Positions 1 to 64,000 of a DNA stretch of 64,000 nt are shown here, piece by piece; position 1 is the first letter of the stretch; the number at the start of each line of letters is the position of its first letter. Location of the stretch: contig NZ_MVIJ01000008.1 in assembly GCF_002086735.1 (NCBI RefSeq), positions 1-64,000 of the forward strand, in the 5' to 3' direction. The notes under the pieces are model-generated. The model saw only the letters and a list, made by a program, of their open reading frames with translations. It was not told the origin of the DNA and searched no databases. The DNA comes from Mycobacterium scrofulaceum. Its GTDB lineage: Bacteria; Actinomycetota; Actinomycetes; Mycobacteriales; Mycobacteriaceae. The translations under genes and the position numbers were made by a program.

Positions 1-1
1 G

Positions 2-346
2 TCGCTATCCACGCCGACCACCACCGTGCCGACCACCACCTCTTCGCCGCCGCCGACGACGACGGAATCCCCGCCGACCACGACGTACTCGCCGCCCACG
101 ACCACCCCGCCCACGACCACAGAGACGGCGCCCACCACCACGTACTCGCCGCCCACGACCACCGAGACCGCGCCGACCACGACCTACTCCCCGCCCGCGA
201 CCACGCACGAGCAACCGACCACCACCTACTCGCCCCCGCCGCCGCGCACGCAGACCCAGACGCAACAAACCGTGCCGCAGACGCATACGCAGCAGCCGTT
301 GGTGCCGCAGCAACCGCACACCGGCGGCGGCCATTACGGGTTCTGA
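2..346 (+). CDS. Pro/Thr-rich exported protein, C-terminal part (Rv0538-like)
   Basis: Only the C-terminal 114 codons are in the window; the reading frame is open from base 2 and the start lies upstream. The chain is low complexity, built from short units such as TTTYSPP and TTTETAP, followed by a Gln/Pro/His tail ending in a Gly-rich HYGF. Runs like this are typical of surface-exposed or O-mannosylated mycobacterial wall proteins. The position directly before the GT2 gene matches Rv0538 of M. tuberculosis. No catalytic motif is visible. The long reverse-strand Arg/Gly-rich frame over it is a composition artefact. The assignment rests on composition and synteny, not on a domain. Confidence 0.75.
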   Translation, partial: SLSTPTTTVPTTTSSPPPTTTESPPTTTYSPPTTTPPTTTETAPTTTYSPPTTTETAPTTTYSPPATTHEQPTTTYSPPPPRTQTQTQQTVPQTHTQQPLVPQQPHTGGGHYGF

Positions 347-353
347 AGCCGCG

Positions 354-1007
354 ATGCCCGACGCCGTCACAGTGGTGCTGCCCTGCCTCAACGAGGAGGA
401 GTCGCTGCCGGCCGTGCTGGCGGCCATCCCCGGCGGCTACCAGGCGTTGGTCGTCGACAACAACAGCACCGACGACACCGCCGCGGTCGCACGCCGGCAC
501 GGCGCCCGGGTGGTCGCCGAGCCCCGGCCGGGGTACGGCTCGGCGGTGCACGCGGGCGTGGTCGCGGCGAGCACCCCGATCGTGGCGGTCATCGACGCCG
601 ACGGGTCGATGGACGCCGGCGACCTGCCGCGGCTGGTCGCCGCGCTCGGGCAGGGCGCCGATCTGGTGATCGGGCGGCGCCGGCCGGTGCCTGGGCTGCA
701 CTGGCCGTGGGTCGCCCGGATCGGCACCGTGGTGATGAGCTGGCGGCTGCGCACCCGGCACGGGTTGCCGGTGCACGACATCGCGCCGATGCGGGTGGCC
801 CGCCGCGACGCGCTGCTGAACCTGGGCGTCACCGACCGGCGCTCGGGTTACCCGCTCGAGCTGCTGGTGCGCGCCGCCGCCGCCGGCTGGCGCGTGGTCG
901 AACTCGACGTCAGCTACGGTCCCCGGACCGGCGGCAAGTCGAAGGTCAGCGGTTCGCTGCGGGGCAGCGTGACCGCGATCCTCGACTTCTGGAAGGTGAT
1001 CTCGTGA
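354..1007 (+). CDS. GT2-family glycosyltransferase (Rv0539-like)
   Basis: This 217-residue protein opens with a GT-A fold: a first beta strand ending in the LPCLNEEESL type of nucleotide-binding turn, then VVDNNSTDDT, and the acidic metal-binding motif VIDADGSMD around residues 80-88. It has no membrane helices and resembles the soluble catalytic domain of dolichyl-phosphate-sugar synthase-like enzymes, so the acceptor may be a polyprenyl phosphate or a lipid. The ATG lies 7 nt after the stop of the preceding gene, and the stop overlaps the next GTG by 4 nt, so the two genes are probably translationally coupled. Family membership is clear; donor and acceptor are unknown. Confidence 0.88.
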   Translation: MPDAVTVVLPCLNEEESLPAVLAAIPGGYQALVVDNNSTDDTAAVARRHGARVVAEPRPGYGSAVHAGVVAASTPIVAVIDADGSMDAGDLPRLVAALGQGADLVIGRRRPVPGLHWPWVARIGTVVMSWRLRTRHGLPVHDIAPMRVARRDALLNLGVTDRRSGYPLELLVRAAAAGWRVVELDVSYGPRTGGKSKVSGSLRGSVTAILDFWKVIS

Positions 1008-1663
1008 CGCTGCCGGTGACGCTGCTGGTGGTCGCCAAGGCGCCCGAGCCGGGGCGGGCCAAGACCCGGCTCGCGGCGACGGTCGGGGACGTCGTCGCCG
1101 CCGAGATCGCCGCCGCCGCGCTCCTGGACACGCTGGACGCGGTAGCTGCCGCGCCGGTGGCCAACCGGGTGGTGGCCATGACCGGCGCCCTGGACGCCGC
1201 CGCCGGCGCCGACGAGATCCGGGACCGGCTGCGGTCTTTCACGGTCATCCCCCAGCGCGGTGACGACTTCGCCGACCGGCTCGCCAACGCCCACGCCGAC
1301 GCCTCCGACGGCCTTCCGGTGGTGCAGATCGGGATGGACACGCCCCAGGTGACCGCCGAATTGCTGGCCGACTGCGCGCGCGGGCTGCGGGAGGCGCCGG
1401 CGCTGCTCGGGCCGGCCGCCGACGGCGGCTGGTGGGTGCTCGGTCTACGGAGCCCCGCGGCGGCCGAATGCCTGCGCACCGTCCCGATGTCCCGGCCGGA
1501 CACCGGACTGCTGACGTATCGGGCGTTGCAGGACATGGGAATTGCCGTGCACGCGGCGCCTCAGCTGACCGACTTCGACATCGTCGACGACGTGGCCGCA
1601 GTGCGCGCGGCGTGCGGCCCGGCCAGTCGTTTCGCGAAGCTCACCCTCGCGGCCGGCCTGTGA
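1004..1663 (+). CDS. DUF2064 nucleotidyltransferase/glycosyltransferase-like protein (Rv0540-like)
   Basis: The 219-residue product starts at the GTG overlapping the GT2 stop (GTGA). An N-terminal LLVVAKAPEPGRAKTRL segment resembles the nucleotide-binding loop of MobA/GT-A enzymes, and IGMDTPQVT near residues 108-116 provides the acidic metal site. This family (DUF2064, TIGR04282-like) is often adjacent to a GT2 protein, as here; in some bacteria the pair is annotated as arsenosugar-biosynthesis glycosyltransferases. I infer that the two act together in making a glycoconjugate, possibly with the GT-C-like protein at 3201-4553. An in-frame extension to 707 runs across the GT2 gene and is rejected. 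Confidence 0.82.
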   Translation: MTLPVTLLVVAKAPEPGRAKTRLAATVGDVVAAEIAAAALLDTLDAVAAAPVANRVVAMTGALDAAAGADEIRDRLRSFTVIPQRGDDFADRLANAHADASDGLPVVQIGMDTPQVTAELLADCARGLREAPALLGPAADGGWWVLGLRSPAAAECLRTVPMSRPDTGLLTYRALQDMGIAVHAAPQLTDFDIVDDVAAVRAACGPASRFAKLTLAAGL

Positions 1664-1676
1664 CGGTCCGCCAGGG

Positions 1677-3095
1677 CTACTCCGAAGTCGCGTCGACCAG
1701 CGCTGGTTCGGCCTCCGGCCGGCTGGGCAGCGCGGCGGACTTTCCGGCGAACGGGCGTCGCACGTACATGGTCCACGTGATGAGCGCCGCGGCGACGTAC
1801 AAGGCCAAGAACAGCGCGAACGCCGCCGAGTCGGAACCGGTGCTCTGGTAGGACTGCCGCAGCGCGAGATTGACGGCGACGCCGCCGAACGCCCCTGCCG
1901 CGGCGGCGAATCCGATCAGCGCTCCGGACATGTTGCGTGACCAATGGCGACGCTCGGCTTCGATGACGTCGAGTGTGTGGCTGCGTGCTTCGATCACCGC
2001 CGGAATCAGCTTGAAGACCGACCCCTTCCCGAGGCCGGCCAGCAGGAACAGGATGAGCAGGCAGACGATGTAGCCGACCATGGTGGCGGCGCTGGTCGGC
2101 CCGGGGTTGTGGTCGGCGTGGATAGCGACGGCGGTCAGCACTGCGGTCGCGACGACCATGCTGGCGAAGACGGCCAGGGTGACGCGGTTGCCCCCGAAGC
2201 GGTCGGCCAGCCTGCCGCCGTAAATCCGGGACAGCGATCCCAGCAGCGGCCCGATGAAGGCGAGCTCGGCGGCGTGCAGCGACGCTTGCGCGGCACCCTG
2301 CCCGCTGGCGATGAAGTTGATCTGCAGCACCTGGGCGAACGCGAAGGAGAACCCGATGAACGTGCCGAACGTACCGACGTAGAGCAGCGCGAGTACCCAG
2401 GTGTCGCGCTCGAACATCACCGACCGCATCGTGGCGACCTCGATGCCATGCTCCAGGTTGTCCATGAACAGTGCCGCCGCGATCGCGACCACGGCCAGCA
2501 GCAGCAGGTACACCGCACACACCCAATAGGGTTGGCGGTCACCGGCGACGGCGATCACCAACAACCCGACCACCTGGACCGTCGCCACACCGAGGTTGCC
2601 TATCCCGGCGCTGAGCCCGAGCGCCGAACCCTTGAGCCGGTGCGGGTAGAAGGCGTTGACGTTGGCCAGCGACGCGGCGTAGTTCGCGCCGCCGCAGCCC
2701 GTCAGTGCCGCGCACACCGCGTACGTCCACAGCGGCAGGCCCGGGTTGGCCAGCAGCACGATCGTGCCGCCGGTGGGGATCAGCAGCACCGCAGCGGAAA
2801 ACGTCGTCCAGTTGCGGCCGCCGAAGGCGGCGATGCCCAGCGTGTAGGGGATGCGCAGGCACGCCCCGCTCAGCGTGGCGATGGCGCCGAGCAGTAGCTT
2901 GTCGGCCGGCGAAAAGCCGTACACCGATGCGGGCATGAACAGGACCATCACCGACCAGAGCGCCCAGATGGAGAAGGCGACGTGGTCGGCCGCCATCATG
3001 CACAGGAGGTTGCGTCGCGCGATCCTTTTGTTTCCGGCCTCCCAAGCGAGGACATCCTCGGGATTCCAGTCGACGATCCGATGCGCGCGGCCCAT
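1677..3095 (-). CDS. narK3: NarK3-like nitrate/nitrite transporter (MFS)
   Basis: This 472-residue, 12-helix major facilitator opens with MGRAHRIVDWNPED, the start I recall for the NarK3/NarU-like nitrate/nitrite porters of mycobacteria. Family features include GGANYAASLANVNAF (a nitrate-signature-like Gly/Asn-rich segment near residues 140-155) and FSFAFAQVLQ. It should sit in the inner membrane and exchange or import nitrate/nitrite. In M. tuberculosis narK3 lies elsewhere (Rv0261c, by memory), so it is an addition between the Rv0540 and Rv0541c equivalents. No nitrate reductase or nitrite reductase gene is nearby. It is convergent with the DUF2064 gene, leaving 13 bp between them. Confidence 0.88.
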   Translation of the reverse strand: MGRAHRIVDWNPEDVLAWEAGNKRIARRNLLCMMAADHVAFSIWALWSVMVLFMPASVYGFSPADKLLLGAIATLSGACLRIPYTLGIAAFGGRNWTTFSAAVLLIPTGGTIVLLANPGLPLWTYAVCAALTGCGGANYAASLANVNAFYPHRLKGSALGLSAGIGNLGVATVQVVGLLVIAVAGDRQPYWVCAVYLLLLAVVAIAAALFMDNLEHGIEVATMRSVMFERDTWVLALLYVGTFGTFIGFSFAFAQVLQINFIASGQGAAQASLHAAELAFIGPLLGSLSRIYGGRLADRFGGNRVTLAVFASMVVATAVLTAVAIHADHNPGPTSAATMVGYIVCLLILFLLAGLGKGSVFKLIPAVIEARSHTLDVIEAERRHWSRNMSGALIGFAAAAGAFGGVAVNLALRQSYQSTGSDSAAFALFLALYVAAALITWTMYVRRPFAGKSAALPSRPEAEPALVDATSE

Positions 3096-3200
3096 TAAAC
3101 CCCCTAATCAAACAGTTGCCGACGTCGACGGTAGACCGGGGAGTCGCTCTTACGGTTCGTGAAAGCTGTGAGTAACCGGTGAATTCCGGCCGGGCTCCGC

Positions 3201-4553
3201 CTACCAGTTCGTGACGATGATGGTGTTCAGCAGCAGGGCGCCGGCGGCGTTGAGTGCCAGCCACACCCGGTGCGACCGGACGGGCAGCAGCGCGGGGGCC
3301 GCGGTCAGCCAGACGGTGAAGGGCAGCCAGATCCGCTCGACCTCGGCCTTGCTCAGCATGCTCAGATCCGCGCAGGCGATGGCGGCCAGCACGGCCAGCA
3401 GCAATAGGTGAAACCCAGAGCGGCGCCGGAGGGCGGCCCAGTCGAACACCCGGGCGACGCCCGCGACGCTGCCCAACCCGATCGCGCACACCACGCACGC
3501 CAGGTTGGCCCAGCTCCAGTACTGGAACGGCCGGTCCTTCGCGATGCCCTGCCAATAACGTTGCTGTACAAGGGTATAACCGTCGAACCAGTAGAAACCC
3601 GCGACCGCGAACGCCGAAGCCAGCGCCACCGCGGCCAGCGCCGCCGGGCCGAGCGCCCGCAGCGCCGCCCGCCAGCCGGCGGCCGACACCAGCACCGCCA
3701 CCGCCGGCAGCCCCATCAACATCAGGCCGTAGTTGCAGAAGACGCCCCAGCCCAGCAGCAGGCCAGCCGCGGCGGCCGTCAACGCGGGGAACCGGACTTC
3801 TCGGCGCACCGCGACCGCCAGCAGGGCGATGCCCCACGCGGCCACCCCGGCGAAGTAGCCGTCGGCGGAGACCGCGATCCAGATCGCGGTCGGCGCCACG
3901 GCCACGAACGGCGCGGCGCGGCGCGCGGTCTGCTCGTCGGCCAGCGCGCGGACGGCGATCAGCACCGCGGCGGCCGCGCTCGACCCCGCCAGCAGGCACA
4001 GCAGCCCGGCCCAGGCGCCCCCGTGCAGGCCGATCCGGTCCAGCCAGACGAACGTCAGCAACGCCCCGGGCGGGTGGCCCGAGACGTGCGTGGTCCAGGA
4101 GTTCGGCTGGTAGTCGACGATCCGGCTCGCGAAGGTGCGCACCGTGGCCGGGATGTCGGTGATGCCCGGCACCTCGGACAGGTACTCGTCTTTGGTGGTC
4201 AGCCGGCCGGCGAATCCGCGCTGCCAGCCGTCGATCATCGCCAGTGCGAACGCCCAGCCGCAGGCGGTGGCCCAGGTGCTCAGCGTCAGTACCCGCCACG
4301 AAAGCCGTTGCGCCAGAATCGATCCCCACGCCACCGCGGCGACCGCGATCGCGATCGCGGGTCCGGTGCCCCAGCTGGCGTGGATTTCCCAGGCGCCGAA
4401 GATCGGTGCGGCCCCGGCGTGCGTGCCGAAGCGCTCCTCGCCCACGTCGGTCCGCGGCCGGACGCCCCAGTGCAGCCGCGGCAACACGAACGCGGCGCCC
4501 ACCAGCACCGCCCCGGCCGCGACGGCCAACCACTCGCGACGTGCCACCCTCAC
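3201..4553 (-). CDS. Polytopic membrane protein, GT-C mannosyltransferase-like (Rv0541c-like)
   Basis: The 450-residue protein is almost entirely hydrophobic, with about 10-12 predicted membrane helices. The loop after the first helix is long and polar and carries acidic residues, and an HVSGHPPGAL segment lies near residue 160. This architecture resembles GT-C polyprenyl-phosphate-dependent glycosyltransferases. It lies 11 bp upstream of menE on the same strand, as Rv0541c does in M. tuberculosis, but shares no function with menaquinone synthesis that I can see. It may use the lipid-linked sugar made by the upstream GT2 enzyme; this is inference. The substrate is unknown. Confidence 0.75.
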   Translation of the reverse strand: MRVARREWLAVAAGAVLVGAAFVLPRLHWGVRPRTDVGEERFGTHAGAAPIFGAWEIHASWGTGPAIAIAVAAVAWGSILAQRLSWRVLTLSTWATACGWAFALAMIDGWQRGFAGRLTTKDEYLSEVPGITDIPATVRTFASRIVDYQPNSWTTHVSGHPPGALLTFVWLDRIGLHGGAWAGLLCLLAGSSAAAAVLIAVRALADEQTARRAAPFVAVAPTAIWIAVSADGYFAGVAAWGIALLAVAVRREVRFPALTAAAAGLLLGWGVFCNYGLMLMGLPAVAVLVSAAGWRAALRALGPAALAAVALASAFAVAGFYWFDGYTLVQQRYWQGIAKDRPFQYWSWANLACVVCAIGLGSVAGVARVFDWAALRRRSGFHLLLLAVLAAIACADLSMLSKAEVERIWLPFTVWLTAAPALLPVRSHRVWLALNAAGALLLNTIIVTNW

Positions 4554-4564
4554 GGTCGACCAGC

Positions 4565-5647
4565 CTATTGATCGTCCGAACCGGCGAAGCGGCGCACCAG
4601 CGCCATCCGGTCCACCTTGCCGATGCCGCGCCGCGGCAGCGCGTCGAGGACGTGCAACTCGCGTGGCGCGGCGGTGGCGTCCAGGGTGCGCGCCACGTGG
4701 GCGCGCAGCGCGTCCAGCGTCGGCGCCGAACGACCCTCGGCCACCACGACCGCGGCCACCACGCGCTGCCCCAGCCGGTCGTCGGCGAGGCCGAAGACCG
4801 CGCAGTCCCCGACCGCGGGATGGCTGCCGAGCGCGGCCTCGACCAGCTGCGGCAGCACGGTCAACCCGCCGGTGCTGATCGCGTCGTCGGCGCGGCCCAG
4901 CACGGTCAGCACGCCCGACTCGTCGACGGCGCCGAGGTCGTCGGTGCGGAACCAGCCCGGCTCGGCGAACGGGTCGGGGTCCACCGGGTTGCGGTAGCCC
5001 TTGGCCAGGGTCGCGCCCCCGAGGACGACGCGCGCGTCGGCCGCCACCCGGACTAAGACGCCGTCCAGTGGCACGCCGTCGTACACGCAGCCGCCCGCGG
5101 TCTCACTCATGCCGTAGGTGCGGACCACGGCGATGCCGGCCGCCGCCGCGGCGTCGAGCACGCCCCGCGGGGCCGGGCCGCCGCCGAGTAGCACCGCGTC
5201 CAGTTCCGCGAGGGCCGCCGCGGCCCCCGGGTCGGTGAGCGCCTTGGCCAGCTGCGCGGCGACCAGCGACGTGTAGCGCCGGCCGGGGCCCAATCGCCGT
5301 ATCGCGCCGGGCAATTCGGCGACATCGAAGCCGCCGCTGATGTCCAGCTCGACGGGGGCCGAGCCGGCGAGCGCGCCGCGCACCAGCACCTGCAGGCCGG
5401 CGATGTGATGCGGCGGCAACGCCAGCAGCCAGGCGCCGGGCCCGCCCAGGCGGTCATGGGTTGCCGTCGCGCTGGCCGTCAGCGCGGCCGCGGTCAGCAG
5501 CGCCCCCTTCGGCGCGCCGGTGGTGCCCGACGTCGTCACCACCACGGCAACGTCGTCGTCGATGGGTTCCCCGACCCGCAGGCCGGCGCGCAGCGCATCC
5601 GAGCCAGGCGCGAGCGCGACCAGCGCGGGGTCGCGGCCGTCCAGCAC
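4565..5647 (-). CDS. menE: o-Succinylbenzoate-CoA ligase MenE
   Basis: This adenylate-forming enzyme activates o-succinylbenzoate (OSB) with ATP and CoA, the step before MenB. The 360-residue chain has the P-loop TTSGTTGAPKG (about residues 37-47), the YGMSETAGG motif, FRTDDLGAV and a final GIGKVDRMALVRR carrying the catalytic lysine. It is short for the superfamily but close to the roughly 362 residues I recall for Rv0542c. The start is GTG at 5647. The frame stays open upstream and looks coding for about 24 codons but offers no ATG, GTG or TTG. The DUF3349 gene lies 68 bp upstream on the same strand. Confidence 0.94.
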   Translation of the reverse strand: MLDGRDPALVALAPGSDALRAGLRVGEPIDDDVAVVVTTSGTTGAPKGALLTAAALTASATATHDRLGGPGAWLLALPPHHIAGLQVLVRGALAGSAPVELDISGGFDVAELPGAIRRLGPGRRYTSLVAAQLAKALTDPGAAAALAELDAVLLGGGPAPRGVLDAAAAAGIAVVRTYGMSETAGGCVYDGVPLDGVLVRVAADARVVLGGATLAKGYRNPVDPDPFAEPGWFRTDDLGAVDESGVLTVLGRADDAISTGGLTVLPQLVEAALGSHPAVGDCAVFGLADDRLGQRVVAAVVVAEGRSAPTLDALRAHVARTLDATAAPRELHVLDALPRRGIGKVDRMALVRRFAGSDDQ

Positions 5648-5715
5648 CCGTTCCAGGGCGGGTAGCAGCGCCGAGACGGCCGAACCCGGGGGAACGGTGA
5701 GGGCGCGCAGTACGG

Positions 5716-6018
5716 CTATGCGGGGTCCTCGACCTCGTCCGCGTCGTCGAACGGCCAGCCCACGGCCGCCAACCGGAGCCGGACGCGCTCGACGTCGTCG
5801 GGCGTCGGCAGCTCGTCGGTGATCTGGGTGATCAGCACCCCGATGTCGACGTCGTCGAACTCGCCGCGCCGGATCAGCTCACAGGCCACCTCTTTGACGT
5901 CGTCGTTGGACATCCGGCGGGCCAGCAGCGCGAGCACCGGGAAGGTGTCCGTCGGTGGGACGCCTTCCGGGTATCCCGCGCGCAGCCACGAGACGATCGA
6001 GTTGAGAAATCCGTTCAC
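5716..6018 (-). CDS. DUF3349 small protein (Rv0543c-like)
   Basis: A 100-residue acidic protein without membrane segments. I place the start at GTG 6018 rather than the upstream ATG at 6051 because a GGGGGAG ribosome-binding site sits just before it and the length then matches the 100 residues I recall for Rv0543c. DUF3349 proteins form a compact helical domain; their role is not established. The VNGFLNSIVSWLRAGYPEGVP opening and the PTPDDVERVRLRLA helix near the C-terminus are the recognisable parts. It lies between menE and the pit gene pair and is probably co-transcribed with menE. Confidence 0.85.
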   Translation of the reverse strand: MNGFLNSIVSWLRAGYPEGVPPTDTFPVLALLARRMSNDDVKEVACELIRRGEFDDVDIGVLITQITDELPTPDDVERVRLRLAAVGWPFDDADEVEDPA

Positions 6019-6074
6019 GCTGGTACAGCTCCCCCCGGTATCCGGCTCCATAACGCGGTGGGCATCAAACGATG

Positions 6075-6374
6075 CTACTTCGGCTTGACTCCCAGGAAAG
6101 CGGTGCCGGTGTGGTGGGCGATGAAGTCCCTGGAGATGTACGCCAGGGCGAAGGCGATCACCACCAGGACCACGCCGTAGATCAGCCAGGCCAGGGCGAC
6201 CAGCGCCGGGTTCTTCCGCGGCGAGCCGCCGTCGGTGCCGACCTGCCCGGCGCCGACCGCGTGGAATCGGAGCCCCAGGGCGAACAACCCCGGCAACGCG
6301 GCCCCGGCCAGCATGGAGAAGATCAGAATCTTGAGGGATGCCTGGTAGTTGAACCAGTCGCTGAAGTGACTCAT
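6075..6374 (-). CDS. Small two-helix membrane protein next to pitA (Rv0544c-like)
   Basis: The 99-residue product has two clear membrane spans, around residues 16-36 and 58-80, joined by a short polar loop with a GTDGGSPRKNP segment. The ATG at 6374 overlaps the pitA stop by one base (TGATG), so it is translated straight after pitA. The strict linkage suggests an accessory subunit or modulator of the phosphate permease, but no domain supports this. A much longer in-frame ORF (to 7343) runs backwards through pitA and is rejected. Confidence 0.8.
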   Translation of the reverse strand: MSHFSDWFNYQASLKILIFSMLAGAALPGLFALGLRFHAVGAGQVGTDGGSPRKNPALVALAWLIYGVVLVVIAFALAYISRDFIAHHTGTAFLGVKPK

Positions 6375-7615
6375 CAAGCGTTCGCCTTCATCGTGGGATC
6401 GTCGGAGTCGTACCGGCCGGAGGCGCCGCTGCCGTTCGTCGGGTGCACGTCGGATGGCGGCTGGTGCTCGGCGGCAGCCTCCAGCCCGGCGGTCAGGTCG
6501 CCCTGCCATTCGGCGTTGACGTTCTTGTGGTCGACCTTGACCTTGCGCGACCTGATGTAGATGGCGACCGAGGTCGCGACCAGCAACCCGAAGCCGACGA
6601 CGGCGCCGGGGTAACCGCCGATCAGGTGGACGATCCAATAGGTGACCGCGCCGACCAAACCGGCCAGCGGCAGCGTCACGAGCCAGGCGACGCCCATGCG
6701 GCCGGCCACGCCCCAGCGCACCTCGCCGCCGGGCTTGCCGAGCCCGCTGCCCAGCACCGAACCGGTGCAGACCTGCGTCGTGGACAGCGCGTAGCCGAAG
6801 TGGGTGGACAGCAGGATGACCGCGGCCGAGGACGACTCGGCGGCCATGCCTTGGGGCGACTGGATCTCGACCAGCCCCTTGCCCAGGGTGCGGATGATGC
6901 GCCAGCCGCCCAGGTAGGTGCCCGCCGCCATGGACAGTGCGCACGCAACGATGACCCACAGCGGCGGCATCGACTCGTTCCTGCTGACCGAGCCGTAGGA
7001 CATCAGCGCCAGGAAGATGATGCCCATCGTCTTCTGCGCGTCGCCGGTCCCGTGCGCCAGCGAGACCAGCGACGCCGAGCCCCACTGGCCGTAGCGGAAC
7101 CCGGCCTCGGTGCGTCCAGTCTCGAGGCCACGGGTGATCCGGTAGACCAGCCAGGTCGCGATCGCCCCGACGGCGATGGCCAGGATCGCGGCCACCACTG
7201 CCGGGATGAGTACGTGGGACACCAGGCCCTTCCAGATCACCCCGTGTCCACCGACGGCTGCGATCGTGGCGCCGACGATGCCGCCGATCAGCGCGTGCGA
7301 CGAGCTCGAGGGGATACCGAGGAGCCAGGTCAGCAGGTTCCACACGATGCCGCCGACCAGGCCGGCGAACACCAGCTCCAGCGTCACGATGTGCCCGTCG
7401 ATGAGGCCCTTGGCGATGGTGGCGGCGACGGCGGTCGACATGAACGCACCCACCAGGTTCAGCACCGCGGACAGCGCGACCGCCGCCTTGGGCTTGAGCG
7501 CGCCGCTCGCGATGGAGGTCGCCATCGCGTTGCCGGTGTCGTGGAAGCCGTTGGTGAAATCGAAAGCGAGTGCCGTGATTACGACAATGCTGAGGAGGAA
7601 CAATTGGATGTTCAC
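6374..7615 (-). CDS. pitA: Low-affinity inorganic phosphate transporter PitA
   Basis: PitA proteins import metal-phosphate with protons across the inner membrane. The 413-residue protein has about ten helices in two inverted repeats. Each repeat carries a Pit signature: DFTNGFHDTGNAMATSIASG at residues 19-38 and AHGTGDAQKTMGI around residues 190-202. The long hydrophilic loop before the last third and the polar C-terminal tail are usual. The gene leads an operon with the small membrane protein at 6075-6374. The 93 bp upstream are non-coding and probably hold the promoter. Orthologous position: Rv0545c. Confidence 0.94.
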   Translation of the reverse strand: MNIQLFLLSIVVITALAFDFTNGFHDTGNAMATSIASGALKPKAAVALSAVLNLVGAFMSTAVAATIAKGLIDGHIVTLELVFAGLVGGIVWNLLTWLLGIPSSSSHALIGGIVGATIAAVGGHGVIWKGLVSHVLIPAVVAAILAIAVGAIATWLVYRITRGLETGRTEAGFRYGQWGSASLVSLAHGTGDAQKTMGIIFLALMSYGSVSRNESMPPLWVIVACALSMAAGTYLGGWRIIRTLGKGLVEIQSPQGMAAESSSAAVILLSTHFGYALSTTQVCTGSVLGSGLGKPGGEVRWGVAGRMGVAWLVTLPLAGLVGAVTYWIVHLIGGYPGAVVGFGLLVATSVAIYIRSRKVKVDHKNVNAEWQGDLTAGLEAAAEHQPPSDVHPTNGSGASGRYDSDDPTMKANA

Positions 7616-7708
7616 AGCGCCTGATTCTCGTAGTTGGGAGATTCGATTGTCGAACGGTGGACCGGTCGAATTGCGGGTGTACCTCGACTTGTCGTCAGAT
7701 GTTAGCCC

Positions 7709-8119
7709 CTAGTTAACCGGCCGTTTCGCCTGATCACCGCGGGTGTCGCGGCGTAACGGATGCTCCGGCGGTATCTGCACGAAAATCAGCGTGATCCCGT
7801 CGGGGTCGATCACGTGCATCTCGTAGAGGCCCCACGGTTCCTGGCGCGCCTCGCGGGCGATCGGCACGCCCCGGCCCCGCAGCTCGGCCTGCGTCGCCTC
7901 GATGTCGCGGACCTGCAGCCACAGCGCGCCGGGGAAGGGGCCCCGGGAGTGGTCCGGGGAGCCGTACCCCGCCAGCTCCAGCAACGACTGACCGGCGAAA
8001 AAGACTGTGCCCCCGCCGTATTCGCGGAATATCGCGAGCCCGATCTGGTCCCGGTAAAAGCTCAACGACTGCTGATAGTCCGCCGGCCGGAACAGCACCC
8101 GGCTGGCCAGGATCTCCAT
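7709..8119 (-). CDS. Glyoxalase/VOC-superfamily protein (Rv0546c-like)
   Basis: A 136-residue single vicinal-oxygen-chelate unit with paired beta-alpha-beta-beta-beta modules. It begins MEILASRVLFRPADYQQSL and carries potential metal ligands in the central YGGGTVFFAGQSLLELAG strand and the VIDPDGITLIFVQIPP C-terminal strand (Asp-Pro-Asp-Gly turn typical of the family). Members act as lactoylglutathione lyase-like isomerases, dioxygenases or resistance proteins; which applies here is not visible. It is followed on the same strand after 93 bp by pitA, and its ATG is 27 bp from the stop of the SDR gene upstream. Confidence 0.82.
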   Translation of the reverse strand: MEILASRVLFRPADYQQSLSFYRDQIGLAIFREYGGGTVFFAGQSLLELAGYGSPDHSRGPFPGALWLQVRDIEATQAELRGRGVPIAREARQEPWGLYEMHVIDPDGITLIFVQIPPEHPLRRDTRGDQAKRPVN

Positions 8120-8146
8120 GGCGTCGTGTCTATCACACGCGCCGGG

Positions 8147-9043
8147 TCAGCTGCCGTTTTCACGGTTGGGTTGGATGCTTTGCCGTTGCATGATCGCGTT
8201 GACGAAGCGGGGACCGAAGGTGTCCAGCGCCTTGGCGGCGATGGCCATCCGCGGCGCGATCCGCACCGGCCGGGTGCGGGCGGCGGTGAGCATCCATTCG
8301 GCTGCCTCCTCCGACGTGAGCGCCGGCATGCCCTCGTAGGCCTTCGTCGGCGCGATCATCGGCGTGGCCACCAGCGGGTAGTACAGCGTCGTCGAGTGCA
8401 CACCCTTGTGGCCCCACTCGGTTTCCACGACCCGGCTCACCGCCGACAGCGCCGCCTTCGACGCGTTGTAGACCGCGAACAGCGGCGACGCCTCGGAAAG
8501 CACACCCCAGGTGGAGACGTTGATGATGTGGCCGTCGCCGCGCTCGAGCATCCCGGGGGCCAGGCCGCGGATCAGCCGCAGCGGCGCGTAGTAGTTGAGC
8601 ACCATGGTGCGCTCGACGTCGTGCCATCGCTCGAGCGATTCGGCCAGCGGCCGGCGGATGGAGCGGCCGGCGTTGTTGATCAGGATGTCCACCCCGCCGA
8701 GACGCTTCTCGGCGTCGGCGACCAGCGCGTCGACGGCGTCCATGTCGGAGACGTCGCACGGCATGGGCAGCGCGGTGCCGCCCGCCGCGGTGATCCGCTG
8801 CGCCAGCGTGTCCAGCAGTTCACGCCGCCGGGCGACGACCGCCACCGTCGCGCCCTCGCGGGCCAGCAGTTCGGCCGCCGCCTCGCCGATGCCCGACGAC
8901 GCCCCGGTGAGCAGGATGCGCTTCCCGTTGAGGTCGACCGGCTTGATCGCGGGCCGGTTGACCAGCACCTGCGGGGCCATCGGGGGGCGCATGGTGGCCA
9001 GGACGAGCTGATCGGTCAGGCGGCGCAGGGGACTCTTGCTCAC
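8147..9043 (-). CDS. Short-chain dehydrogenase/reductase (Rv0547c-like)
   Basis: This 298-residue classical SDR has a roughly 38-residue N-terminal extension before the Rossmann turn LLTGASSGIGEAAAELLA. NNAGRSIRRPL (about residues 126-136) and the catalytic pair Tyr/Lys in VYNASKAAL (about residues 199-207) follow, with the preceding INVSTWG serine. The C-terminal third is longer than in minimal SDRs. Substrate and cofactor preference cannot be read from the sequence with confidence. It lies between the VOC gene and menB on the same strand, but the palindrome at 9076-9095 separates it from menB. Confidence 0.88.
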   Translation of the reverse strand: MSKSPLRRLTDQLVLATMRPPMAPQVLVNRPAIKPVDLNGKRILLTGASSGIGEAAAELLAREGATVAVVARRRELLDTLAQRITAAGGTALPMPCDVSDMDAVDALVADAEKRLGGVDILINNAGRSIRRPLAESLERWHDVERTMVLNYYAPLRLIRGLAPGMLERGDGHIINVSTWGVLSEASPLFAVYNASKAALSAVSRVVETEWGHKGVHSTTLYYPLVATPMIAPTKAYEGMPALTSEEAAEWMLTAARTRPVRIAPRMAIAAKALDTFGPRFVNAIMQRQSIQPNRENGS

Positions 9044-9075
9044 GTGGGGAGTCTAGGGCGGGCGTCCGGCGGCGA

Positions 9076-9095
9076 GCGTCACGCCAGCGTGACGC
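9076..9095. repeat. GCGTCACGC palindrome between the SDR gene and menB
   Basis: Nine-base arms GCGTCACGC and GCGTGACGC face each other across a two-base centre. A further GTGACGCC copy follows about 10 bases later (9107-9114). On the minus strand it lies directly after the menB stop, so it may form the transcript end of menB or belong to a dispersed mycobacterial palindrome family. There is no U-tract. Confidence 0.6.
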
Positions 9096-9119
9096 CGGGC
9101 GCCAAAGTGACGCCGACGC

Positions 9120-10022
9120 TCAGAAGTAGCGGGGGAACCGGCTCCAGTCGGGCGGGCGCTTCTCCAGGAAGGCGTCGCGGCCCTCGACGGCCTCGTCGGT
9201 CATGTACGCCAGCCGGGTGGCCTCGCCCGCGAACAGCTGCTGGCCCACCAGGCCGTCGTCGAGCAGGTTGAAGGCGAACTTGAGCATGCGTTGCGCCTGT
9301 GGCGATTTGGCGTTGATCTCGGCGGCCCACTGGATCGCCTCGGCTTCCAGGTCGGCATGGCCGACGACGGCGTTGACCGCGCCCATGTGGTGCATCTGCT
9401 CGGCGGTGTAGGTGCGGCCCAAGAAGAAGATCTCGCGGGCGAACTTCTGGCCCACCTGGCGGGCCAGGTACGCGCTGCCGTAGCCGCCGTCGAAGCTGCC
9501 GACGTCGGCGTCGGTCTGCTTGAACCGGGCGTGCTCGCGGCTGGCCAGGGTCAGGTCGCAGACCACGTGCAGGCTGTGCCCGCCGCCCGCGGCCCACCCG
9601 TTCACCAAACAGATGACCACCTTGGGCATGAACCGGATCAGCCGCTGCACCTCGAGGATGTGCAGCCGGCCGGCGCGGGCTGGGTCGACGGTCTCGGCGG
9701 TGTCCCCGCTGGCGTACTGGTAGCCGGAGCGCCCGCGGATGCGCTGGTCACCGCCGGAGCAGAACGCCCAGCCGCCGTCCTTGGGTGAGGGGCCGTTGCC
9801 GGTCAGCAGCACCACGCCCACGTCGGGGGACATCCGCGCGTGGTCGAGCACCCGGTAGAGCTCGTCGACGGTGTGCGGCCGGAAGGCGTTGCGCACCTCG
9901 GGCCGGTCGAACGCCACCCGGACCGTGGCATCGGTGACGTGGCGGTGGTAGGTGATGTCGGTGAGGTCATCGAACCCGGCCACCGGCCGCCAGGCCTGTG
10001 CGTCAAAGGGGTTGTTAATCAA
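9120..10022 (-). CDS. menB: 1,4-Dihydroxy-2-naphthoyl-CoA synthase MenB
   Basis: A crotonase-fold enzyme that closes the second ring of the naphthoquinone from OSB-CoA. In its 300 residues, CSGGDQRIRG and NGWAAGGGHSLHVVCDLT (oxyanion hole) and SFDGGYGSAYLA with the catalytic Asp are intact, and it ends in PPDWSRFPRYF like other mycobacterial MenB proteins. The start is TTG at 10022, preceded at 10 nt by AGGAG; the N-terminus is about 14 residues shorter than Rv0548c as I remember it. The gene follows a DUF385 gene by 13 bp, with which it may be co-transcribed, in place of the vapBC3 module found near menB in M. tuberculosis. Confidence 0.95.
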   Translation of the reverse strand: MINNPFDAQAWRPVAGFDDLTDITYHRHVTDATVRVAFDRPEVRNAFRPHTVDELYRVLDHARMSPDVGVVLLTGNGPSPKDGGWAFCSGGDQRIRGRSGYQYASGDTAETVDPARAGRLHILEVQRLIRFMPKVVICLVNGWAAGGGHSLHVVCDLTLASREHARFKQTDADVGSFDGGYGSAYLARQVGQKFAREIFFLGRTYTAEQMHHMGAVNAVVGHADLEAEAIQWAAEINAKSPQAQRMLKFAFNLLDDGLVGQQLFAGEATRLAYMTDEAVEGRDAFLEKRPPDWSRFPRYF

Positions 10023-10035
10023 GATGTTTGAACTC

Positions 10036-10491
10036 CTATACCGGGTCGAGCCGGAACACCGCGCAGCGGCCGGCCAGGGCCTCGAACTCCTCCGGGCGGC
10101 CCTCGGTGACGAGTCCCGCCCGCTTCATGAAGCCGACGCCCGTCGGCACCTCGCTGGGGAAGAGCCGCAGGATCGGCCGTGCGGCGTCGGCGGACAGCTC
10201 GGCCATCCGCACCCGCTGGACGCGGCGGCCGCGCGCGATGGTGGCCTCCCCGGCGGCCCGCGCGTTGGCCACCCAGTCGGCGCCGGGGAACCCGGCGACG
10301 ACGTATTGCCGGCCGTCGACCGTCATCGGGGTCACCGGTGTCGAGCGCGGCGCGCCGGACTTGCGGCCGGTCACCGTCAACACGACCGGGCTCTCGCCGC
10401 CGAAACTCATTCCCAGCCGCGACATCTGGATGAAGACCTTGTTGGCCGGCTTCAGCCACCACGGCGGCTTGATCGGCTTGCCGCTTCCCAT
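10036..10491 (-). CDS. Deazaflavin (F420)-dependent nitroreductase-family protein
   Basis: A 151-residue DUF385/Ddn-like split-barrel protein. The family signature VVLTVTGRKSGAPRSTPVTP (about residues 39-58) is followed by a VVAGFPGADWVANARA segment, the region that binds the F420 phosphate tail in characterised members. The N-terminus, with PPWWLKPANKVFIQM, has the amphipathic, membrane-touching look of Ddn. The ATG at 10491 was chosen because the frame upstream crosses into the next gene. Substrate unknown; family members reduce quinones, nitroaromatics or bilins, so a link to menaquinone through the neighbouring menB is possible but unproven. Confidence 0.85.
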   Translation of the reverse strand: MGSGKPIKPPWWLKPANKVFIQMSRLGMSFGGESPVVLTVTGRKSGAPRSTPVTPMTVDGRQYVVAGFPGADWVANARAAGEATIARGRRVQRVRMAELSADAARPILRLFPSEVPTGVGFMKRAGLVTEGRPEEFEALAGRCAVFRLDPV

Positions 10492-10502
10492 AGGCAGCGA
10501 CG

Positions 10503-11426
10503 TTACCTCTGGAAGGGCTCGACCCCGTGCGGCTGGGGCGCCGTCGTACCGATGGCGTCGAGCCTTTCCAGCGCGGCGGCGCTCAGCGTGACGTCCCCGG
10601 CGGCGACGTTCTCCTGCAGGTGCGCGACCGACCGCGTTCCCGGAATCAGCAACGTGTTGGGCGCGTGCGCCAGCAGCCAGGCCAGGCCGACCTGGGCGCC
10701 CGTCACGCCGAGGTCGCCGGCGACCTCGGCCACCGCCGGATGGTCGGCGACCTTCGGGAAGCCGGGGAACGACGATCCGAGCGGGAAGTAGGGCACCCAC
10801 GCGATGCCTTCGGCCGCGCACAGCTGCAGCGTCTCCTCCTGGGAACGGTCGAGCAGGCTGTAGGCGTTCTGCACGCAGGCGATCCCCGCGGGCAGCGCCC
10901 GGCGCAAGACTTCCACCGGCACGGCGCTGACGCCGATCGCGCCGATCTTGCCCTCGTCGCGCAGCGCGATCATCTCGGTGAGCTGATCGTCGACGTCCAC
11001 GATCTGGTCTCCCTCGGCGGCCACGCCGGGCCCGAGGTCCATGCGCCGCAGGTTGACCACCGGAACGCAGTCCAGGCCGAGTTGGCGCAGATCGTCCTCG
11101 ACCGCGGCGCGCAGGTCGGCGGGCCGCTGCGCGGCGGCCAGGGGGATCGGCTGTTCGCCGGTGTACCGGGCGCCGACCTTGCTGACGATCACGAGGTCCT
11201 CGGGGTACGGGGCCAGCGCCGCGCGGATCCGGCGGTTCACCTCGCCGGGGCCGTAGAACGACGCGGTGTCGATGTGGTTGACGCCGAGTTCGACCGCACG
11301 GCGCAGCACTGTGGCCGCGTCGTCGACGGTCGGCGACTCGAACAGTTGCATGGCGCCATAGCCCATGCGGGCAACGGGCGTCGCGCCGAGGTTGCCGGGG
11401 CCGCCGGGCCGTGGTTGGTCGGTCAT
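10503..11426 (-). CDS. Aldo/keto reductase
   Basis: The 307-residue TIM-barrel oxidoreductase has the AKR catalytic framework: DTASFYGPGEVNRRI with the Asp and Tyr (about residues 55-69), the VIVSKVG lysine strand, and a C-terminal NADPH-phosphate-binding segment with LLIPGTRSVAHLQENV. The ATG at 11426 follows AAGGAG at 8 nt. It is divergent from a TetR gene across a short intergenic region that contains two copies of a palindrome, so it is probably repressed by that TetR. The ORF extends to 11828 in frame, over the TetR gene; that part is not coding for this protein. Likely role: reduction of a xenobiotic or endogenous carbonyl. Confidence 0.9.
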   Translation of the reverse strand: MTDQPRPGGPGNLGATPVARMGYGAMQLFESPTVDDAATVLRRAVELGVNHIDTASFYGPGEVNRRIRAALAPYPEDLVIVSKVGARYTGEQPIPLAAAQRPADLRAAVEDDLRQLGLDCVPVVNLRRMDLGPGVAAEGDQIVDVDDQLTEMIALRDEGKIGAIGVSAVPVEVLRRALPAGIACVQNAYSLLDRSQEETLQLCAAEGIAWVPYFPLGSSFPGFPKVADHPAVAEVAGDLGVTGAQVGLAWLLAHAPNTLLIPGTRSVAHLQENVAAGDVTLSAAALERLDAIGTTAPQPHGVEPFQR

Positions 11427-11456
11427 GGTGCTCCTTCGTGCCACACTGGAGGAAAT

Positions 11457-11509
11457 GCGGAGGACCCTCCGCTTATCCGGAAGCGTAGCAGAAACGGAGG
11501 ACCCTCCGC
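11457..11509. promoter_or_regulatory. Two tandem palindromic operators (TetR sites) between AKR and TetR
   Basis: GCGGAGGACCCTCCGC, a perfect seven-base-arm palindrome around AC, occupies 11457-11472. A second copy with core CGGAGGACCCTCCG occupies 11495-11508. Their centres are 37 bp apart. The second copy supplies the GGAGG that looks like the TetR gene's ribosome-binding site, so operator and translation signal overlap. The arrangement fits autoregulation and control of the divergent aldo/keto reductase. Confidence 0.75.
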
Positions 11510-11510
11510 T

Positions 11511-12050
11511 TTGGTCGAGATTCGATCGGACGCACGCCGGAACCGCGAGAGGCTGCTCGAGGTGGCGACGGCGGCGTTCGCCCAGGGCCGGCCCGTGTCG
11601 CTCGAGTCGATCGCGCGCGAGGCCGGCGTCGGAATCGGCACCCTCTACCGCCACTTCCCCAGCCGAGAGGCCCTGGTCGAGGCGATCTACCGCGCCGAAC
11701 TCGCCGAAGTGGCCGCCGCGGCCGGGCGGTTGCTCGAGCGCCACCCGCCCAAGGACGCGCTGCGACGCTGGATGGACCGCTACGCCGGCTTCGTGGCCGC
11801 CAAGCGCGGGATGGCCGAGTCGCTGCACGCGCTCTTCGACTCGGGCGCCATGCAGCCCAGCCAGACTCGCGACAGCATCGTCGGCGCCGTCGACCTGCTG
11901 TTGCGGGCCGGCGCCGAGGAAGGCAGCCTGCGCGCCGACGTCCAGGCCGACGACGTGGTGTCCAGCCTGATCGGCATCTTCCTGGCCAGCGGCTCGCCGG
12001 AGCAGACCGGTCGCATGCTCGACCTGCTGCTGGCCGGCGTGGTGCCTTAA
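11511..12050 (+). CDS. TetR/AcrR-family transcriptional regulator
   Basis: A 179-residue repressor. The N-terminal helix-turn-helix covers about residues 10-55, with the usual RERLLEVATAAFA first helix and the recognition region REAGVGIGTLYRHFPSREAL. The C-terminal ligand-binding domain is helical. The start is TTG at 11511, directly after a palindrome copy containing GGAGG at 6 nt; no ATG is available without running into the operator. It is divergent from the aldo/keto reductase. Its ligand is unknown. It ends just before the large hairpin shared with the convergent fadD8 gene. Confidence 0.88.
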   Translation: MVEIRSDARRNRERLLEVATAAFAQGRPVSLESIAREAGVGIGTLYRHFPSREALVEAIYRAELAEVAAAAGRLLERHPPKDALRRWMDRYAGFVAAKRGMAESLHALFDSGAMQPSQTRDSIVGAVDLLLRAGAEEGSLRADVQADDVVSSLIGIFLASGSPEQTGRMLDLLLAGVVP

Positions 12051-12055
12051 TTCGC

Positions 12056-12113
12056 CGAGCAGACGCAGAATCGCACGGCGAGCGCGGCTCGCGTGCGATT
12101 CTGCGTCTGCTCG
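12056..12113. terminator. Large perfect inverted repeat between TetR and fadD8 (bidirectional terminator-like)
   Basis: A 22-base arm (12056-12077, starting CGAGCAGACGCAGAATC) is matched perfectly by 12092-12113. A further GCGAGC/GCTCGC pair fills most of the 14-base loop. It lies between convergent genes, 5 bp after the TetR stop and 10 bp before the fadD8 stop, and would form a very stable hairpin in either transcript. There is no U-tract. A diverged copy of the same arms occurs at 47236-47295. Confidence 0.8.
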
Positions 12114-12123
12114 CGGGAGAAAC

Positions 12124-13725
12124 TCAGCCGACGGCGCGGCCGGCGCCCTCCCAGAACTGCGCCCGCACGGCCTTCTTGTCGGGCTTGCCCAGCGCGGTCA
12201 CCGGCACCGACTCGACGACGATCACCTGCTTGGGCGATTGCACCGAACCCTTGCGCTCCTTGACCGCGGACTGGATCTCGACGGTCACCCGCGCCACCGC
12301 GTCCTCGTCGGCGGGATGGTCGGGCCGCAGCACGATCACCGCGGTGACGGCCTCGCCCCACTTCTCGTCCGGCGTGCCGATCACGCACACCTGCGCGACG
12401 GCCGGGTGCTCGGCGACGACGTCCTCGACCTCGCGCGGGAACACGTTGAACCCGCCGGTGACGATCATGTCCTTGACCCGGTCGACGATGAACCAGAAGC
12501 CGTCCTCGTCCTCGCGGGCCATGTCGCCGGTGTGCAGCCAGCCGTCGGAGAACGTCTTGGCCGTCTCCTCGGGCAGGTTCCAGTACCCGCCGGAAAGCAG
12601 CGGCCCGGACACGCAGATCTCGCCGACCTCGCCCTGGGGCACCGGGTTGCCGTCGGCGTCCAGCAGTGCCGTGCGGGCGAACAGCGTGGGCCGCCCGCAG
12701 GAGGTGAGCCGCTTCTCGTCGTGGTCCTTCTTGGCCAGGTACGAGATCACCATCGGCGCCTCGGACTGCCCGTAGTACTGGGCGAAGATCGGCCCGAAGC
12801 GGCGGATGGCCTCGGCCAGCCGCACCGGGTTCATCGCCGAGGCGCCGTAGTAGACGGTCTCCAGCGAGGACAGGTCGCGGGTGTGCGAATCCGGGTGGTC
12901 CATCAGCGCGTAGATCATCGACGGCACCAGCATGGTCGCGGTGATCTTCTGCTCCTCGATCACCCGCAGCACCTCGGCCGGGTCGAACTTGGTCAGCACC
13001 ACCAGCTCGCCGCCCTTGATGATCGTCGGCACGAAGAACGCCGCCCCGGCGTGCGACAGCGGGGTGCACATCAAAAAGCGCGGGTTCTCCGGCCACTCCC
13101 ACTCGGCGAGCTGGATCGTGGTCATCGTGGTGATCGACTGCGCGGTGCCCAGCACGCCCTTGGGCTTGCCGGTGGTGCCGCCGGTGTAGGCCATCCCGCC
13201 GATGTGGTCGGGCGGAAGCTCGGCCGCCACCAACGGCTTCGGCGGATACTTCGCGGCCTCGGCCACCAGGTCCACCGCGGAATCGCCCAGCGCCTCGGGG
13301 ACCGGGCCGATGGTGAGGACCTGCTTGAGGCCGGGCACCTTCTCCAGCAGGCCCAGCGCCCGCTCGACGAACATCGGGTTGGGGTCGATGATCAGCGACG
13401 TCACGCCGGCGTCGCCCAGCACGTAGGCGTGGTCGTCCAGGGAACCCAGCGGGTGCAGCGCCACGCGCCGGTAACCCTGGGTCTGGCCGGCGCCGATGAT
13501 CATCAGCACCTCGGGCCGGTTCAGCGACAGCAGCCCGACGGTCGCGCCGGTGCCCGCACCGAGCGCCTCGAACGCCTGGATGTACTGGCTGATGCGCTCG
13601 GCGAGCTGACCGCCGGTCAGCGTGGTGTCGCCCAGATGCAGCACCGGCTTGTCCTTGTTGCGCTTGAGCGCACCGACCGTCAGGTGTCCGGAATGAATGG
13701 GATGGCGCAGCAGCTCGTCACCCAT
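12124..13725 (-). CDS. fadD8: Fatty-acid-CoA ligase FadD8
   Basis: A 533-residue ATP-dependent acyl-CoA synthetase. Motifs in order: AYTGGTTGKPKGVL (P-loop, about residues 180-193), YYGQSEAPMV, GWLHTGDMA, KDMIVTGGFNVFPREVED hinge, and ALGKPDKKAVR with the catalytic lysine near the C-terminus. The ATG at 13725 has the strong AGGAGGAG ribosome-binding site; the ATGs and the frame further upstream (to 13803) lack this. It is convergent with TetR and divergent from the amidohydrolase at 13845. By context it is the equivalent of Rv0551c. The chain-length preference of the substrate cannot be read from the sequence. Confidence 0.9.
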   Translation of the reverse strand: MGDELLRHPIHSGHLTVGALKRNKDKPVLHLGDTTLTGGQLAERISQYIQAFEALGAGTGATVGLLSLNRPEVLMIIGAGQTQGYRRVALHPLGSLDDHAYVLGDAGVTSLIIDPNPMFVERALGLLEKVPGLKQVLTIGPVPEALGDSAVDLVAEAAKYPPKPLVAAELPPDHIGGMAYTGGTTGKPKGVLGTAQSITTMTTIQLAEWEWPENPRFLMCTPLSHAGAAFFVPTIIKGGELVVLTKFDPAEVLRVIEEQKITATMLVPSMIYALMDHPDSHTRDLSSLETVYYGASAMNPVRLAEAIRRFGPIFAQYYGQSEAPMVISYLAKKDHDEKRLTSCGRPTLFARTALLDADGNPVPQGEVGEICVSGPLLSGGYWNLPEETAKTFSDGWLHTGDMAREDEDGFWFIVDRVKDMIVTGGFNVFPREVEDVVAEHPAVAQVCVIGTPDEKWGEAVTAVIVLRPDHPADEDAVARVTVEIQSAVKERKGSVQSPKQVIVVESVPVTALGKPDKKAVRAQFWEGAGRAVG

Positions 13726-13844
13726 GGCGTCGCTCCTCCTCATCGCATCGCTTTCGCATCGTCGCCGACGCGACCCATGGGCCAAGACTAGAACGTGTTG
13801 CAATTCCGGTCAGCCACACCCTCGCGGCACTACGATTCCTGCAC

Positions 13845-15446
13845 ATGGCGCACGCTGATCTGGTCTTCACCGGGACCGTACTGACCGTCGACGAGTCGCG
13901 GCCAACCGCCGAGGCGCTCGCCGTCGCCGGCGGGCGCATCGTCGCGGTCGGCAGCCGGTCGGACATCGAGGCATATGTCGGCGCCGACACCCAGACCGTC
14001 GACGTCGGTGACGGCTGCGTCATGCCGGGATTCATTGAGGCGCACGGTCATCCGCTGATGGAGGCGCTGGCGCTCTCGGACCGCATCGTCGACATCCGGC
14101 CCGTCACGGTGCCCAACGCGGACGACGTCGTCGCCGCGGTGCGGCGCGAGGTCGCCGCCAGGGCAGCGGCCGGCGCCTACCTGAACGGCTGGGATCCGCT
14201 GCTGCAGGCCGGCCTGCCCCAGCCGACGCTGGCCTGGCTCGACGAGATCGCGCCGGGCGGGCCGCTGGTCATCATCCACAACTCCGGGCACAAGGCCTAC
14301 TTCAACTCGCACGCGGCCGAGCGCGCCGGCCTGACCCGCGACACCCCCGATCCCAAGGGGGCGCGCTACGGGCGTGGCGCCGACGGCGAGCTCGACGGCA
14401 GCGCCGAGGAGATCGGCGCGGTGTTCCCGTTGCTGAGTGGGTCCATCGAGCCCACCAGCTACCCGGCGATGCTGCGCGACGAGTGCGTCCGGCTCAACCG
14501 CGCCGGGTTGACCACCTGCTCGGACATGGCGTTCGACCCGGCTTTCGGGCCGCTGCTGGCCGGCCTGCACGACGAGCTGACGGTGCGGCTGCGCACCTAC
14601 GAGATGTCCAACCCGCAGATGTCCACCGCCGCGACACCGGGGGAGGGCGATGACATGGTGCGCCAGGTTGGCATCAAGATCTGGGTGGACGGCTCACCGT
14701 GGATCGGCAACATCGCGCTGTCCTTCCCCTACCTGGACACCGCCGCCACCCGCACGATCGGCGCGGCCGGTTCCTGCGGATGCGCCAACTACACCCGCGA
14801 ACAGCTGGCCGAGATCGTCGAGGCCTACCTCCCGCTGGGCTGGCAGATGGCCTGCCACGTGCAGGGCGACGCCGGCGTGGACACCATCCTCGACGTCTAC
14901 GACGAGGCGCTGCGGCGCCATCCGCGCGACGACCACCGGCTGCGGCTCGAGCACGTCGGCGCGATCCGGCCCGAGCAGCTGCGGCGCGCCGCCGGCCTCG
15001 GGGTCACCTGCAGCATCTTCGTCGACCAGATCCACTACTGGGGCGACATCATCGTCGACGGCTTGTTCGGGCCCGAGCGTGGATCCCGTTGGATGCCAGC
15101 GGGTTCCGCGGTGGCCACCGGAATGCGCATCTCGCTGCACAACGACCCGCCGGTCACGCCCGAGGAGCCCCTGCGCAACATCAGCGTCGCCGTGACGCGG
15201 ATGGCGCCCAGCGGCCGGGTGCTGGCACCCGAGGAGCGGCTGACGGTCGAGCAGGCCATTCGCGCGCAGACCATCGACGCGGCGTGGCAGCTGTTCGCCG
15301 ACGACGTGATCGGCTCGCTGGAGGTCGGCAAGTACGCCGACCTGGTGGTGCTCTCGGCCGACCCGCGGACCGTGCCGCCCGAGCGGATCGCCGACCTCGA
15401 GGTCCGCGCGACGTATCTGGCGGGCCGCCAGGTCTACGGCCGGTGA
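13845..15446 (+). CDS. YtcJ-like amidohydrolase (Rv0552-like)
   Basis: A 533-residue amidohydrolase-3 family enzyme. The N-terminal and C-terminal beta strands form the small composite domain (MAHADLVFTGTVLTVDE and KYADLVVLSADPRTV). The TIM-barrel metal site is recognisable as GFIEAHGHP near residue 66, HVQGDAG near 339 and a later LEHVGAI. The family hydrolyses amides, carbamates or cyclic imides. It overlaps the menC start by 4 nt (GTGA), so it is the first gene of a menC-menH(-menD) transcription unit, as in M. tuberculosis; whether it has any part in menaquinone synthesis is unknown. Confidence 0.87.
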   Translation: MAHADLVFTGTVLTVDESRPTAEALAVAGGRIVAVGSRSDIEAYVGADTQTVDVGDGCVMPGFIEAHGHPLMEALALSDRIVDIRPVTVPNADDVVAAVRREVAARAAAGAYLNGWDPLLQAGLPQPTLAWLDEIAPGGPLVIIHNSGHKAYFNSHAAERAGLTRDTPDPKGARYGRGADGELDGSAEEIGAVFPLLSGSIEPTSYPAMLRDECVRLNRAGLTTCSDMAFDPAFGPLLAGLHDELTVRLRTYEMSNPQMSTAATPGEGDDMVRQVGIKIWVDGSPWIGNIALSFPYLDTAATRTIGAAGSCGCANYTREQLAEIVEAYLPLGWQMACHVQGDAGVDTILDVYDEALRRHPRDDHRLRLEHVGAIRPEQLRRAAGLGVTCSIFVDQIHYWGDIIVDGLFGPERGSRWMPAGSAVATGMRISLHNDPPVTPEEPLRNISVAVTRMAPSGRVLAPEERLTVEQAIRAQTIDAAWQLFADDVIGSLEVGKYADLVVLSADPRTVPPERIADLEVRATYLAGRQVYGR

Positions 15447-16414
15447 GGCCTCCCCTCGATGAGCTGCTGGATCGGCTGCACGTGGTCGCGCTGCCGATGC
15501 GGGTGCGGTTTCGCGGCATCACCACCCGCGAGGTCGCCCTGATCGAGGGCCCAGCGGGCTGGGGGGAGTTCGGCGCCTTCCTGGAGTACACGCCGCCCGA
15601 GGCGGCGCACTGGCTGGCGTCGGCGATCGAGGCCGCCTACCGCCGCCCGCCGCCGCCGCGGCGTGACCGCATCCCGATCAACGCCACCGTGCCGGCCGTC
15701 CCCGCCACCGCCGCCGCCGAGGTGCTGGCCCGGTTCCCCGGGGCGCGCACGGCCAAGGTGAAGGTTGCCGAGCCGGGCCAGACGCTGGCCGACGACGTCG
15801 ACCGGGTCAACGCCGTGCGCGAGCTCGTGCCGACCGTCCGGGTGGACGCCAACGGCGGCTGGAGCGTCGAGCAGGCGGTGCGGGCGGCGGCCGCCCTGAC
15901 CGCCGACGGCCCGCTGGAATACCTCGAACAACCCTGCGCGACCGTCGGCGAGCTCGCCGCGCTGCGCCGCCGGATCGACGTGCCGATCGCCGCCGACGAG
16001 AGCATCCGCAAGGCCGACGACCCGCTGGCTGTGGTCCGCGCCCGCGCCGCCGACGTCGCCGTGCTGAAAGTCGCGCCGCTGGGCGGTATTTCGGCCATGC
16101 TGTCGATCGCCGCCCAGATCGACATCCCCGTGGTGGTCTCCAGCGCCATCGATTCCGCGGTGGGCATCGCCGCGGGGCTGGCCGCCGCCGCGGCCCTGCC
16201 GGTGTTGCGCCACGCGTGCGGGCTGGGCACCGGCGGGCTGTTCGTCGAGGACGTGGCCGACGTCGCCGCCCCCGTCGACGGCGCCCTGGCGGTCGGCCCC
16301 GTCACGCCCGATCCGGCGCGGTTGCGGGCCCTCGCCGCGCCCCCGGAGCGGCGCCGGTGGTGGATCGACCGGGTCACGGCCTGCCACGCGCTGCTTGTAC
16401 CGTCGACCGGGTGA
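15443..16414 (+). CDS. menC: o-Succinylbenzoate synthase MenC
   Basis: An enolase-superfamily enzyme that dehydrates SHCHC to o-succinylbenzoate. In the 323-residue chain the catalytic and metal residues line up as AKVKVAEP (KxK, about residues 108-115), VRVDANGGW, EYLEQPC, IAADESI and VLKVAPLGG. GTG at 15443 overlaps the amidohydrolase stop, and its own stop overlaps the next GTG, so the three cistrons are translationally coupled. The start could in principle be later but the overlap argues for this one. Equivalent of Rv0553. Confidence 0.94.
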   Translation: MRPPLDELLDRLHVVALPMRVRFRGITTREVALIEGPAGWGEFGAFLEYTPPEAAHWLASAIEAAYRRPPPPRRDRIPINATVPAVPATAAAEVLARFPGARTAKVKVAEPGQTLADDVDRVNAVRELVPTVRVDANGGWSVEQAVRAAAALTADGPLEYLEQPCATVGELAALRRRIDVPIAADESIRKADDPLAVVRARAADVAVLKVAPLGGISAMLSIAAQIDIPVVVSSAIDSAVGIAAGLAAAAALPVLRHACGLGTGGLFVEDVADVAAPVDGALAVGPVTPDPARLRALAAPPERRRWWIDRVTACHALLVPSTG

Positions 16415-17193
16415 TCAACCTGGCTTACGACGACCGCGGCTCCGGGGAGCCGGTCGTGTTCATCAGCGGCCACGGCGGAGCCGGCCGGACCTGGCACCCG
16501 TATCAGGTCCCTGCGTTCCTGGAGGCCGGCTACCGCGTCATCACCTTCGACAACCGCGGGATCGGCGCCACCGAGAACGCGCAGGGGTTCACCACCCAGA
16601 CCATGGTCGCCGACACCGCGGCCCTGATCGAGAGCCTCAACGCCGCGCCCGCCCGCGTCGTCGGGATGTCGATGGGGGCGTTCATCGCCCAGGAACTCAT
16701 GCTCGCGCGGCCCGAGCTCGTCAGCTCGGCGGTGCTGATGGGCACCCGGGGCCGCATGGACAAGACCCGCGAGTTCTTCCGCGACGCCGAGGCCGAGCTG
16801 GCCGACGCAGGTGTCCAGGTGCCGAGCTCGTACGAGGCGAAAATCCGTCTGCTGGAAAACTTTTCACACAAGACGCTGAACGACGACGTCGCGGTGGCGG
16901 ACTGGATCGCGATGTTTTCCATGTGGCCGGTCAAGTCCACCCCGGGAACGCGCTGCCAGCTGGACATCGCCCCCTACACCAACCGGCTGCCGGCCTACCG
17001 CAGCATCGCGACGCCGGTCCTGGTGATCGGCTTCTCCGACGACGTGCTGACGCCGCCCTACCTGGGGCGTGAGGTCGCCGACGCGCTGCCCAACGGCCGC
17101 TATGTGCAGATTCCCGACGCAGGCCACCTCGGGTTCTTCGAGCGCCCGGACGCCGTCAACGAGGCGGCGCTGAAGTTCTTCGCCGGCAACTGA
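16411..17193 (+). CDS. menH: Alpha/beta hydrolase of the men cluster (MenH/BpoC-type, Rv0554-like)
   Basis: A 260-residue alpha/beta hydrolase. SGHGGAGRTW forms the oxyanion-hole turn, GMSMGAF (about residues 85-91) is the nucleophile elbow with Ser, and DAGHLGFFERPD carries the catalytic His. Older annotation calls the M. tuberculosis counterpart bpoC (a bromoperoxidase-like name). Its tight coupling to menC (GTGA overlap) and position before menD fit the MenH step, 2,4-cyclohexadiene carboxylate (SHCHC) formation. The MenH role is an inference from context and family; the hydrolase fold is certain. Confidence 0.85.
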   Translation: MINLAYDDRGSGEPVVFISGHGGAGRTWHPYQVPAFLEAGYRVITFDNRGIGATENAQGFTTQTMVADTAALIESLNAAPARVVGMSMGAFIAQELMLARPELVSSAVLMGTRGRMDKTREFFRDAEAELADAGVQVPSSYEAKIRLLENFSHKTLNDDVAVADWIAMFSMWPVKSTPGTRCQLDIAPYTNRLPAYRSIATPVLVIGFSDDVLTPPYLGREVADALPNGRYVQIPDAGHLGFFERPDAVNEAALKFFAGN

Positions 17194-17246
17194 GCCGGCA
17201 ACCCGACGTCGGGCGACCGGCTCGCGGGTTGTGACAGGCTGTAGTG

Positions 17247-18884
17247 GTGAACCCCTCGACGACACAGGCGCGCGTCGTCGTCGACGAGCTGATTCGCGGC
17301 GGCGTCCGCGACGTGGTGTTGTGCCCCGGCTCGCGCAACGCGCCGCTTGCGTTCGCGCTGGCCGACGCCGACCGCGCCGGCCGGATCCGGCTACACGTCC
17401 GCATCGACGAGCGCACCGCGGGCTATCTGGCCATCGGGCTGGCGATCGCGGCGGGCGCCCCGGTGTGCGTCGCGATGACGTCGGGCACCGCCGTGGCCAA
17501 CCTCGGGCCGGCCGTGGTGGAGGCGAACTACGCGCGGGTGCCGCTGATCGTGCTGTCGGCCAACCGGCCCTACGAAATGTTGGGCACCGGGGCCAATCAG
17601 ACCATGGAGCAGCTGGGCTACTTCGGCACCCAGGTGCGCGCCGCCATCAGCCTGGGCCTGGCGGAGGACGCACCCGAACGGCTGGACGCCCTCAACGCCA
17701 CCTGGCGCTCGGCGACGTGCCGAGTCCTGGTGGCCGCCACGGGATCTCGCACCGCCAACGCCGGCCCCGTGCAGTTCGACATCCCGCTGCGCGAACCGCT
17801 GGTGCCGGATCCCGAGCCCCGCGCCGCCGCGATCCCGCCGGGACGGCCCGGGGGACGGCCGTGGACCTACACGCCGCCGGTCACGTTCGACCAGCCGCTG
17901 GACATCGACCTGACTCCCGACACGGTCGTCATCGCCGGCCACGGCGCCGCCGCGCATCCCAACCTCGCGGAGTTGCCGACCGTCGCCGAGCCGACGGCAC
18001 CCGCCCCCGCCAACCCCTTGCATCCGCTGGCCCTGCCGCTACTGCGCCCCAAGCAGGTGATCATGGTCGGCCGCCCGACCCTGCACCGGCCGGTGTCGGC
18101 GCTGCTGGCCAACCCCAAGGTGCCCGTGTACGCGCTGACCACCGGTCCGCGCTGGCCGGACGTCTCGGGCAACTCACAGGCCACCGGCACCCGGGCGGTC
18201 ACCACCGGGACCCCGAGTCCGGCCTGGCTGAAGCGCTGCGCGGAGATCAACCGGCACGCTAATGAGGCGGTGCGCGGCCAACTCGGGGCGCACCCGCTCA
18301 CCACCGGTCTGCACGTCGCGGCGGCCGTGGCCGACGCGCTGCGCCCGGGGGACCAGCTGGTGCTCGGCGCGTCCAACCCCGTCCGCGACGCCGCGCTGGT
18401 CGGCCTGGACACCCACGGCATCCGTGTCCGCTCCAATCGCGGGGTCGCGGGTATCGACGGCACCGTCTCCACCGCGATCGGGGCCGCTCTGGCACACGAG
18501 GGCTTCCACGAGGGCCGCACCGTGGCGCTGATCGGCGACCTGACGTTCGTCCACGACAGCTCCGGGCTGCTGATCGGCCCCACCGAGCCGACGCCGCGCC
18601 GGCTGACCATCGTGGTCTCCAACGACAACGGCGGCGGCATCTTCGAACTGCTCGAGCAGGGCGACCCACGGTTCTCCGACGTGTCCTCGCGCATATTCGG
18701 GACGCCGCACGACGTCGACGTCGGCGCGCTGTGCCGCGCCTATCACGTCGAGAGCCGCCAGATCGAGGTCGACCAGCTCAGCGCGGCCCTCGACGAGCCC
18801 GCGGCCGGCATGCAGGTGCTGGAGGTCAAGGCCGACCGGTCCTCGCTGCGACAGCTGCATGCCGCCATCAAGGCGGCCCTGTGA
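17247..18884 (+). CDS. menD: SEPHCHC synthase MenD
   Basis: A thiamine-diphosphate enzyme that joins isochorismate and 2-oxoglutarate in the first committed step of menaquinone synthesis. The 545-residue protein has the Glu-containing [15 protein letters not shown] motif near residue 50 that activates the cofactor, [16 protein letters not shown], and the ThDP/Mg motif from [13 protein letters not shown] to NDNGGGIF around residues 430-470. Two adjacent GTG codons occur; the second (17247) gives the N-terminus [14 protein letters not shown] that I recall for Rv0555. It follows menH by 53 bp and is probably in the same operon. Confidence 0.95.
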
Positions 18885-18891
18885 GCGCCTC

Positions 18892-19425
18892 GTGAACCAC
18901 GCGAAAAGGCTGCTGCACATCCTGATTCACGGCCGCAGCGACCGGCCGCCGAACACCCCGGCCCGGATTGCGTTGCGCTGGGCCCGGATCGCGGTGTTGA
19001 TCGTGACCGGCTTGGTCACGCTGCAGTCGGTCCTGCTGGTCGCCGGCGCCTGGCGCGACGACCTGGCGATCGGACACAACATGGGGGTGGCGCAGGCCGA
19101 GGTGCTCAGCGCGGGGCAGCGGCGCTCCACCATCGAATTCGTCACACCCGAGCGCGTCACGTACCGCCCCGAGCTCGGCGTGTTGTACCCGTCACATCTG
19201 GCCACCGGGATGCGAATCTACGTCGAGTACAACAAGGACGATCCCAATCTGGTTCGCGTGCAGCATCGCAATGCCGGGCTGTCCATCATCCCGGCGGGAT
19301 CGATCGCGGTGGCGTGCTGGCTGGTCGCGGCGGTCCTGCTGGTCGGCCTGGCGCTGCTGGACAAGCTGCCGGACCGGCGCGTGGAGGCGTCCGACCAGCA
19401 GATTTCGCACGACGTATGCCCTTAG
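18892..19425 (+). CDS. Membrane protein with DUF3592-like extracytoplasmic domain (Rv0556-like)
   Basis: A 177-residue protein with one hydrophobic helix near residues 29-50, a beta-rich loop of about 75 residues and a second helix near 133-155. The loop contains a STIEFVTPERVTYRPELGV segment and ends before LSIIPAGSIAVACW; this two-helix-plus-beta arrangement resembles DUF3592 proteins. GTG at 18892 is 7 nt after the menD stop, and the unit continues towards mgtA. Function unknown; no catalytic residue recognised. Confidence 0.78.
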   Translation: MNHAKRLLHILIHGRSDRPPNTPARIALRWARIAVLIVTGLVTLQSVLLVAGAWRDDLAIGHNMGVAQAEVLSAGQRRSTIEFVTPERVTYRPELGVLYPSHLATGMRIYVEYNKDDPNLVRVQHRNAGLSIIPAGSIAVACWLVAAVLLVGLALLDKLPDRRVEASDQQISHDVCP

Positions 19426-19463
19426 GAAACCTTGCCGAAAGTCGGCGCTGACACTGTGGTGTC

Positions 19464-20618
19464 GTGCGCGTTGCCATCGTCGCCGAATCGTTCCTGCCGG
19501 AAGTCAATGGTGTCAGCAACTCGGTGATCCGGGTCCTGGAGCATCTGCGCCGGACCGGCCACGAAGCTTTGGTCATCGCCCCGGACACCCCTCGCGGTGG
19601 CGTCCCGGCGGATCGCATCTACGACGGGATCCGGGTGCACCGGGTGCCCTCGCGCATGTTCCCCAAGGTGACCACGCTGCCGCTCGGTGTGCCCACGCCC
19701 CGGATGGTGAGCGTGCTGCGCGGATTCGACCCGCACGTCGTGCATCTGGCCTCGCCCGCCCTGCTGGGCTACGGCGGGGTCAAGGCTGCCCGCTGGCTGG
19801 GTGTGCCGACGGTGGCCGTGTACCAAACGGACGTACCGGGTTTCGCGGCGAGCTATGGCATTCCCATGACGGCGCGGGCGGCGTGGGCCTGGTTCCGCCA
19901 CCTGCACAGCCTCGCCGACCGTACCCTGGCGCCGTCCAGTGTGACGATGGAATCACTTGTGGCGCACCGATTCCCGAGAGTGCATCGGTGGGCTCGTGGG
20001 GTTGACGTGCTGCGGTTCGCCCCGTCCGGGCGTGACGAGGCGCTGCGGCGCGGCTGGTCGCCGCACGGCAAGCCGATCGTGGGCTTCGTGGGCCGGCTGG
20101 CGCCCGAGAAGCACGTCGAGCGGCTCGTTCCGCTGGCGGCGCGCGGCGACGTGCAGCTCGTCATCGTCGGCGACGGCGTCGACCGCAGCAAGTTGCAAAA
20201 GGCCATGCCGACAGCGGTTTTCACGGGCGCACTGTATGGCGACGAGCTCGCCTCGGCGTACGCCAGCATGGACGTCTTCGTGCATCCCGGCGAGCACGAG
20301 ACGTTCTGTCAAGTCGTGCAGGAAGCGCTGGCGTCGGGGTTGCCGGTTATCGCCCCCGACGCCGGCGGCCCACGCGACCTCGTCACGCCCTGGCGCACCG
20401 GTTTGTTACTCGGCGTCGACGAGTTCGAGGCGAAGTTGCCGGCCGCCGTCACCCATCTGATCGACCAACGCCAACGCTACGCACTGGCCGCCCGGCGCAG
20501 CGTGCTCGGCCGCAGCTGGCCCGTCATCTGCGACGAGCTGCTCGGCCACTACGAGGCGGTGCTCTCGCCGTTCACCCGCCGGCGACTGTTCGCCAAGCGG
20601 TACGCGCAGGGGGAGTGA
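19464..20618 (+). CDS. mgtA: GT4 mannosyltransferase MgtA (Rv0557-like)
   Basis: The 384-residue GT-B enzyme begins [21 protein letters not shown] (acceptor domain with the Gly-rich loop). [16 protein letters not shown] at about 204-219 and the [20 protein letters not shown] donor-binding motif (EX7E, about 275-294) complete a GT4 site. The M. tuberculosis homologue, once called PimB, transfers mannose from GDP-mannose to a glucuronosyl diacylglycerol to start an alternative lipomannan-like glycolipid. This family assignment is established knowledge; that the present protein does the same is by orthology. It is 38 bp after the membrane protein and probably ends the menC-to-mgtA transcription unit. 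Confidence 0.9.
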
Positions 20619-20625
20619 GCAGCGG

Positions 20626-21450
20626 TCAGCCCTGCGCGAGTTCCGCGACGGGCTGCCATTCCTCCCACGTGCGGAGCCGGCTCGCGTAGTCGGCCTTGGC
20701 CGTCTCCAGCGGCGACGAGCCGAAAAACACACGCAGCGGCGGCTTCTCGGCGTCGACCACCCTCAGCAGCGCGGCCGCAGATGCCTCCGGATTGCCCGGG
20801 CTGGCCCAGCGCCTGCTGCGCTCGGCCTGCACGGCGGCGCGCACGTCGTCGTACGCCGGGAGCGGATCGGCATGCTTGGCCGAGTCCCCGGCCCAGTCGG
20901 TGTCGAAGCCACCCGGCTCGATCAACGTGACATGCACGCCGAACGGGGCGACCTCCTGGGCCAGCGCCTGCGAGAAGCCTTCCAGCGCCCACTTGGACGC
21001 GTGGTACATGCCGACCAACGGGAACGCGGTGATGCCCCCGATCGAAGAAACCTGGATGATGTGCCCGCTGCGCTGCTCGCGCAGGTACGGCAGCGCGGCC
21101 TGGGTGATCCACAGCGCCCCAAAGACATTCGTCTCGATCTGGTCGCGCGCCTCTTGCTCGGAGAGTTCCTCGACGAACCCGAACTGGCCGTAGCCCGCGT
21201 TGTTCACGACGATGTCGAGGCGCCCGAAGTGGTCGTGCGCCCGCTTGACCGCGGCGAAGTCCGCGTCCCGGTCGGTGACGTCCAACGGGATGGGCAACAG
21301 GGCGTCGCCGTACTTCTCGGCCAGGTCGTCCAGCGACGCCGTGTTGCGTGCGGTGGCGGCCACCTTGTCGCCGCGCTCCAGCGCCGCCGCGGCCCACGCC
21401 CGTCCGAAGCCCCGCGATGTACCGGTGATAAACCAAACTTTTTCAGTCAC
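20626..21450 (-). CDS. Short-chain dehydrogenase/reductase
   Basis: A 274-residue classical [25 protein letters not shown]ossmann turn at residues 6-27, [16 protein letters not shown] with catalytic Ser, and [16 protein letters not shown] with the Tyr/Lys pair near residue 155. The start is taken as GTG 21450 because the motif begins six residues later; the 26 upstream in-frame residues do not resemble SDRs and overlap the divergent menG promoter region. It is convergent with mgtA (7 bp gap) and divergent from menG (55 bp apart). Not part of the syntenic M. tuberculosis block as I remember it. Substrate unknown. Confidence 0.87.
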
Positions 21451-21505
21451 CCGTGTTGCAACGCCGATCCCGCCACCTAATTCCCTCCCGGGTAGCGTCT
21501 TCCTC

Positions 21506-22198
21506 ATGAGTCGCGCGGCGTTGGACAAGGATCCCCGGGACGTCGCGTCGATGTTCGACGGCGTGGCCCGCCGCTACGACCTGACGAACACCGTGCTGTC
21601 GCTCGGCCAGGACCGCTTCTGGCGGAAGGCGACCCGGTCGGCGTTGGCGATCGGGCCGGGCCACAAGGTGCTGGACCTGGCCGCGGGCACCGCGGTGTCC
21701 ACCGTCGAGTTGCAGAAGTCGGGTGCGTGGTGTGTGGCCGCCGATTTCTCGGTCGGGATGCTGGCGGCGGGGGCGGGGCGCGAGGTGCCCAAGGTCGGGG
21801 CCGACGCCACCCGGCTGCCGTTCGCGGACGGCGTATTCGACGCTGTGACAATCAGTTTCGGGCTGCGCAACGTGGTCAGCCCGCAGGCGGCGCTGCGCGA
21901 GATGGCGCGGGTCACCCGCCCGGGTGGCCGACTGGTGGTGTGCGAGTTCTCCACGCCCACCAACGGGCTGTTCGCCACCGCCTACAAGGAGTACTTGATG
22001 CGGGCGCTGCCGCGGGTGGCGCGGGCGGTGTCCAGCAACCCGGACGCCTACGTCTACCTGGCCGAGTCGATCAGGGCGTGGCCCGACCAGGCGGGCCTGG
22101 CGCGCGAGCTCAGCCGGGCCGGATGGGCGGGGGTGCGGTGGCGCAACCTAACCGGCGGCGTCGTAGCCCTTCACGCGGGCTACAAGCCCCTGCGTTGA
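21506..22198 (+). CDS. menG: Demethylmenaquinone C-methyltransferase MenG (UbiE family)
   Basis: Performs the final SAM-dependent ring methylation of demethylmenaquinone. In 230 residues: [16 protein letters not shown] (family opening near residue 17), the SAM motif [15 protein letters not shown] near 52-66, [17 protein letters not shown] (UbiE signature near 114) and EFSTP. The ATG at 21506 was chosen because the in-frame region upstream (to 21200) overlaps the divergent SDR. The syntenic equivalent is Rv0558, sometimes named menH or ubiE. It stands alone, with its own promoter presumed in the 55 bp upstream. Confidence 0.93.
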
Positions 22199-22205
22199 GT
22201 GCGAC

Positions 22206-22559
22206 CTAGTGGGCGCCGGCCCGCTGCACGAAGCCGATCTGGTCCGGGCAGTAGTGATCGACCGCGGCGCCGAGGAACTGGAACGCCTGGCCCTGGGTGG
22301 TGCCCCGCGGCAGGTTGTGCTGGATGAAATTGGCCGACTTGTACGGGTCGCCGTCGACGCCCCGGCCGATCCGGTCGCAGGTGATCTTGCCCAGCCACGC
22401 GAGCTGATCCTGCGGCTGGTAGATGCCGAACCCGTTGACGGTGTTCTTGAACGGGGCGTCGTAGTCGTTGGACGGCGGCGGCGAGGCGAGCGCGGGCGCG
22501 GCCAGCGCGACGGCGGCGGCGGCCAGGCCGCCGATAGTAGCCAGCTTCGTTCCCTTCAT
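22206..22559 (-). CDS. Secreted DUF732-type small protein (Rv0559c-like)
   Basis: A 117-residue exported protein. A signal peptide MKGTKLATIGGLAAAAVALAAPALA ends around residue 26, and a small helical domain follows. Its two cysteines in the mature part, ITCDRIGRG and HYCPDQIGF, are spaced as in DUF732 secreted mycobacterial proteins and probably form a disulphide. The ATG is 7 nt after a TATAGT -10 element, with no ribosome-binding site, so the transcript is likely leaderless. It is convergent with menG (7 bp gap). Rv0560c, which I recall next to this gene in M. tuberculosis, is absent. Function unknown. Confidence 0.85.
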   Translation of the reverse strand: MKGTKLATIGGLAAAAVALAAPALASPPPSNDYDAPFKNTVNGFGIYQPQDQLAWLGKITCDRIGRGVDGDPYKSANFIQHNLPRGTTQGQAFQFLGAAVDHYCPDQIGFVQRAGAH

Positions 22560-22566
22560 TAGCCGG

Positions 22567-22572
22567 ACTATA
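22567..22572 (-). promoter_or_regulatory. TATAGT -10 element for a leaderless transcript of the DUF732 gene
   Basis: On the minus strand TATAGT stands seven bases before the ATG at 22559, which would place the transcription start at or next to the A of the start codon. No Shine-Dalgarno sequence is present. A -35 match is not obvious. Confidence 0.55.
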
Positions 22573-22663
22573 CACCGCTCGGCTGAACCGCGCGGAAAAT
22601 CGTCGACGGCCGCGATCGTGCCGGAGCGCGGTCTTCGCAGGTCAATGACGGTGAGCGGGAACC

Positions 22664-23899
22664 TCAGCTGAACGGCACCCGGCGATCGAGCAGCCGGGAC
22701 AGCCGCCCGCCGCCCCGCCAGGCGCGCGCCACCCAGTCGGCGTCCTCGTCGGTGACCAGGTTGGCCATCACCCGCACGGCGATCGTCATCAGCCTCGGGG
22801 AGCGCATCGCGATCGGCCCCGTCGTCGGGAGGAACCGCTGAAACGTCAGCAACAAGGCCAACCTGCGTGCGACCGAGAACCCCCGGCCGTAATGCTCCTG
22901 CAGCAGCGACGGCCACACCCGCGACAAGTCGCGGCAGTCCAGCAGCTCGGCGGCCAGCCGCCCCGTTTCCATCCCGTAGTCGATGCCCTCGCCGTTCAAC
23001 GGGTTGACGCACGCCGCGGCGTCGCCGATCAGCATCCAGTTCGGCCCGGCCACCCCGGACACCGCGCCGCCCATCGGCAGCAGCGCCGAGGTCACCGCCC
23101 GCGGCGGCCCCTCGAAGCCCCACTCGTCGCGGCGCAGGTCGGTGTAGTGGTTGATCAGCGGCCGCAACGCCAGGTCGGCCGGCCGTTTCGTCGTCGACAA
23201 CGCCCCGACGCCGATGTTCACCTCGCCGTTGCCGAGCGGGAAGATCCACCCGTAGCCGGGCAGCACTTTGTCCTTGGAGCCGTCGGGTCCGCGCAGCTCC
23301 AGGTGCGACGTCAGCCACGGGTCGTCGGCGCGCGGGGAGGCCAGGTACCCGCGGGCGGCGACGCCATACACCGTCTCCTGATGCCAACGCCGGCCCAGCT
23401 TGCGGCCCAGCGACGACCGGGCCCCGTCGGCGACGATCAGTTGGCGGCAACCCACCTCCGTGCCGTCGGCCAAGGCCAGCGACACCACTCGCCGCGACGA
23501 GTCATGATGCACCGCAACGGCTTTGGTGCCCAGCATCATCCGCGCGCCGGACTCCTCGGCGACCTTGCGGATCCGGTCGTCCAGCTCCAGGCGGGCCACC
23601 GCGCTGCCGGTCGAGGGAAACGACGGGCCCGGCCAGCCGACTTCCACCTCGCCGCCGAAACCGCTCATCCGCAGGCCCCGGTGCCGGATCCGGCTGTCCA
23701 GCCAATCGCCCAGGCCGAGGCGTTCGCACTCGGCGACCGCGCGCGGGGTCAGCCCGTCGCCGCACGCCTTGTCGCGGGGGAAGCTGGCGGAGTCGATGAC
23801 CAGCACGTCGTTGCCCGCGCGCGCGGCCCACGCGGCGGCCGCCGAACCGGCGGGTCCGGCGCCCACGACCACCACGTCGGCTTTGGTCTCCACGCTCAC
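22664..23899 (-). CDS. menJ: Menaquinone beta-isoprene reductase MenJ
   Basis: This FAD enzyme of the geranylgeranyl-reductase family saturates one isoprene unit of the menaquinone side chain. The 411-residue protein begins with the dinucleotide fold VVVVGAGPAGSAAAAWAARAG, has KACGDGLTPRAV (family PxxYxWxFP/KxCGDG region) near residue 44, GYGWIFPLGNGEVNIGVG near 225 and the FAD motif LIGDAAACVNPLNGEGI near 290. Start candidates are GTG 23899 and GTG 23893. The gene is divergent from the polyprenyl synthase with only 15 bp between starts, so its promoter overlaps that gene. Equivalent of Rv0561c. Confidence 0.94.
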   Translation of the reverse strand: MSVETKADVVVVGAGPAGSAAAAWAARAGNDVLVIDSASFPRDKACGDGLTPRAVAECERLGLGDWLDSRIRHRGLRMSGFGGEVEVGWPGPSFPSTGSAVARLELDDRIRKVAEESGARMMLGTKAVAVHHDSSRRVVSLALADGTEVGCRQLIVADGARSSLGRKLGRRWHQETVYGVAARGYLASPRADDPWLTSHLELRGPDGSKDKVLPGYGWIFPLGNGEVNIGVGALSTTKRPADLALRPLINHYTDLRRDEWGFEGPPRAVTSALLPMGGAVSGVAGPNWMLIGDAAACVNPLNGEGIDYGMETGRLAAELLDCRDLSRVWPSLLQEHYGRGFSVARRLALLLTFQRFLPTTGPIAMRSPRLMTIAVRVMANLVTDEDADWVARAWRGGGRLSRLLDRRVPFS

Positions 23900-23916
23900 C
23901 AGTATGTTGGTCGGGT
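23892..23916. promoter_or_regulatory. Overlapping divergent start region of menJ and grcC1
   Basis: The two start codons are only 15 bp apart. On the plus strand TATGTT ends six bases before GTG 23915; on the minus strand CATACT ends seven bases before GTG 23893. Both would serve leaderless transcripts, with -10 elements that overlap on opposite strands. No Shine-Dalgarno sequence is present on either side. The -35 regions must lie within each other's coding sequence. Confidence 0.5.
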
Positions 23917-24931
23917 GAGTACTCCGGCGACGGTGGTGGCGGGCGTTGACTTCGGTGACCCCGGGTTCGCCGCGACGGTGCGCGACGGCGTCGGGCGGAT
24001 CGAGCAGCTCATGGACGCCGAGCTGCGCAGCGCCGACGAGGTGATGACCGACTCGCTGACGCACCTGTTCAAGGCCGGCGGCAAGCGGTTCCGCCCGCTG
24101 TTCACCGTGCTGTCCGCCCAGATCGGGCCGGACCCCGACGCGCACGAGGTGACCATCGCCGGTGCCGTCATCGAGATGGTGCACCTGGCGACGCTCTACC
24201 ACGACGACGTGATGGACGAGGCCGAAGTGCGCCGCGGCGCGCCCACCGCGAACGTCCGCTGGGGCAACAACGTCGCCATCCTGGCCGGGGACTACCTGTT
24301 CGCCACCGCCTCGCGGCTGGTCTCGCTACTGGGACCGGAGGCGGTGCGGCTGATCGCCGAGACGTTCGCCCAGCTGGTGACGGGCCAGATGCGCGAGACG
24401 CGCGGGCTGACGGGGGCGGCCGAAGGCGCCGACCCCATCGAGCACTACCTGAAGGTGGTGTACGAGAAGACCGCCTGCCTGATTGCCGCGGCCGGCCGGT
24501 TCGGCGCCATGTTCTCGGGCGCCGAGACCGAGCAGGTCGAGCGGCTGAGCCGGCTCGGCGGCATCGTGGGCACCGCCTTCCAGATCTCCGACGACATCAT
24601 CGACATCGACAGCGACTCACACGAGTCGGGCAAGCTGCCCGGCACCGACATCCGCGAAGGCGTGCACACCCTGCCGATGCTCTACGCGCTGCGCGAACCC
24701 GGGCCCGACGCGGCGCGGCTGCGCGAGCTGCTGGCCGGCCCTATCGACGACGACGACGCGGTGGCCGAGGCGCTCGCGCTGCTGCGGGCGTCCCCGGGCA
24801 TGGCAAAGGCCAAGCACACGCTGGCGGAATACGCGGCGCAGGCGCGCGACGAGCTGGCCCTGTTGCCCGACCTTCCCGGACGGCGCGCGCTGCAAACGCT
24901 GGTCGACTACACCATCAGCCGGCACGGCTAG
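23915..24931 (+). CDS. grcC1: Polyprenyl diphosphate synthase (GrcC1-like, menaquinone side chain)
   Basis: A trans-isoprenyl diphosphate synthase of 338 residues. The first Asp-rich motif is LYHDDVMDEAEVRRG (about residues 92-106, DDxxD), the second is FQISDDIIDID (about 220-230). GGKRFRPLF precedes the first motif. The residues before the first DDxxD are small (ATL), which allows long chains, so a C35-C50 product such as the MK-9 nonaprenyl chain is plausible. Divergent coupling with menJ, which acts on that same chain, supports a menaquinone role. Equivalent of Rv0562. Chain length is inferred, not shown. Confidence 0.9.
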   Translation: MSTPATVVAGVDFGDPGFAATVRDGVGRIEQLMDAELRSADEVMTDSLTHLFKAGGKRFRPLFTVLSAQIGPDPDAHEVTIAGAVIEMVHLATLYHDDVMDEAEVRRGAPTANVRWGNNVAILAGDYLFATASRLVSLLGPEAVRLIAETFAQLVTGQMRETRGLTGAAEGADPIEHYLKVVYEKTACLIAAAGRFGAMFSGAETEQVERLSRLGGIVGTAFQISDDIIDIDSDSHESGKLPGTDIREGVHTLPMLYALREPGPDAARLRELLAGPIDDDDAVAEALALLRASPGMAKAKHTLAEYAAQARDELALLPDLPGRRALQTLVDYTISRHG

Positions 24932-25011
24932 CGCGTCGTGGAACCCCGAAGGTCATCTCGCGCGTTCAATTGACAGCAGTCAAGCAATGATCGTGCTCTA
25001 GGAGGACACCG

Positions 25012-25866
25012 ATGACCTGGCATCCGCATGCCAACAGGGCCAAGACCTTCTTCCTGCTGGTCGGAATGTCCGCGTTGATCGTGTTTGTCGGATCGCTGTT
25101 CGGCAGGACGGCCATGTTCCTCGCGGTGCTGTTCGCCATCGGGATGAACATCTACACGTACTACAACAGCGACAAGCTCGCGCTGCGCGCGATGCACGCC
25201 CAACCCGTGTCCGAGCTGCAGGCGCCGGCGATGTACCGGATCGTTCGTGAGCTCGCCACCGCCGCGCACCAGCCGATGCCCCGGCTGTACATCAGCGACA
25301 CCAACGCGCCCAACGCCTTCGCGACCGGCCGCAACCCGCGCAACGCCGCCGTGTGCTGCACCACCGGCATCTTGGGGATCCTCAACGAGCGTGAGCTGCG
25401 TGCGGTGCTGGGCCACGAGCTCTCCCACGTCTACAACCGCGACATCCTGATCTCGTGCATCGCCGGCGCGATGGCGTCGGTCATCACCGCGCTGTCCTAC
25501 ATGGCAATGTTCTTCGGCGGCAACCGCGACGAAGAGGGCAATCCCTTTGCGCTGCTGTTCGTTTCGCTGCTGGGTCCGATCGCCGCCACGGTGGTGCGGC
25601 TGGCGGTGTCCCGGTCGCGGGAGTACCAGGCCGACGAGTCGGGCGCGGTGTTGACGGGCGATCCGCTGGCCCTGGCGTCGGCGCTGCGCAAGATCTCGGG
25701 CGGTGTCCAGGCCGCCCCGTTGCCGCCGGAGCCGCAGCTGGCCAGCCAGGCGCACCTGATGATCGCCAACCCGTTCCGCGCGGGCGAGCGAATCGGGTCG
25801 CTGTTCTCGACGCACCCGCCGATCGAGGACCGCATCCGCCGGCTGGAGGCGATGGCACGCGGTTAG
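25012..25866 (+). CDS. htpX: Membrane zinc metalloprotease HtpX
   Basis: An M48B-family quality-control protease of the inner membrane, 284 residues. Two N-terminal helices (about residues 12-50) precede the zinc site [11 protein letters not shown] near residue 134 (HExxH). Two more helices follow, then the third zinc ligand in [12 protein letters not shown] near residue 203. The C-terminal [16 protein letters not shown] is typical. The ATG has AGGAGG 8 nt upstream. It stands 80 bp after grcC1; the syntenic equivalent is Rv0563. Confidence 0.94.
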
Positions 25867-25879
25867 TCCCACGGGGCCG

Positions 25880-25941
25880 TCGCGAGCCTAACCTGGCTGC
25901 GAAGTTTTGCCGTCAAAATCGCAGTGACGTTAGGCTCGCGA
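25880..25941. terminator. Nested inverted repeat between htpX and the SulP gene
   Basis: Outer arms TCGCGAGCCTAAC (25880-25892) and GTTAGGCTCGCGA (25929-25941) match perfectly over 13 bases. Inner arms CTGCGA/TCGCAG (25897-25902, 25919-25924) continue the stem around an AGTTTTG/CAAAA pairing. It lies between convergent genes and could end both transcripts. Confidence 0.75.
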
Positions 25942-25952
25942 GCCGGCCCCAA

Positions 25953-27506
25953 TCACGCTGCGGCTTCAGGTCTTTCGGCTTCGACGGTCTCGCGCGCATG
26001 CTGGCGGGGAGCATGGCCCGTCTCGAGCCTTCCCCGGATGTGGACCGTGCCGCCGTTGGCCTCGTGCTGGCGCTGCCAGTCGCCGATCGCCTGGTGCGCC
26101 GCGTGATCCAGGTAGTGCACCGACACCTCCACCGTGACGACGGTTCCGCCGGGGATGGACGAGAGCACCCGCGTCAACCGGGGGAGCGCGAGAAACGTGC
26201 ACGCCGCGCCCTCGATCACCACCTGCCACTCGCCGTCGACCGGCTCGGCCTCGACCTTGGCCCTGATCACCCGCCAACCGGTCAGCGCGATGGCCAGCGC
26301 CAGGCCGATCATCACCCCGTGCAGCAGGTTGAGGAAGACGACGCTGACGGCGGTCACGACGTAGACGGCCAGATCGCCGTGCTTCATCGCGGTTTCGATG
26401 TGGGCCGGCTTGAGCAGCTGAATGCCGATCACGATGAGCAGCCCCGCGAGCGCGGCGGTGGGGATCTCGTCGACCAGACCGGCGAACGGGATGGTGAACA
26501 GCAGGATCCATACGCCGTGCAGGAAGGCCGAGGCGCGCGATTTGGCGCCGGCGTTGACGTTCGTCGAGCTGCGGACGATGACGCCGGTGATCGGCAGCCC
26601 GCCGATGGTGCCCGACGCGATGTTGGCGGCGCCCTGCCCGACCAACTCGCGGTTGAAGTCGGTGCGGGGCCCGTTGTGCATGCGGTCGACCGACACCGCG
26701 GACAGCAGGCTCTCGACGCTGGCGATGAGCGCGACGGTGATCACCCCGATCGCGAGCGCACCCCAGTTGCCGTGCGGAATGTCGGGCAGCTGCAACGCGT
26801 CCAGCGGCGATCCTTCGAGGTCGATCCGGCGCACGTGGAACGGGAAGACGACCGACACCACGGTCGCGGCCACGATCGCGACCAATGGCCCCGGAACGCG
26901 CCGCACCTTGGCCGGAACCCACCGCCACGCGACGAGGATGGCGATCACCAATGCGCCGAGGATGACCCCGGGCCGGTGCGCGTCGACGATCTGGCCCGGC
27001 AGCCCGATGACGTTGTGCCAGGCGGTGCTCTTGGACTTTCCGCCCAGCAGTACGTGCGCCTGCTGCAGGGCGATCGTGATGCCGATGCCGGCCAGCATTG
27101 CGTGCACCACCACCGGTGAGATGGCCAGCGCCGCCCGCGCGACGCGGCTGAGTCCCAGCAGCACCTGCAGGACGCCCGCGGCCACGGTGATCAAACACGT
27201 TACGCCCCAACCGAAGTCGGATACCAAGTCGGCGACGACGACGGTCAGGCCGGCCGCGGGGCCGCTGACTTGCAGTGGCGACCCGCCGATGGCGCCGACG
27301 ACGATCCCGCCGACGATCGCGGCGATGAGCCCGGCGAGCACCGGGGCGTTGGAGGCGATCGCGATCCCCAACGACAACGGGAGCGCGACCAGGAAGACCA
27401 CCAGCGACGCGGGCAGATCGTGCCGGACGATCGATCGCAACCGGTCCCTGCGTGATTCGTTGCCCTGGTCGTGAGGTTGATTGCCGAGCTCTTCGCTGTT
27501 CTGCAT
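25953..27506 (-). CDS. SulP-family anion transporter
   Basis: A 517-residue SulP/SLC26 permease with about 11-12 helices. ALPLSLGIAIASNAPVLAGL near residues 41-60 and SGPAAGLTVVVADLV near 81-95 are the substrate-pocket segments of the family. The C-terminal portion after about residue 410 contains a degenerate STAS-like region (GTVVTVEVSVHYLDHAAHQAI) and a His-rich tail. It probably moves sulfate or bicarbonate with sodium or protons. The 242 bp upstream, to gpsA, contain no gene and are the likely promoter region. Unlike some mycobacterial SulP proteins it has no carbonic anhydrase fused to it. Absent from this site in M. tuberculosis as I recall. Confidence 0.88.
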   Translation of the reverse strand: MQNSEELGNQPHDQGNESRRDRLRSIVRHDLPASLVVFLVALPLSLGIAIASNAPVLAGLIAAIVGGIVVGAIGGSPLQVSGPAAGLTVVVADLVSDFGWGVTCLITVAAGVLQVLLGLSRVARAALAISPVVVHAMLAGIGITIALQQAHVLLGGKSKSTAWHNVIGLPGQIVDAHRPGVILGALVIAILVAWRWVPAKVRRVPGPLVAIVAATVVSVVFPFHVRRIDLEGSPLDALQLPDIPHGNWGALAIGVITVALIASVESLLSAVSVDRMHNGPRTDFNRELVGQGAANIASGTIGGLPITGVIVRSSTNVNAGAKSRASAFLHGVWILLFTIPFAGLVDEIPTAALAGLLIVIGIQLLKPAHIETAMKHGDLAVYVVTAVSVVFLNLLHGVMIGLALAIALTGWRVIRAKVEAEPVDGEWQVVIEGAACTFLALPRLTRVLSSIPGGTVVTVEVSVHYLDHAAHQAIGDWQRQHEANGGTVHIRGRLETGHAPRQHARETVEAERPEAAA

Positions 27507-27748
27507 CGGGCGCGTCCCTCGTTAGGCGTTTGCGGGGGATGTTCCGATAGCCGCCCCTGTTGCGCTGCATTACGTCGTCGTAAACTCTTGACGCACAAAC
27601 GGTTACGACCCGGCCGGACCCACAGGATCATGGCCGGGAATCCCTGGCTGCCTCTCGACCGTATTTTGCTGGCAAACCCCGGTCAAGCGGACGGGCCCGG
27701 CCCATATCGAATGCAAAGATTTGAATTCCGCGCCGGCGGAAGCCCAGG

Positions 27749-28774
27749 TCAGAACCCCGAGCCGTAGACCTCGTGCCCGGGCACCTCGACCATCAGGCCG
27801 CGGTAGGCATCCTCGACGGTCGAACCGTGGTTGATCACGGCATCGACTTCGCGGGCGATCGGCATGTTCAGGCCGAACTCGTTGGCGAACTCCATGATCA
27901 CGCTGGCGGCCTTGACACCCTCGGCGACCTGGTTCATCGAGCCGATGATCTCGTCGATCGGCTTGCCGGCGCCCAGTTGCTCCCCCACGTGGCGGTTGCG
28001 GCTGCGCTGGCTGGTGCACGTCACGATGAGGTCGCCGAGGCCGGCCAGGCCGGGGAAGGTGTCGGGGTTGCCGCCGACGGCCACGCCCAGTTTCGTCATC
28101 TCGCGCAGCGCGCGGGCGATCACCAGGGCGCGGGTGTTCTCCCCGATGCCCAGCGAGTAGCCCATCCCGACCGAGATGGCGTAGACGTTCTTCAGCGCCC
28201 CGGCCATCTCCACCCCGATCACGTCGTCGGTGGTGTACACGCGGAATCGGCGAGTGCGGAACAGCCCGGACAGCCGGGTCGCCAGATGCTGGTCGGGCAT
28301 GGCCAGCACCGCCGCCGCGGCATAGCCCTCGCCGACCTCGCGGGCGATGTTCGGCCCCGCCAGGATGCCCGCCGGGTGGCCGGGCAGTATCTCCTCGATG
28401 ATCTGCGACATCCGCATGTTGGTGCCCTGCTCGAGCCCCTTGACCAGGGACACCACCGGCACCCACGGCCGCAGTTCCATCGCGAGCTCGGTCAGCACCC
28501 CCCGGAACCCGTGCGAGGGCACGCCCATGACAACGACGTCGGCGCAGCTGGCCGCCTCGGTGAAGTCGGTGGTGGCGCGCAGGGTGTCACTCAGCACCGC
28601 CTCGTCGCCGAGGTAGCGGCTGTTGCGGTGATTCTCGTTGATGTCCTTCGCGGTCTCCTCCGAGCGCACCCACTGCAGCGTCGGTCCGCGGCGCGCGCAG
28701 ATGGACGCCACTGTGGTTCCCCAGGAACCGCCACCGAGGACAACGACGTTGGGTTCGCGCGTCTGCACTGCCAT
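27749..28774 (-). CDS. gpsA: Glycerol-3-phosphate dehydrogenase [NAD(P)+] GpsA
   Basis: Reduces dihydroxyacetone phosphate to sn-glycerol 3-phosphate for phospholipid synthesis. The 341-residue protein has the Rossmann motif VVVLGGGSWGTTVASI at residues 9-24, LVKGLEQGTNMRMSQI, AGPNIAREV, the catalytic-lysine region GALKNVYAISVG near residue 187, and GLAGLGDLIVTCTSQRSRN near 240. The syntenic M. tuberculosis gene is Rv0564c (gpdA1). It is followed by the 242-bp gap before SulP, and the monooxygenase stop is 71 bp upstream of its start. Confidence 0.94.
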   Translation of the reverse strand: MAVQTREPNVVVLGGGSWGTTVASICARRGPTLQWVRSEETAKDINENHRNSRYLGDEAVLSDTLRATTDFTEAASCADVVVMGVPSHGFRGVLTELAMELRPWVPVVSLVKGLEQGTNMRMSQIIEEILPGHPAGILAGPNIAREVGEGYAAAAVLAMPDQHLATRLSGLFRTRRFRVYTTDDVIGVEMAGALKNVYAISVGMGYSLGIGENTRALVIARALREMTKLGVAVGGNPDTFPGLAGLGDLIVTCTSQRSRNRHVGEQLGAGKPIDEIIGSMNQVAEGVKAASVIMEFANEFGLNMPIAREVDAVINHGSTVEDAYRGLMVEVPGHEVYGSGF

Positions 28775-28845
28775 GGCGATCAGCGTATTGCCGACACCTC
28801 AGATTTAGTAGCAGTTCACGAACTTCGCCGGCGGCCGGATCGCGC

Positions 28846-30327
28846 TCAGCCCGCCAGGGGCGTCCGGTCGGATGCCCGGCCGAACACCATCGCCTCCTCG
28901 ACGCGGTCGAAGCGGTAGTCGATGGCGTCGGCGAGGTAGTTCTGCCGCACGTTCCACGGCCGCTTGGTGCCCGATTTCGGCAGCGCGTGCACCGACCGCA
29001 GCACGTATCCGGCGTTGATGTCCCAGGACGGCTTCTCGGTCATCGGCTCGTTGCCGCGGTGCGGGTAGGCGTGGGTGTAGCCGTGAGAGGTCATGTGCGC
29101 CAGCAGCTTCGCGGTGGCCCGGGCGGTGATGTCGGCGCGCAGCGTCCACGACGCGTTGGTGTAGCCGACGCACCAGAACAGGTTGGGCACGTCCTCGAGC
29201 ATGTGCGCCTTGTAGACGAAGCGGTCGTTGGTCTTGATCTCGGTGCCGTCCAGGCTGATCGCGGTCCCGCCCAGCGCCTGCAGCTGCAGGCCGGTGGCGG
29301 TGACGACGATGTCGGCGTCGAGGTGCCCGCCGGATTTCAGCGCGATACCGCCGGTGTCGAAATGGTCGATGTGGTCGGTGACCACCTCGGCGCGGCCGGC
29401 GGTGATGGCGTTGTACAGGTCCGCGTCCGGGATCAGGCACATCCGCTGGTCCCACGGGTTGTAGCGCGGCTTGAAGTGGGTGTCGACGTCGTAGCCCTCG
29501 GGCAGGCTGGCGATCGCCTTGCGCCGCAGCAGCGATCGCACCAGCCCCGGCGCCTTGCGGGACAGGGCGAAGAACACCGCCTCGGTCAGCGCGCTGTACA
29601 TCCGGACGACGAGGTGGGCCGGCTTGCGCGGCAGCACTTTACGCGCGAGGGCGGCGACCTTGCCGTACTTGGACGCCGAGATGAGATACGTCGGCGACCG
29701 CTGCAGCATGGTCACTTTGGCGGCCCGGTCCGACAGCGACGGGAGCAGCGTGACCGCGGTGGCCCCGCTGCCGATCACCACCACCTTCTTGCCGGTGTAG
29801 TCCAGGTCTTCCGGCCAGTGCTGGGGATGCACCACGGTGCCGCCGAACGCTTCGATGCCCGGGAAGTCGGGGGTGTACCCCTCGTCGTAGTTGTAGTAGC
29901 CGCTGCCGAAGAACAGGAACCGGCCGCGGTAGAGCCGCTGCGCGCCGTCCTGCTCGACGGTGACCGTCCAGGTGTCGGTGGACGAATCCCAATCGGCCGA
30001 GCGGACGTAGCTGTGGAACCGGATGTGGCGATCGATGCCGTACTTGCGCGCCGTGGCGACCAGGTACTCGCGGATGTGGACGCCGTCGGCGACACCCTCC
30101 TTGCGGGTCCACGGCTCGAACGGGAAGGACAGCGTGAAGATGCTGCTGTCCGAACGCACGCCGGGGTAGCGGAACAGGTCCCACGTGCCGCCGATCTGCG
30201 CGCGCCGCTCCAGGATGGTGTAGGTCAGCCCCGGGTTGCGCTCGCTGATCCGGTATGCCGCATCGATGCCGGAGATGCCGGCGCCGACGATGATGACGTC
30301 GGAGTAGTCGGCCTCGCTAGGGGTCAT
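28846..30327 (-). CDS. Baeyer-Villiger-type flavin monooxygenase (Rv0565c-like)
   Basis: The 493-residue class B flavoprotein opens with the FAD motif VIIVGAGISGIDAAYRI. The BVMO fingerprint FxGxxxHxxxW appears as FGGTVVHPQHW around residues 164-174, followed by the NADPH motif VVIGSGATAVTLLP. It resembles EthA-type monooxygenases, which oxidise ketones and activate thioamide prodrugs; I claim only the class here. Substrate unknown. The start is ATG 30327. It lies between gpsA and the RES toxin gene on the same strand. Confidence 0.9.
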   Translation of the reverse strand: MTPSEADYSDVIIVGAGISGIDAAYRISERNPGLTYTILERRAQIGGTWDLFRYPGVRSDSSIFTLSFPFEPWTRKEGVADGVHIREYLVATARKYGIDRHIRFHSYVRSADWDSSTDTWTVTVEQDGAQRLYRGRFLFFGSGYYNYDEGYTPDFPGIEAFGGTVVHPQHWPEDLDYTGKKVVVIGSGATAVTLLPSLSDRAAKVTMLQRSPTYLISASKYGKVAALARKVLPRKPAHLVVRMYSALTEAVFFALSRKAPGLVRSLLRRKAIASLPEGYDVDTHFKPRYNPWDQRMCLIPDADLYNAITAGRAEVVTDHIDHFDTGGIALKSGGHLDADIVVTATGLQLQALGGTAISLDGTEIKTNDRFVYKAHMLEDVPNLFWCVGYTNASWTLRADITARATAKLLAHMTSHGYTHAYPHRGNEPMTEKPSWDINAGYVLRSVHALPKSGTKRPWNVRQNYLADAIDYRFDRVEEAMVFGRASDRTPLAG

Positions 30328-30398
30328 CGTGAACCTCGCTCACATTGTGGGACTGGTCACTACATTAGGCACCCACCGGTTGGCCGGGCCAGTAATCG

Positions 30399-31013
30399 TC
30401 AGGACGGCTCCATCAGCACGTCGACGTGCAGCGGCGCGCAGCGGTCGATCAGCCAGATCTGGTCCGCGGGGCTGGCGAAGATGCGCGCATGCGACGGGTC
30501 CTGGGCGAACGCTTTCTCGCACCGGTCGCCGAAGAAGACGTAGGCCTTGGCGTCGTTGCACTGCCGCGACATCCACACCAGCCCGTCCAGCCCGGCGCCG
30601 TGCGCGGCCTCGGCCCACCGCACCGTGGAGGCGTAGCTCGACGCCGGGCTCGCGGTGAGGTCGGCGGCGGTGACCTTGAGGCGGCGCAGCCCGGTGCCGT
30701 GCAGCACGCCCAGGCGCGCGGCGCGGGTCACCCGCAGCCGGACGAGCACCTTGTCCGCGTATTGGTCGTAGGGCAGCAGGCCGCCGTCGACGGGGATGTC
30801 GTGCAGCAGCGTCTCCGCGATCGCCGCGTCCTCGGTGTCGGCGGCGTACATGATCGGCACCACCGGGTCGCCGAAGAAGCCGAAGCGGGTGCGTGAGCCG
30901 ATGCCGGGGTTGAAGTCGGTGGCGGTGCGCGTCGCCGACAGCACGCGGTAGAGCCGGTGGCCCGCCGGCAGGGTGGCGATGGCCGGATCGAAGGGCTCGG
31001 GTGGTCGCCTCAC
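30399..31013 (-). CDS. RES-domain toxin
   Basis: A 204-residue RES-domain protein. GHRLYRVLSATRTATDFNPG (Arg and Tyr in the conserved opening), RFGFFGDPVVPIMYAADTEDAAIAETLLHD and a later YASTVRWAEAAHG region match the family's R-E-S pattern. Characterised RES toxins degrade NAD+ or ADP-ribosylate targets. GTG 31013 overlaps the antitoxin stop (GTGA), so the two are translationally coupled; an adjacent GTG at 31016 is possible. Residues upstream in the long ORF overlap the antitoxin and are excluded. The whole module is absent from this locus in M. tuberculosis, as I recall it. Confidence 0.87.
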   Translation of the reverse strand: MRRPPEPFDPAIATLPAGHRLYRVLSATRTATDFNPGIGSRTRFGFFGDPVVPIMYAADTEDAAIAETLLHDIPVDGGLLPYDQYADKVLVRLRVTRAARLGVLHGTGLRRLKVTAADLTASPASSYASTVRWAEAAHGAGLDGLVWMSRQCNDAKAYVFFGDRCEKAFAQDPSHARIFASPADQIWLIDRCAPLHVDVLMEPS

Positions 31014-31516
31014 CACGAGACGGCCAGGGCCTCCGCGGCGACCGCGACGACGCGGTCCGGATCGGTGGCGAGGCGGTCCACGGGCCGCTCGGAGTCCAGA
31101 TAGGTGGTCGGCGAGCACAGCCACTGCACCAGGCCGGCCTCCGACCAGCCGTTGCCCTCCGCGACCCCGCGCAGCACGGCGATGGCCGGCAGCGGTTTGC
31201 CGTCCGGGCCGAACTGGAAGCCGGGGTAGGCGAGGTAGCTGCCGCGGCGCACGGCGACCAGCGCCTTGTTGCGATGGGCGGTGGTGGCCAGGTTGCGTGG
31301 CGCGCTGGACCGCGACCCCATCCGCTTCCCGGCGTCGGTGCTGCTGAGCATCCCGAACTCGGCCTCGATGCGGGCGTACAGGTTCTGCTCGGCCTGCACC
31401 GCCCGCGCGACGGCCGGCTCGGTGTAGACGGCGACCGACGACAGCGCGTCCCCCACCGCGCGGGCGCTTTCGCGCAGCCGCTCGTGCGCGGTGGCCAGCT
31501 CGGCGACGGTGGTCAT
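31010..31516 (-). CDS. Xre/MbcA/ParS-family antitoxin of the RES toxin
   Basis: A 168-residue partner. The C-terminal half (from about residue 90) looks like the MbcA/ParS toxin-binding domain: RGSYLAYPGFQFGPDGKPLPAI, then GWSEAGLVQWLCSPTTYLD. The N-terminal half is helical and probably binds DNA, though I see no textbook helix-turn-helix. ATG 31516 has a TGGAGC sequence 7 nt upstream; the ORF also allows GTG 31546, which lies inside the operator dyad. The gene precedes the toxin as is usual. Regulation: a perfect 10-bp inverted repeat stands just upstream. Confidence 0.83.
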   Translation of the reverse strand: MTTVAELATAHERLRESARAVGDALSSVAVYTEPAVARAVQAEQNLYARIEAEFGMLSSTDAGKRMGSRSSAPRNLATTAHRNKALVAVRRGSYLAYPGFQFGPDGKPLPAIAVLRGVAEGNGWSEAGLVQWLCSPTTYLDSERPVDRLATDPDRVVAVAAEALAVSW

Positions 31517-31537
31517 GGTGATCGCTCCAGAGTTCGG

Positions 31538-31564
31538 TTCGTGCACTCCATTCTAGTGCACGAA
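31538..31564. promoter_or_regulatory. Perfect inverted repeat operator of the RES/Xre module
   Basis: TTCGTGCACT and AGTGCACGAA face each other across a 7-base spacer (CCATTCT), 22 bp upstream of the antitoxin ATG. Position and symmetry fit an autoregulatory binding site for the antitoxin or the complex. It would overlap the promoter, though I cannot place -35 and -10 with certainty. Confidence 0.7.
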
Positions 31565-31595
31565 GCGAACGCGCGACGGGCTACCTGTCGCGGGC

Positions 31596-31641
31596 GTAAC
31601 GCCAGGGCGAAAAATCACGCGCAATTTCGCCATGGCGTCAC
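31596..31641. terminator. Imperfect hairpin downstream of the YajQ-family gene
   Basis: GTAACGCCAGGGCGAAA (31596-31612) pairs with TTTCGCCATGGCGTCAC (31625-31641) with two mismatches. On the minus strand it starts 9 bp after the YajQ stop and lies before the toxin-antitoxin promoter, so it would insulate the two units. Confidence 0.65.
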
Positions 31642-31650
31642 AGCGGCGGG

Positions 31651-32142
31651 CTAGCGGTAGTTGACGAACTGCAGCGCGACGTCCAGGTCGGCCTGCTTGA
31701 GCATCGAGATGACGGTTTGCAGGTCGTCGCGCTTCTTGCTGGTCACGCGGATCTCGTCGCCCTGGATCTGCGTCTTGACGCCCTTCGGACCGTCGTCGCG
31801 AATCAGCTTGGTGATCTTCTTGGCGTGCTCGCTGTCGATGCCCTGCTTGAGCGTGCCGCTGATCTTGTAGGTCTTGCCCGAGGCCTGCGGCTCGCCGGCG
31901 TCGAACGCCTTCATCGAGATGTCGCGGCGGATCAGCTTCTCCTTGAAGACGTCGACGGCCGCCTTGACGCGCTCCTCGGTGGACGACGTCAGCTCGATGG
32001 CCTCGTCGCCCTTCCACGCGATCGTGGTGTCGGTTCCGCGGAAGTCGAAGCGGGTGGCCAACTCCTTGGCGGCCTGGTTGAGTGCGTTGTCGACCTCCTG
32101 GCGCTCGACTTTGCTGACAATGTCGAACGATGAGTCCGCCAT
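31651..32142 (-). CDS. YajQ-family nucleotide-binding protein (Rv0566c-like)
   Basis: A 163-residue protein with two ferredoxin-like domains, opening [25 protein letters not shown]. Conserved segments include [13 protein letters not shown] near residue 31, [19 protein letters not shown] and [19 protein letters not shown]. Family members bind nucleic acids or cyclic di-GMP in other bacteria; the mycobacterial role is not settled. The ATG lies 69 bp from the tRNA gene on the other strand. The length is the normal one for the family. Confidence 0.93.
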
Positions 32143-32211
32143 GCGATCCGTCCCTTCATCCCGTGATGGCCGTTTGTGCTTTGTCTACCCCCTCGTTGTA
32201 ACCTGTCTGGC

Positions 32212-32295
32212 GGCAGGTTGCCCGAGCGGCCAATGGGAGCGGACTGTAAATCCGTCGCGAAAGCTTCACAGGTTCGAATCCTGTACCTGCCACCA
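32212..32295 (+). tRNA. tyrT: tRNA-Tyr (anticodon GTA), CCA encoded
   Basis: Acceptor stem GGCAGGT pairs with ACCTGCC (32285-32291), followed by discriminator A and an encoded CCA. The anticodon GTA is in ACTGTAAAT. The variable arm is long, as in a class II bacterial tRNA-Tyr, and the T arm reads GGTTCGAATCC. It is divergent from the YajQ gene and lies 8 bp from the stop of the convergent DMT transporter. Confidence 0.97.
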
Positions 32296-32302
32296 CAGTT
32301 CG

Positions 32303-33223
32303 TCAGAGCGTGGGCTTCACCGCGTTCGCCTCGTCGGCGATCCTCACGTCGCGCCCGGCGCCCGCCGACACGGTCGCGGCCTCGCCGCGGGCCAGGCCCA
32401 CGGTGGCGATGATCACCAACGCCGCCGCCACGGCCAGCACCACCCAATCGAAGCCGTGGGCGTCCAGCGTCTCGCCGAGCACGGTGATCCCGAGGACCGC
32501 GCCCACGATGGGCTTGGCGGCGATGATCGTCGGCAACGAGGCGGTCAACGCGCCTGCGCGGTAGGCCGACTGATGGAAGATCATCCCGGCCGCCCCGCAG
32601 AACACCCAGCCGTACAGCTCGGGCCTGGTCCACAACTGTTCGGGGTTGTGTTCGAGGATGTCGACGACACCCTTCATCAGCACCGCGAACGCCGCCAGCA
32701 ACGAACCGGCGACCGCCGCGAGCAACAACGCGGCCACCGGGCGGTCCGACCAGATCCGGGCGCCCAGCAATCCCAGCAGCAGCGGCGGGCCCATCGCGAT
32801 GGCCACGATCAGCCACACGTGGGCCGCGGCGCGCTGCTGGCCGCCGGTCGGGTCGCCGACCGCGATGACGACCACCAACGCGGCGGTCAGCGCCACCGCC
32901 CACACCCACTCCGCGCGGGTGACCGGATGGCGGCTCATCCGCGCGTAGATCGGCAGGGCGAACAGCAGCGCGGTCACCTGCAGGGACATCACCAACAGCA
33001 CCGAGCCCTTGTCCAGGGCGGCGGCCAGCAACACGTAGCTGGCGATGTCGCCGAGACCGCCCATCCACCAACGGGTGTCGCGGAGCAGCATGCCGAAGAG
33101 CGCCAGGTGGCCGACCGGCTTGTCGGTGACCTCCTGCGCGGATCGCTGGCGGACGACGTTGCCGATCGCCGACGCGAGCGCGGCGCACAGCGCAAGCACC
33201 GCCGCCATATCAGCGCTCGACAT
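32303..33223 (-). CDS. EamA/DMT-superfamily membrane transporter
   Basis: A 306-residue protein with about ten helices in two repeats, beginning MSSADMAAVLALCAALASAIGNVVRQ. Typical DMT features are the SYVLLAAALDKGSVLLVMSLQVTALLF helix pair and, in the second half, ASLPTIIAAKPIVGAVLGITVLGETL (the conserved Pro-containing loop and Glu). Such carriers export amino acids or metabolites; the substrate is unknown. It stands alone, convergent with tRNA-Tyr. Confidence 0.85.
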   Translation of the reverse strand: MSSADMAAVLALCAALASAIGNVVRQRSAQEVTDKPVGHLALFGMLLRDTRWWMGGLGDIASYVLLAAALDKGSVLLVMSLQVTALLFALPIYARMSRHPVTRAEWVWAVALTAALVVVIAVGDPTGGQQRAAAHVWLIVAIAMGPPLLLGLLGARIWSDRPVAALLLAAVAGSLLAAFAVLMKGVVDILEHNPEQLWTRPELYGWVFCGAAGMIFHQSAYRAGALTASLPTIIAAKPIVGAVLGITVLGETLDAHGFDWVVLAVAAALVIIATVGLARGEAATVSAGAGRDVRIADEANAVKPTL

Positions 33224-33306
33224 GGGTGACCTCCTCGCGCCGCAAACGCGTCACTGATTTCTCACCAATCTAGTCGGGCGCCGGCAAACCGCCCGCCGAG
33301 CGTGGT

Positions 33307-34176
33307 TCAAAGCGGGAACTTGGTGCCCGTGAGCTGCTCGGAGAGGGCCCACAGCGCCGCGGCGGTGCCCGCCCGCCTGGCCGGCCAGTTACGCCACGTC
33401 GGCTGGGTGTGGCCGTACAGACCGAAGCGCGGGCCGACGAAGGTGTCGCCCGGCAGGTCCTGCGACACCGCGTACAGCGTCTGCCGGGCACCGAAGTCGG
33501 CGTCGGTGGACACGACGCGGTCGACGGCCAGCACCGCCGCGTCACCGAGCCTGCGGCCGGAGTTGCCCTGCAGGTTCGTGTGCGACCAGCCGGGGTGGGC
33601 GGCCAGCGCGCGCAGCGGGGAGCCGGCGGCGTCGAGGCGCCGCTGCAGTTCCCTGGTGAACAGCAGGTTGGCCAGCTTGGACTGGCTGTAGGCCAGCCAC
33701 GCCGAGTACGGGCGGGACCGCCAGTTCAGGTCTTTGAGGCTGATGTAGCCGAAGTGGTGCATCAGCGACGACACCGTCACCACCCGGTCGGTGAGCCGGG
33801 GCAGCAGCAGGTTGGTCAGCGCGAAGTGGCCCAGGTGGTTGGTGCCGATCTGGCCCTCGAAGCCGTCGGCGGTCACCGCGTGTTGGGTGGCCATGATGCC
33901 GGCGTTGTTGACCAGCACGTCGACCGTCGCCATCTCGTCGGCGAAGCGCCGCACCGAGCCCAGGTCCTGCAGGTCGAGCTGGCGTACCTCGACGTCGCCG
34001 GGCATCCGCTCGGCGGCCGCCTTCCCCTTCTCCGTGTCCCGCACGGCCAGGACGACGCGGGCGCCGGACCGGGCCAGTTCGCGGGCGGTGACCTCGCCGA
34101 GTCCGGCGTTGGCCCCGGTGATCACGACGGTGCGTCCGGCGAAGGAGGGCAGGTCTGCTGCGGTCCAACCAGGCAT
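33307..34176 (-). CDS. Retinol-dehydrogenase-like SDR
   Basis: A 289-residue classical SDR: VVITGANAGLGEVTARELARSG (residues 17-38), LDLQDLGS, VNNAGIMAT, and LAYSQSKLANLLF with Tyr/Lys near residues 170-174. The TGANAGLG turn and NNAGIM are those of the retinol dehydrogenase/WW-oxidoreductase-like group, such as mycobacterial Rv0439c. The C-terminal LSEQLTGTKFPL is also group-typical. ATG 34176 was preferred; the upstream in-frame part lacks similarity to the family. Divergent from the diacylglycerol kinase-like gene by 59 bp. Confidence 0.87.
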   Translation of the reverse strand: MPGWTAADLPSFAGRTVVITGANAGLGEVTARELARSGARVVLAVRDTEKGKAAAERMPGDVEVRQLDLQDLGSVRRFADEMATVDVLVNNAGIMATQHAVTADGFEGQIGTNHLGHFALTNLLLPRLTDRVVTVSSLMHHFGYISLKDLNWRSRPYSAWLAYSQSKLANLLFTRELQRRLDAAGSPLRALAAHPGWSHTNLQGNSGRRLGDAAVLAVDRVVSTDADFGARQTLYAVSQDLPGDTFVGPRFGLYGHTQPTWRNWPARRAGTAAALWALSEQLTGTKFPL

Positions 34177-34235
34177 GCAGCCCACCCTAACTACGTGATC
34201 TCGCGCACCGGAACGCCGCAGGTATCGTGCGTGGG

Positions 34236-35255
34236 ATGGCCGACGGAAGCACACCTGGACGCCGGCGGATGTACCTCGGGGTCATCGTCAATCCGCTCGC
34301 GCGCCGGAATCGCGGCGCCCGCGGTGACCGCGCCGCCGAGCTGCGCCGCATCGTCGGGCCCTGGGGTGAAGTGCACGAAACCGCCTCGACCGAGGACCTC
34401 GGCAAGACCCTGGACCAGCTCCATCCGCGGGTCACCCACCTCGTCGGCGACGGCGGCGACGGCGCGCTGCACTGGCTGATCAACGAGATCGAGCGCTGCG
34501 AGAGCGACCCGGAGCGCTGGCCGACGTTCGTGCCCACCAACGGCGGCAGCGTCAACGCCGTCGCCCGCAAGGCGCGGGTGCGGGGTCGGCCCGACGCCGT
34601 TATCCGCGCGCTGGCGGCCGCCGCCGAGGCGGACCGGCCGCCGCCCGAGATCCGCCTCGACACCCTGCGGCTGGACGGCCACACCGAAGACGGCGCGGCG
34701 TTCCACCGCCTGTGCTTCGGGCTGGCCGCCGGCGGTGTCGGAAACCGGTTCTACGACATGTATTACGGAAAGCCCGATCACGGCCGCAGCGAGGTCGCCC
34801 GGGTGATCGGCCGCTCGTTCCGCGACTACCTCGCCACCAAGGTCGGCCGCTCGCCGGACGCCAATTACGCGTCGGTGCTGTTTGCGCCCACGCGCGCCCG
34901 GGTCGTCATCGACGGCGAGGAGGTGCCGACGCGCACGCACCGCCTGCTGCACGCCGGCGCCATCGACCTGCGGATCGGCGGCCCGTTCCGGCTCTTCCCG
35001 AAGGCCGAGAGCCCCGGCGCGCTGCATTTCCAGGCCGGCGAGGTGCGGCCCTCGCGGATCGTCGTGCGGCTCCCGTCGCTGCTCACCAGCGGCACGGTCC
35101 GGGGCCACCGGGTCCGCGACGTCAACGGCCGCGAGATGGTCATCGAGGCCGAGGGGGAGCCGTTGTCGCCGATCATCGACGGCGAGCGGTTCGTCGGCAT
35201 CACCCGTTTGGTGGCCCGCGCGGGCCCGCTCATCCGCGTCGCACAGACCGGCTGA
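34236..35255 (+). CDS. Diacylglycerol-kinase-catalytic-domain protein
   Basis: A 339-residue lipid/sphingosine kinase-like protein. The nucleotide-binding segment is VIVNPLARRNRG near residues 15-26, followed by the catalytic GDGGDGALHW loop near 73-82 and the PTNGGSVNAVARKA region near 101-114. The C-terminal half forms the beta-sandwich domain with GAIDLRIGGPFRLFPKA. It probably phosphorylates a lipid at the inner membrane; the usual GTxND motif is changed to TNGGSVN, so the activity is uncertain. A GTG at 34227 is an alternative start. It ends before a hairpin and the long non-coding stretch. Confidence 0.82.
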   Translation: MADGSTPGRRRMYLGVIVNPLARRNRGARGDRAAELRRIVGPWGEVHETASTEDLGKTLDQLHPRVTHLVGDGGDGALHWLINEIERCESDPERWPTFVPTNGGSVNAVARKARVRGRPDAVIRALAAAAEADRPPPEIRLDTLRLDGHTEDGAAFHRLCFGLAAGGVGNRFYDMYYGKPDHGRSEVARVIGRSFRDYLATKVGRSPDANYASVLFAPTRARVVIDGEEVPTRTHRLLHAGAIDLRIGGPFRLFPKAESPGALHFQAGEVRPSRIVVRLPSLLTSGTVRGHRVRDVNGREMVIEAEGEPLSPIIDGERFVGITRLVARAGPLIRVAQTG

Positions 35256-35315
35256 CTTCCGTATCTCAGTAGTTCAGCATCGGCCCCGTGGCATTGCGGT
35301 CGCGGATATGACCCG

Positions 35316-35333
35316 CCCGCCCCGAATGGCGGG
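35316..35333. terminator. Hairpin after the diacylglycerol kinase-like gene
   Basis: CCCGCC (35316-35321) and GGCGGG (35328-35333) enclose a six-base CCGAAT loop, 60 bp after the stop codon. It is a compact GC-rich stem-loop without a U-tract, acceptable as a mycobacterial-type terminator. Confidence 0.5.
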
Positions 35334-35713
35334 CCCCGACTCCACGCGATCGGGTACGCGTATGCCGTTTGCCGATCGGATGCGAAATGGCGCTCGGACC
35401 CCGCATGAACGTGCCTAATGATAATTCATTAATGGCGTAAATGCGTATGTCAGTATCCGTGCGCTTACGAAGTGCAATCCGGATATCTATGCAGCTAGAT
35501 GGAGCTCCTGACATACTGAAATCCGGACATGCGGAGATGACTGGCACGGAATCTGCGCCGTTGGATCAGCCTATCCTGTGAGATTAATGTGCGGTCCGTA
35601 AAATGCCCGATATCGCTTTGCTTAGCGTCCGTCCGCGACCTACATTGTCGTTATCAATTGATCCCAAAAGTTTTTATCGCTCAAAGTGAACCCGAAAGGG
35701 GGTGGCTCCTGCG
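35334..35713 (+). promoter_or_regulatory. AT-rich non-coding regulatory region before the FAAL-ACP-TR operon
   Basis: About 380 bases contain no credible gene. From about 35400 the composition is visibly AT-richer than anywhere else in the window. Within it lie the perfect palindrome TAATGATAATTCATTA (35416-35431), a 9-bp inverted repeat GTATGTCAG/CTGACATAC (35445-35453 and 35508-35516), and a direct repeat AATCCGGAYAT (35476-35486 and 35520-35530). The palindrome resembles a Fur box with one added base. The AGGGGG at 35696-35701 is the likely ribosome-binding site for the ATG at 35714. Confidence 0.65.
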
Positions 35714-38700
35714 ATGGAGACGCTCATTGGTCATCTGCACATGAGGGAAGCCCTGACGCCGGACAAGACCCTCTTCCGGTTCGTCGACGACGAGGGCCGC
35801 GAGCAGGAGCACTACACGTACCAGGGTTTCGCCGAGCGGACGCGCGAGTTGGCCGCATACCTGACGGCGGAGGCCAGGCTGCGCCCGGGAGACCGCGCGC
35901 TGCTGGTCTACCCGCCCGGTCTGGAGATGGTGGCGGCGTTCTACGCGTGCGCGCGCATCGGGGTGATCGCCGTGCCGGTCAGCCCGCCGCTGCCGATGTC
36001 GTTCGAGTCCGGGCTGGCCAAGCTCGCGTTCATCGCGCGCGACTGCCAGGCCAGGGCGGTGCTGTCGACCAAGCAGTTCGAGTACGACTACCGCCTGATG
36101 CTCAACCACCTCGACGGCGGGTCGCCCCGGGAGGACGACCGGCGGCCCCCCGAACTGCCGTGGTTCGGAACCGACGGCACGCAGGACTTCGGCGGCACCC
36201 CGGTGCCCGACACCCCCGGGCCGGTGCTCTTCCTGCAGTACACCTCCGGCTCCACCAGCGACCCCAAGGGCGTGGTGGTCAGCCACGCCAACGTCATCGC
36301 CAACGCCTCGGCGTTCACTAAAGACGAGGTCCTGGTCAGCTGGTTGCCGCAGCACCACGACATGGGCCTGATCTCGGCCTACCTGTTCATCCCGCTGATC
36401 GGCGGGACCACGCACGCGATGTCGCCGCTGGACTTCCTCAAGCGGCCGTCGTCCTGGCTGCGGCTGATCAGCGACGTGCGCGCCACCCACACGCCGGTGC
36501 CCAACTTCGCCCTCGAGCTGTGCCTGCGCGAGGACAAGCTGCCCACCTCGGAGCTGAAGGGCATCGACCTGAGCAGCCTGGAGAGCATCGTCGTCGGCGC
36601 GGAGCCGTTGCGCGCCGGCACCTTCGCGCGCTTCCGGGAGCGTTTCGCGCCCTACGGGCTGGAGCCCAACGCGCTCACCGGCGCCTACGGCATGGCCGAG
36701 AACACCCTGATCGTCTCGCTTCGCGGCCGCCAGACCCTGGCGCTCAACAAGCGCGCGCTGGAGAACAACCTCGCGCGGGTCGAGAAGGCCCAACCGCAGA
36801 ACAGCAACCAGGCCCCGGTGGTGAGCTGCGGGAAGCCCATCGACGGCAACGTCGTGCGGATCGTCGACCCGCAATCCGGGGTGGCCCTCGGCGAGGGCCG
36901 GGTCGGGGAGGTGTGGCTGGACGGGCCGTCCAAGGGCGGCGGCTACTGGAACCGGCCCGGGCTCACCGCGGAGGCCTTCGCGGCCCGCATCCCCGGCGAT
37001 GACGACCACACCTATCTGCGGACCGGCGATCTCGGCTTCCTGTACGAGGGCGAGCTGTTCGTCTGCGGCCGCAGCAAGGACCTGATCATCGTGCGCGGCG
37101 TCAACTGCTACCCCTCGGACATCGAGGGCATCGTCGAGCGGTCGGCCGTCCAGGTCCGCGGCGGCTGCGTCGCCGCCTTCGCGGTGGAGCGCGACGAGCG
37201 GGAAGTGCTGACGGTGGTGGCCGAGGTCCGCGACGAGCATGCGCTGCCGGACGGCAAGGCGCTGGCGCGCGCCATCCGCCGGCACGGCCACATCGACCCG
37301 CACACCATCGTGTTCGTGCCGCCGCACAGCATTCCCAAGACCACCTCGGGGAAGATCCGGCGCTCGTCGACGCGGCAGCTCTGGCTGGACGGCGAGCTGC
37401 CCGTGCTGTCGGCCTACACGCATCGGCCCCACGACCTGCCGGACGCGGAGCGGGGCCCGCTGGACCGGTTCCGCAACCTGATCGAGAGTTACGACCTGAC
37501 GGGCGAGGAGGACTGCTCCTTCGCCGATCTCGGCATCGACTCGCTGGCGCTCGCGGAGCTGCGCTCCGATCTGCAGGCCCTGCTGGAGGAGCACGGCGCC
37601 GGGGAGCTGGCCGAGGAGGTCAACACGCGCCTGCTCCAGCGACTGACGGTGGCGGAGTTCTTCGCGCTGATGCGGCAGTTCGGTGAGGGGTCCGGGCAGC
37701 CGCTGGACGCGCTGCGCCGGGCGCTGGACCAGATCTCGGCGGAGTACGAGGCGTACGAGATCGCACGGATGCGGGCCGACGCCCAGCTGCCCCTGCCGGC
37801 GCTGCCGCCGGCGCGGCCGGGCGCGCCCAGCGACGTCCTGCTGACCGGCGCGACCGGGTTCCTGGGGCCGTTCCTGGTCGCCAGCCTGCTGGGCCGGACG
37901 TCGTACACCGTCCACGCCCTGATCCGCGCCACCGACGAGGCCCACGGACTGGACCGGATCGTCGCGTCGCTGCGCAAGGCCCGGCTGTGGTCCCAGGCGC
38001 TGGAAGCCGAGGTGCGCAAGCGGGTGCGCGTGGTGTGCGGCGACCTCGCCGAGCCGCACCTGGGCCTCGGCGCGCCGGGATTCCAGCGCCTGGCCGAGGG
38101 CGTCGACGTCATCGTCCACAACGGCGCCCTGGTCAACTACGTCCGCACCTACGACGCCCTGCGGCCCGCCAACGTGGCCGGCACGCACGAGCTGCTCCGG
38201 CTGGCCATGACCGCCCACCGCAAGGCCTTCCATCTGGTCTCGTCCACCTTCATCTACGGGTGGAGCGTCAAGCCGGTGGTCGGGGAGTCCGACGCCAACC
38301 TGGAGATGAACGCCCTGGACTTCGGCTACTCGCAGACCAAGTGGGTGGCCGAGCAGCTGGCCTTCGCCGCCCAGCGGCAGGGGCTCGACGTGCGCATCTT
38401 CCGGCCCTCGCTGATCTCACCGACCGGCGCGGGCTTCGGCAGCCAGGATGACATCCTGGTGCGCACCGTGGCGTTCATGATCGAGCACGGCGTCGCCGCC
38501 AACGCGCTCAACCAGCTCAGCCTGCTGCCTGCGGACCTGATCGCCGACCACGTCGTCGCGCTGATGGACCTGCCGGCCGACGCGGGCAACGTGTTCAACA
38601 TGACCGCGGACGACTACTACAACATGACGGACATCACCCGGGTGCTGTCCGAGCGCTACGGCTACCGCTTCGAGTACCGCGACATTGGATCGTTCGCCGC

Positions 38701-38953
38701 CGAGATGAACCGGCGGTGCACGCCGCGCGACCCGATCTACCCGCTCGTCGACTTCCTCACCCGCTCGGCGGACAAGATCGCGGCGATGCGGGACAAGCGC
38801 TACGGCAACACCCAATACCAACGTGCGCGCTCGCTGGCGGACGTCCGGCTGCGGGAACCGGCGCTGACCGAGACGGTCGAGAATCTCGTCCGGTTCTTGC
38901 GGAGTGAGGGCCTGATCACCGAGGCTGAGGCCGAGGCGCAACGCAGTGCGTAA
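35714..38953 (+). CDS. FAAL-ACP-thioester reductase megaenzyme
   Basis: A 1,079-residue, three-module protein. Residues 1 to about 570 are a fatty acyl-AMP ligase: FLQYTSGSTSDPKGVVVSH near 173-191, TGAYGMAENT near 322, RTGDLGF near 436 and TTSGKIRR near 543. About 590-660 is an acyl carrier domain with GIDSL near 607-611 (phosphopantetheine Ser). About 707 to the end is an NAD(P)H thioester reductase: LLTGATGFLGPFL near 709 and FGYSQTKWVAEQ with Tyr/Lys near 872-876. It should activate a fatty acid as acyl-AMP, load it on its own carrier and release an aldehyde or alcohol. It is shorter than carboxylic acid reductases and opens like FAALs. GTG 35702 is an alternative start. It heads a four-gene unit. 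Confidence 0.9.
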   Translation: METLIGHLHMREALTPDKTLFRFVDDEGREQEHYTYQGFAERTRELAAYLTAEARLRPGDRALLVYPPGLEMVAAFYACARIGVIAVPVSPPLPMSFESGLAKLAFIARDCQARAVLSTKQFEYDYRLMLNHLDGGSPREDDRRPPELPWFGTDGTQDFGGTPVPDTPGPVLFLQYTSGSTSDPKGVVVSHANVIANASAFTKDEVLVSWLPQHHDMGLISAYLFIPLIGGTTHAMSPLDFLKRPSSWLRLISDVRATHTPVPNFALELCLREDKLPTSELKGIDLSSLESIVVGAEPLRAGTFARFRERFAPYGLEPNALTGAYGMAENTLIVSLRGRQTLALNKRALENNLARVEKAQPQNSNQAPVVSCGKPIDGNVVRIVDPQSGVALGEGRVGEVWLDGPSKGGGYWNRPGLTAEAFAARIPGDDDHTYLRTGDLGFLYEGELFVCGRSKDLIIVRGVNCYPSDIEGIVERSAVQVRGGCVAAFAVERDEREVLTVVAEVRDEHALPDGKALARAIRRHGHIDPHTIVFVPPHSIPKTTSGKIRRSSTRQLWLDGELPVLSAYTHRPHDLPDAERGPLDRFRNLIESYDLTGEEDCSFADLGIDSLALAELRSDLQALLEEHGAGELAEEVNTRLLQRLTVAEFFALMRQFGEGSGQPLDALRRALDQISAEYEAYEIARMRADAQLPLPALPPARPGAPSDVLLTGATGFLGPFLVASLLGRTSYTVHALIRATDEAHGLDRIVASLRKARLWSQALEAEVRKRVRVVCGDLAEPHLGLGAPGFQRLAEGVDVIVHNGALVNYVRTYDALRPANVAGTHELLRLAMTAHRKAFHLVSSTFIYGWSVKPVVGESDANLEMNALDFGYSQTKWVAEQLAFAAQRQGLDVRIFRPSLISPTGAGFGSQDDILVRTVAFMIEHGVAANALNQLSLLPADLIADHVVALMDLPADAGNVFNMTADDYYNMTDITRVLSERYGYRFEYRDIGSFAAEMNRRCTPRDPIYPLVDFLTRSADKIAAMRDKRYGNTQYQRARSLADVRLREPALTETVENLVRFLRSEGLITEAEAEAQRSA

Positions 38954-38981
38954 CCGTGCCTAACGACTCAGGGGGTTAACC

Positions 38982-39890
38982 ATGTTCACCGTCGACGACC
39001 AGGCGACGGGTCCGCATGACGCGTCGCTCGACCACGAGCGCATCGTCCTGCAGGCGCGTGACGTCGACTTCGACTGGGCGACGCTGCCGTTCTACTACGT
39101 GCCGGGCGAGCCGTTCACCACCCACTTCTGCAACGTCCTGCACCTGCTGCTGCCGGCCGGCGAGGAGTTCATCGTCGACGCGTTCAAGAACACGCTGCCG
39201 CTGATCAAGGACGATCAGCTGCGGCTGGACGTGCAGGGCTTCATCAGCCAGGAGGCCATGCACTCCCAAGCGCACGCGGGGGTGCTCGATCACTTCGCGG
39301 CCAAGGGGGTGGACGTCACGCCGTTCACCGACCAGATGTCCTGGCTGTTCTCCCAACTCATCGGCGACCGGCCCGGGTGGGGGCGGCGGCGACGGCAGAG
39401 CTGGCTGCTCGAGCGGGTGTCGATGGTGGCGGCCCTCGAGCACTACACCGCGATCCTGGGCGAATGGATCCTCGACACCCCGCAGCACGACGCGTTCGGC
39501 ACCGACCCGGTGATGCTGGACTTGCTGCGCTGGCACGGCGCGGAAGAGGTCGAACACAAGGCGGTCGCGTTCGACACCATGAAGCACCTGCGCGCCGGGT
39601 ACTGGCGGCAGGTGCGCACGCAGTTGCTGGTGACGCCGGCGCTGCTGTGGTTGTTCGTCCGCGGCGTGCGGTTCATGTACTCGGTCGACCCGTACCTGCC
39701 GCCCGGCACCAAACCGCGCTGGCGCGACTACTTCAGCGCGGCGCGGCGCGGCCTGGTGCCCGGGCCGTTCCAGTTCCTGCGGGTCGTCGGCGCCTACTAC
39801 ACGCCGAGTTTCCACCCGTCCAAGCTGGGCGGGGTGGGCCGCGCGGTCGACTACCTGGCCCGCTCACCCGCGGCCCGAGCGGCGCATTGA
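38982..39890 (+). CDS. Ferritin-like putative diiron enzyme (PF10118, 'metal-dependent hydrolase')
   Basis: A 302-residue mostly helical protein. Potential metal ligands fall in a ferritin-like pattern: EE at 61-62, QEAMH (Glu 91, His 94), LEHYT (Glu 153, His 154) and HGAEEVEH (Glu 188/189, His 192), i.e. ExxH twice plus two further acidic residues. PF10118 proteins are named predicted metal-dependent hydrolases, but these ligands fit a diiron oxidase equally well. The ATG is 28 bp after the megaenzyme stop with AGGGGG upstream. A ferredoxin-type reductase in the same unit favours an oxygenase or desaturase role. That role is inference; no substrate is known. Confidence 0.82.
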   Translation: MFTVDDQATGPHDASLDHERIVLQARDVDFDWATLPFYYVPGEPFTTHFCNVLHLLLPAGEEFIVDAFKNTLPLIKDDQLRLDVQGFISQEAMHSQAHAGVLDHFAAKGVDVTPFTDQMSWLFSQLIGDRPGWGRRRRQSWLLERVSMVAALEHYTAILGEWILDTPQHDAFGTDPVMLDLLRWHGAEEVEHKAVAFDTMKHLRAGYWRQVRTQLLVTPALLWLFVRGVRFMYSVDPYLPPGTKPRWRDYFSAARRGLVPGPFQFLRVVGAYYTPSFHPSKLGGVGRAVDYLARSPAARAAH

Positions 39891-39909
39891 GCTCCGGGGC
39901 CACACACCA

Positions 39910-40815
39910 ATGACTCAGTCCCGCACCGTAATCGCGTCCGACGGCGTGTCCCTGGCCGTGCATGCCCGCTCGGAGATCGACCGTGCGCGCCCGACGATTC
40001 TGGCGATCCACGGCTACCCGGACAACCACCACGTGTGGGACGGGGTCGCCGAGGAGCTCGGTGGCCGCTTCAACTTCGTGGCCCTCGACGTGCGCGGCGC
40101 CGGTGACTCGTCCAGGCCAGCGGGACGCGCGGGATACCTTCTGCCCCAACTAGTTTCGGACATCGGCGCGGTGATCGACAGCCTCGGGGTGGACCGGGTG
40201 CACCTGATCGCCCACGACTGGGGTTCCATTCAGGCCTGGGCGGCGGTCACCGACGGCAACGTGATGCCCAAGGTGGCGTCGTTCACGTCGATCTCCGGCC
40301 CGCACCTGAATTACGCGGGCAAGTTCCTGCGGTCCGCGCGCACGCCGCGCGGCGTGTTCGACGTGCTCAAGCAGGCCCTGGCCTCCTCGTACATCTGGTT
40401 TTTCCTGTGCCCGGGGTTGCCGGAGCTGGCGATCTGGTCGCGCATCAGCGTGAGCGTCTTCGCCGCCGTGGAATTCATCGGCCGGCCCCGCGGCGAGCGC
40501 CGGCGGCGCGCGGCCGGCACCCGGTCGACCCGCGACTACCTCAACGGGCTCAACCTCTACCGCGCCAACATGCCCGCGCCGTTCCTGTTTCCCGGAGAGG
40601 ACCTGCCGCGGACAACCGTCCCGGTGCAGGTGTTGGTGGCGCGCAAAGACTACTTCGTGTCGCCGCCCCTGCAGCGGTTCACCGGTGCGATACCGCCGCA
40701 CGGCAGGGTCGTCCCGATCGAGGGCGGACACTGGGTGGTGTCCTCCCATCCCGAGGTCATCGCCAAGCTCACGGCCGAGTGGGTCGACCAGGCCGGCGAC
40801 ATCGGGCAGGTGTAG
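39910..40815 (+). CDS. EphD-like alpha/beta hydrolase, probable epoxide hydrolase
   Basis: A 301-residue alpha/beta hydrolase. HGYPDNHHVWDGV near 34-46 gives the oxyanion-hole motif HGxP, and the nucleophile elbow is AHDWGS with Asp 103 instead of Ser. An Asp nucleophile, together with GGHWVVSSHPE near the C-terminus for the His, is the epoxide hydrolase/dehalogenase pattern. The sequence resembles the hydrolase half of mycobacterial EphD (Rv2214c, by memory), without its SDR half. It starts 19 bp after the ferritin-like gene, so co-transcription is likely. An epoxide made by that enzyme would be a natural substrate; this is inference. Confidence 0.83.
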   Translation: MTQSRTVIASDGVSLAVHARSEIDRARPTILAIHGYPDNHHVWDGVAEELGGRFNFVALDVRGAGDSSRPAGRAGYLLPQLVSDIGAVIDSLGVDRVHLIAHDWGSIQAWAAVTDGNVMPKVASFTSISGPHLNYAGKFLRSARTPRGVFDVLKQALASSYIWFFLCPGLPELAIWSRISVSVFAAVEFIGRPRGERRRRAAGTRSTRDYLNGLNLYRANMPAPFLFPGEDLPRTTVPVQVLVARKDYFVSPPLQRFTGAIPPHGRVVPIEGGHWVVSSHPEVIAKLTAEWVDQAGDIGQV

Positions 40816-40819
40816 GACA

Positions 40820-41902
40820 ATGACTGTGGCACAAACGATTTGGAGTAACAGACCCGCCGACCTGTACGGTCGCCGCAAGCGCGACCGGCTCTACACGGCG
40901 TTGTGGGGGGTGGGCACCCTGTTCGGCGGTCTGGCTTCCGCGTCGCGGTGGGACCCGTCGCGCGTCGTACCGGTGCGGCGGACAACCACCGCGGTGATCA
41001 CCGAGCGCGAACTCCTCACGCCCGACGTGGTGGCGCTGACGCTCGCCGACGCGCAGGGCGGATTGCTGCCCTCCTGGACTCCCGGAGCGCACATCGATAT
41101 TCGCCTGGCTTCGGGCCGCCGCCGCCAGTACTCACTGTGCGGTCCGCCCGGGCGGCGCACCGACTACCGCATCGCGGTGCGCCGGATCGCCGACGGCGGC
41201 GGCGGCTCGATCGAAATGCACGACAGCTTCGGTGTGGGCGACACGATCGAGTTCGAGGGCCCCCGCAACGCGTTTTATCTCGTCACCGATGAACGCCAGG
41301 TGCTGTTCGTGATCGGCGGCATCGGCGTGACACCGATCCTGCCGATGGTCTCATTGGCCCGGCAGCGCGGAATCGATTGGCGCGCCGTGTATGCCGGGCG
41401 CAGCCGGGAGTACATGCCGCTGCTCGACGAGTTGCTCGCGGTGGACCCGGACCGGGTGACCGTGTGGGCCGACGACGAGCGCGGCCGAGTGCCCACCGCC
41501 GCGGAACTGCTCGCCGCCGCCGGGCCGGCGACGGCCGTCTACGTGTGCGGCCCGACGGCCATGCTGGAATCGGTGCGCACCGCGCGCGACCAACACGCAA
41601 ACGCGCCGCTGCATTACGAGCGCTTCGGCCCGCCGCCGGTCATCGACGGCGCCCCGTTCGAGCTGGAGCTCGCCCGTTCCCGGCGCGTGCTCAGCGTGCC
41701 GGCGAACCGGTCGGCGCTCGACGTCATGCTCGACGGCGACCCGACGACCGCGTACTCGTGCCAGCAGGGCTTCTGCGGCACCTGCAAGGTGAAAGTGCTT
41801 GCCGGGCAGGTCGAGCGGCACGGACGCGCCGCCGAGGGCGACGGCGAAATGCTGGTCTGCGTCTCCCGGGCGCACGGCGAACGCCTGGTGATCGACGCCT
41901 AG
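40820..41902 (+). CDS. FNR-type ferredoxin reductase with C-terminal 2Fe-2S domain
   Basis: A 360-residue electron-transfer protein of the phthalate dioxygenase reductase class. The flavin domain has RQYSLCGPP near residue 93, the NAD(P)H domain has VIGGIGVTPILPMV near 160 and YVCGPTAMLESV, and the C-terminal ferredoxin binds a plant-type 2Fe-2S cluster through YSCQQGFCGTCKVKVLAG and the later MLVCVSRA. It has a 40-residue N-terminal lead typical of Rv3230c, the reductase that serves the desaturase DesA3 in M. tuberculosis. The ATG is 5 bp from the hydrolase stop. It is the best candidate electron donor for the ferritin-like enzyme of the same unit. Its stop overlaps the convergent CDF gene by 4 bp. 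Confidence 0.9.
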   Translation: MTVAQTIWSNRPADLYGRRKRDRLYTALWGVGTLFGGLASASRWDPSRVVPVRRTTTAVITERELLTPDVVALTLADAQGGLLPSWTPGAHIDIRLASGRRRQYSLCGPPGRRTDYRIAVRRIADGGGGSIEMHDSFGVGDTIEFEGPRNAFYLVTDERQVLFVIGGIGVTPILPMVSLARQRGIDWRAVYAGRSREYMPLLDELLAVDPDRVTVWADDERGRVPTAAELLAAAGPATAVYVCGPTAMLESVRTARDQHANAPLHYERFGPPPVIDGAPFELELARSRRVLSVPANRSALDVMLDGDPTTAYSCQQGFCGTCKVKVLAGQVERHGRAAEGDGEMLVCVSRAHGERLVIDA

Positions 41903-42903
41903 GAACGCGGGTGCGCCGGGTAGGCGTGCACGAGTGCGCTGTCGAGCCTCGGCACCGCGTGCGTCAGTTCGTGTTCGGCGTCATGAGCGATGCGGTGGGC
42001 GTCCTCGAGGCTGGCGCTGGGGTCGATGTCGAGTTCCGCGTCGGCGTGCAAGCGATGCCCGATCCAGCGCATCCGGATGCTGCGCACGCTGCGGACACCG
42101 GGCCGGGCGGCCAGTGAGGCTTCCGCGGTGTCGACGAGCTCGGGGTCCACGGCGTCCATGAGCCGGCGGAAGATGTCGCGGACCGCCCCGCGCAGCACCC
42201 CCGCGATCGCCAGCGTGATGATCAGTCCGACGATCGGGTCGGCCAGCGGGTAGCCGAGGGCGACGCCGCCGGCTCCGAAAAGCACTGCCAGCGAGGTGAA
42301 CCCGTCGGTGCGGGCGTGCAGACCGTCGGCGACGAGGGCGGCCGAGCCGATGCGGCGGCCCACCCGGATCCGGTAGCCAGCGACGACTTCGTTGCCGATG
42401 AAGCCGATCACGCCGGCGGCGGCGACCCAGCCGAGGTGCTCGACCGCGACGGGGTGGAACAGCCGTCGGATGGCTTCGTACCCGGCGATGACCGCCGACA
42501 GCGCGATCATGCCGATGACGAACAAGCCCGCCAGGTCCTCGGCCCGACCGAAGCCGTAGGTGTAGCGCCGGGTGGCCGCACGGCGACCCAACGCGAAAGC
42601 GATCCAGAGCGGAACGGCGGTCAGCGCATCCGAGAAATTGTGGATCGTGTCGGCGGCCAGGGCGATCGATCCGGAAGCGACCGCGATGACCACCTGCACG
42701 AGCGCGGTCGCGCCGAGCCCGAGCAGGCTGACCTTGACCGCGCGGATGCCGACGGCGCTGGTCTCCAGGGCCGCGTCGACGCTGTCGGCGGCGTCGTGGC
42801 TGTGCGGGGCGAAAATCCGCGTGACGATACCGCGAAGCCCATGGTCGTGAACGTGGCCATGGTCGTGGTCGTGGTCGTGGTCGTGGAGGCTACCGGCGCT
42901 CAT
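41899..42903 (-). CDS. Cation diffusion facilitator (zinc-type) with His/Asp-rich N-terminus
   Basis: A 334-residue metal/proton antiporter of the inner membrane. The first 40 residues are a (DH)n and HVHDH run, then PHSHDAAD, which probably gather zinc or a like metal. Six helices follow, with HNFSD near residue 88 and DGLHARTDG near 192 (HxxxD pairs of the transport site), and a C-terminal ferredoxin-like cytoplasmic domain from about residue 248 ending in HAYPAHPRS. It is the second gene of a two-gene unit after the DUF523-like gene (43 bp). A near-palindrome CTGCAT-N4-ACGCAG lies in that gap. Confidence 0.9.
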   Translation of the reverse strand: MSAGSLHDHDHDHDHGHVHDHGLRGIVTRIFAPHSHDAADSVDAALETSAVGIRAVKVSLLGLGATALVQVVIAVASGSIALAADTIHNFSDALTAVPLWIAFALGRRAATRRYTYGFGRAEDLAGLFVIGMIALSAVIAGYEAIRRLFHPVAVEHLGWVAAAGVIGFIGNEVVAGYRIRVGRRIGSAALVADGLHARTDGFTSLAVLFGAGGVALGYPLADPIVGLIITLAIAGVLRGAVRDIFRRLMDAVDPELVDTAEASLAARPGVRSVRSIRMRWIGHRLHADAELDIDPSASLEDAHRIAHDAEHELTHAVPRLDSALVHAYPAHPRS

Positions 42904-42922
42904 CGCCGCGTTTCCCGATTAC

Positions 42923-42938
42923 CTGCATGCATACGCAG
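42923..42938. promoter_or_regulatory. Putative operator half-sites upstream of the CDF gene
   Basis: CTGCATGCATACGCAG is an imperfect palindrome (CTGC ends, inner T/A pair) around the self-complementary TGCATGCA, 20 bp before the CDF start and next to an AT-rich patch. A metal-sensing ArsR- or TetR-type protein might bind it; no such regulator gene is adjacent. Confidence 0.35.
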
Positions 42939-42946
42939 ATAATAAG

Positions 42947-43687
42947 TCACTCGACCGCGCCGCGCGAGCGCGACGACGCCGGAAGGGAGTCACCCAGGGT
43001 CCGCGACGCGGGCGGGGCGAGCAGGGTCTGCCGCGAACCGCGAAGCTCCGCGGCGAGGTCGTGCTCGAACGCCGGAACCGCCAATCCCCGCCGGCGCAAC
43101 CGGCGATCCAGCGCCGCGATGAACAGCCCCTCGCCCGCGCGCCGGCAGCCCAGGACGGCTCGCTCGTTCATGACGTCGCGAGTCAGCGCGGCGGCCGGAC
43201 AGGACGCGACCACCTCCAGCGAGGCCCGCATGTCCAACGTCGTTGTCACCCCGCACGACGGCGAGGCGCCGATCCCGACGATGCCGGTGACCGTGATCCC
43301 GGAACGCTGATAGTCGGCAACGTCGCGAGCGACCCGCCGCGCCAGCCGCCGATAGACCAGCCGCGTCCACACCACGAACGCGCGCAGCAACGGACCGCGC
43401 AGTGGATACAGCAATCCGCCCTTGGAGTGGTAGAGGGGCAAGCTGTGGGGCTTGAGGACCCCGCCCCAGGCCAGCCGCTCCGGGCACGGCAGCTGGTGAA
43501 TCCCGTAGCCCGCGCCGATCAGCTCGGCGACCGCCTCCGGCACCGCGCCCGATCGGGTGGCGCCGCCGGCATAGCGAGTGTTCTCGTTGAGCAGGCAGTG
43601 CGACACCAGCACCACGCGCCGGCCGCGCTCGTCGCGCAACTGGTCGAGCAGTAACCGCGCTGGGGGCGGTGTAGGCCTGCCGCGCAT
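42947..43687 (-). CDS. DUF523/TudS-like cysteine protein
   Basis: A 246-residue protein. VSHCLLNENTRYAGG near residues 28-42 and GIGASPSCGVTTT near 137-149 match the two cysteine motifs of DUF523 proteins, CLLGxxxRYxG and SPSCG. The TudS desulfurases of this family hold an oxygen-sensitive 4Fe-4S cluster with such cysteines; here CLLN replaces CLLG, and other cysteines occur in CPERLAWGG and SCPAAALT. A TACCGT -10 ends seven bases before the ATG, so the transcript may be leaderless. It precedes the CDF gene. Thio-compound desulfuration is a hypothesis only. Confidence 0.7.
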   Translation of the reverse strand: MRGRPTPPPARLLLDQLRDERGRRVVLVSHCLLNENTRYAGGATRSGAVPEAVAELIGAGYGIHQLPCPERLAWGGVLKPHSLPLYHSKGGLLYPLRGPLLRAFVVWTRLVYRRLARRVARDVADYQRSGITVTGIVGIGASPSCGVTTTLDMRASLEVVASCPAAALTRDVMNERAVLGCRRAGEGLFIAALDRRLRRRGLAVPAFEHDLAAELRGSRQTLLAPPASRTLGDSLPASSRSRGAVE

Positions 43688-43860
43688 GCCGGATACGGTA
43701 TCTCGGCCCAGGCGGCGCGGAGCGGCTTTCGGTCGGCGCCCCCGGTCGATTGACGGTCGAACGATGCAATCGGGACTTCCGCCCCTAGGTCCGGCGGGGC
43801 GCCGACAACTACCGTCGGCGCTACAGCGCGAGGATCGACGCCACCACTGCGAGGTTGACC

Positions 43861-44805
43861 ATGCATCAGGCTAAAGGGTTGGGGGGCGTGGTCTGTGTGG
43901 CCGCACTCCTGGTGGCGGCATGCTCGAGTCACCCGGCGCCGCCGGCATCGTCGCCTGCCTCCCCGTTGGCCGATTCCACCCGATCAAATGCGTTGGCGGC
44001 CATGCACGGCGAGGCGCTCGCCCACGCGAAGTATCTGGCGTATGCCACCCAGGCGCAGCAGGCCGGGCGGACGCAGGTGGCGCGGGACTTCACCGACGCC
44101 GCCCAGACCGAGCACATGGATCACTTTGCCCGCGAGGCCGACCTGGTCGGGCTGGGCGGCGACATCGCGGCCAATCTGCGCGACGCGATCAACGGTGAGA
44201 CGAACGAGACCGACACCATGTACCCGGGCTTCGCCAGGCAGGCCACCGCTGAAAACGACCCGGCCGCGGCATCGGCTTTCAGCGAGATCGGCGTCGATGA
44301 GGCCACTCACCTCAAGGACTTCCAGGCGGCACTCGACGCGGTCAGCAACCCCGGCAGCGGCGCGTCGGTGCCGCCCGGTGCAACGCCGGTGCCGGTCGCC
44401 ATCACCGCCGGGCCCCCACGGTCGTCCGGGGCCACACTGGCGAATCTGCGCACGGCGATGCAGGGTGAGGCCTTCGCCTACGCCAAATACATGCGCTACG
44501 CCGATCAGGCGCGACGAGACGGCAACCCGGCTGTGGCGCAGCTCTTCACGAACACCGCGAACTTCGAGTTGAACGAGCATTTCGCGATGCTGGCCACGCT
44601 CGCCGGGCTGGTGTCCACCGACACCAACGCGAACCTGCGAGAGGCGGTCAACGGCGAACAACACGAGGCCGATGTCATGTATCCCGACTATGCCCGCCAG
44701 GCCGATCAGGCGGGAAACACCAATGCCGCCAACCTGTTCCGGGAGATTGCCGGTGACGAGAAGACCCACCAGCAGACGTTTCAGAAGGCGCTCGCCGCGT
44801 CATGA
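43861..44805 (+). CDS. Lipoprotein with two rubrerythrin-like (ferritin-fold) domains
   Basis: A 314-residue exported protein. The signal peptide ends at the lipobox LVAACS (Cys at residue 21), so it should be lipid-anchored outside the inner membrane. Two homologous helical domains follow, about residues 40-160 and 190-310. Each begins with a LRTAMQGEAFAYAKYMRYA-like helix, contains an EHF or EHMDHF metal-ligand helix, then NGE(T/Q)xExxxMYPxxARQA, and ends EIGVDEATHLKDF or EIAGDEKTHQQTF (ExxH). A linker of Pro/Gly residues joins them. The ATG at 43861 is preferred to TTG 43855 because GAGG stands just upstream. A peroxide or iron-handling role is inferred. Confidence 0.87.
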   Translation: MHQAKGLGGVVCVAALLVAACSSHPAPPASSPASPLADSTRSNALAAMHGEALAHAKYLAYATQAQQAGRTQVARDFTDAAQTEHMDHFAREADLVGLGGDIAANLRDAINGETNETDTMYPGFARQATAENDPAAASAFSEIGVDEATHLKDFQAALDAVSNPGSGASVPPGATPVPVAITAGPPRSSGATLANLRTAMQGEAFAYAKYMRYADQARRDGNPAVAQLFTNTANFELNEHFAMLATLAGLVSTDTNANLREAVNGEQHEADVMYPDYARQADQAGNTNAANLFREIAGDEKTHQQTFQKALAAS

Positions 44806-44832
44806 CCACGGCCGACTAAGAGCGGAACCGAC

Positions 44833-45750
44833 GTGTCAGTCCCCGAGGAGGTGTCCTTCGAATCCGGCGGGGTGCAGTGTGCGGGCGACCTCTACCGGCC
44901 CGCGATAGCGGGCGACGGGCTCGCCTGCGTGGTGATGGGACACGGCGGCAGCGCGACCAAACGCCTCGGCCTGCCCGCCTACGCCGCGAAGTTCACGGCC
45001 GCGGGCCTGGCGGTGCTGGCGTTCGACTACCGGCATTTCGGGGCGAGCGCGGGCCAGCCGCGGCAAGTCATCGACGTCGCCGAGCAACGGGACGACTACC
45101 GGGCGGCGGTGGCATACGTGCGCGGCCGTGACGACGTCCATCCGGGTCGCGTCGCCTTGTGGGGGACGTCGCTGAGCGGCGGTCACGTCCTCGCGGTGGC
45201 GGCCACCGACCCCACCATCGCCGCGGTGGTGTCGCAGGTGCCGCTGATCGACGGCTGGCACCGCGGGCGCACGCTCCGCGAACGCCTCAACGGGGAGGTG
45301 GCATGGCGGACGGCGCAATTCACCGTCGCGGCGATGCGCGACGTGGCCGGCGCGAAGTTGGGCCGGGCGCCGCGTCTGGTTCCCGTGGTCGCCGACTCCG
45401 GTGCGGCCGCCGTGTTCACCGAGCCCGAGGCGAGGGCCGCGTTCGAGGCGCTCGGGGGCGAAGCCGTCGGGTGGCGCAACGCGCTGGCTCCCCGCATGCT
45501 GTTCGCGTTGCCGCGCTACCGCGAGGGGACCGCGGAGAAGCTGCGGATGCCCGTCCTGATGTGCGTGGGGGACCACGACCTGCAGGCGTCGCCCAGGTTC
45601 GCCGCCCGCGTCGCCTCGGGTATGAAAAACGTTGAGCTGCATCGGTATCCGGTCGGGCACTTCGACGTCTACACGGGGGCGTGGTTCGAGGAGATCAGCT
45701 CGGTGCAGGCGGAATTCCTGCGCCGCCACCTCGTGCGGGATACCCGATGA
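44833..45750 (+). CDS. Alpha/beta hydrolase (dienelactone/esterase-like)
   Basis: A 305-residue alpha/beta hydrolase with a long lid. GHGGSATKRLGLPAYAAKF is the oxyanion-hole region, LWGTSLSGGHVL near residues 113-124 is the nucleophile elbow (GxSxSG with Ser), VGDHDLQASP near 243 carries the acid, and YPVGHFDVY near 274 the His. Possible peptidase/esterase of the DUF3887- or dienelactone-hydrolase-like group. GTG start at 44833, 27 bp after the lipoprotein stop, so it could be co-transcribed with it. It is convergent with the lipoprotein at 45766. Confidence 0.85.
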   Translation: MSVPEEVSFESGGVQCAGDLYRPAIAGDGLACVVMGHGGSATKRLGLPAYAAKFTAAGLAVLAFDYRHFGASAGQPRQVIDVAEQRDDYRAAVAYVRGRDDVHPGRVALWGTSLSGGHVLAVAATDPTIAAVVSQVPLIDGWHRGRTLRERLNGEVAWRTAQFTVAAMRDVAGAKLGRAPRLVPVVADSGAAAVFTEPEARAAFEALGGEAVGWRNALAPRMLFALPRYREGTAEKLRMPVLMCVGDHDLQASPRFAARVASGMKNVELHRYPVGHFDVYTGAWFEEISSVQAEFLRRHLVRDTR

Positions 45751-45765
45751 CGGGGCGACGAAATT

Positions 45766-47115
45766 CTAGGACCACGGACCCGGATAGTGGCCGTCCTGGT
45801 CCTGCACCATCACGATGTCCTTGCAGTCCCCCTTGAGGGCGGCGGCATTCTCACCGCGGCACACCAGCGTCCAGCCCGATATCCGCGCGAAGGGCCGGAC
45901 GGACCAGGTGGTCGCGATCGGTTCGGTCGCGGGCAGGGCGAGGACGGCAAACGTGTTGCCGACCTTGGTGATGTAGAGGTGGTCTTCGAAGAACGCCATC
46001 TTGGCGATCGCCATCTGCTTCGCCTCGTCGCGCGTCTTCAAGAAATCCCACTGCTGGCTGCGCAGGTTCCACACCCCGAACCCGAACGAAGAGTCGTCCG
46101 AATCCTGGCCGTCGACGAACAATTTCCCGTCGGACAACGTCGCGGCCAGCCCGCCGCCGGGAAGGCGATCGGAGTCGCCGATCTTGATGACGGCCTTGGC
46201 GTTCAGGTCGTAGAACATCGTCGACAGCACCGGGGGATGGTAGGAATCCCAGTGCGTGATCTGCACGAGTTTGTCCGGCCCGTCGGATAATTCGGCGTCC
46301 ACGCTGCGGACATCGTTGTCCTGGTAGACCGGCTCCCCGCTGGGCCGTCGCAGTTCGGCGCCCGACGTCTTGGCGGGGTCGGTGTTGCGCTGAAACGCGA
46401 GGATGTCCTGCCAGGCGCGCCCGGACTGCGGGTCGTTCCACGGCACCGACAGGTCGGTGCCGGACAGGATCACGGTCCGCGGCGGCGACGTGGGGGCGTG
46501 CCCGTCGGTGAAGGCGTTGATCCACGCCACGCCCGACGCCGTCGAGGCCAGCCCCCAGTCCTTCGCCGCGGTCAGCTTGAGATCCGGGCTCGGCGGTTGC
46601 AGTTCCCTGGTCGCCAACGGCTGGGTGGCCTTGAAGTCGTAGGCGTAGGCGGTCGCCGTGGTGGTTTCGGGCTGTTGGCCTTGTCCGGGTTTGGCGGTCG
46701 TGACGATGTAGACGACCCTCATGTCGTCGGCGGTGCCCGTCAGCGCGCAGATGGCGCCGGTGAGGTTCTCGCCGGGGGCGACCGCGGGTACGCCCGGCGC
46801 GACGTATTGCCCGGTCTTCGGATCGAAGATCTTGGGACGGATGTCCTCGAGTGCGGATTTGCTGGCCGAAATTTTGTCAGGGCAGCCGAAGTACGCCGTT
46901 CCGCCGTAGCTTTTCCAGTCTTTTTCCAGCGGACCCGTCATCGGCGCGGGCGCAGGGACGGCGCCGGCGGGCTTTTTCTGCGCGGAAGTCGAGGTCGTCG
47001 GCGTCGCCGCGGGCGGGGACGCGGTTTCCGAACAGGACACCAGGGCCAGGCAGGCGATCGACGTGACGAGCGCGCGCCTCATTTTGGGCAGCGTTTGCCC
47101 CGTGAACGCCCGCAT
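45766..47115 (-). CDS. Predicted lipoprotein with beta-rich domain
   Basis: A 449-residue exported protein. The signal region MRRALVTSIACLALVSCSE has an LVSC lipobox (Cys near residue 28 of the ORF). Ser/Thr/Pro/Ala-rich linker sequence follows to about residue 60, then a large domain with repeated beta strands and many Trp/Tyr residues (for instance WDSYHPPVLSTMFYDLNAKAVIKIG), which resembles a propeller-like fold. Function not recognised. The start at ATG 47115 is preceded by GGGGG; ATG 47082 is an alternative with a shorter n-region but no ribosome-binding site. It follows the P450 gene on the same strand, with a hairpin between them. Confidence 0.75.
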   Translation of the reverse strand: MRAFTGQTLPKMRRALVTSIACLALVSCSETASPPAATPTTSTSAQKKPAGAVPAPAPMTGPLEKDWKSYGGTAYFGCPDKISASKSALEDIRPKIFDPKTGQYVAPGVPAVAPGENLTGAICALTGTADDMRVVYIVTTAKPGQGQQPETTTATAYAYDFKATQPLATRELQPPSPDLKLTAAKDWGLASTASGVAWINAFTDGHAPTSPPRTVILSGTDLSVPWNDPQSGRAWQDILAFQRNTDPAKTSGAELRRPSGEPVYQDNDVRSVDAELSDGPDKLVQITHWDSYHPPVLSTMFYDLNAKAVIKIGDSDRLPGGGLAATLSDGKLFVDGQDSDDSSFGFGVWNLRSQQWDFLKTRDEAKQMAIAKMAFFEDHLYITKVGNTFAVLALPATEPIATTWSVRPFARISGWTLVCRGENAAALKGDCKDIVMVQDQDGHYPGPWS

Positions 47116-47235
47116 CGAAAACCCCCGTTAACTTCGTGTAACCAACGAGCGTAAAGCGGGCAGGGGCCGGCCGCGACTTGTGTCGGGCGGTCTTCGTCAC
47201 ACCGCGCCCCCCCCCGGGGCCCCGCGCCACTTGCG

Positions 47236-47295
47236 GCGAGCAGACGCAAACTCGCACTGCTACCGGCGACAGAATGCGAGTATGTGTCTGCTCGC
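47236..47295. terminator. Inverted repeat after the P450 gene, second copy of the GCGAGCAGACGCA family
   Basis: GCGAGCAGACGCAAACTCGCA (47236-47256, split here for its first 20 bases and final A) pairs with 47275-47295, with two mismatches in 21. On the minus strand it begins 13 bp after the P450 stop. The arms share the CGAGCAGACGCA start and a TCGCA end with those at 12056-12113. Confidence 0.75.
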
Positions 47296-47308
47296 GCGGC
47301 GACGGTGA

Positions 47309-48547
47309 CTAGCGGTCGAACTCGATGGGCAGGCTCCTGGGGCCGCTGAGGCTCACCATCGGCTTCCACGGAACCGGTCCCGCGGTGCGCGGGTTGAGCA
47401 GGCGGCCCGCGATGACGTTCAGCGCTTCGGCGATCTCCCGCCGCGCCAGGTTGGCACCCAGGCAGTAGTGCACGCCGCCGCCGAAGGTCAGGATCGGCGG
47501 CGCCCCCTCGCGCGTGATGTCGACCCGGTCCGGGTCCTCGTAGACGGCCGGGTCGCGGTTGGCGGCAGCGGTGTTGACCAGGACCATCGTGCCGGCGGGA
47601 AACACGTAGCCGTCCAGCTCGGCGTCCTCGACCACCAGCCGAAGCGTTCCGCACGCGATCGGCGAGTGGCGCATCGTCTCCTCGACCGCGCGCATCGCCA
47701 GTTCGGGGTGCTCCTTGAGCAGGGTCCACTGCTCGGGGTGCTCGCACAGGACATGCACCGAGGCGGCCACCTGGTTCCGGGTGGTGTCCGTACCCGCCAG
47801 AAGGAGCCCGCCCGCGAGCATCCGCAGTTCGGCGGTGTTGAGCCGGTCGCCCGGAAAAGTCGGGTCCTCGGCGCGGATCAGGTCGGAGAGCAGGTCGTCG
47901 GTCAGGCTGTGCCGCCGCCGCGCGACCATCTGGTCGACGTAGTCGTCGAGCTGGCGCCAGGCCCTCATCACGACGGGCTCGACCTCCCGCAGGTCGACGC
48001 TGAAGCTGAAGGCCTTGAAGACGTCGTCGGCCCACAACGAAAACTGTTGCCAATCCTCGCGGGGAGCGCCGAGCAAGGCGCAGATGATGGGGACGGGGTA
48101 GGGCCGGGCGAGGTCGGTGACGACGTCGCAGCGGCCCGCGTCGATGACGCGGTCGACCAGCTCGTTCATCACGTCGACCATGGTGTCGTGCAGGCGCAGG
48201 GTCGCGCGGGGCGTGAACGCCTTGGACGTCAGGCTGCGCAACCGGTGGTGCGCGTCGCCTTCCAGGCACAGCAGGCTGTTGACCACCTTGTCCCACAGCG
48301 GGCCCGACGTCACGCCCTGGGCGAGCAGGTTGATCCCGGGTGGGATCTGGAATCGCGCGTCGCGCAGCACGGACCGGACGAGGCGGTAGGACAGGACTTC
48401 GGGTCCGTGCGGTCCGAGGGCGACGGGGGCGCGCCGTTGCGCCGCCTGCAGGCGGGGATAGACCTCGGCGGGGGTTTCCTCGGCGTCGTAGGTCAGCGTC
48501 GGCAGATCGGCATCGAAAACGCTTGTGGGAGCGGTACCGACGGTCAT
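47309..48547 (-). CDS. Cytochrome P450 (class unknown)
   Basis: A 412-residue soluble bacterial P450. The I-helix motif is LLLAGTDTTRNQVAAS near residues 246-261, the ExxR is VEETMRHSP near 294-302, and the heme loop is FGGGVHYCLGANLARRE near 350-366 with the axial Cys. The opening PTLTYDAEETPAEVYPRLQ is unlike the CYP135 at 51790. ATG 48547 has GAGGAGA 7 nt upstream. It should take electrons from a ferredoxin system, but no ferredoxin gene is nearby. The family number cannot be fixed without a search. It is followed by the hairpin at 47236-47295. Confidence 0.9.
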   Translation of the reverse strand: MTVGTAPTSVFDADLPTLTYDAEETPAEVYPRLQAAQRRAPVALGPHGPEVLSYRLVRSVLRDARFQIPPGINLLAQGVTSGPLWDKVVNSLLCLEGDAHHRLRSLTSKAFTPRATLRLHDTMVDVMNELVDRVIDAGRCDVVTDLARPYPVPIICALLGAPREDWQQFSLWADDVFKAFSFSVDLREVEPVVMRAWRQLDDYVDQMVARRRHSLTDDLLSDLIRAEDPTFPGDRLNTAELRMLAGGLLLAGTDTTRNQVAASVHVLCEHPEQWTLLKEHPELAMRAVEETMRHSPIACGTLRLVVEDAELDGYVFPAGTMVLVNTAAANRDPAVYEDPDRVDITREGAPPILTFGGGVHYCLGANLARREIAEALNVIAGRLLNPRTAGPVPWKPMVSLSGPRSLPIEFDR

Positions 48548-48685
48548 GACGGTCTCCTCGAGGTCGCGCGGGCCACCAGCCCGCGACAACTTTCACACAA
48601 TGTATGGCCGTGCCGGGGAGCTGTCAACGATCCGCGGGCGTGCGCCGCGCCTTCCGCCATACAAAAACGACGGGATGTGTGGCGA

Positions 48686-49879
48686 CTACCCGTTTCGCCG
48701 ACCGCGGACCAGCTGGCCGCCGATCACCACCACCGCGAACACGCCGCCGGTGACTCCCGAAACGAGCAGTGGCAGTTGGCCATTGGCGCCCCACAGGAAG
48801 CCGGCCCACAACCCGGCCACCAGGACGGCCAGTCCGATGCCGCCCTGGAACACGCCCTGCGCGCTGGCCTGGTGCTCGGGGTCGACCAGCCCCGAAATCC
48901 AGGCCTTCCCGACGCCGTCGGTGCACCCGGTGAACATCCCGTAGGCGCCGATCAGCAGCCATGCGGTCACGATGTCGGTGGTCAGACCCAACCCGATGTA
49001 GCCGACCGCGAAGAACGCCAGGCCGACGCCGAACAACGCCGGCCGGCCGATCTGGTCGGCCAGCGATCCGGCCGGGTAGCTGGCCAGGGCGTACACCGCG
49101 TTGTATCCCACGTACGCCAGGATCACCCCGACCACCGAGAAGCCAATCTCGTTGAGGCGCAACAACAACAGGGCGTCGGGGAAGTTCACCACGCTGAAGA
49201 CCACCAGCAGGGCGGTCACCCGCCAATACGGTTGCGGCAACGAACACACACCGGACCAGATGGACTTCCGGCGCGCTCGCGGTGGGCTGCCGCGCCGCTC
49301 GCGCACCAGCAGGACCAGCGCCACGGACAGGACGGCCGGCACGATGGCGACATACAGCAACGGCGCGATCCGGTGGTCCAGCAGCTCATAACCCACCAGC
49401 CCGAGCAGCGGGCCGAAGACGGCGCCGAACGTGTCCATCGCGCGGTGGAAGCCGAAGACCCGGCCGCGCAGGGCGTCGTCCACACCGTCGACCAGCAGCG
49501 CGTCCCGCGGCGCACCGCGGATGCCCTTGCCGAGCCGGTCGACGACGCGGCCGGCCAGCACGCCCGGCCACGCCGTGGCCACCGCGATGAGGACCTTCCC
49601 GAGCGCGGCCATCCCGTAACCGGTGGCGATCAACGGGCGCCGCGCGAACCTGTCGCCGAGGGGGCCGGACGCCAGCTTCGTCAGGGAGGCGGCGCCCTCG
49701 GCCACGCCCTCGACGGCTCCCACCACCGACGGCGGCGCGCCGAGCACCGCCGTCAGGTAGATCGGCAACAGCGGGTACAGCAGCTCGCTGGCGGTGTCCT
49801 GCAGGAACGAGACCCCGGAGAGCACCCGGACGTTGCGGGTGAGCCAACGGGGTCCCGGGGTTGACTCACTCCGGGGCAC
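48686..49879 (-). CDS. MFS transporter
   Basis: A 397-residue, 12-helix major facilitator. GPLGDRFARRPLIATGYGMAALGKVLI near residue 75 is the loop 2-3 motif A, and DRLGKGIRGAPRDALLVDG near 114 is a conserved cytoplasmic segment of YfcJ/YnfM-like MFS members. The second half starts near residue 195 after a basic loop. GTG 49879 is used: it lies within the end of the upstream NYN gene, overlapping it by 14 bp; the frame upstream of it is inside that gene. The NYN gene and this one are thus probably one transcript. Substrate unknown. Confidence 0.8.
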   Translation of the reverse strand: MPRSESTPGPRWLTRNVRVLSGVSFLQDTASELLYPLLPIYLTAVLGAPPSVVGAVEGVAEGAASLTKLASGPLGDRFARRPLIATGYGMAALGKVLIAVATAWPGVLAGRVVDRLGKGIRGAPRDALLVDGVDDALRGRVFGFHRAMDTFGAVFGPLLGLVGYELLDHRIAPLLYVAIVPAVLSVALVLLVRERRGSPPRARRKSIWSGVCSLPQPYWRVTALLVVFSVVNFPDALLLLRLNEIGFSVVGVILAYVGYNAVYALASYPAGSLADQIGRPALFGVGLAFFAVGYIGLGLTTDIVTAWLLIGAYGMFTGCTDGVGKAWISGLVDPEHQASAQGVFQGGIGLAVLVAGLWAGFLWGANGQLPLLVSGVTGGVFAVVVIGGQLVRGRRNG

Positions 49880-50759
49880 GAAGCCGGACCATACGTGTCG
49901 TCGACGTCTCGTCCAGCTCCACCACATCCGATCGCGACCGCAGGAAATCGCTGAATGACCGGAATCCCAAAGACCTTTCGCTGAACGACGGGTCCATCCG
50001 CTTCATCTGCGCCTTCACCGCGGAGTTGTGCAGCCAGTCGGCGTCGTCCTTCTCGAGGCCGATCTGCAGCGCGCGCGTCAGCAGCGCCGTGGCGGCGGCC
50101 TGCGGGTCGGGCGGCTCCGGCTCCTGGGGTTCGGTCGCCTTGCCGCGGCCGCCGCGTCGCTTCGACGGCTTGGTCTCCGCCTCGGCGTCGGCGGCCTGCG
50201 GTTCGAGCGCCGGCACCCCCGGCAGCGAGTCGTAGATGACGAACTCGTCGCAGGCCGCCGCCAGCGCCCGGCTGGACGCCCCGGCCACCCCGATGCCCAC
50301 CACGTACCGGCCGAGCCGCTTGCAGCGTTGGGCCAGCGGAATGTAGTCGGAGTCGCCCGCGACGATGACCACGTGGGTGAGGTCGGGCAGTCGGAACATG
50401 TCCTCGACCGCGTCGACGGCCAGGCGGATATCGGCCCCGTTCTTGCCGTAGGCCGCCGCGGGGAACAATTGCACCAGGTCGACGGCGCGGGCCACCAGCT
50501 GTCCGCGGTATCCGGCGTTGATGTCCGCCGACCAGTCCGCGTAGGCGCGGGTGAGCACCAAAATCCCGAATGACGACGCGAAGTCGAGGATCGCGCCGAC
50601 GTCGACGGTGGACCGCTCCAGCCGGTCGGCATACTGCTCGAGCCCCTTGGCCTTGTCGCGCTGGAACGAGCTGCGGCCGTTCACCTGGTCGTATCGCGAG
50701 ATCACGATGTTGTCGAAGTCGAGGTAGACGGCCACGCGGGCGGCAACCGGTTCGGTCAT
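49866..50759 (-). CDS. NYN-domain nuclease-like protein with C-terminal OST-HTH/LOTUS-like domain
   Basis: A 297-residue protein. The N-terminal NYN (PIN-like, LabA type) domain has the acidic residues YLDFDNI near residues 12-18, a KNGADIRLAVDAV strand and HVVIVAGDSDYIPL near 127-140. Such domains cut or bind RNA. A charged linker KPSKRRGGRGK and EPEPP follow about residues 188-205. The C-terminal 70 residues (LLTRALQIGL to RMVRL) look like a winged OST-HTH/LOTUS RNA-binding domain. ATG 50759 is preferred to the upstream ATG 50789. No target is known. It is translationally overlapped with the MFS gene. Confidence 0.85.
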   Translation of the reverse strand: MTEPVAARVAVYLDFDNIVISRYDQVNGRSSFQRDKAKGLEQYADRLERSTVDVGAILDFASSFGILVLTRAYADWSADINAGYRGQLVARAVDLVQLFPAAAYGKNGADIRLAVDAVEDMFRLPDLTHVVIVAGDSDYIPLAQRCKRLGRYVVGIGVAGASSRALAAACDEFVIYDSLPGVPALEPQAADAEAETKPSKRRGGRGKATEPQEPEPPDPQAAATALLTRALQIGLEKDDADWLHNSAVKAQMKRMDPSFSERSLGFRSFSDFLRSRSDVVELDETSTTRMVRLRAPE

Positions 50760-50868
50760 GGTGTAGATCATCGCTGAGGCGTCCGGCACTGTGCGGGCCG
50801 GAAGCGGTTTCCGTCACGATTTGCCCGATCGCGGCCCTAAATGGCGGCCGAGCGGGTACACCCGGGCA

Positions 50869-51741
50869 ATGAGTGAGTTGAAGTTTCTCGAGCTGCACGG
50901 TGATCGCGTGGCCTACCGCGACGAGGGTGAGGGCGAGGTGCTCCTGCTCATCCACGGCATGGCCGGCAGTTCGGAGACGTGGCGGTCGGTGATACCGCCA
51001 CTGTCGAAGAAGTTCCGGGTCATCGCCCCCGACCTGCTCGGTCACGGCGAGTCGGCGAAACCCCGGACCGACTATTCGCTGGGCGCCTTCGCGGTCTGGC
51101 TTCGTGACCTGCTCGACGAACTCGGCGTCAGCCAGGCCACCCTGGTCGGTCAGTCGCTCGGCGGCGGGGTCGCGATGCAGTTCGTCTACCAGCACCCCGA
51201 CTACGCCAAGCGGTTGATCCTGATCAGCAGTGGCGGCCTGGGACCCGACGTCGGTTGGGTGCTGCGGCTGCTGTCGGCCCCCGGCGCCGAGTTGGTGCTG
51301 CCGATCATCGCGCCGAAGCCCGTGCTGGCCGTCGGCAACCGGCTCAGGTCGTGGTTGCGGGGCGCCGGCATCCACTCGCCGCGCGGGGCCGAGATGTGGA
51401 GCGCGTACTCGTCGTTGTCCGACGGCGAGACCCGACAGTCGTTCCTGCGCACGCTGCGGTCGGTGGTCGACTACCGAGGCCAGGCGGTCAGCGCGCTGAG
51501 CAGGCTGCGGCTGCGCGAGGACCTGCCGATCATGGCGATCTGGGGCGAACGCGACGCCATCATCCCGGTCGATCACGCGTACGCCGCACACGAGGCACGC
51601 ACCGACGCCAGGCTCGAGATCCTGCCCGATGTCGGTCACTTCGCGCAGGTGGAGGCGCCCAACCAGGTGGTGGAATTGATCGAGGACTTCATCGCGACCG
51701 CCGACCGCCACGAATCGGGGAGTACCCAGCTGCCCCTGTGA
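50869..51741 (+). CDS. Alpha/beta hydrolase (Rv2715-like)
   Basis: A 290-residue serine alpha/beta hydrolase: HGMAGSSETWRSVIPPL near 29-45, DLLGHGESAKP, the nucleophile elbow VGQSLGGGVAMQF near 98-110, WGERDAIIPV near 223 and GHFAQVEAP near 253. The C-terminus resembles hydrolases next to mycobacterial lipid genes (Rv2715), from memory. The ATG at 50869 starts the conserved part; the open frame upstream to 50791 looks non-coding. It is 48 bp upstream of CYP135B1 and could be co-transcribed with it. Substrate unknown. Confidence 0.85.
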   Translation: MSELKFLELHGDRVAYRDEGEGEVLLLIHGMAGSSETWRSVIPPLSKKFRVIAPDLLGHGESAKPRTDYSLGAFAVWLRDLLDELGVSQATLVGQSLGGGVAMQFVYQHPDYAKRLILISSGGLGPDVGWVLRLLSAPGAELVLPIIAPKPVLAVGNRLRSWLRGAGIHSPRGAEMWSAYSSLSDGETRQSFLRTLRSVVDYRGQAVSALSRLRLREDLPIMAIWGERDAIIPVDHAYAAHEARTDARLEILPDVGHFAQVEAPNQVVELIEDFIATADRHESGSTQLPL

Positions 51742-51789
51742 TGTTCCGGCCTGTGTCACCGGGCGGGATCGGACGTAAAATTCACGGCG

Positions 51790-53154
51790 ATGCGCACAGC
51801 GGCGCGTACGGCACTTCCGCCGGGGCCCCGGCTTCCCCGGGCGGTGCAGGCGGCCTTGATGCTGCAGCGCGGGTCGCACTTCGTCGCCGCCTGCCGCCGT
51901 CGTTACGGGAGCGTGTTCACGCTGCGCGTCGCGGGGATGGGCACCTTGGTGTATCTGGCCGACCCGGCCGACGTCAAAACGGTGTTCGCCGGTGACCCGC
52001 GCGTGTTCCATGCGGGTGAAGCCAATTCCATTCTGAGCGGTCTGCTCGGCGACACCTCGCTTCTGGTGATCGACGAAGACGTGCACCGGGATCGCCGCCG
52101 CCTGATGCTGCCGCCCTTTCACCGCGACGCCGTCGCGCGCCAGGCCGGCCTGATGGCCGAGATCGCGGCGGCGAACATCGCAGGGTGGCCGGTGGGGGCG
52201 AGTTTCGCGGCCGCGCCGAAGATGGCGGAGATCACCCTCGAGGTGATCCTGCGGACGGTCATCGGCGCCACGGACCCTGCCCGGCTCGCCGCCCTGCGGG
52301 CGATCATGCCGCGGCTGCTCACCGTGGGGCCGTGGGCGACGCTGGCGCTGGCGAAGCCGGCGCTGCAGCGCCACCTGCCGTGGCGGGGGTTGCGCCGCAC
52401 GATGGCCGAGGCCGACCGCCTGCTGTACGCCGAGATCGCGGAACGCCGCGCGGATCCCGGCCTGGCCGAACGCACGGACGTGCTGGCGATGCTGGTGCGG
52501 GCCGACGACGGCGGGCGCACGATGTCCGACCGTGAGCTGCGGGATCAGCTGATGACCTTGCTGGTGGCCGGTCACGACACCACGGCGAACGGATTGTCCT
52601 GGGCGCTCGAGCGGTTGACCCGCCACCCGGCCGTGCTGGCCAGGGCCGTGGCCGCGGCCGAGGCCGGCGCCGCGGGCGATCCGGCCGGCGACGAGTACCT
52701 CGACGCGCTGGTCAAGGAAACGCTGCGGGTCCGGCCGGTGGTTTTCGACGTGGGCCGGGTGCTCGCCGCTCCGGCCGACGTCGCCGGCTATCGGCTGCCC
52801 GCCGGGGTGATGGTGGCGCCCGGCATCGGGCTCGTGCACACCAGCGCCGACGTGTACCCGGATCCGCACCGATTCGACCCGGACCGGATGCTCGGCGCCA
52901 CCCTGAGCCCGACGACCTGGTTTCCGTTCGGCGGCGGCAACCGCCGCTGCCTGGGCGCCGGCTTCGCCATGGTCGAGATGCGGGTGGTCCTGCGCGAGAT
53001 CCTGCGCCGGGTCGAGCTGGACACCACGGCCGCGCCCGGCGAACGGCAGAGGCTGAAATTCGTTGTGCTGGTGCCGCATCGGGGCGCCCGCGTCCGGCTC
53101 AGGGCGCTCAGGGGCGTCCCCGCCGTGACGCCCGCGGCCCGGCCCGCCGGCTAG
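51790..53154 (+). CDS. cyp135B1: Cytochrome P450 of the CYP135B1 type (Rv0568-like)
   Basis: A 454-residue P450. It begins LPPGPRLPRAVQAALML and shares long identical stretches with Rv0568 as I recall it, for instance YGSVFTLRVAG, VFHAGEANSIL and HRDAVARQAG. The I-helix is LLVAGHDTTANGLSWALERL near 255-274, ExxR is KETLRVRP near 308-315, and the heme loop is FGGGNRRCLGAGFAMVEMRV near 378-397. Function in mycobacteria is not known. In M. tuberculosis it follows the Rv0567 methyltransferase, which is absent here. Its stop overlaps the convergent FAD monooxygenase stop by 4 bp. Confidence 0.93.
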   Translation: MRTAARTALPPGPRLPRAVQAALMLQRGSHFVAACRRRYGSVFTLRVAGMGTLVYLADPADVKTVFAGDPRVFHAGEANSILSGLLGDTSLLVIDEDVHRDRRRLMLPPFHRDAVARQAGLMAEIAAANIAGWPVGASFAAAPKMAEITLEVILRTVIGATDPARLAALRAIMPRLLTVGPWATLALAKPALQRHLPWRGLRRTMAEADRLLYAEIAERRADPGLAERTDVLAMLVRADDGGRTMSDRELRDQLMTLLVAGHDTTANGLSWALERLTRHPAVLARAVAAAEAGAAGDPAGDEYLDALVKETLRVRPVVFDVGRVLAAPADVAGYRLPAGVMVAPGIGLVHTSADVYPDPHRFDPDRMLGATLSPTTWFPFGGGNRRCLGAGFAMVEMRVVLREILRRVELDTTAAPGERQRLKFVVLVPHRGARVRLRALRGVPAVTPAARPAG

Positions 53155-54317
53155 ATCCCGTAATCCGGCAGGTCGAAGTCGTCGATCACGGTGCTGGCGA
53201 AAAGCCTTGCCATCGGACCGAAGTTCATGGTGCGCATCGCCATGATGCGGAACCAGAGGCCGAAGCGGGTCTTCGTCGCGAAGAACGGGATGTTTTTCCG
53301 CGCACCGGATTGCTTGGACTCGATGAAGGGACGCAGCCGCGCCTCGTAGGCATCGAAGGCGCGGCGGTGGTCGCCGCCGGCCCGCTCCAATTCTCCTGCC
53401 AGCACGTAGGCCTCGGTCATCGCCAGACCGGTGCCTTCGCCGCCCAGCAGCGAAATGCACGCTGCCGCATCGCCGATCAGCAGTGTCCGGCCACGCGACC
53501 AGCGATCCATGCGGATCTGGCTGACGACGTCGAAGTACAGGTCTTCGACACCGTCGAGGGTCGCCAGGATCTCCCGGGCTTCCCAGCCGACGTCACGGAA
53601 CTCGTTGCGCAGCTGGCTTTTTGGTGCCGTGGTGGTGCCCTCGCGCGGCGCGCGGAAAATGAACAGAAACATGGTGCGGTCGTCGCGCAGTGCGCAACGT
53701 GCCAGTTGGTGGCCGGGCGTGGCGTACATGACGTAGACCAACTCGTCGCGGGGCCGGTAGCCGTCCACTACGCACGCCGCGACCCTGCAACCGAGGTAGT
53801 GGTCGTAATCCTGCTCCGGCCCGAAGGCGAGCCGGCGCACGTTCGAGTGCAGCCCGTCGGCGCCGATCACCAGATCGAAATCACGCGGCGCGCCCTTCTC
53901 GAAGGCGAGCCGGACGCCGTCGCCGTGCTCGTCGAGGGCGGCGATGCTGTCACCGAAGATCGTCTCGACCTTGTCCTCGATGGTGCGGTAGATGGCGGCG
54001 GCCAGGTCGCCGCGGGGCAAGCTGGTGAAGTCGTCACCGACCATGCGGCTGAAGATCCTGGCGTCGACGTCGGCCTTGACCTCGCCCCGGCGGCCGACGG
54101 AGTGCAGCCGCTGGATCTCGTATCCGGCGGCGCGGACCTGCTCTTCGATGCCCATGCGCTTGGCCACCTGGTAGCCGACGCCCCAGAAGTCGATCATGTA
54201 GCCGCCGGTGCGAAAGCCCGCGGCCTGCTCGATCAGCGTGGGCGTGTGGCCGGTGCGATGCAGCCAGTGGGCGAGCGCAGCCCCCGCCACGCCCGCACCG
54301 CTGATCGCTATTCGCAT
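53151..54317 (-). CDS. FAD-dependent aromatic hydroxylase-like monooxygenase
   Basis: A 388-residue group A flavoprotein: the FAD-binding fold MRIAISGAGVAGAALAHWLH at the start, a GADGLHSNVR motif (the DG motif) near residue 158, and the second FAD motif TLLIGDAAACISLLGGEGTGL near 277. It is related to the tetracycline and salicylate hydroxylase-like group. ATG 54317 has GAGG 6 nt upstream. It is the last gene of a minus-strand unit with the SpoIIAA-like and CC-motif genes (8 bp and 4-bp overlap). The unit starts back to back with a MerR gene, which may control it. Substrate unknown. Confidence 0.88.
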   Translation of the reverse strand: MRIAISGAGVAGAALAHWLHRTGHTPTLIEQAAGFRTGGYMIDFWGVGYQVAKRMGIEEQVRAAGYEIQRLHSVGRRGEVKADVDARIFSRMVGDDFTSLPRGDLAAAIYRTIEDKVETIFGDSIAALDEHGDGVRLAFEKGAPRDFDLVIGADGLHSNVRRLAFGPEQDYDHYLGCRVAACVVDGYRPRDELVYVMYATPGHQLARCALRDDRTMFLFIFRAPREGTTTAPKSQLRNEFRDVGWEAREILATLDGVEDLYFDVVSQIRMDRWSRGRTLLIGDAAACISLLGGEGTGLAMTEAYVLAGELERAGGDHRRAFDAYEARLRPFIESKQSGARKNIPFFATKTRFGLWFRIMAMRTMNFGPMARLFASTVIDDFDLPDYGI

Positions 54318-54325
54318 GGTGACCT

Positions 54326-54691
54326 CTACGCTCGCACCCACTCCCATGCGGTGTCCAGCCGTTCACGGTCGAATGTGCGCATTTCGCCGCCCATCAGCCA
54401 CGCGGCGGCGACGTTGACGCACCATTGCTCCCAGCGGGGTGCACCGACCACAGCTACCTTGGCAAAGTCGTTGCGGCGCTTGACGTCGAACACAGTGTTG
54501 ACCCATGCCGCGCGCAGCGTCCACCCGTCGAAGGGCTCGTCGATGAGGAACAGCACCTTCGCCTTGGCGAAGCGGTCGAGCAATGCTTGGACCGCGGGTT
54601 CAAGCACGTCGCGGTAATCGCCCACGGTCAGCTTGTTTTTCGCGCGCACCCCCAGCACGTCGCCGTCGCTTTCGCGCATGACCTCGATCAT
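54326..54691 (-). CDS. SpoIIAA-like (STAS/CRAL-TRIO-like) small protein
   Basis: A 121-residue protein of the SpoIIAA-like DUF3478 type: alternating beta strands and helices, with VLGVRAKNKLTVGDYRDVLEPAVQ near residues 12-35, KVLFLIDEPFDGWTLRAAW near 44-62 and KVAVVGAPRWEQW near 77-89. Such domains have been linked to lipid or hydrophobic ligand binding. Its ATG overlaps the preceding stop (ATGA), and the FAD monooxygenase starts 8 bp downstream, so all three are coupled. Role unknown. Confidence 0.82.
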   Translation of the reverse strand: MIEVMRESDGDVLGVRAKNKLTVGDYRDVLEPAVQALLDRFAKAKVLFLIDEPFDGWTLRAAWVNTVFDVKRRNDFAKVAVVGAPRWEQWCVNVAAAWLMGGEMRTFDRERLDTAWEWVRA

Positions 54692-55017
54692 CCGCGGCCC
54701 CCCGATCGGGTATACGGCGCGAACAGGGCGTCGGCGTCGGCGGCCAAAGCGGTTGGGGCGTCGATTGTCACGACGAAGGCGTCGTCGTCTTCTTCGGTGT
54801 CGAACTGCAGAAACGGGCAGCACTGCCGTTCGCGCCGAACCAGTTCGCGCGCCCGCGCAGCGGCACCCGGCCGGTAGCGGAGCCGGATCCGGCGGCCGTC
54901 GCGCTGGTAGCCTTCCAGCGCCGTCGCGTTGAGTGTTTCGATCCACGCGATCCGGGCCGCGTGGTCGGAGGCGGTCAGCGCGCACGCAACCGCTGAGGAG
55001 TCCCGATTTTCCGGCAT
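54688..55017 (-). CDS. Small protein with a paired-Cys (CCPF) motif, MerR-linked
   Basis: A 109-residue protein. RRERQCCPFLQFDTE near residues 71-85 carries adjacent cysteines followed by Pro-Phe, and the C-terminal DDAFVVTIDAPTALAAD strand resembles a metal- or thiol-handling small protein often found beside MerR regulators. I do not recognise a named family. ATG 55017 is preferred over the upstream GTG 55038. It is the first gene of a unit divergent from MerR (61 bp between starts) and overlaps the SpoIIAA-like gene by 4 nt. Confidence 0.7.
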   Translation of the reverse strand: MPENRDSSAVACALTASDHAARIAWIETLNATALEGYQRDGRRIRLRYRPGAAARARELVRRERQCCPFLQFDTEEDDDAFVVTIDAPTALAADADALFAPYTRSGGRG

Positions 55018-55032
55018 GCCTTCATGATCAGA

Positions 55033-55049
55033 CCTCAAGTGGGTTGAGG
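55033..55049. promoter_or_regulatory. MerR-type operator CCTCAA-N5-TTGAGG
   Basis: CCTCAA and TTGAGG are a perfect inverted pair around GTGGG, within the longer near-dyad GACCTCAA...TTGAGGGTC (55031-55052). It lies in the 61-bp gap between the divergent MerR and CC-protein genes. The pattern is close to the SoxR/ZntR-type operator, which sits between -35 and -10 with a long spacer. Confidence 0.7.
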
Positions 55050-55078
55050 GTCAAGGCCGCGCGCGGGACCATGGACGG

Positions 55079-55486
55079 ATGGCTCTCAAAATCGGCCAGC
55101 TCGCCGACGCGACCGGGACGACCGCGCCGACAATCCGCTACTACGAACACATCGGTCTGCTGCCCGACCCGCGGCGGGTCGGCGGTCAGCGCCGCTATGA
55201 CGACGACGATGTACGGCTGGTGACGTTCATTCGGCGCTGCCGCGACCTCGATTTCTCGGTCGAGCAGGTTCGCGACCTGGTCGCGCTCACGCACGACGCC
55301 GACCGTTCCTGCCTCGAGGCGCGTGACCTGGCGGAGGTTCACCTCACCGCGGTGCGGGCGAAGCTCGCGGAACTACGGACGCTCGAAAGCCGCATCGCCG
55401 AGTTGATCACCGCCTCGAAGGCCGACTGCGGAGGCGGTCCCGCCACGGATTGCGTTGTGCTCGAAGGGCTTGGCAACCCCTGCTAG
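55079..55486 (+). CDS. MerR-family metal/redox-responsive regulator
   Basis: A 135-residue MerR protein: the winged helix opens MALKIGQLADATGTTAPTIRYYEHIGLLPDP, followed by the dimer helix and the C-terminal effector tail. Cysteines fall in SCLEARD near residue 80, and ADCGGGPATDCVVLEGLGNPC at the end has three more. This arrangement matches heavy-metal MerR regulators such as CadR/PbrR or ZntR-like proteins. It probably binds the operator at 55033-55049 and switches on the opposite unit. The metal is not predictable with confidence. Confidence 0.88.
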   Translation: MALKIGQLADATGTTAPTIRYYEHIGLLPDPRRVGGQRRYDDDDVRLVTFIRRCRDLDFSVEQVRDLVALTHDADRSCLEARDLAEVHLTAVRAKLAELRTLESRIAELITASKADCGGGPATDCVVLEGLGNPC

Positions 55487-55495
55487 GCGCCTCGT

Positions 55496-55681
55496 TTACG
55501 TCGCCGGCTCTTCGATGAGCCGTTTGAAATAGCGCAACTTGGTGCGGGTGTGTTCGCGATCCTTTTCGACGCCGTTGAGCAGGTGCACGAATGCGAAGGC
55601 TGCGACGCGCCCCAGCAGGTGGCGCGGGAACGTGGCCCACACGCGCGCGCCTTCAACCCCACGTAGTGCAGTCATGCGCAT
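55496..55681 (-). CDS. Small hypothetical protein or gene remnant
   Basis: A 61-codon frame with good GC3 from about codon 12 onwards. The C-terminus TRTKLRYFKRLIEEPAT and the preceding FAFVHLLNGVEKDREH look like a real protein end. No family was recognised and no upstream domain is present. It overlaps the start of the convergent frame at 55666 by 16 bp. It may be the tail of a gene lost upstream. Confidence 0.3.
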   Translation of the reverse strand: MRMTALRGVEGARVWATFPRHLLGRVAAFAFVHLLNGVEKDREHTRTKLRYFKRLIEEPAT

Positions 55682-55890
55682 ATCTTTACTTCGGCGCCGT
55701 CGGATGGGCGGAGCTGCAGCGGTTGGTGGCGGAAATGCACGAGAACTCGGACAACCTCACCCCACCGGAACGCCAACGGCGGTTGGCGCGCCTGCAGCAG
55801 CAAACCATGCTCGCGCTGTTCGACCTGGTGCGAAAGGCCCAGGGGCCCTATCAGCCGTGCTATTTCCCCGCGTGCCTGCCCGGCCTCTGA
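55666..55890 (+). CDS. Small hypothetical protein, convergent with the FUSC gene
   Basis: A 74-codon frame from GTG 55666. From about codon 10 the third positions are almost all G/C, as in real mycobacterial genes. The text YFGAVGWAELQRLVAEMHE is followed by an Arg/Gln-rich helical stretch and ends PCYFPACLPGL. No family was recognised. The start is uncertain, because a longer frame to 55591 overlaps the remnant on the other strand. Its end overlaps the FUSC gene end by 31 bp. Confidence 0.4.
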   Translation: MQSCAYLYFGAVGWAELQRLVAEMHENSDNLTPPERQRRLARLQQQTMLALFDLVRKAQGPYQPCYFPACLPGL

Positions 55891-58169
55891 AACCCGTCGG
55901 TGTGAAATTCGGCGCCGACGGTCTCGCGCCCGCCGAGGTTGGTGGCCGCGGTCACGACGGCACGCTCGATCTGGCGCAGCGCGTGCACCGCGGTGAGGAG
56001 TCGCCGGGTATCGGGCCCCGGGGGTCGGCCCTCGCCGTCCCGCTGGCGGGCCAGGGTTTCCGCGGCGTCGAGGTCGTCGGTGGCCGAGACCATGGTGGGC
56101 GCGCGGCCACTGCCGATTGCGGCGGCCAGCGCGTCGATGTTGCGCCGGGTCTGTGCCGCGGCGGCCGAAAAGGACTGGGCGAGTTCGAAGGTGGGGGGTC
56201 CCGCGCCCACCGGGTCCTGGTACCGCTCGCTGCTGCGCGCCAGGCTGCGGGCGTACCGGTCGCACGCGGCGAAGATGCGCAGCGCGCGGCGGATGCTGCG
56301 CCGTCCGGCCAGGCCGGCGACCCCCGCCAGCAGCGGCTTGGCGGTGACCCGGAACTGCTGCAGGTCCCGGTCCAGCTGGCGTGCCTGTTCGGACGGGCTC
56401 ACGCCCTCGCCCGCACCGAACATCCTCGCGGTGGACGCGTCGATCAGGTCCGACAGGCTGGCCAGGAATGTGCGGGTGTCGTCGCGGATCGCGGCCCTGG
56501 TGTGCGTCGGCAGCACGACGATCGCCACGGTCGCCCCGATGACCGCGCCCAGCGCGGTCTCCTCGATCCGCAACATCAGCACGCCGAACGAGAATTGGCC
56601 GAGCAGGCCGTAGAGCAACGCCAGCATCGTGGTGATCCAGAACGTCATGAGGCTGTAGGTGACCGTCATGAAATAGAAGGCGCAGAACAGGCACACGAAG
56701 ATGCCGGCGAGCGCGGCCGTCTTGTCGCCGGCGAGCAGCGTGGCCACCAGCACGCCGCACGGCACGCCGAGCAAGGTGCCGAGCAGGCGCTGCCAGCCCT
56801 TGGTCAGGGTTTCGCCCCACGAGTTGGTGCCGGCGAAGATCACGAACGTAGCGATCACCGCCCAGTACCAGCGGGCCGGCGACACCAGCTCGCCGGTGAC
56901 GATGGCAAGCGACGCGGCGACGGCGACCTGAATGGCTTGCCGGGTGGTCGGCCGAAGGCCCTCCTCCGGTGGTGCTGCGGCGGGCTCGTCCCCGGGCGCG
57001 TTGTCGGACGCCGGCGGCCGCTCGCTGTCGCCGCCCTGCAGCGCGCCGCCGGCGGCGGCCCGGTCGACGACGGCCCGCACGTCGGCAGTCGCCGTGGCGG
57101 CGTTGATGATCGCCAGGGCGAGGCGGCGCACGGCGGCGCCGCCCCGGTCTTCGTCCGTGGGACCGGTCTGCTCGTCCAGCAGCCGCTGCGCCCGCGCGGC
57201 GGAGTGTCGCAGGCCGTCGGGCTCGGGCAGGCGGATGGCCCGTGCCAGGATCGAGAGCGCGTCGACGAGCGCGGCCCGGGTTCCGTCCGGTATGGCGGCC
57301 GGGTCCTCCGCGGCCAACGCCGCGGCCCGGCGGCCTGCGGTGGCCACCCATTCGATGGCCAGCTCCGCGTCCAGCAACCAGGGGGCGAGTTGCTCGGCGG
57401 TGACGCCCGGCCACAGCGTGGCCGGATCGGCCTTGTCCTCGATCTGGCTCTGCACCATCAGCGCGGTCTCGTTGAGGCGCAGGGTGCGCGCCCGCATGCG
57501 ACGCCGGCGCCGTTCGTCGAGGCGGCCGGTGCGCACGGCCTCGGCCGTGGTGTCGACGACGATCGCCATCCGCGCCCGCAACGCGCGCACGGTCGCCCGC
57601 AGGACGCGCTCGGGCCGATCGGGCATGACGTAGGTGGTCATGACGAACGTGCACACGGTGCCGACCGCGACCGCCCCGATCATCCACGGCAGCTCCGAGA
57701 TCCGCGCCCGCAGGTACAACGTGAAGAAATACGACATGAACGCGACCATGCCCAGCGCCCTGCCGCGCGCTCCGAACCGGCGAACGTACGCCGCGGCGAA
57801 CACGACCGCCACGAACACCGCGTCGCTGACCACCGGGTGGGACGCGAGCACCGCCGCGGCCGTGATGGACGCCGCGGCGGGCACGGGCAGCAGCGCCATG
57901 GTGATCCGCTGCTGGCGCGGGTCCGGCTCGTTGACGGACCGCGACGCGACCATGGTGATGACGACGCCCAGCAGCGCGACGGTCAGCGGCTGGCCCGTCG
58001 CCCGGGTCAAGGCGTACAGGACCAGCAGCGAACAGCCCAGCGCGGCCGTCGTCCGCGTCGCCATCCGCAGCCGAAGCAAACCGGGATCGGAGCCGACCAC
58101 CCAGTTGCCGGCTTGTTCGTAGAGAACGGTGATCTCCGTGCCCCCCTTCTGGCCTGCTGAACGCATCAT
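55860..58169 (-). CDS. FUSC-family inner membrane protein
   Basis: A 769-residue protein with two hydrophobic halves: about six helices within residues 33-190 and about six within 440-590. Each is followed by a long cytoplasmic helical region (about 200-410 and 590-760), the fusaric-acid-resistance/AaeB-like layout. WYWAVIATFVIFAGTNSWGETLTKGWQRLLGTLLG near residue 450 is the typical loop and helix of the second half. Probable exporter of aromatic acids or similar compounds. It is divergent from galT by 38 bp. Two ATG codons are adjacent at the start. Confidence 0.85.
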   Translation of the reverse strand: MMRSAGQKGGTEITVLYEQAGNWVVGSDPGLLRLRMATRTTAALGCSLLVLYALTRATGQPLTVALLGVVITMVASRSVNEPDPRQQRITMALLPVPAAASITAAAVLASHPVVSDAVFVAVVFAAAYVRRFGARGRALGMVAFMSYFFTLYLRARISELPWMIGAVAVGTVCTFVMTTYVMPDRPERVLRATVRALRARMAIVVDTTAEAVRTGRLDERRRRRMRARTLRLNETALMVQSQIEDKADPATLWPGVTAEQLAPWLLDAELAIEWVATAGRRAAALAAEDPAAIPDGTRAALVDALSILARAIRLPEPDGLRHSAARAQRLLDEQTGPTDEDRGGAAVRRLALAIINAATATADVRAVVDRAAAGGALQGGDSERPPASDNAPGDEPAAAPPEEGLRPTTRQAIQVAVAASLAIVTGELVSPARWYWAVIATFVIFAGTNSWGETLTKGWQRLLGTLLGVPCGVLVATLLAGDKTAALAGIFVCLFCAFYFMTVTYSLMTFWITTMLALLYGLLGQFSFGVLMLRIEETALGAVIGATVAIVVLPTHTRAAIRDDTRTFLASLSDLIDASTARMFGAGEGVSPSEQARQLDRDLQQFRVTAKPLLAGVAGLAGRRSIRRALRIFAACDRYARSLARSSERYQDPVGAGPPTFELAQSFSAAAAQTRRNIDALAAAIGSGRAPTMVSATDDLDAAETLARQRDGEGRPPGPDTRRLLTAVHALRQIERAVVTAATNLGGRETVGAEFHTDGFQRPGRHAGK

Positions 58170-58207
58170 GGTTACCCGAACTTCGGCACAAGCTAGTCTT
58201 CGACATC

Positions 58208-59287
58208 GTGACAGCGCCGACGCGGGCGAAGTTGGCCGACGGTCGTGACCTGCTGTTCTTCGCGCTGCCCGGGCACCGGCCGGCGCCGGTCGAAGACCGG
58301 CGGCCGCTGCCGGGCCGCGACGGGCCGCAGACCGAGTTGCGATTCGACCAGACGACGGGGCAGTGGGTGATCGTCGCGGCGCTGCGCCAGGACCGCACCT
58401 ACAAGCCGCCGCCCGACCAATGCCCGCTGTGTCCCGGCCCGACCGGGCTGACCAGTGAGGTGCCCGCCGAAGACTACGACGTCGTCGTGTTCGAGAACCG
58501 GTTCCCCAGCCTGTCCGGCTCCGGCGCGGCGCTCGCCCCCGCGGGCGACGGCTTCGTCACCGCCCCGGGGCAGGGCCGCTGCGAGGTCATCTGCTTCTCG
58601 AGCGACCACACCGGCTCCTTCGCGGCCCTGCAGCCCGCGCACGCCCGGCTGGTCCTCGAGGCGTGGCGGCACCGCACCGGCGACCTGCTGGCCACGCCGG
58701 GCATCGAGCAGGTGTTCTGCTTCGAGAACCGCGGCGAGGAGATCGGGGTCACGCTGACCCACCCGCACGGCCAGATCTACGGTTATCCCTACCTGACGCC
58801 GCGCACCGCCGCCATGCTGGGCCGGGCCCGCGAGCACCGAATGCGTCACGGCACCAACCTGTTCGGCGACCTGCTGGCCGGCGAGGTCGCCGACGGGAGC
58901 CGGATCGTCGTGCGCGACGACCTGTTCACCGCGTTCGTGCCGTTCGCCGCGCGCTGGCCGGTCGAGGTGCACATCTACCCGAACAGGTTCGTGCGCAACA
59001 TCGTCGACCTGACCGAGGACGAACTGGACGGGTTCGCGCGGATCTACCTCGACGTGCTGGGGCGGTTCGACCGGATGTATTCGTCTGCGCTGCCCTACAT
59101 TTCGGCGTTGCACCAGTATGCCGACACCGACGCCCAGACCGACGGCTACTTCCACGTCGAGCTGATGTCGATCCGGCGCAGCGCCACCAAGCTCAAGTAC
59201 CTGGCGGCCTCCGAGTCGGCGATGGACGCCTTCATCAGCGACGTGACGCCCGAGAGCGTGGCCCGGCGGCTGCGGGAGCTTCGGTGA
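58208..59287 (+). CDS. galT: Galactose-1-phosphate uridylyltransferase GalT
   Basis: A HIT-superfamily enzyme of the Leloir pathway that swaps UMP between UDP-glucose and galactose-1-phosphate. The 359-residue chain has QCPLCPG near residue 73 (first zinc ligands), the catalytic [10 protein letters not shown] motif near 184-193, and [14 protein letters not shown] near 255. GTG start; its stop overlaps galK by GTGA. In M. tuberculosis the gene is split into two pieces (galTa, galTb, by memory), but here it is intact. The FUSC gene is 38 bp upstream on the other strand. Confidence 0.94.
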
Positions 59288-60378
59288 CGGTCCGCTACGC
59301 CGCACCCGGGCGGATCAACCTGATCGGCGAGCACACCGACTACAACCTGGGGTTCGCGCTGCCGATCGCCCTGCCGCAGCGCGCGGTGGCGACGTTTTGG
59401 CCCTCGGCCGTCGACGCGCTCACCGTGGCCAGCGACCGTGTCGACGCGCCGGTGTGCATCCCGCTGGACACCGCCCCCGGCGGCGTGACCGGCTGGGCCG
59501 CCTACGTGGCCGGTGTGATGTGGGCGCTGCGCCAGGCCGGCCACCCGGTGCCCGGCGGCGCGATGCGGATCACCAGCGACGTGCCGATCGGTTCGGGCCT
59601 GTCGTCGTCGGCGGCGCTGGAATGCGCGGCGCTCGGTGCGATCGTGGCGGCCGCCGGCGTGCGCATCGACGCCGACGAACGGGCGCGGCTCGCCCAGCGC
59701 GCCGAGAACGACTACGTCGGCGCCCCGACGGGCCTGCTGGACCAGCTGGCCTCGCTGTTCGGCCGGCCGGCGACGGCGCTGCTGATCGATTTCCGCGATC
59801 TCACCGTCGCGCCGGTGGCCTTCGACCCGGAAGCCGCCGGCGTCACCCTCCTGCTGATCGACTCCCGCGCCCGGCACAATCACGCCGGCGGCGACTACGC
59901 CGCGCGTCGCGCCTCGTGCGAGCGGGCGGCCGCGGATCTGGGCGCGTCGTCGCTGCGCGACGTCCAGGACCGCGGGCCGGCCGCCGCCGACGCGGTGCGC
60001 GACCCGGTCGACGCCCGCCGGGCCCGCCACGTGCTGAGCGAGAACCAGCGGGTGCTGGATTGCGTTGCGGCGCTTCATGCTTCGGACTTCGCGGCGGTCG
60101 GGCGGATCTTCACCGCCTCCCACGCGTCCATGCGTGACGATTTCGGGATCACCACCGAACACATCGACCTGATCGCGGACACCGCGGAAGTCGCGGGCGC
60201 CCTGGGCGCGCGGATGACCGGGGGCGGGTTCGGCGGCTGTGTGATCGCGCTGGTGCCCACCGACCGCACCGCCGCCGTCGACGAGGCGGTGCGGCGCGCG
60301 GTGCGCAACGCCGGTCTCGAGCAACCGGTCATCACCGCAACCCGCGCGGCCGCCGGCGCGGGCCCGGTCCGGGCGTAG
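59284..60378 (+). CDS. galK: Galactokinase GalK
   Basis: A GHMP kinase of 364 residues that phosphorylates galactose. The galactokinase signature [15 protein letters not shown] at residues 6-20, the ATP-binding [13 protein letters not shown] near 100-112 and the final [10 protein letters not shown] near 313 are all present. GTG at 59284 is coupled to the galT stop. It resembles Rv0620. galE is not adjacent. Confidence 0.95.
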
Positions 60379-60448
60379 CGACCACCAAGACGCTCGCCAT
60401 TCTCGGCCCTGGCTGTGACGGCGGCGCGATAGCTGTAACGTAACGGAT

Positions 60449-60826
60449 GTGCCGGGGATGATGTGCGCGGTGTGCGGGACGGGCTTCACGGCCCGTTCCG
60501 ACGCGGTCTACTGCTCGTCGGCCTGCCGGCAGAAGGCGCATCGTGCCCGATCGGCGCGCCGGACGGCGGTGCTGCGGGAGATCGTGAAGCGAAGCTCCCC
60601 GACGAGCAGGGCTATGCAGTCCGACGCCGGCACGTCGCTGCAGCGTTCCGTCGCCACCTCCGTGCGCCGCGCGCGGGAGCAGCTGGACCGATCACGCGAA
60701 CTGTGCCGCACGGCCGCGCTCCGCCTGCAGCAAAGCGACGCCATCCGCCAGCAGCTACGCACGGACTGGTCGGCGCGTTCGGCGCCGACGCCGGACGCGG
60801 GAGGCGGGTCGTGGCCTGGGAGCTGA
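60449..60826 (+). CDS. Small zinc-ribbon protein upstream of the PAS-ANTAR gene
   Basis: A 125-residue protein. MCAVCGTGFTARSDAVYCSSACRQKAHRARSARR (about residues 5-38) gives four cysteines in a CxxC...CxxxC zinc-finger pattern, then a basic, helical tail. It resembles the small CxxC-type finger proteins found with regulators. The GTG start is at 60449; its end overlaps the next gene by 16 nt, so it is co-translated with the PAS-ANTAR protein. Likely nucleic-acid or protein binding; no target known. Confidence 0.72.
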   Translation: MPGMMCAVCGTGFTARSDAVYCSSACRQKAHRARSARRTAVLREIVKRSSPTSRAMQSDAGTSLQRSVATSVRRAREQLDRSRELCRTAALRLQQSDAIRQQLRTDWSARSAPTPDAGGGSWPGS

Positions 60827-61491
60827 ACGGGCAGACGGCGGCGGTCGAAGAGGCCCTGGCCGGCGGCACGCCGCAGCGGGCCGGGTGGTTCCGCTTCTAC
60901 TTCGAGGACCAGCGCTGGGAATGGTCCGACCAGGTGCACCGGATACACGGCTACGAACCGGGAACCGTCACGCCCACGACCGAGCTGGTGATCGCCCACA
61001 AGCATCCCGCCGATCGCGACCGGCTGGCCGCCAGCATCAACGACATGATCGAGCACCGGCAGCCGTTCAGCACCAGGCATCGCATCGTCGACGCCCGCGG
61101 GAACACCCGTGACGTGGTCGTCGTGGGGGACCAATTCTGCGACGACGACGGCGACGTCATCGGCACGCACGGCTTCTACGTCGACGTCACGCCGTCGTCC
61201 ACCCGCAGGCGCGAGGAGAACATCAGCGCGAAGGTGGCCGAGATCGCCGAGCGCCGCGGCGCCATCGACCGGACCAAGGGGATGTTGATGCTGGTCTACG
61301 GCGTCGACGAGATGGCGGCGTTCAACCTGCTCAGGTCGTTGTCCCAGGTGCGCAACATGAAGCTGGGCGTGCTCGCCGAGCAGATCGCCAAGGACTTCTC
61401 CGAGTTGGGCCAAGAGGTGATCGCGTCGCGCTCGCGGTTCGACCAGCGCCTGCTGACCGCGCACCTGCGGGTCTCCGCGTCCGACGGGTAG
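60811..61491 (+). CDS. PAS-ANTAR RNA-binding response protein
   Basis: A 226-residue regulator. The N-terminal PAS domain (about residues 20-135) has FYFEDQRWEWSDQVHRIHGYEPGTV and the later DGDVIGTHGFYVDVTPS. The C-terminal ANTAR domain, from about residue 145, reads ISAKVAEIAERRGAIDRTKGMLML and LRSLSQVRNMKLGVLAEQIAKDFSEL, the three-helix RNA-binding unit that acts on terminator-antiterminator stems. GTG 60811 has GGGAGGCGGG 5 nt upstream. It is coupled to the zinc-ribbon gene. No ANTAR-target double hairpin was recognised in the window. Confidence 0.88.
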   Translation: MAWELNGQTAAVEEALAGGTPQRAGWFRFYFEDQRWEWSDQVHRIHGYEPGTVTPTTELVIAHKHPADRDRLAASINDMIEHRQPFSTRHRIVDARGNTRDVVVVGDQFCDDDGDVIGTHGFYVDVTPSSTRRREENISAKVAEIAERRGAIDRTKGMLMLVYGVDEMAAFNLLRSLSQVRNMKLGVLAEQIAKDFSELGQEVIASRSRFDQRLLTAHLRVSASDG

Positions 61492-61494
61492 CGG

Positions 61495-61980
61495 TTAGCC
61501 GGCCCGCGTCAGGCGCACCGCTCCCAGGTGCATCCGGTCGACCGCCTCGGCGAATTCCTCGCGGGTCGGTATGCGCTGATCGCGGAATTTCAGCCCGATC
61601 ATGCGCTGGGCGCGCTGGACGCCGTAGGACTCGGCGCAGCGCAGGAAGAGGTCGGACACCGCGGCGCGGTCCCGGATGAGCTCGCCGCGCATCGCGGTCG
61701 TCTTGCCGTCGTAGACGACCTGCACGGGCGCGCCGCCGCGGAAATTCTGCTTCCACGGAGCGCCGGTGAGCGCGTAGAGCTGACCGTCGATCACGTGGGC
61801 GCTCACCGGAAGTGCGAACGGCCGGCCCGTTTTTCGGCCGGTGAAGCTCAGCACCATCAGCTGCTTGCGGGCGGCGCCGGCGAACGGGGTGCGCAGCAGG
61901 AAACCCAGCATCGGGTTGACGACGCGCAGCAGGGCCGACGGGGGGTGGCCGGCGTCGATCGCATGTGACTGCTCTGCCAT
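61495..61980 (-). CDS. Deazaflavin-dependent nitroreductase-family protein
   Basis: A 161-residue DUF385-like protein: LMVLSFTGRKTGRPFALPVSAH near residues 41-62 is the family strand-turn motif, and YALTGAPWKQNFRGGAPVQVVYDG near 69-92 follows. Its end YGVQRAQRMIGLKF and RIPTREEFAEAVDR is longer than in Ddn. ATG 61980; the frame continues upstream without similarity. It is convergent with the ANTAR gene (3 bp apart). F420 use is inferred from the family. Confidence 0.82.
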   Translation of the reverse strand: MAEQSHAIDAGHPPSALLRVVNPMLGFLLRTPFAGAARKQLMVLSFTGRKTGRPFALPVSAHVIDGQLYALTGAPWKQNFRGGAPVQVVYDGKTTAMRGELIRDRAAVSDLFLRCAESYGVQRAQRMIGLKFRDQRIPTREEFAEAVDRMHLGAVRLTRAG

Positions 61981-62032
61981 GCGCTTACCGTAAGGCCAAT
62001 CGGCCGTGCGGCCTAGCGCCGCGGGGCCGGCG

Positions 62033-62701
62033 TCAGGGGGTGATGGTGGTCTGGTCGTCGATGATCTTCGTGACGTCCAGCAACGGGCCCGAATCGGCCT
62101 CCGGACCCTCGGCGTTGAGCTGGAGCACATAGACCGCGTCCTGGCCGGGGATCACCACCGTCTTCTGCGCGATCATGCGAGTCTTGCCGTCCCGCTGGTA
62201 GGTGCCGCCGATCTGCCACGCCTGGAAGCCGCCGAGCGTGGACGCCTTGCCGTCACCGCTGCCCTCGTACCCGGGCAGGTTCTGCACCTCGCCCGGCGCG
62301 TACTGCAGGATCTTCGCCGGGTCGACGTCGCCGGTGAACTTGGAGAACAGCGCCGAGACGGTCGGCGGGTCGGCGGGGTTGCTGGGCTGGGTCATGACGA
62401 TGCCGCCGTACGACGTGCCGGCGTTCTGGTTGAGCTGCCAGCCGTTGGGCACCGGCAGGTCGACGTTCGGCCCGGGATCGCCGTGGTGAACGGGTGTCTC
62501 GGTGATGTGGTTGTCCTTGACGTAGTCGGCGATCGTGTATTTGGCCTTCGCGGCCGGGGCCGCACCGGACGCCGTCGTCGTCGACGACGCCGACGCGGAC
62601 GTGGTCGTCGACGACTGGCCGCCGGATTTGTGATCGTGGCCGCAGCCGATCAGCGCCAAACTAAGCGCAACAGAAATGGTTGCTAGCGGCAAATGTTTCA
62701 T
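62033..62701 (-). CDS. lpqN: LpqN/LpqT-family lipoprotein
   Basis: A 222-residue exported lipoprotein. The lipobox LIGC near residues 17-20 precedes GHDHKSGGQS. A Ser/Thr/Ala-rich linker runs to about residue 50, then the LpqN domain follows with YTIADYVKDNHITETPVHHGD and PNGWQLNQ near residues 55-95. GGGAG 9 nt before ATG 62701 supports the start. The pairing with the GH92 gene on the other strand matches lpqN-Rv0584 of M. tuberculosis. LpqN-type proteins act at the cell surface; the exact role is not clear. Confidence 0.88.
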   Translation of the reverse strand: MKHLPLATISVALSLALIGCGHDHKSGGQSSTTTSASASSTTTASGAAPAAKAKYTIADYVKDNHITETPVHHGDPGPNVDLPVPNGWQLNQNAGTSYGGIVMTQPSNPADPPTVSALFSKFTGDVDPAKILQYAPGEVQNLPGYEGSGDGKASTLGGFQAWQIGGTYQRDGKTRMIAQKTVVIPGQDAVYVLQLNAEGPEADSGPLLDVTKIIDDQTTITP

Positions 62702-62890
62702 GAATCCAATCTCCCGAAAATTGGGGCCGGTACCAGCGCCGGCCACGCCGAAATGACAGTAGTCGATATGCCGAATGAGTTTGCCGGAATTTCTCGGTAC
62801 TTTTCGGTCGCACGAAGCGTGCCGCAAATCGTTACCCAATTCGGTCGGAAAACACCCACCCGATACACCGTCGTCCAGTAAGAGACAGGT
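62702..62890. promoter_or_regulatory. Divergent promoter region of lpqN and the GH92 gene
   Basis: The 189 non-coding bases are locally AT-richer than the flanking genes and must hold both promoters. I see no convincing operator. Open frames through it lack codon bias. Confidence 0.4.
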
Positions 62891-64000
62891 ATGCGGTCAC
62901 GCAGGGCCCTCGTCGCACTCCTGGCGGCGTCGGTCGTCTTCATGGCGTTCGTCGCTGCCGCGCCCCCCATCGCCTACGACGGTGAGCCCGCCTTCGTGGC
63001 CGATCCGGTCGACCACGTCGCCACATTGATCGGCACCGGTACGGGCGGTGCGACGGTGGGGGAGATCAACAACTTCCCCGGCGCCACCGTGCCGTTCGGC
63101 ATGGTGCAGTACTCGCCCGACACGGTGGGCAACTACGCCGGCTACAACTACGACAACCCACGCTCCACCGGGTTCAGCATGACCCACGCCTCGGTGGGGT
63201 GCGCCGCGTTCGGCGACATCTCAATGTTGCCCACCACCAATGGAATTGGCTCCCAACCGTGGAAATCGTGGGAACGGATTGCCCATGACGACACCGAACG
63301 GGGCGTGCCCGGCTACTACACGGTGCGGTTCCCGGGCACCGGGGTGAAGGCGGAACTCACCGCCGCCACGCGCACGGGTGTGGGCCGGTTCAGCTACCCG
63401 CGCAATGGGCGACCCGCCGTGCTGCAGGTGCGCTCGGGCGCGTCGCTGGCGGGTAACTCCCGCGCGACGATTCAGATCGGGGAGGACAACACCACGATCA
63501 CCGGCTGGGCGACCAGCGGCGGATTCTGCGGCAAGAACAACACCTACACCGTCTATTTCGCGATGAAGTTCAGCCAGCCGTTCACCTCCTACGGGGCCTG
63601 GGACGGCACCGCGGTCTACCCCGGCGCCCGCAGCGCGAATTCGCCGTACAGCGGCGGATACGTGGAATTCCCGGCCGGAGCGGTGCTCGAGGTGCGGACC
63701 GCCATCTCCTACGTCGGCATCGACGGGGCGCGCGCGAACCTGGCCGCCGAGGGCGGGGCGAGCTTCGACGAGGTCCGCGGCGCCGCGTCCCGGGCCTGGA
63801 ACGGCACGCTGTCGCGCATCGCGGTCGCCGGGCGCAACGCCGGCGATCTGGAGACGTTCTACACCGCCCTGTACCGATCCCTGTTGCACCCCAACACCTT
63901 CAACGACGCGGACGGCCGCTACATCGGATTCGACGGCGCCGTGCACACCGTGGCCGCCGGGCACACCCAGTACGCCAACTTCTCCGACTGGGACACCTAC
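62891..64000 (+). CDS. GH92 alpha-1,2-mannosidase, N-terminal part (Rv0584-like)
   Basis: The first 370 codons of a secreted glycosidase; the gene runs past the window end. A signal peptide [24 protein letters not shown] is followed by the GH92 opening [38 protein letters not shown] near residues 40-78 and the [21 protein letters not shown] stretch near 97. [27 protein letters not shown] near 315 and FSDWDTY at the edge are family motifs for the catalytic barrel. It probably trims mannose from mannan-type or host glycans outside the cell. Equivalent of Rv0584. ATG 62891 is preceded by a purine-rich AGAGACAGG. Confidence 0.9.

Follow-up and report, generated by a model that had tools for sequence, protein, structure and literature searches.

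A FAAL-ACP-thioester reductase gene block in Mycobacterium and its possible role in carrier-bound lipid oxidation

The oxidation of carrier-bound acyl chains is familiar from the soluble acyl-ACP desaturases, for instance the mycobacterial DesA, which are ferritin-like diiron enzymes. In the CylA/CylB/CylC (cylindrocyclophane) and NocL/NocM/NocO systems, an AurF-type ferritin-like dimetal enzyme functionalises a chain that a FAAL has loaded onto a carrier, according to the available part of PMC12101540. Here we analyse a locus with similar parts in a stretch of 64,000 nucleotides from Mycobacterium scrofulaceum (the window). Like the Cyl and Noc systems, as portrayed in that part of PMC12101540, the locus encodes a FAAL, a carrier and a predicted ferritin-like dimetal enzyme with QExxH and HxxD/E-ExxH motifs.

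The gene block and its proteins

An earlier note on this stretch had described four co-directional genes (35714..41902) with gaps of 28, 19 and 4 bp, and our coordinates for the four open reading frames agree (Table 1). The genes are real, but the unit was drawn too narrowly: at least one more gene, encoding a lipid kinase, lies upstream (to 34269). In most loci, the unit reaches upstream as far as genes for an SDR oxidoreductase and a DMT transporter (32303 in the window). A promoter scan of the gap between the kinase and FAAL-ACP-TR genes detected no sigma-70-type site. At its 3' end, the reductase gene shares 4 bp with a cation exporter gene that converges on it.

Table 1. Features of the locus in the window
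Feature	Position	Strand	Evidence
DMT-family transporter, block-linked copy	32303..33208	-	NCBIfam NF038012
SDR oxidoreductase, block-linked copy	33307..34125	-	PF00106, NCBIfam PRK06197
YegS/DAGK-like lipid kinase, likely fifth unit gene	34269..35255	+	PF00781
458-bp gap, kinase to FAAL-ACP-TR; possible separate promoter region	35256..35713	.	
FAAL-ACP-TR, 1079 aa	35714..38953	+	AMP-binding, PF00550, TIGR01746
PF10118 protein, predicted AurF/CylC-type diiron oxygenase	38982..39890	+	PF10118, fold match, residues
Epoxide hydrolase, EphD N-half type, SDR half absent	39910..40815	+	PRK05855, PDB 5ng7
NAD(P)H-flavin-2Fe-2S reductase, phthalate dioxygenase reductase type	40820..41902	+	Domains, PDB matches, cysteines

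FAAL-ACP-TR consists of a FAAL domain (about residues 1-570, with Lys547), a carrier (Ser610, codon 37541-37543) and a thioester reductase domain from about residue 711; the roles of Lys547, Ser610, Ser844, Tyr872 and Lys876 are assumed from their families. The protein matches the AMP-binding domain (3e-66), and FAAL-type models are among its best NCBIfam matches. Its N-terminal 570 residues score higher against the FAAL model PRK05850 (357.6 bits) than against the two highest-scoring models named CoA ligase, PRK07768 (296.1) and PRK06187 (152.9), and in the NCBIfam profile search none of the individual FAAL models reached its curated cut-off. Since residues 7-572 align along residues 12-576 of PDB 3kxw, which we take to be a Legionella FAAL, the domain has no large deletion. 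The carrier is the weakest domain (PF00550, E 8e-4, 20.0 bits, just below the cut-off of 20.8), and its structure model was too poor (pLDDT 66.9) to give a useful fold match; the phosphopantetheine serine, Ser610, lies in a DSL motif and is invariant in 56/56 homologues. The thioester reductase scores above the cut-off of TIGR01746 (246.4 against 213.35 bits), with Ser844, Tyr872 and Lys876 likewise invariant in 56/56. We rejected a carboxylic acid reductase identity, as the equivalog NF041592 gave 137.7 bits against a cut-off of 1300.

The hydrolase scores 299.9 bits over residues 5-295 against PRK05855, an EH-SDR model with a cut-off of 455 for the whole fusion, and its best PDB match is the epoxide hydrolase 5ng7. 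It ends at 301 aa and thus misses the C-terminal SDR of EphD, which is present on the hydrolase in 16 of the 61 FAAL-ACP-TR loci described below. Asp103, His274, Asp247, Tyr161 and Tyr217 are invariant in 54/54 homologues; we take these to be the nucleophile, the histidine, the acid and the two cap tyrosines typical of epoxide hydrolases. A haloalkane dehalogenase was considered and rejected, as its matches were weaker and the protein has the cap tyrosines that the aligned epoxide hydrolase shows.

The last gene encodes a reductase with flavin, NAD and 2Fe-2S domains. The earlier note called it an FNR/2Fe-2S reductase, but the protein resembles phthalate dioxygenase and P450-fused reductases rather than classical FNR. 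The best PDB matches are 6laa (P450-fused reductase), 7ylr and 2pia (phthalate dioxygenase reductase), with E values of 1e-52 to 1e-49, and Cys314, 319, 322 and 347 are invariant in 55/55 homologues. As the catalytic residues are invariant in 54-57 homologues, each block enzyme is expected to be active, judging from the alignments.

The predicted diiron oxygenase

The second product matches PF10118 (246.2 bits), a family that databases name a metal-dependent hydrolase; for this one protein, 2889 relatives were found at E 0.001. Based on its residues and a structure model, this protein is most likely a diiron oxygenase of the AurF/CylC type. In a Foldseek search the model, which has a helical diiron-type fold, matched CmlI best. 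As predicted metal-site residues we identify Glu61, Gln90-Glu91-xx-His94, Glu153 and His185-xx-Glu188-Glu189-xx-His192, a pattern that we read against AurF/CylC-type enzymes as given in the available part of PMC12101540.

The nine reported active-site positions (Glu; Q/D-ExxH; Glu; HxxD/E-ExxH) were also invariant in two alignments of PF10118 proteins, some of whose rows had been collected or selected with the help of these same motifs. The first contains 60 of the best 80 of 588 relatives and was based on six peptide search patterns, two of which include metal motifs; the second contains 11 paralogue rows chosen with a motif filter, two of which are the same gene. Because of this partial selection, we repeated the check independently of the motifs with 40 loci that had been identified through similarity of the whole protein or to the Pfam family. 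Of these, 39 gave a protein, and 35 proteins, with that of the window, are distinct. All nine positions are kept in 34 of these 35 proteins, the exception being a fragment. The keeping of the predicted metal-site residues agrees with the earlier suggestion of a putative diiron enzyme.

Kinship to AurF is not significant at the level of sequence profiles, with an hhalign probability of about 2% between shallow profiles of PF10118 and PF11583; one PF10118 place in the source genome matches PF11583 at 3.7e-5, below the cut-off. PDB sequence searches with PF10118 returned nothing or two weak unrelated matches. Membrane anchoring is not claimed, because even the 19 residues of highest hydrophobicity have a mean of just 1.42 (Kyte-Doolittle).

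Two other activities could be considered for such a protein. A CylC-like halogenase would add chlorine to the chain on the carrier, leaving the Asp-nucleophile hydrolase to remove the chloride or to make use of it. The QExxH motif fits this, with Gln in place of the Asp of AurF as reported for CylC-type halogenases in the available part of PMC12101540, and Gln90 is kept in 34/35 proteins. However, Gln90 is general across PF10118 and not peculiar to the FAAL-ACP-TR block, and the hydrolase carries both presumed cap tyrosines of epoxide hydrolases, so that we regard halogenation as highly improbable. Improbable as well, if less so, is an aldehyde-deformylating oxygenase, in which case FAAL-ACP-TR would make a fatty aldehyde that the diiron enzyme and its reductase turn into a hydrocarbon. 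An aldehyde-capable reductase domain does adjoin a predicted diiron protein with an electron supply, and 6d9f, a Kitasatospora protein described with aldehyde deformylating oxidase activity, appears at rank 31 of the Foldseek matches. That match is poor (TM 0.26), though, the epoxide hydrolase would be left without a role, and the core genes recur elsewhere without FAAL-ACP-TR, as shown in the next section.

Conservation of the block and history of its core

Full-length FAAL-ACP-TR was detected in 59 of 297 Mycobacterium genomes (E 1e-150), and an oxygenase of at least 82% identity occurs in exactly the same 59 genomes. A second oxygenase class (class II, 70-80%) is present in 89 genomes, 35 of which also have the first, and either class is found in 113; the split between the classes (>=82% vs <=80%) was set after viewing the identities. 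Per genome, we scored the best two candidates for FAAL-ACP-TR and up to seven for the oxygenase. Among 298 genomes of the order, full-length FAAL-ACP-TR matches were confined to Mycobacterium; outside the genus, matches at E 1e-90 covered the FAAL part alone and went no further than residue 625.

The 59 genomes contain 61 FAAL-ACP-TR loci, and in 55 of these the order is FAAL-ACP-TR, oxygenase, hydrolase and reductase. The earlier note had named the lack of such a block in other genomes as evidence against its pathway; the conserved order is the opposite outcome. The remaining six comprise one locus without the hydrolase, one lone second copy and four cut by contig ends. The 55 complete loci include one (L033 in genome G029) with an interrupted FAAL-ACP-TR gene; we rejected an intein because the insert contains stop codons. 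Carriers of the block include M. parascrofulaceum, nebraskense, europaeum, interjectum, colombiense and lepraemurium. Comparing the window to seven relatives, we observed purifying selection, with dN/dS of 0.04-0.11 for the oxygenase, 0.16-0.20 for FAAL-ACP-TR, 0.11-0.22 for the reductase and 0.19-0.33 for the hydrolase. Pairwise distances of the block genes correlate with each other (0.57-0.85, 50 loci). An island at tRNA-Tyr was rejected: this tRNA flanks 3 of 19 further loci, each from a near relative, and the flank lengths are unequal.

The lipid kinase, which is likely the fifth gene of the unit, follows the same distribution. It occurs in 59/297 genomes of the genus, namely 58 of the 59 with FAAL-ACP-TR and one other (G182), whose kinase locus has no other block gene within the 17 kb examined. 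It lies upstream of FAAL-ACP-TR in 57/61 loci, and among 41 relatives it was found in four, exactly those having the block. The protein scores above the cut-off of PF00781 (29.1 against 23.6 bits) and below that of TIGR00147 (YegS/Rv2252/BmrU; 12.6 against 118.65), and its GGDG motif is invariant in 55/55 homologues. The SDR (PRK06197, 267.4 bits, just below the cut-off of 268) and the DMT transporter (NF038012, 394.7 bits, cut-off 50) have matches anywhere within the stretch examined around the locus in 54 and 52 of 60 FAAL-ACP-TR loci, respectively. Both families are widespread; nonetheless, the linked copies are the closest among 41 relatives, with 93/88/80% identity vs at most 74% for other copies of the SDR and 92/77/66% vs at most 64% for the transporter.

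Could these be lipid genes that stand together by chance, or that are merely co-regulated without a shared pathway? The association seems to go back to a single event, kinase and FAAL-ACP-TR lie 458 bp apart, and one lone FAAL-ACP-TR copy exists. Against this, the gaps within the block are short, the order is kept in 55/61 loci, FAAL-ACP-TR and the oxygenase share the same 59/297 genomes, and the gene orders of the core differ in other genera, so that we find a chance set barely credible. Next to the lone copy lie genes for an MMPL exporter and a DMT protein, which points to biosynthesis.

The core of oxygenase, reductase and hydrolase is found more widely. Among the best 80 of 588 relatives, 34 loci are from other genera and 46 are mycobacterial. 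All 34 other-genus loci have the reductase at most two genes after the oxygenase, and 25 have an EphD-like hydrolase at most three genes away (directly before in 8, two or three genes after in 17); 19 carry the EH-SDR fusion and five a flavin monooxygenase-like neighbour. None of the 34 has FAAL-ACP-TR near the core. In the mycobacterial loci of this sample, the hydrolase lies between oxygenase and reductase in 43/46, and no neighbouring FAAL-ACP-TR is found in 31/46, two of which are cut by contig ends. The core lies between ald and dapB in class II loci, for example L039, L043 and L045. From gene order only, we take Rv2777c and Rv2776c of M. tuberculosis to represent the oxygenase and reductase of class II.

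In a tree of 54 oxygenases, all FAAL-linked ones fall into one clade (support 100/95). The tree needs three changes of the FAAL label, because L174 and L175 lie in this clade but are labelled as lacking FAAL-ACP-TR; both contigs end just upstream. The single clade fits one joining, and thus the co-occurrence reflects retention of one association rather than repeated gain. As oxygenase and reductase recur in other genera without FAAL-ACP-TR, the core is probably older than this association, and FAAL-ACP-TR and the kinase seem to have been added later, which would give the core carrier-bound substrates and a reductive release. Carrier-bound oxidation may therefore not be the original chemistry of the core.

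This history leaves room for a different division of labour, which we consider a serious though doubtful possibility. The substrate of oxygenase, reductase and hydrolase could be a lipid that is free, CoA-bound or part of the envelope (e.g. an unsaturated or epoxy lipid), as is presumably the case in relatives lacking the FAAL. FAAL-ACP-TR would then work on another molecule, earlier or later, for instance by reducing the resulting acid to an aldehyde or alcohol. The other-genus loci, which keep the reductase in 34 and the hydrolase in 25 of 34 cases without FAAL-ACP-TR, and the class II loci with the same core are consistent with this, and EphD modifies epoxymycolates according to the available part of PMC7998700. 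However, 59/59 FAAL-ACP-TR genomes also hold the block's own oxygenase class, and the precedent of Cyl and Noc, in the part of PMC12101540 available, is one of carrier-bound action by such enzymes.

A possible pathway compared to known systems

We tentatively propose, with somewhat less than even confidence, that the unit makes an oxygenated fatty aldehyde or alcohol by carrier-bound oxidation. The FAAL domain would attach a fatty acid to the carrier of the same protein. By analogy, the diiron oxygenase, fed with electrons by the flavin/2Fe-2S reductase, would act on the chain while it is bound rather than free, likely by epoxidation or hydroxylation. Epoxidation is suggested by the conservation of the hydrolase in the block; the EphD-like enzyme would likely open the epoxide to a diol. 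The thioester reductase domain would then release the product as an aldehyde or alcohol, which the kinase may phosphorylate; its presence suggests a phosphorylated end product. The earlier note had outlined a similar route. The conserved block, the kept metal-site residues and the Cyl/Noc precedent for a FAAL-loaded substrate with a dimetal enzyme (PMC12101540, available part) speak for it, while the pathway itself, including the metal in the oxygenase and the order of the steps, is still one that we infer. Our main doubt about oxidation on the carrier is that the core exists elsewhere without FAAL-ACP-TR.

If the proposal holds, certain slow-growing mycobacteria possess a lipid pathway not known so far, with oxidation of carrier-bound chains by a PF10118 enzyme. 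The family would then gain a function, and the presence of EphD-like hydrolases beside PF10118 genes in several actinobacterial genera would be explained. A bolder version strikes us as unlikely: the large PF10118 family would consist of diiron oxygenases of the AurF/CylC type that have not been recognised as such, here acting on carrier-bound fatty acids, and FAAL-ACP-TR, oxygenase, epoxide hydrolase and lipid kinase would jointly make a new class of oxygenated, phosphorylated fatty-alcohol lipids. In the open-access literature searched, we recognised no description of such a combination of genes; PF10118 came up in one paper and COG3687 in none.

Several known systems can be compared to the unit. 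The acyl-ACP desaturases differ from it in carrying out desaturation, and their family PF03405 has no match in the PF10118 protein of the window at E 0.001. AurF and CmlI, which are N-oxygenases, share with this protein the modelled fold and the pattern of three histidines and four carboxylates; however, there is no significant profile match, and the neighbouring genes point to lipid rather than arylamine substrates. FAAL-ACP-TR has the adenylation-carrier-reductase architecture of carboxylic acid reductases (CAR, FadD9 type), but its adenylation domain is FAAL-type and it stays far under the CAR equivalog cut-off. The hydrolase matches the same NCBIfam model as EphD, a mycobacterial EH-SDR fusion that is kept in those 16/61 block loci, whereas the window hydrolase lacks the SDR half and stands in an operon with an oxygenase. 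The reductase has the flavin-NAD-2Fe-2S order and cysteine motif of PaaE and phthalate dioxygenase reductase but appears to serve the PF10118 protein. The Cyl and Noc systems, compared here with PF10118 by motifs, differ in performing halogenation, in belonging to cyanobacteria and in having separate FAAL and ACP proteins, and the available part of PMC12101540 does not describe them with a thioester reductase, an epoxide hydrolase or a lipid kinase. The parts are known, and cyanobacteria provide the example of a FAAL and a carrier working with a dimetal enzyme; in the literature searched, we saw no combination of these with a thioester reductase, an epoxide hydrolase and a lipid kinase.

Surroundings of the block

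The features that lie close to the block of FAAL-ACP-TR, oxygenase, hydrolase and reductase genes are listed in the table below. A tRNA-Tyr was also found in the flank at 3 of the 19 other loci, where the flanks compared are of unequal length. The RES-domain protein and its neighbour possibly form a toxin-antitoxin pair.

Features around the block and the PF10118 member of the window
Feature	Window position	Remark
RES-domain protein, with weak Xre/MbcA/ParS-like match beside it	30399-31516	domain matches
tRNA-Tyr	32212-32295	directly adjoins DMT transporter gene, edge of block
PF10118 member	38982-39890	
Protein with rubrerythrin/ferritin-like matches	44002-44805	domain matches; short way downstream of block

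PF10118 relatives and aberrant gene copies

The whole genome of the window (G000) contains 11 PF10118 matches, 10 of them above the cut-off, and some are short neighbouring pieces on one contig (C139). The family name 'hydrolase' looks wrong.

At L270 (G029), a stop-codon-bearing sequence of ~1.28 kb (~7570-8846) interrupts the FAAL-ACP-TR gene, which is a broken copy. A second FAAL-ACP-TR copy (76%) stands alone without the oxygenase at L146 (G036:C123, 3456-10767). The genes that come after it encode a 931-aa exporter of the MMPL family and a DMT transporter. In M. lepraemurium (L176 and L193), the gene calls show genes of the block and of class II, the second oxygenase class, as apparently split or shortened.

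Oxygenase neighbours at other loci

Among the best 80 of 588 oxygenase relatives, a flavin monooxygenase-like gene (~490 aa) lies at most three genes from the oxygenase at 10 of the 46 mycobacterial and 5 of the 34 other loci, including L179, L183, L185, L188, L192, L194, L219 and L222. At class II loci (e.g. L039, L043 and L045), the oxygenase core is flanked by ald and dapB; going by gene order, this core would presumably correspond to Rv2777c-Rv2776c in M. tuberculosis.
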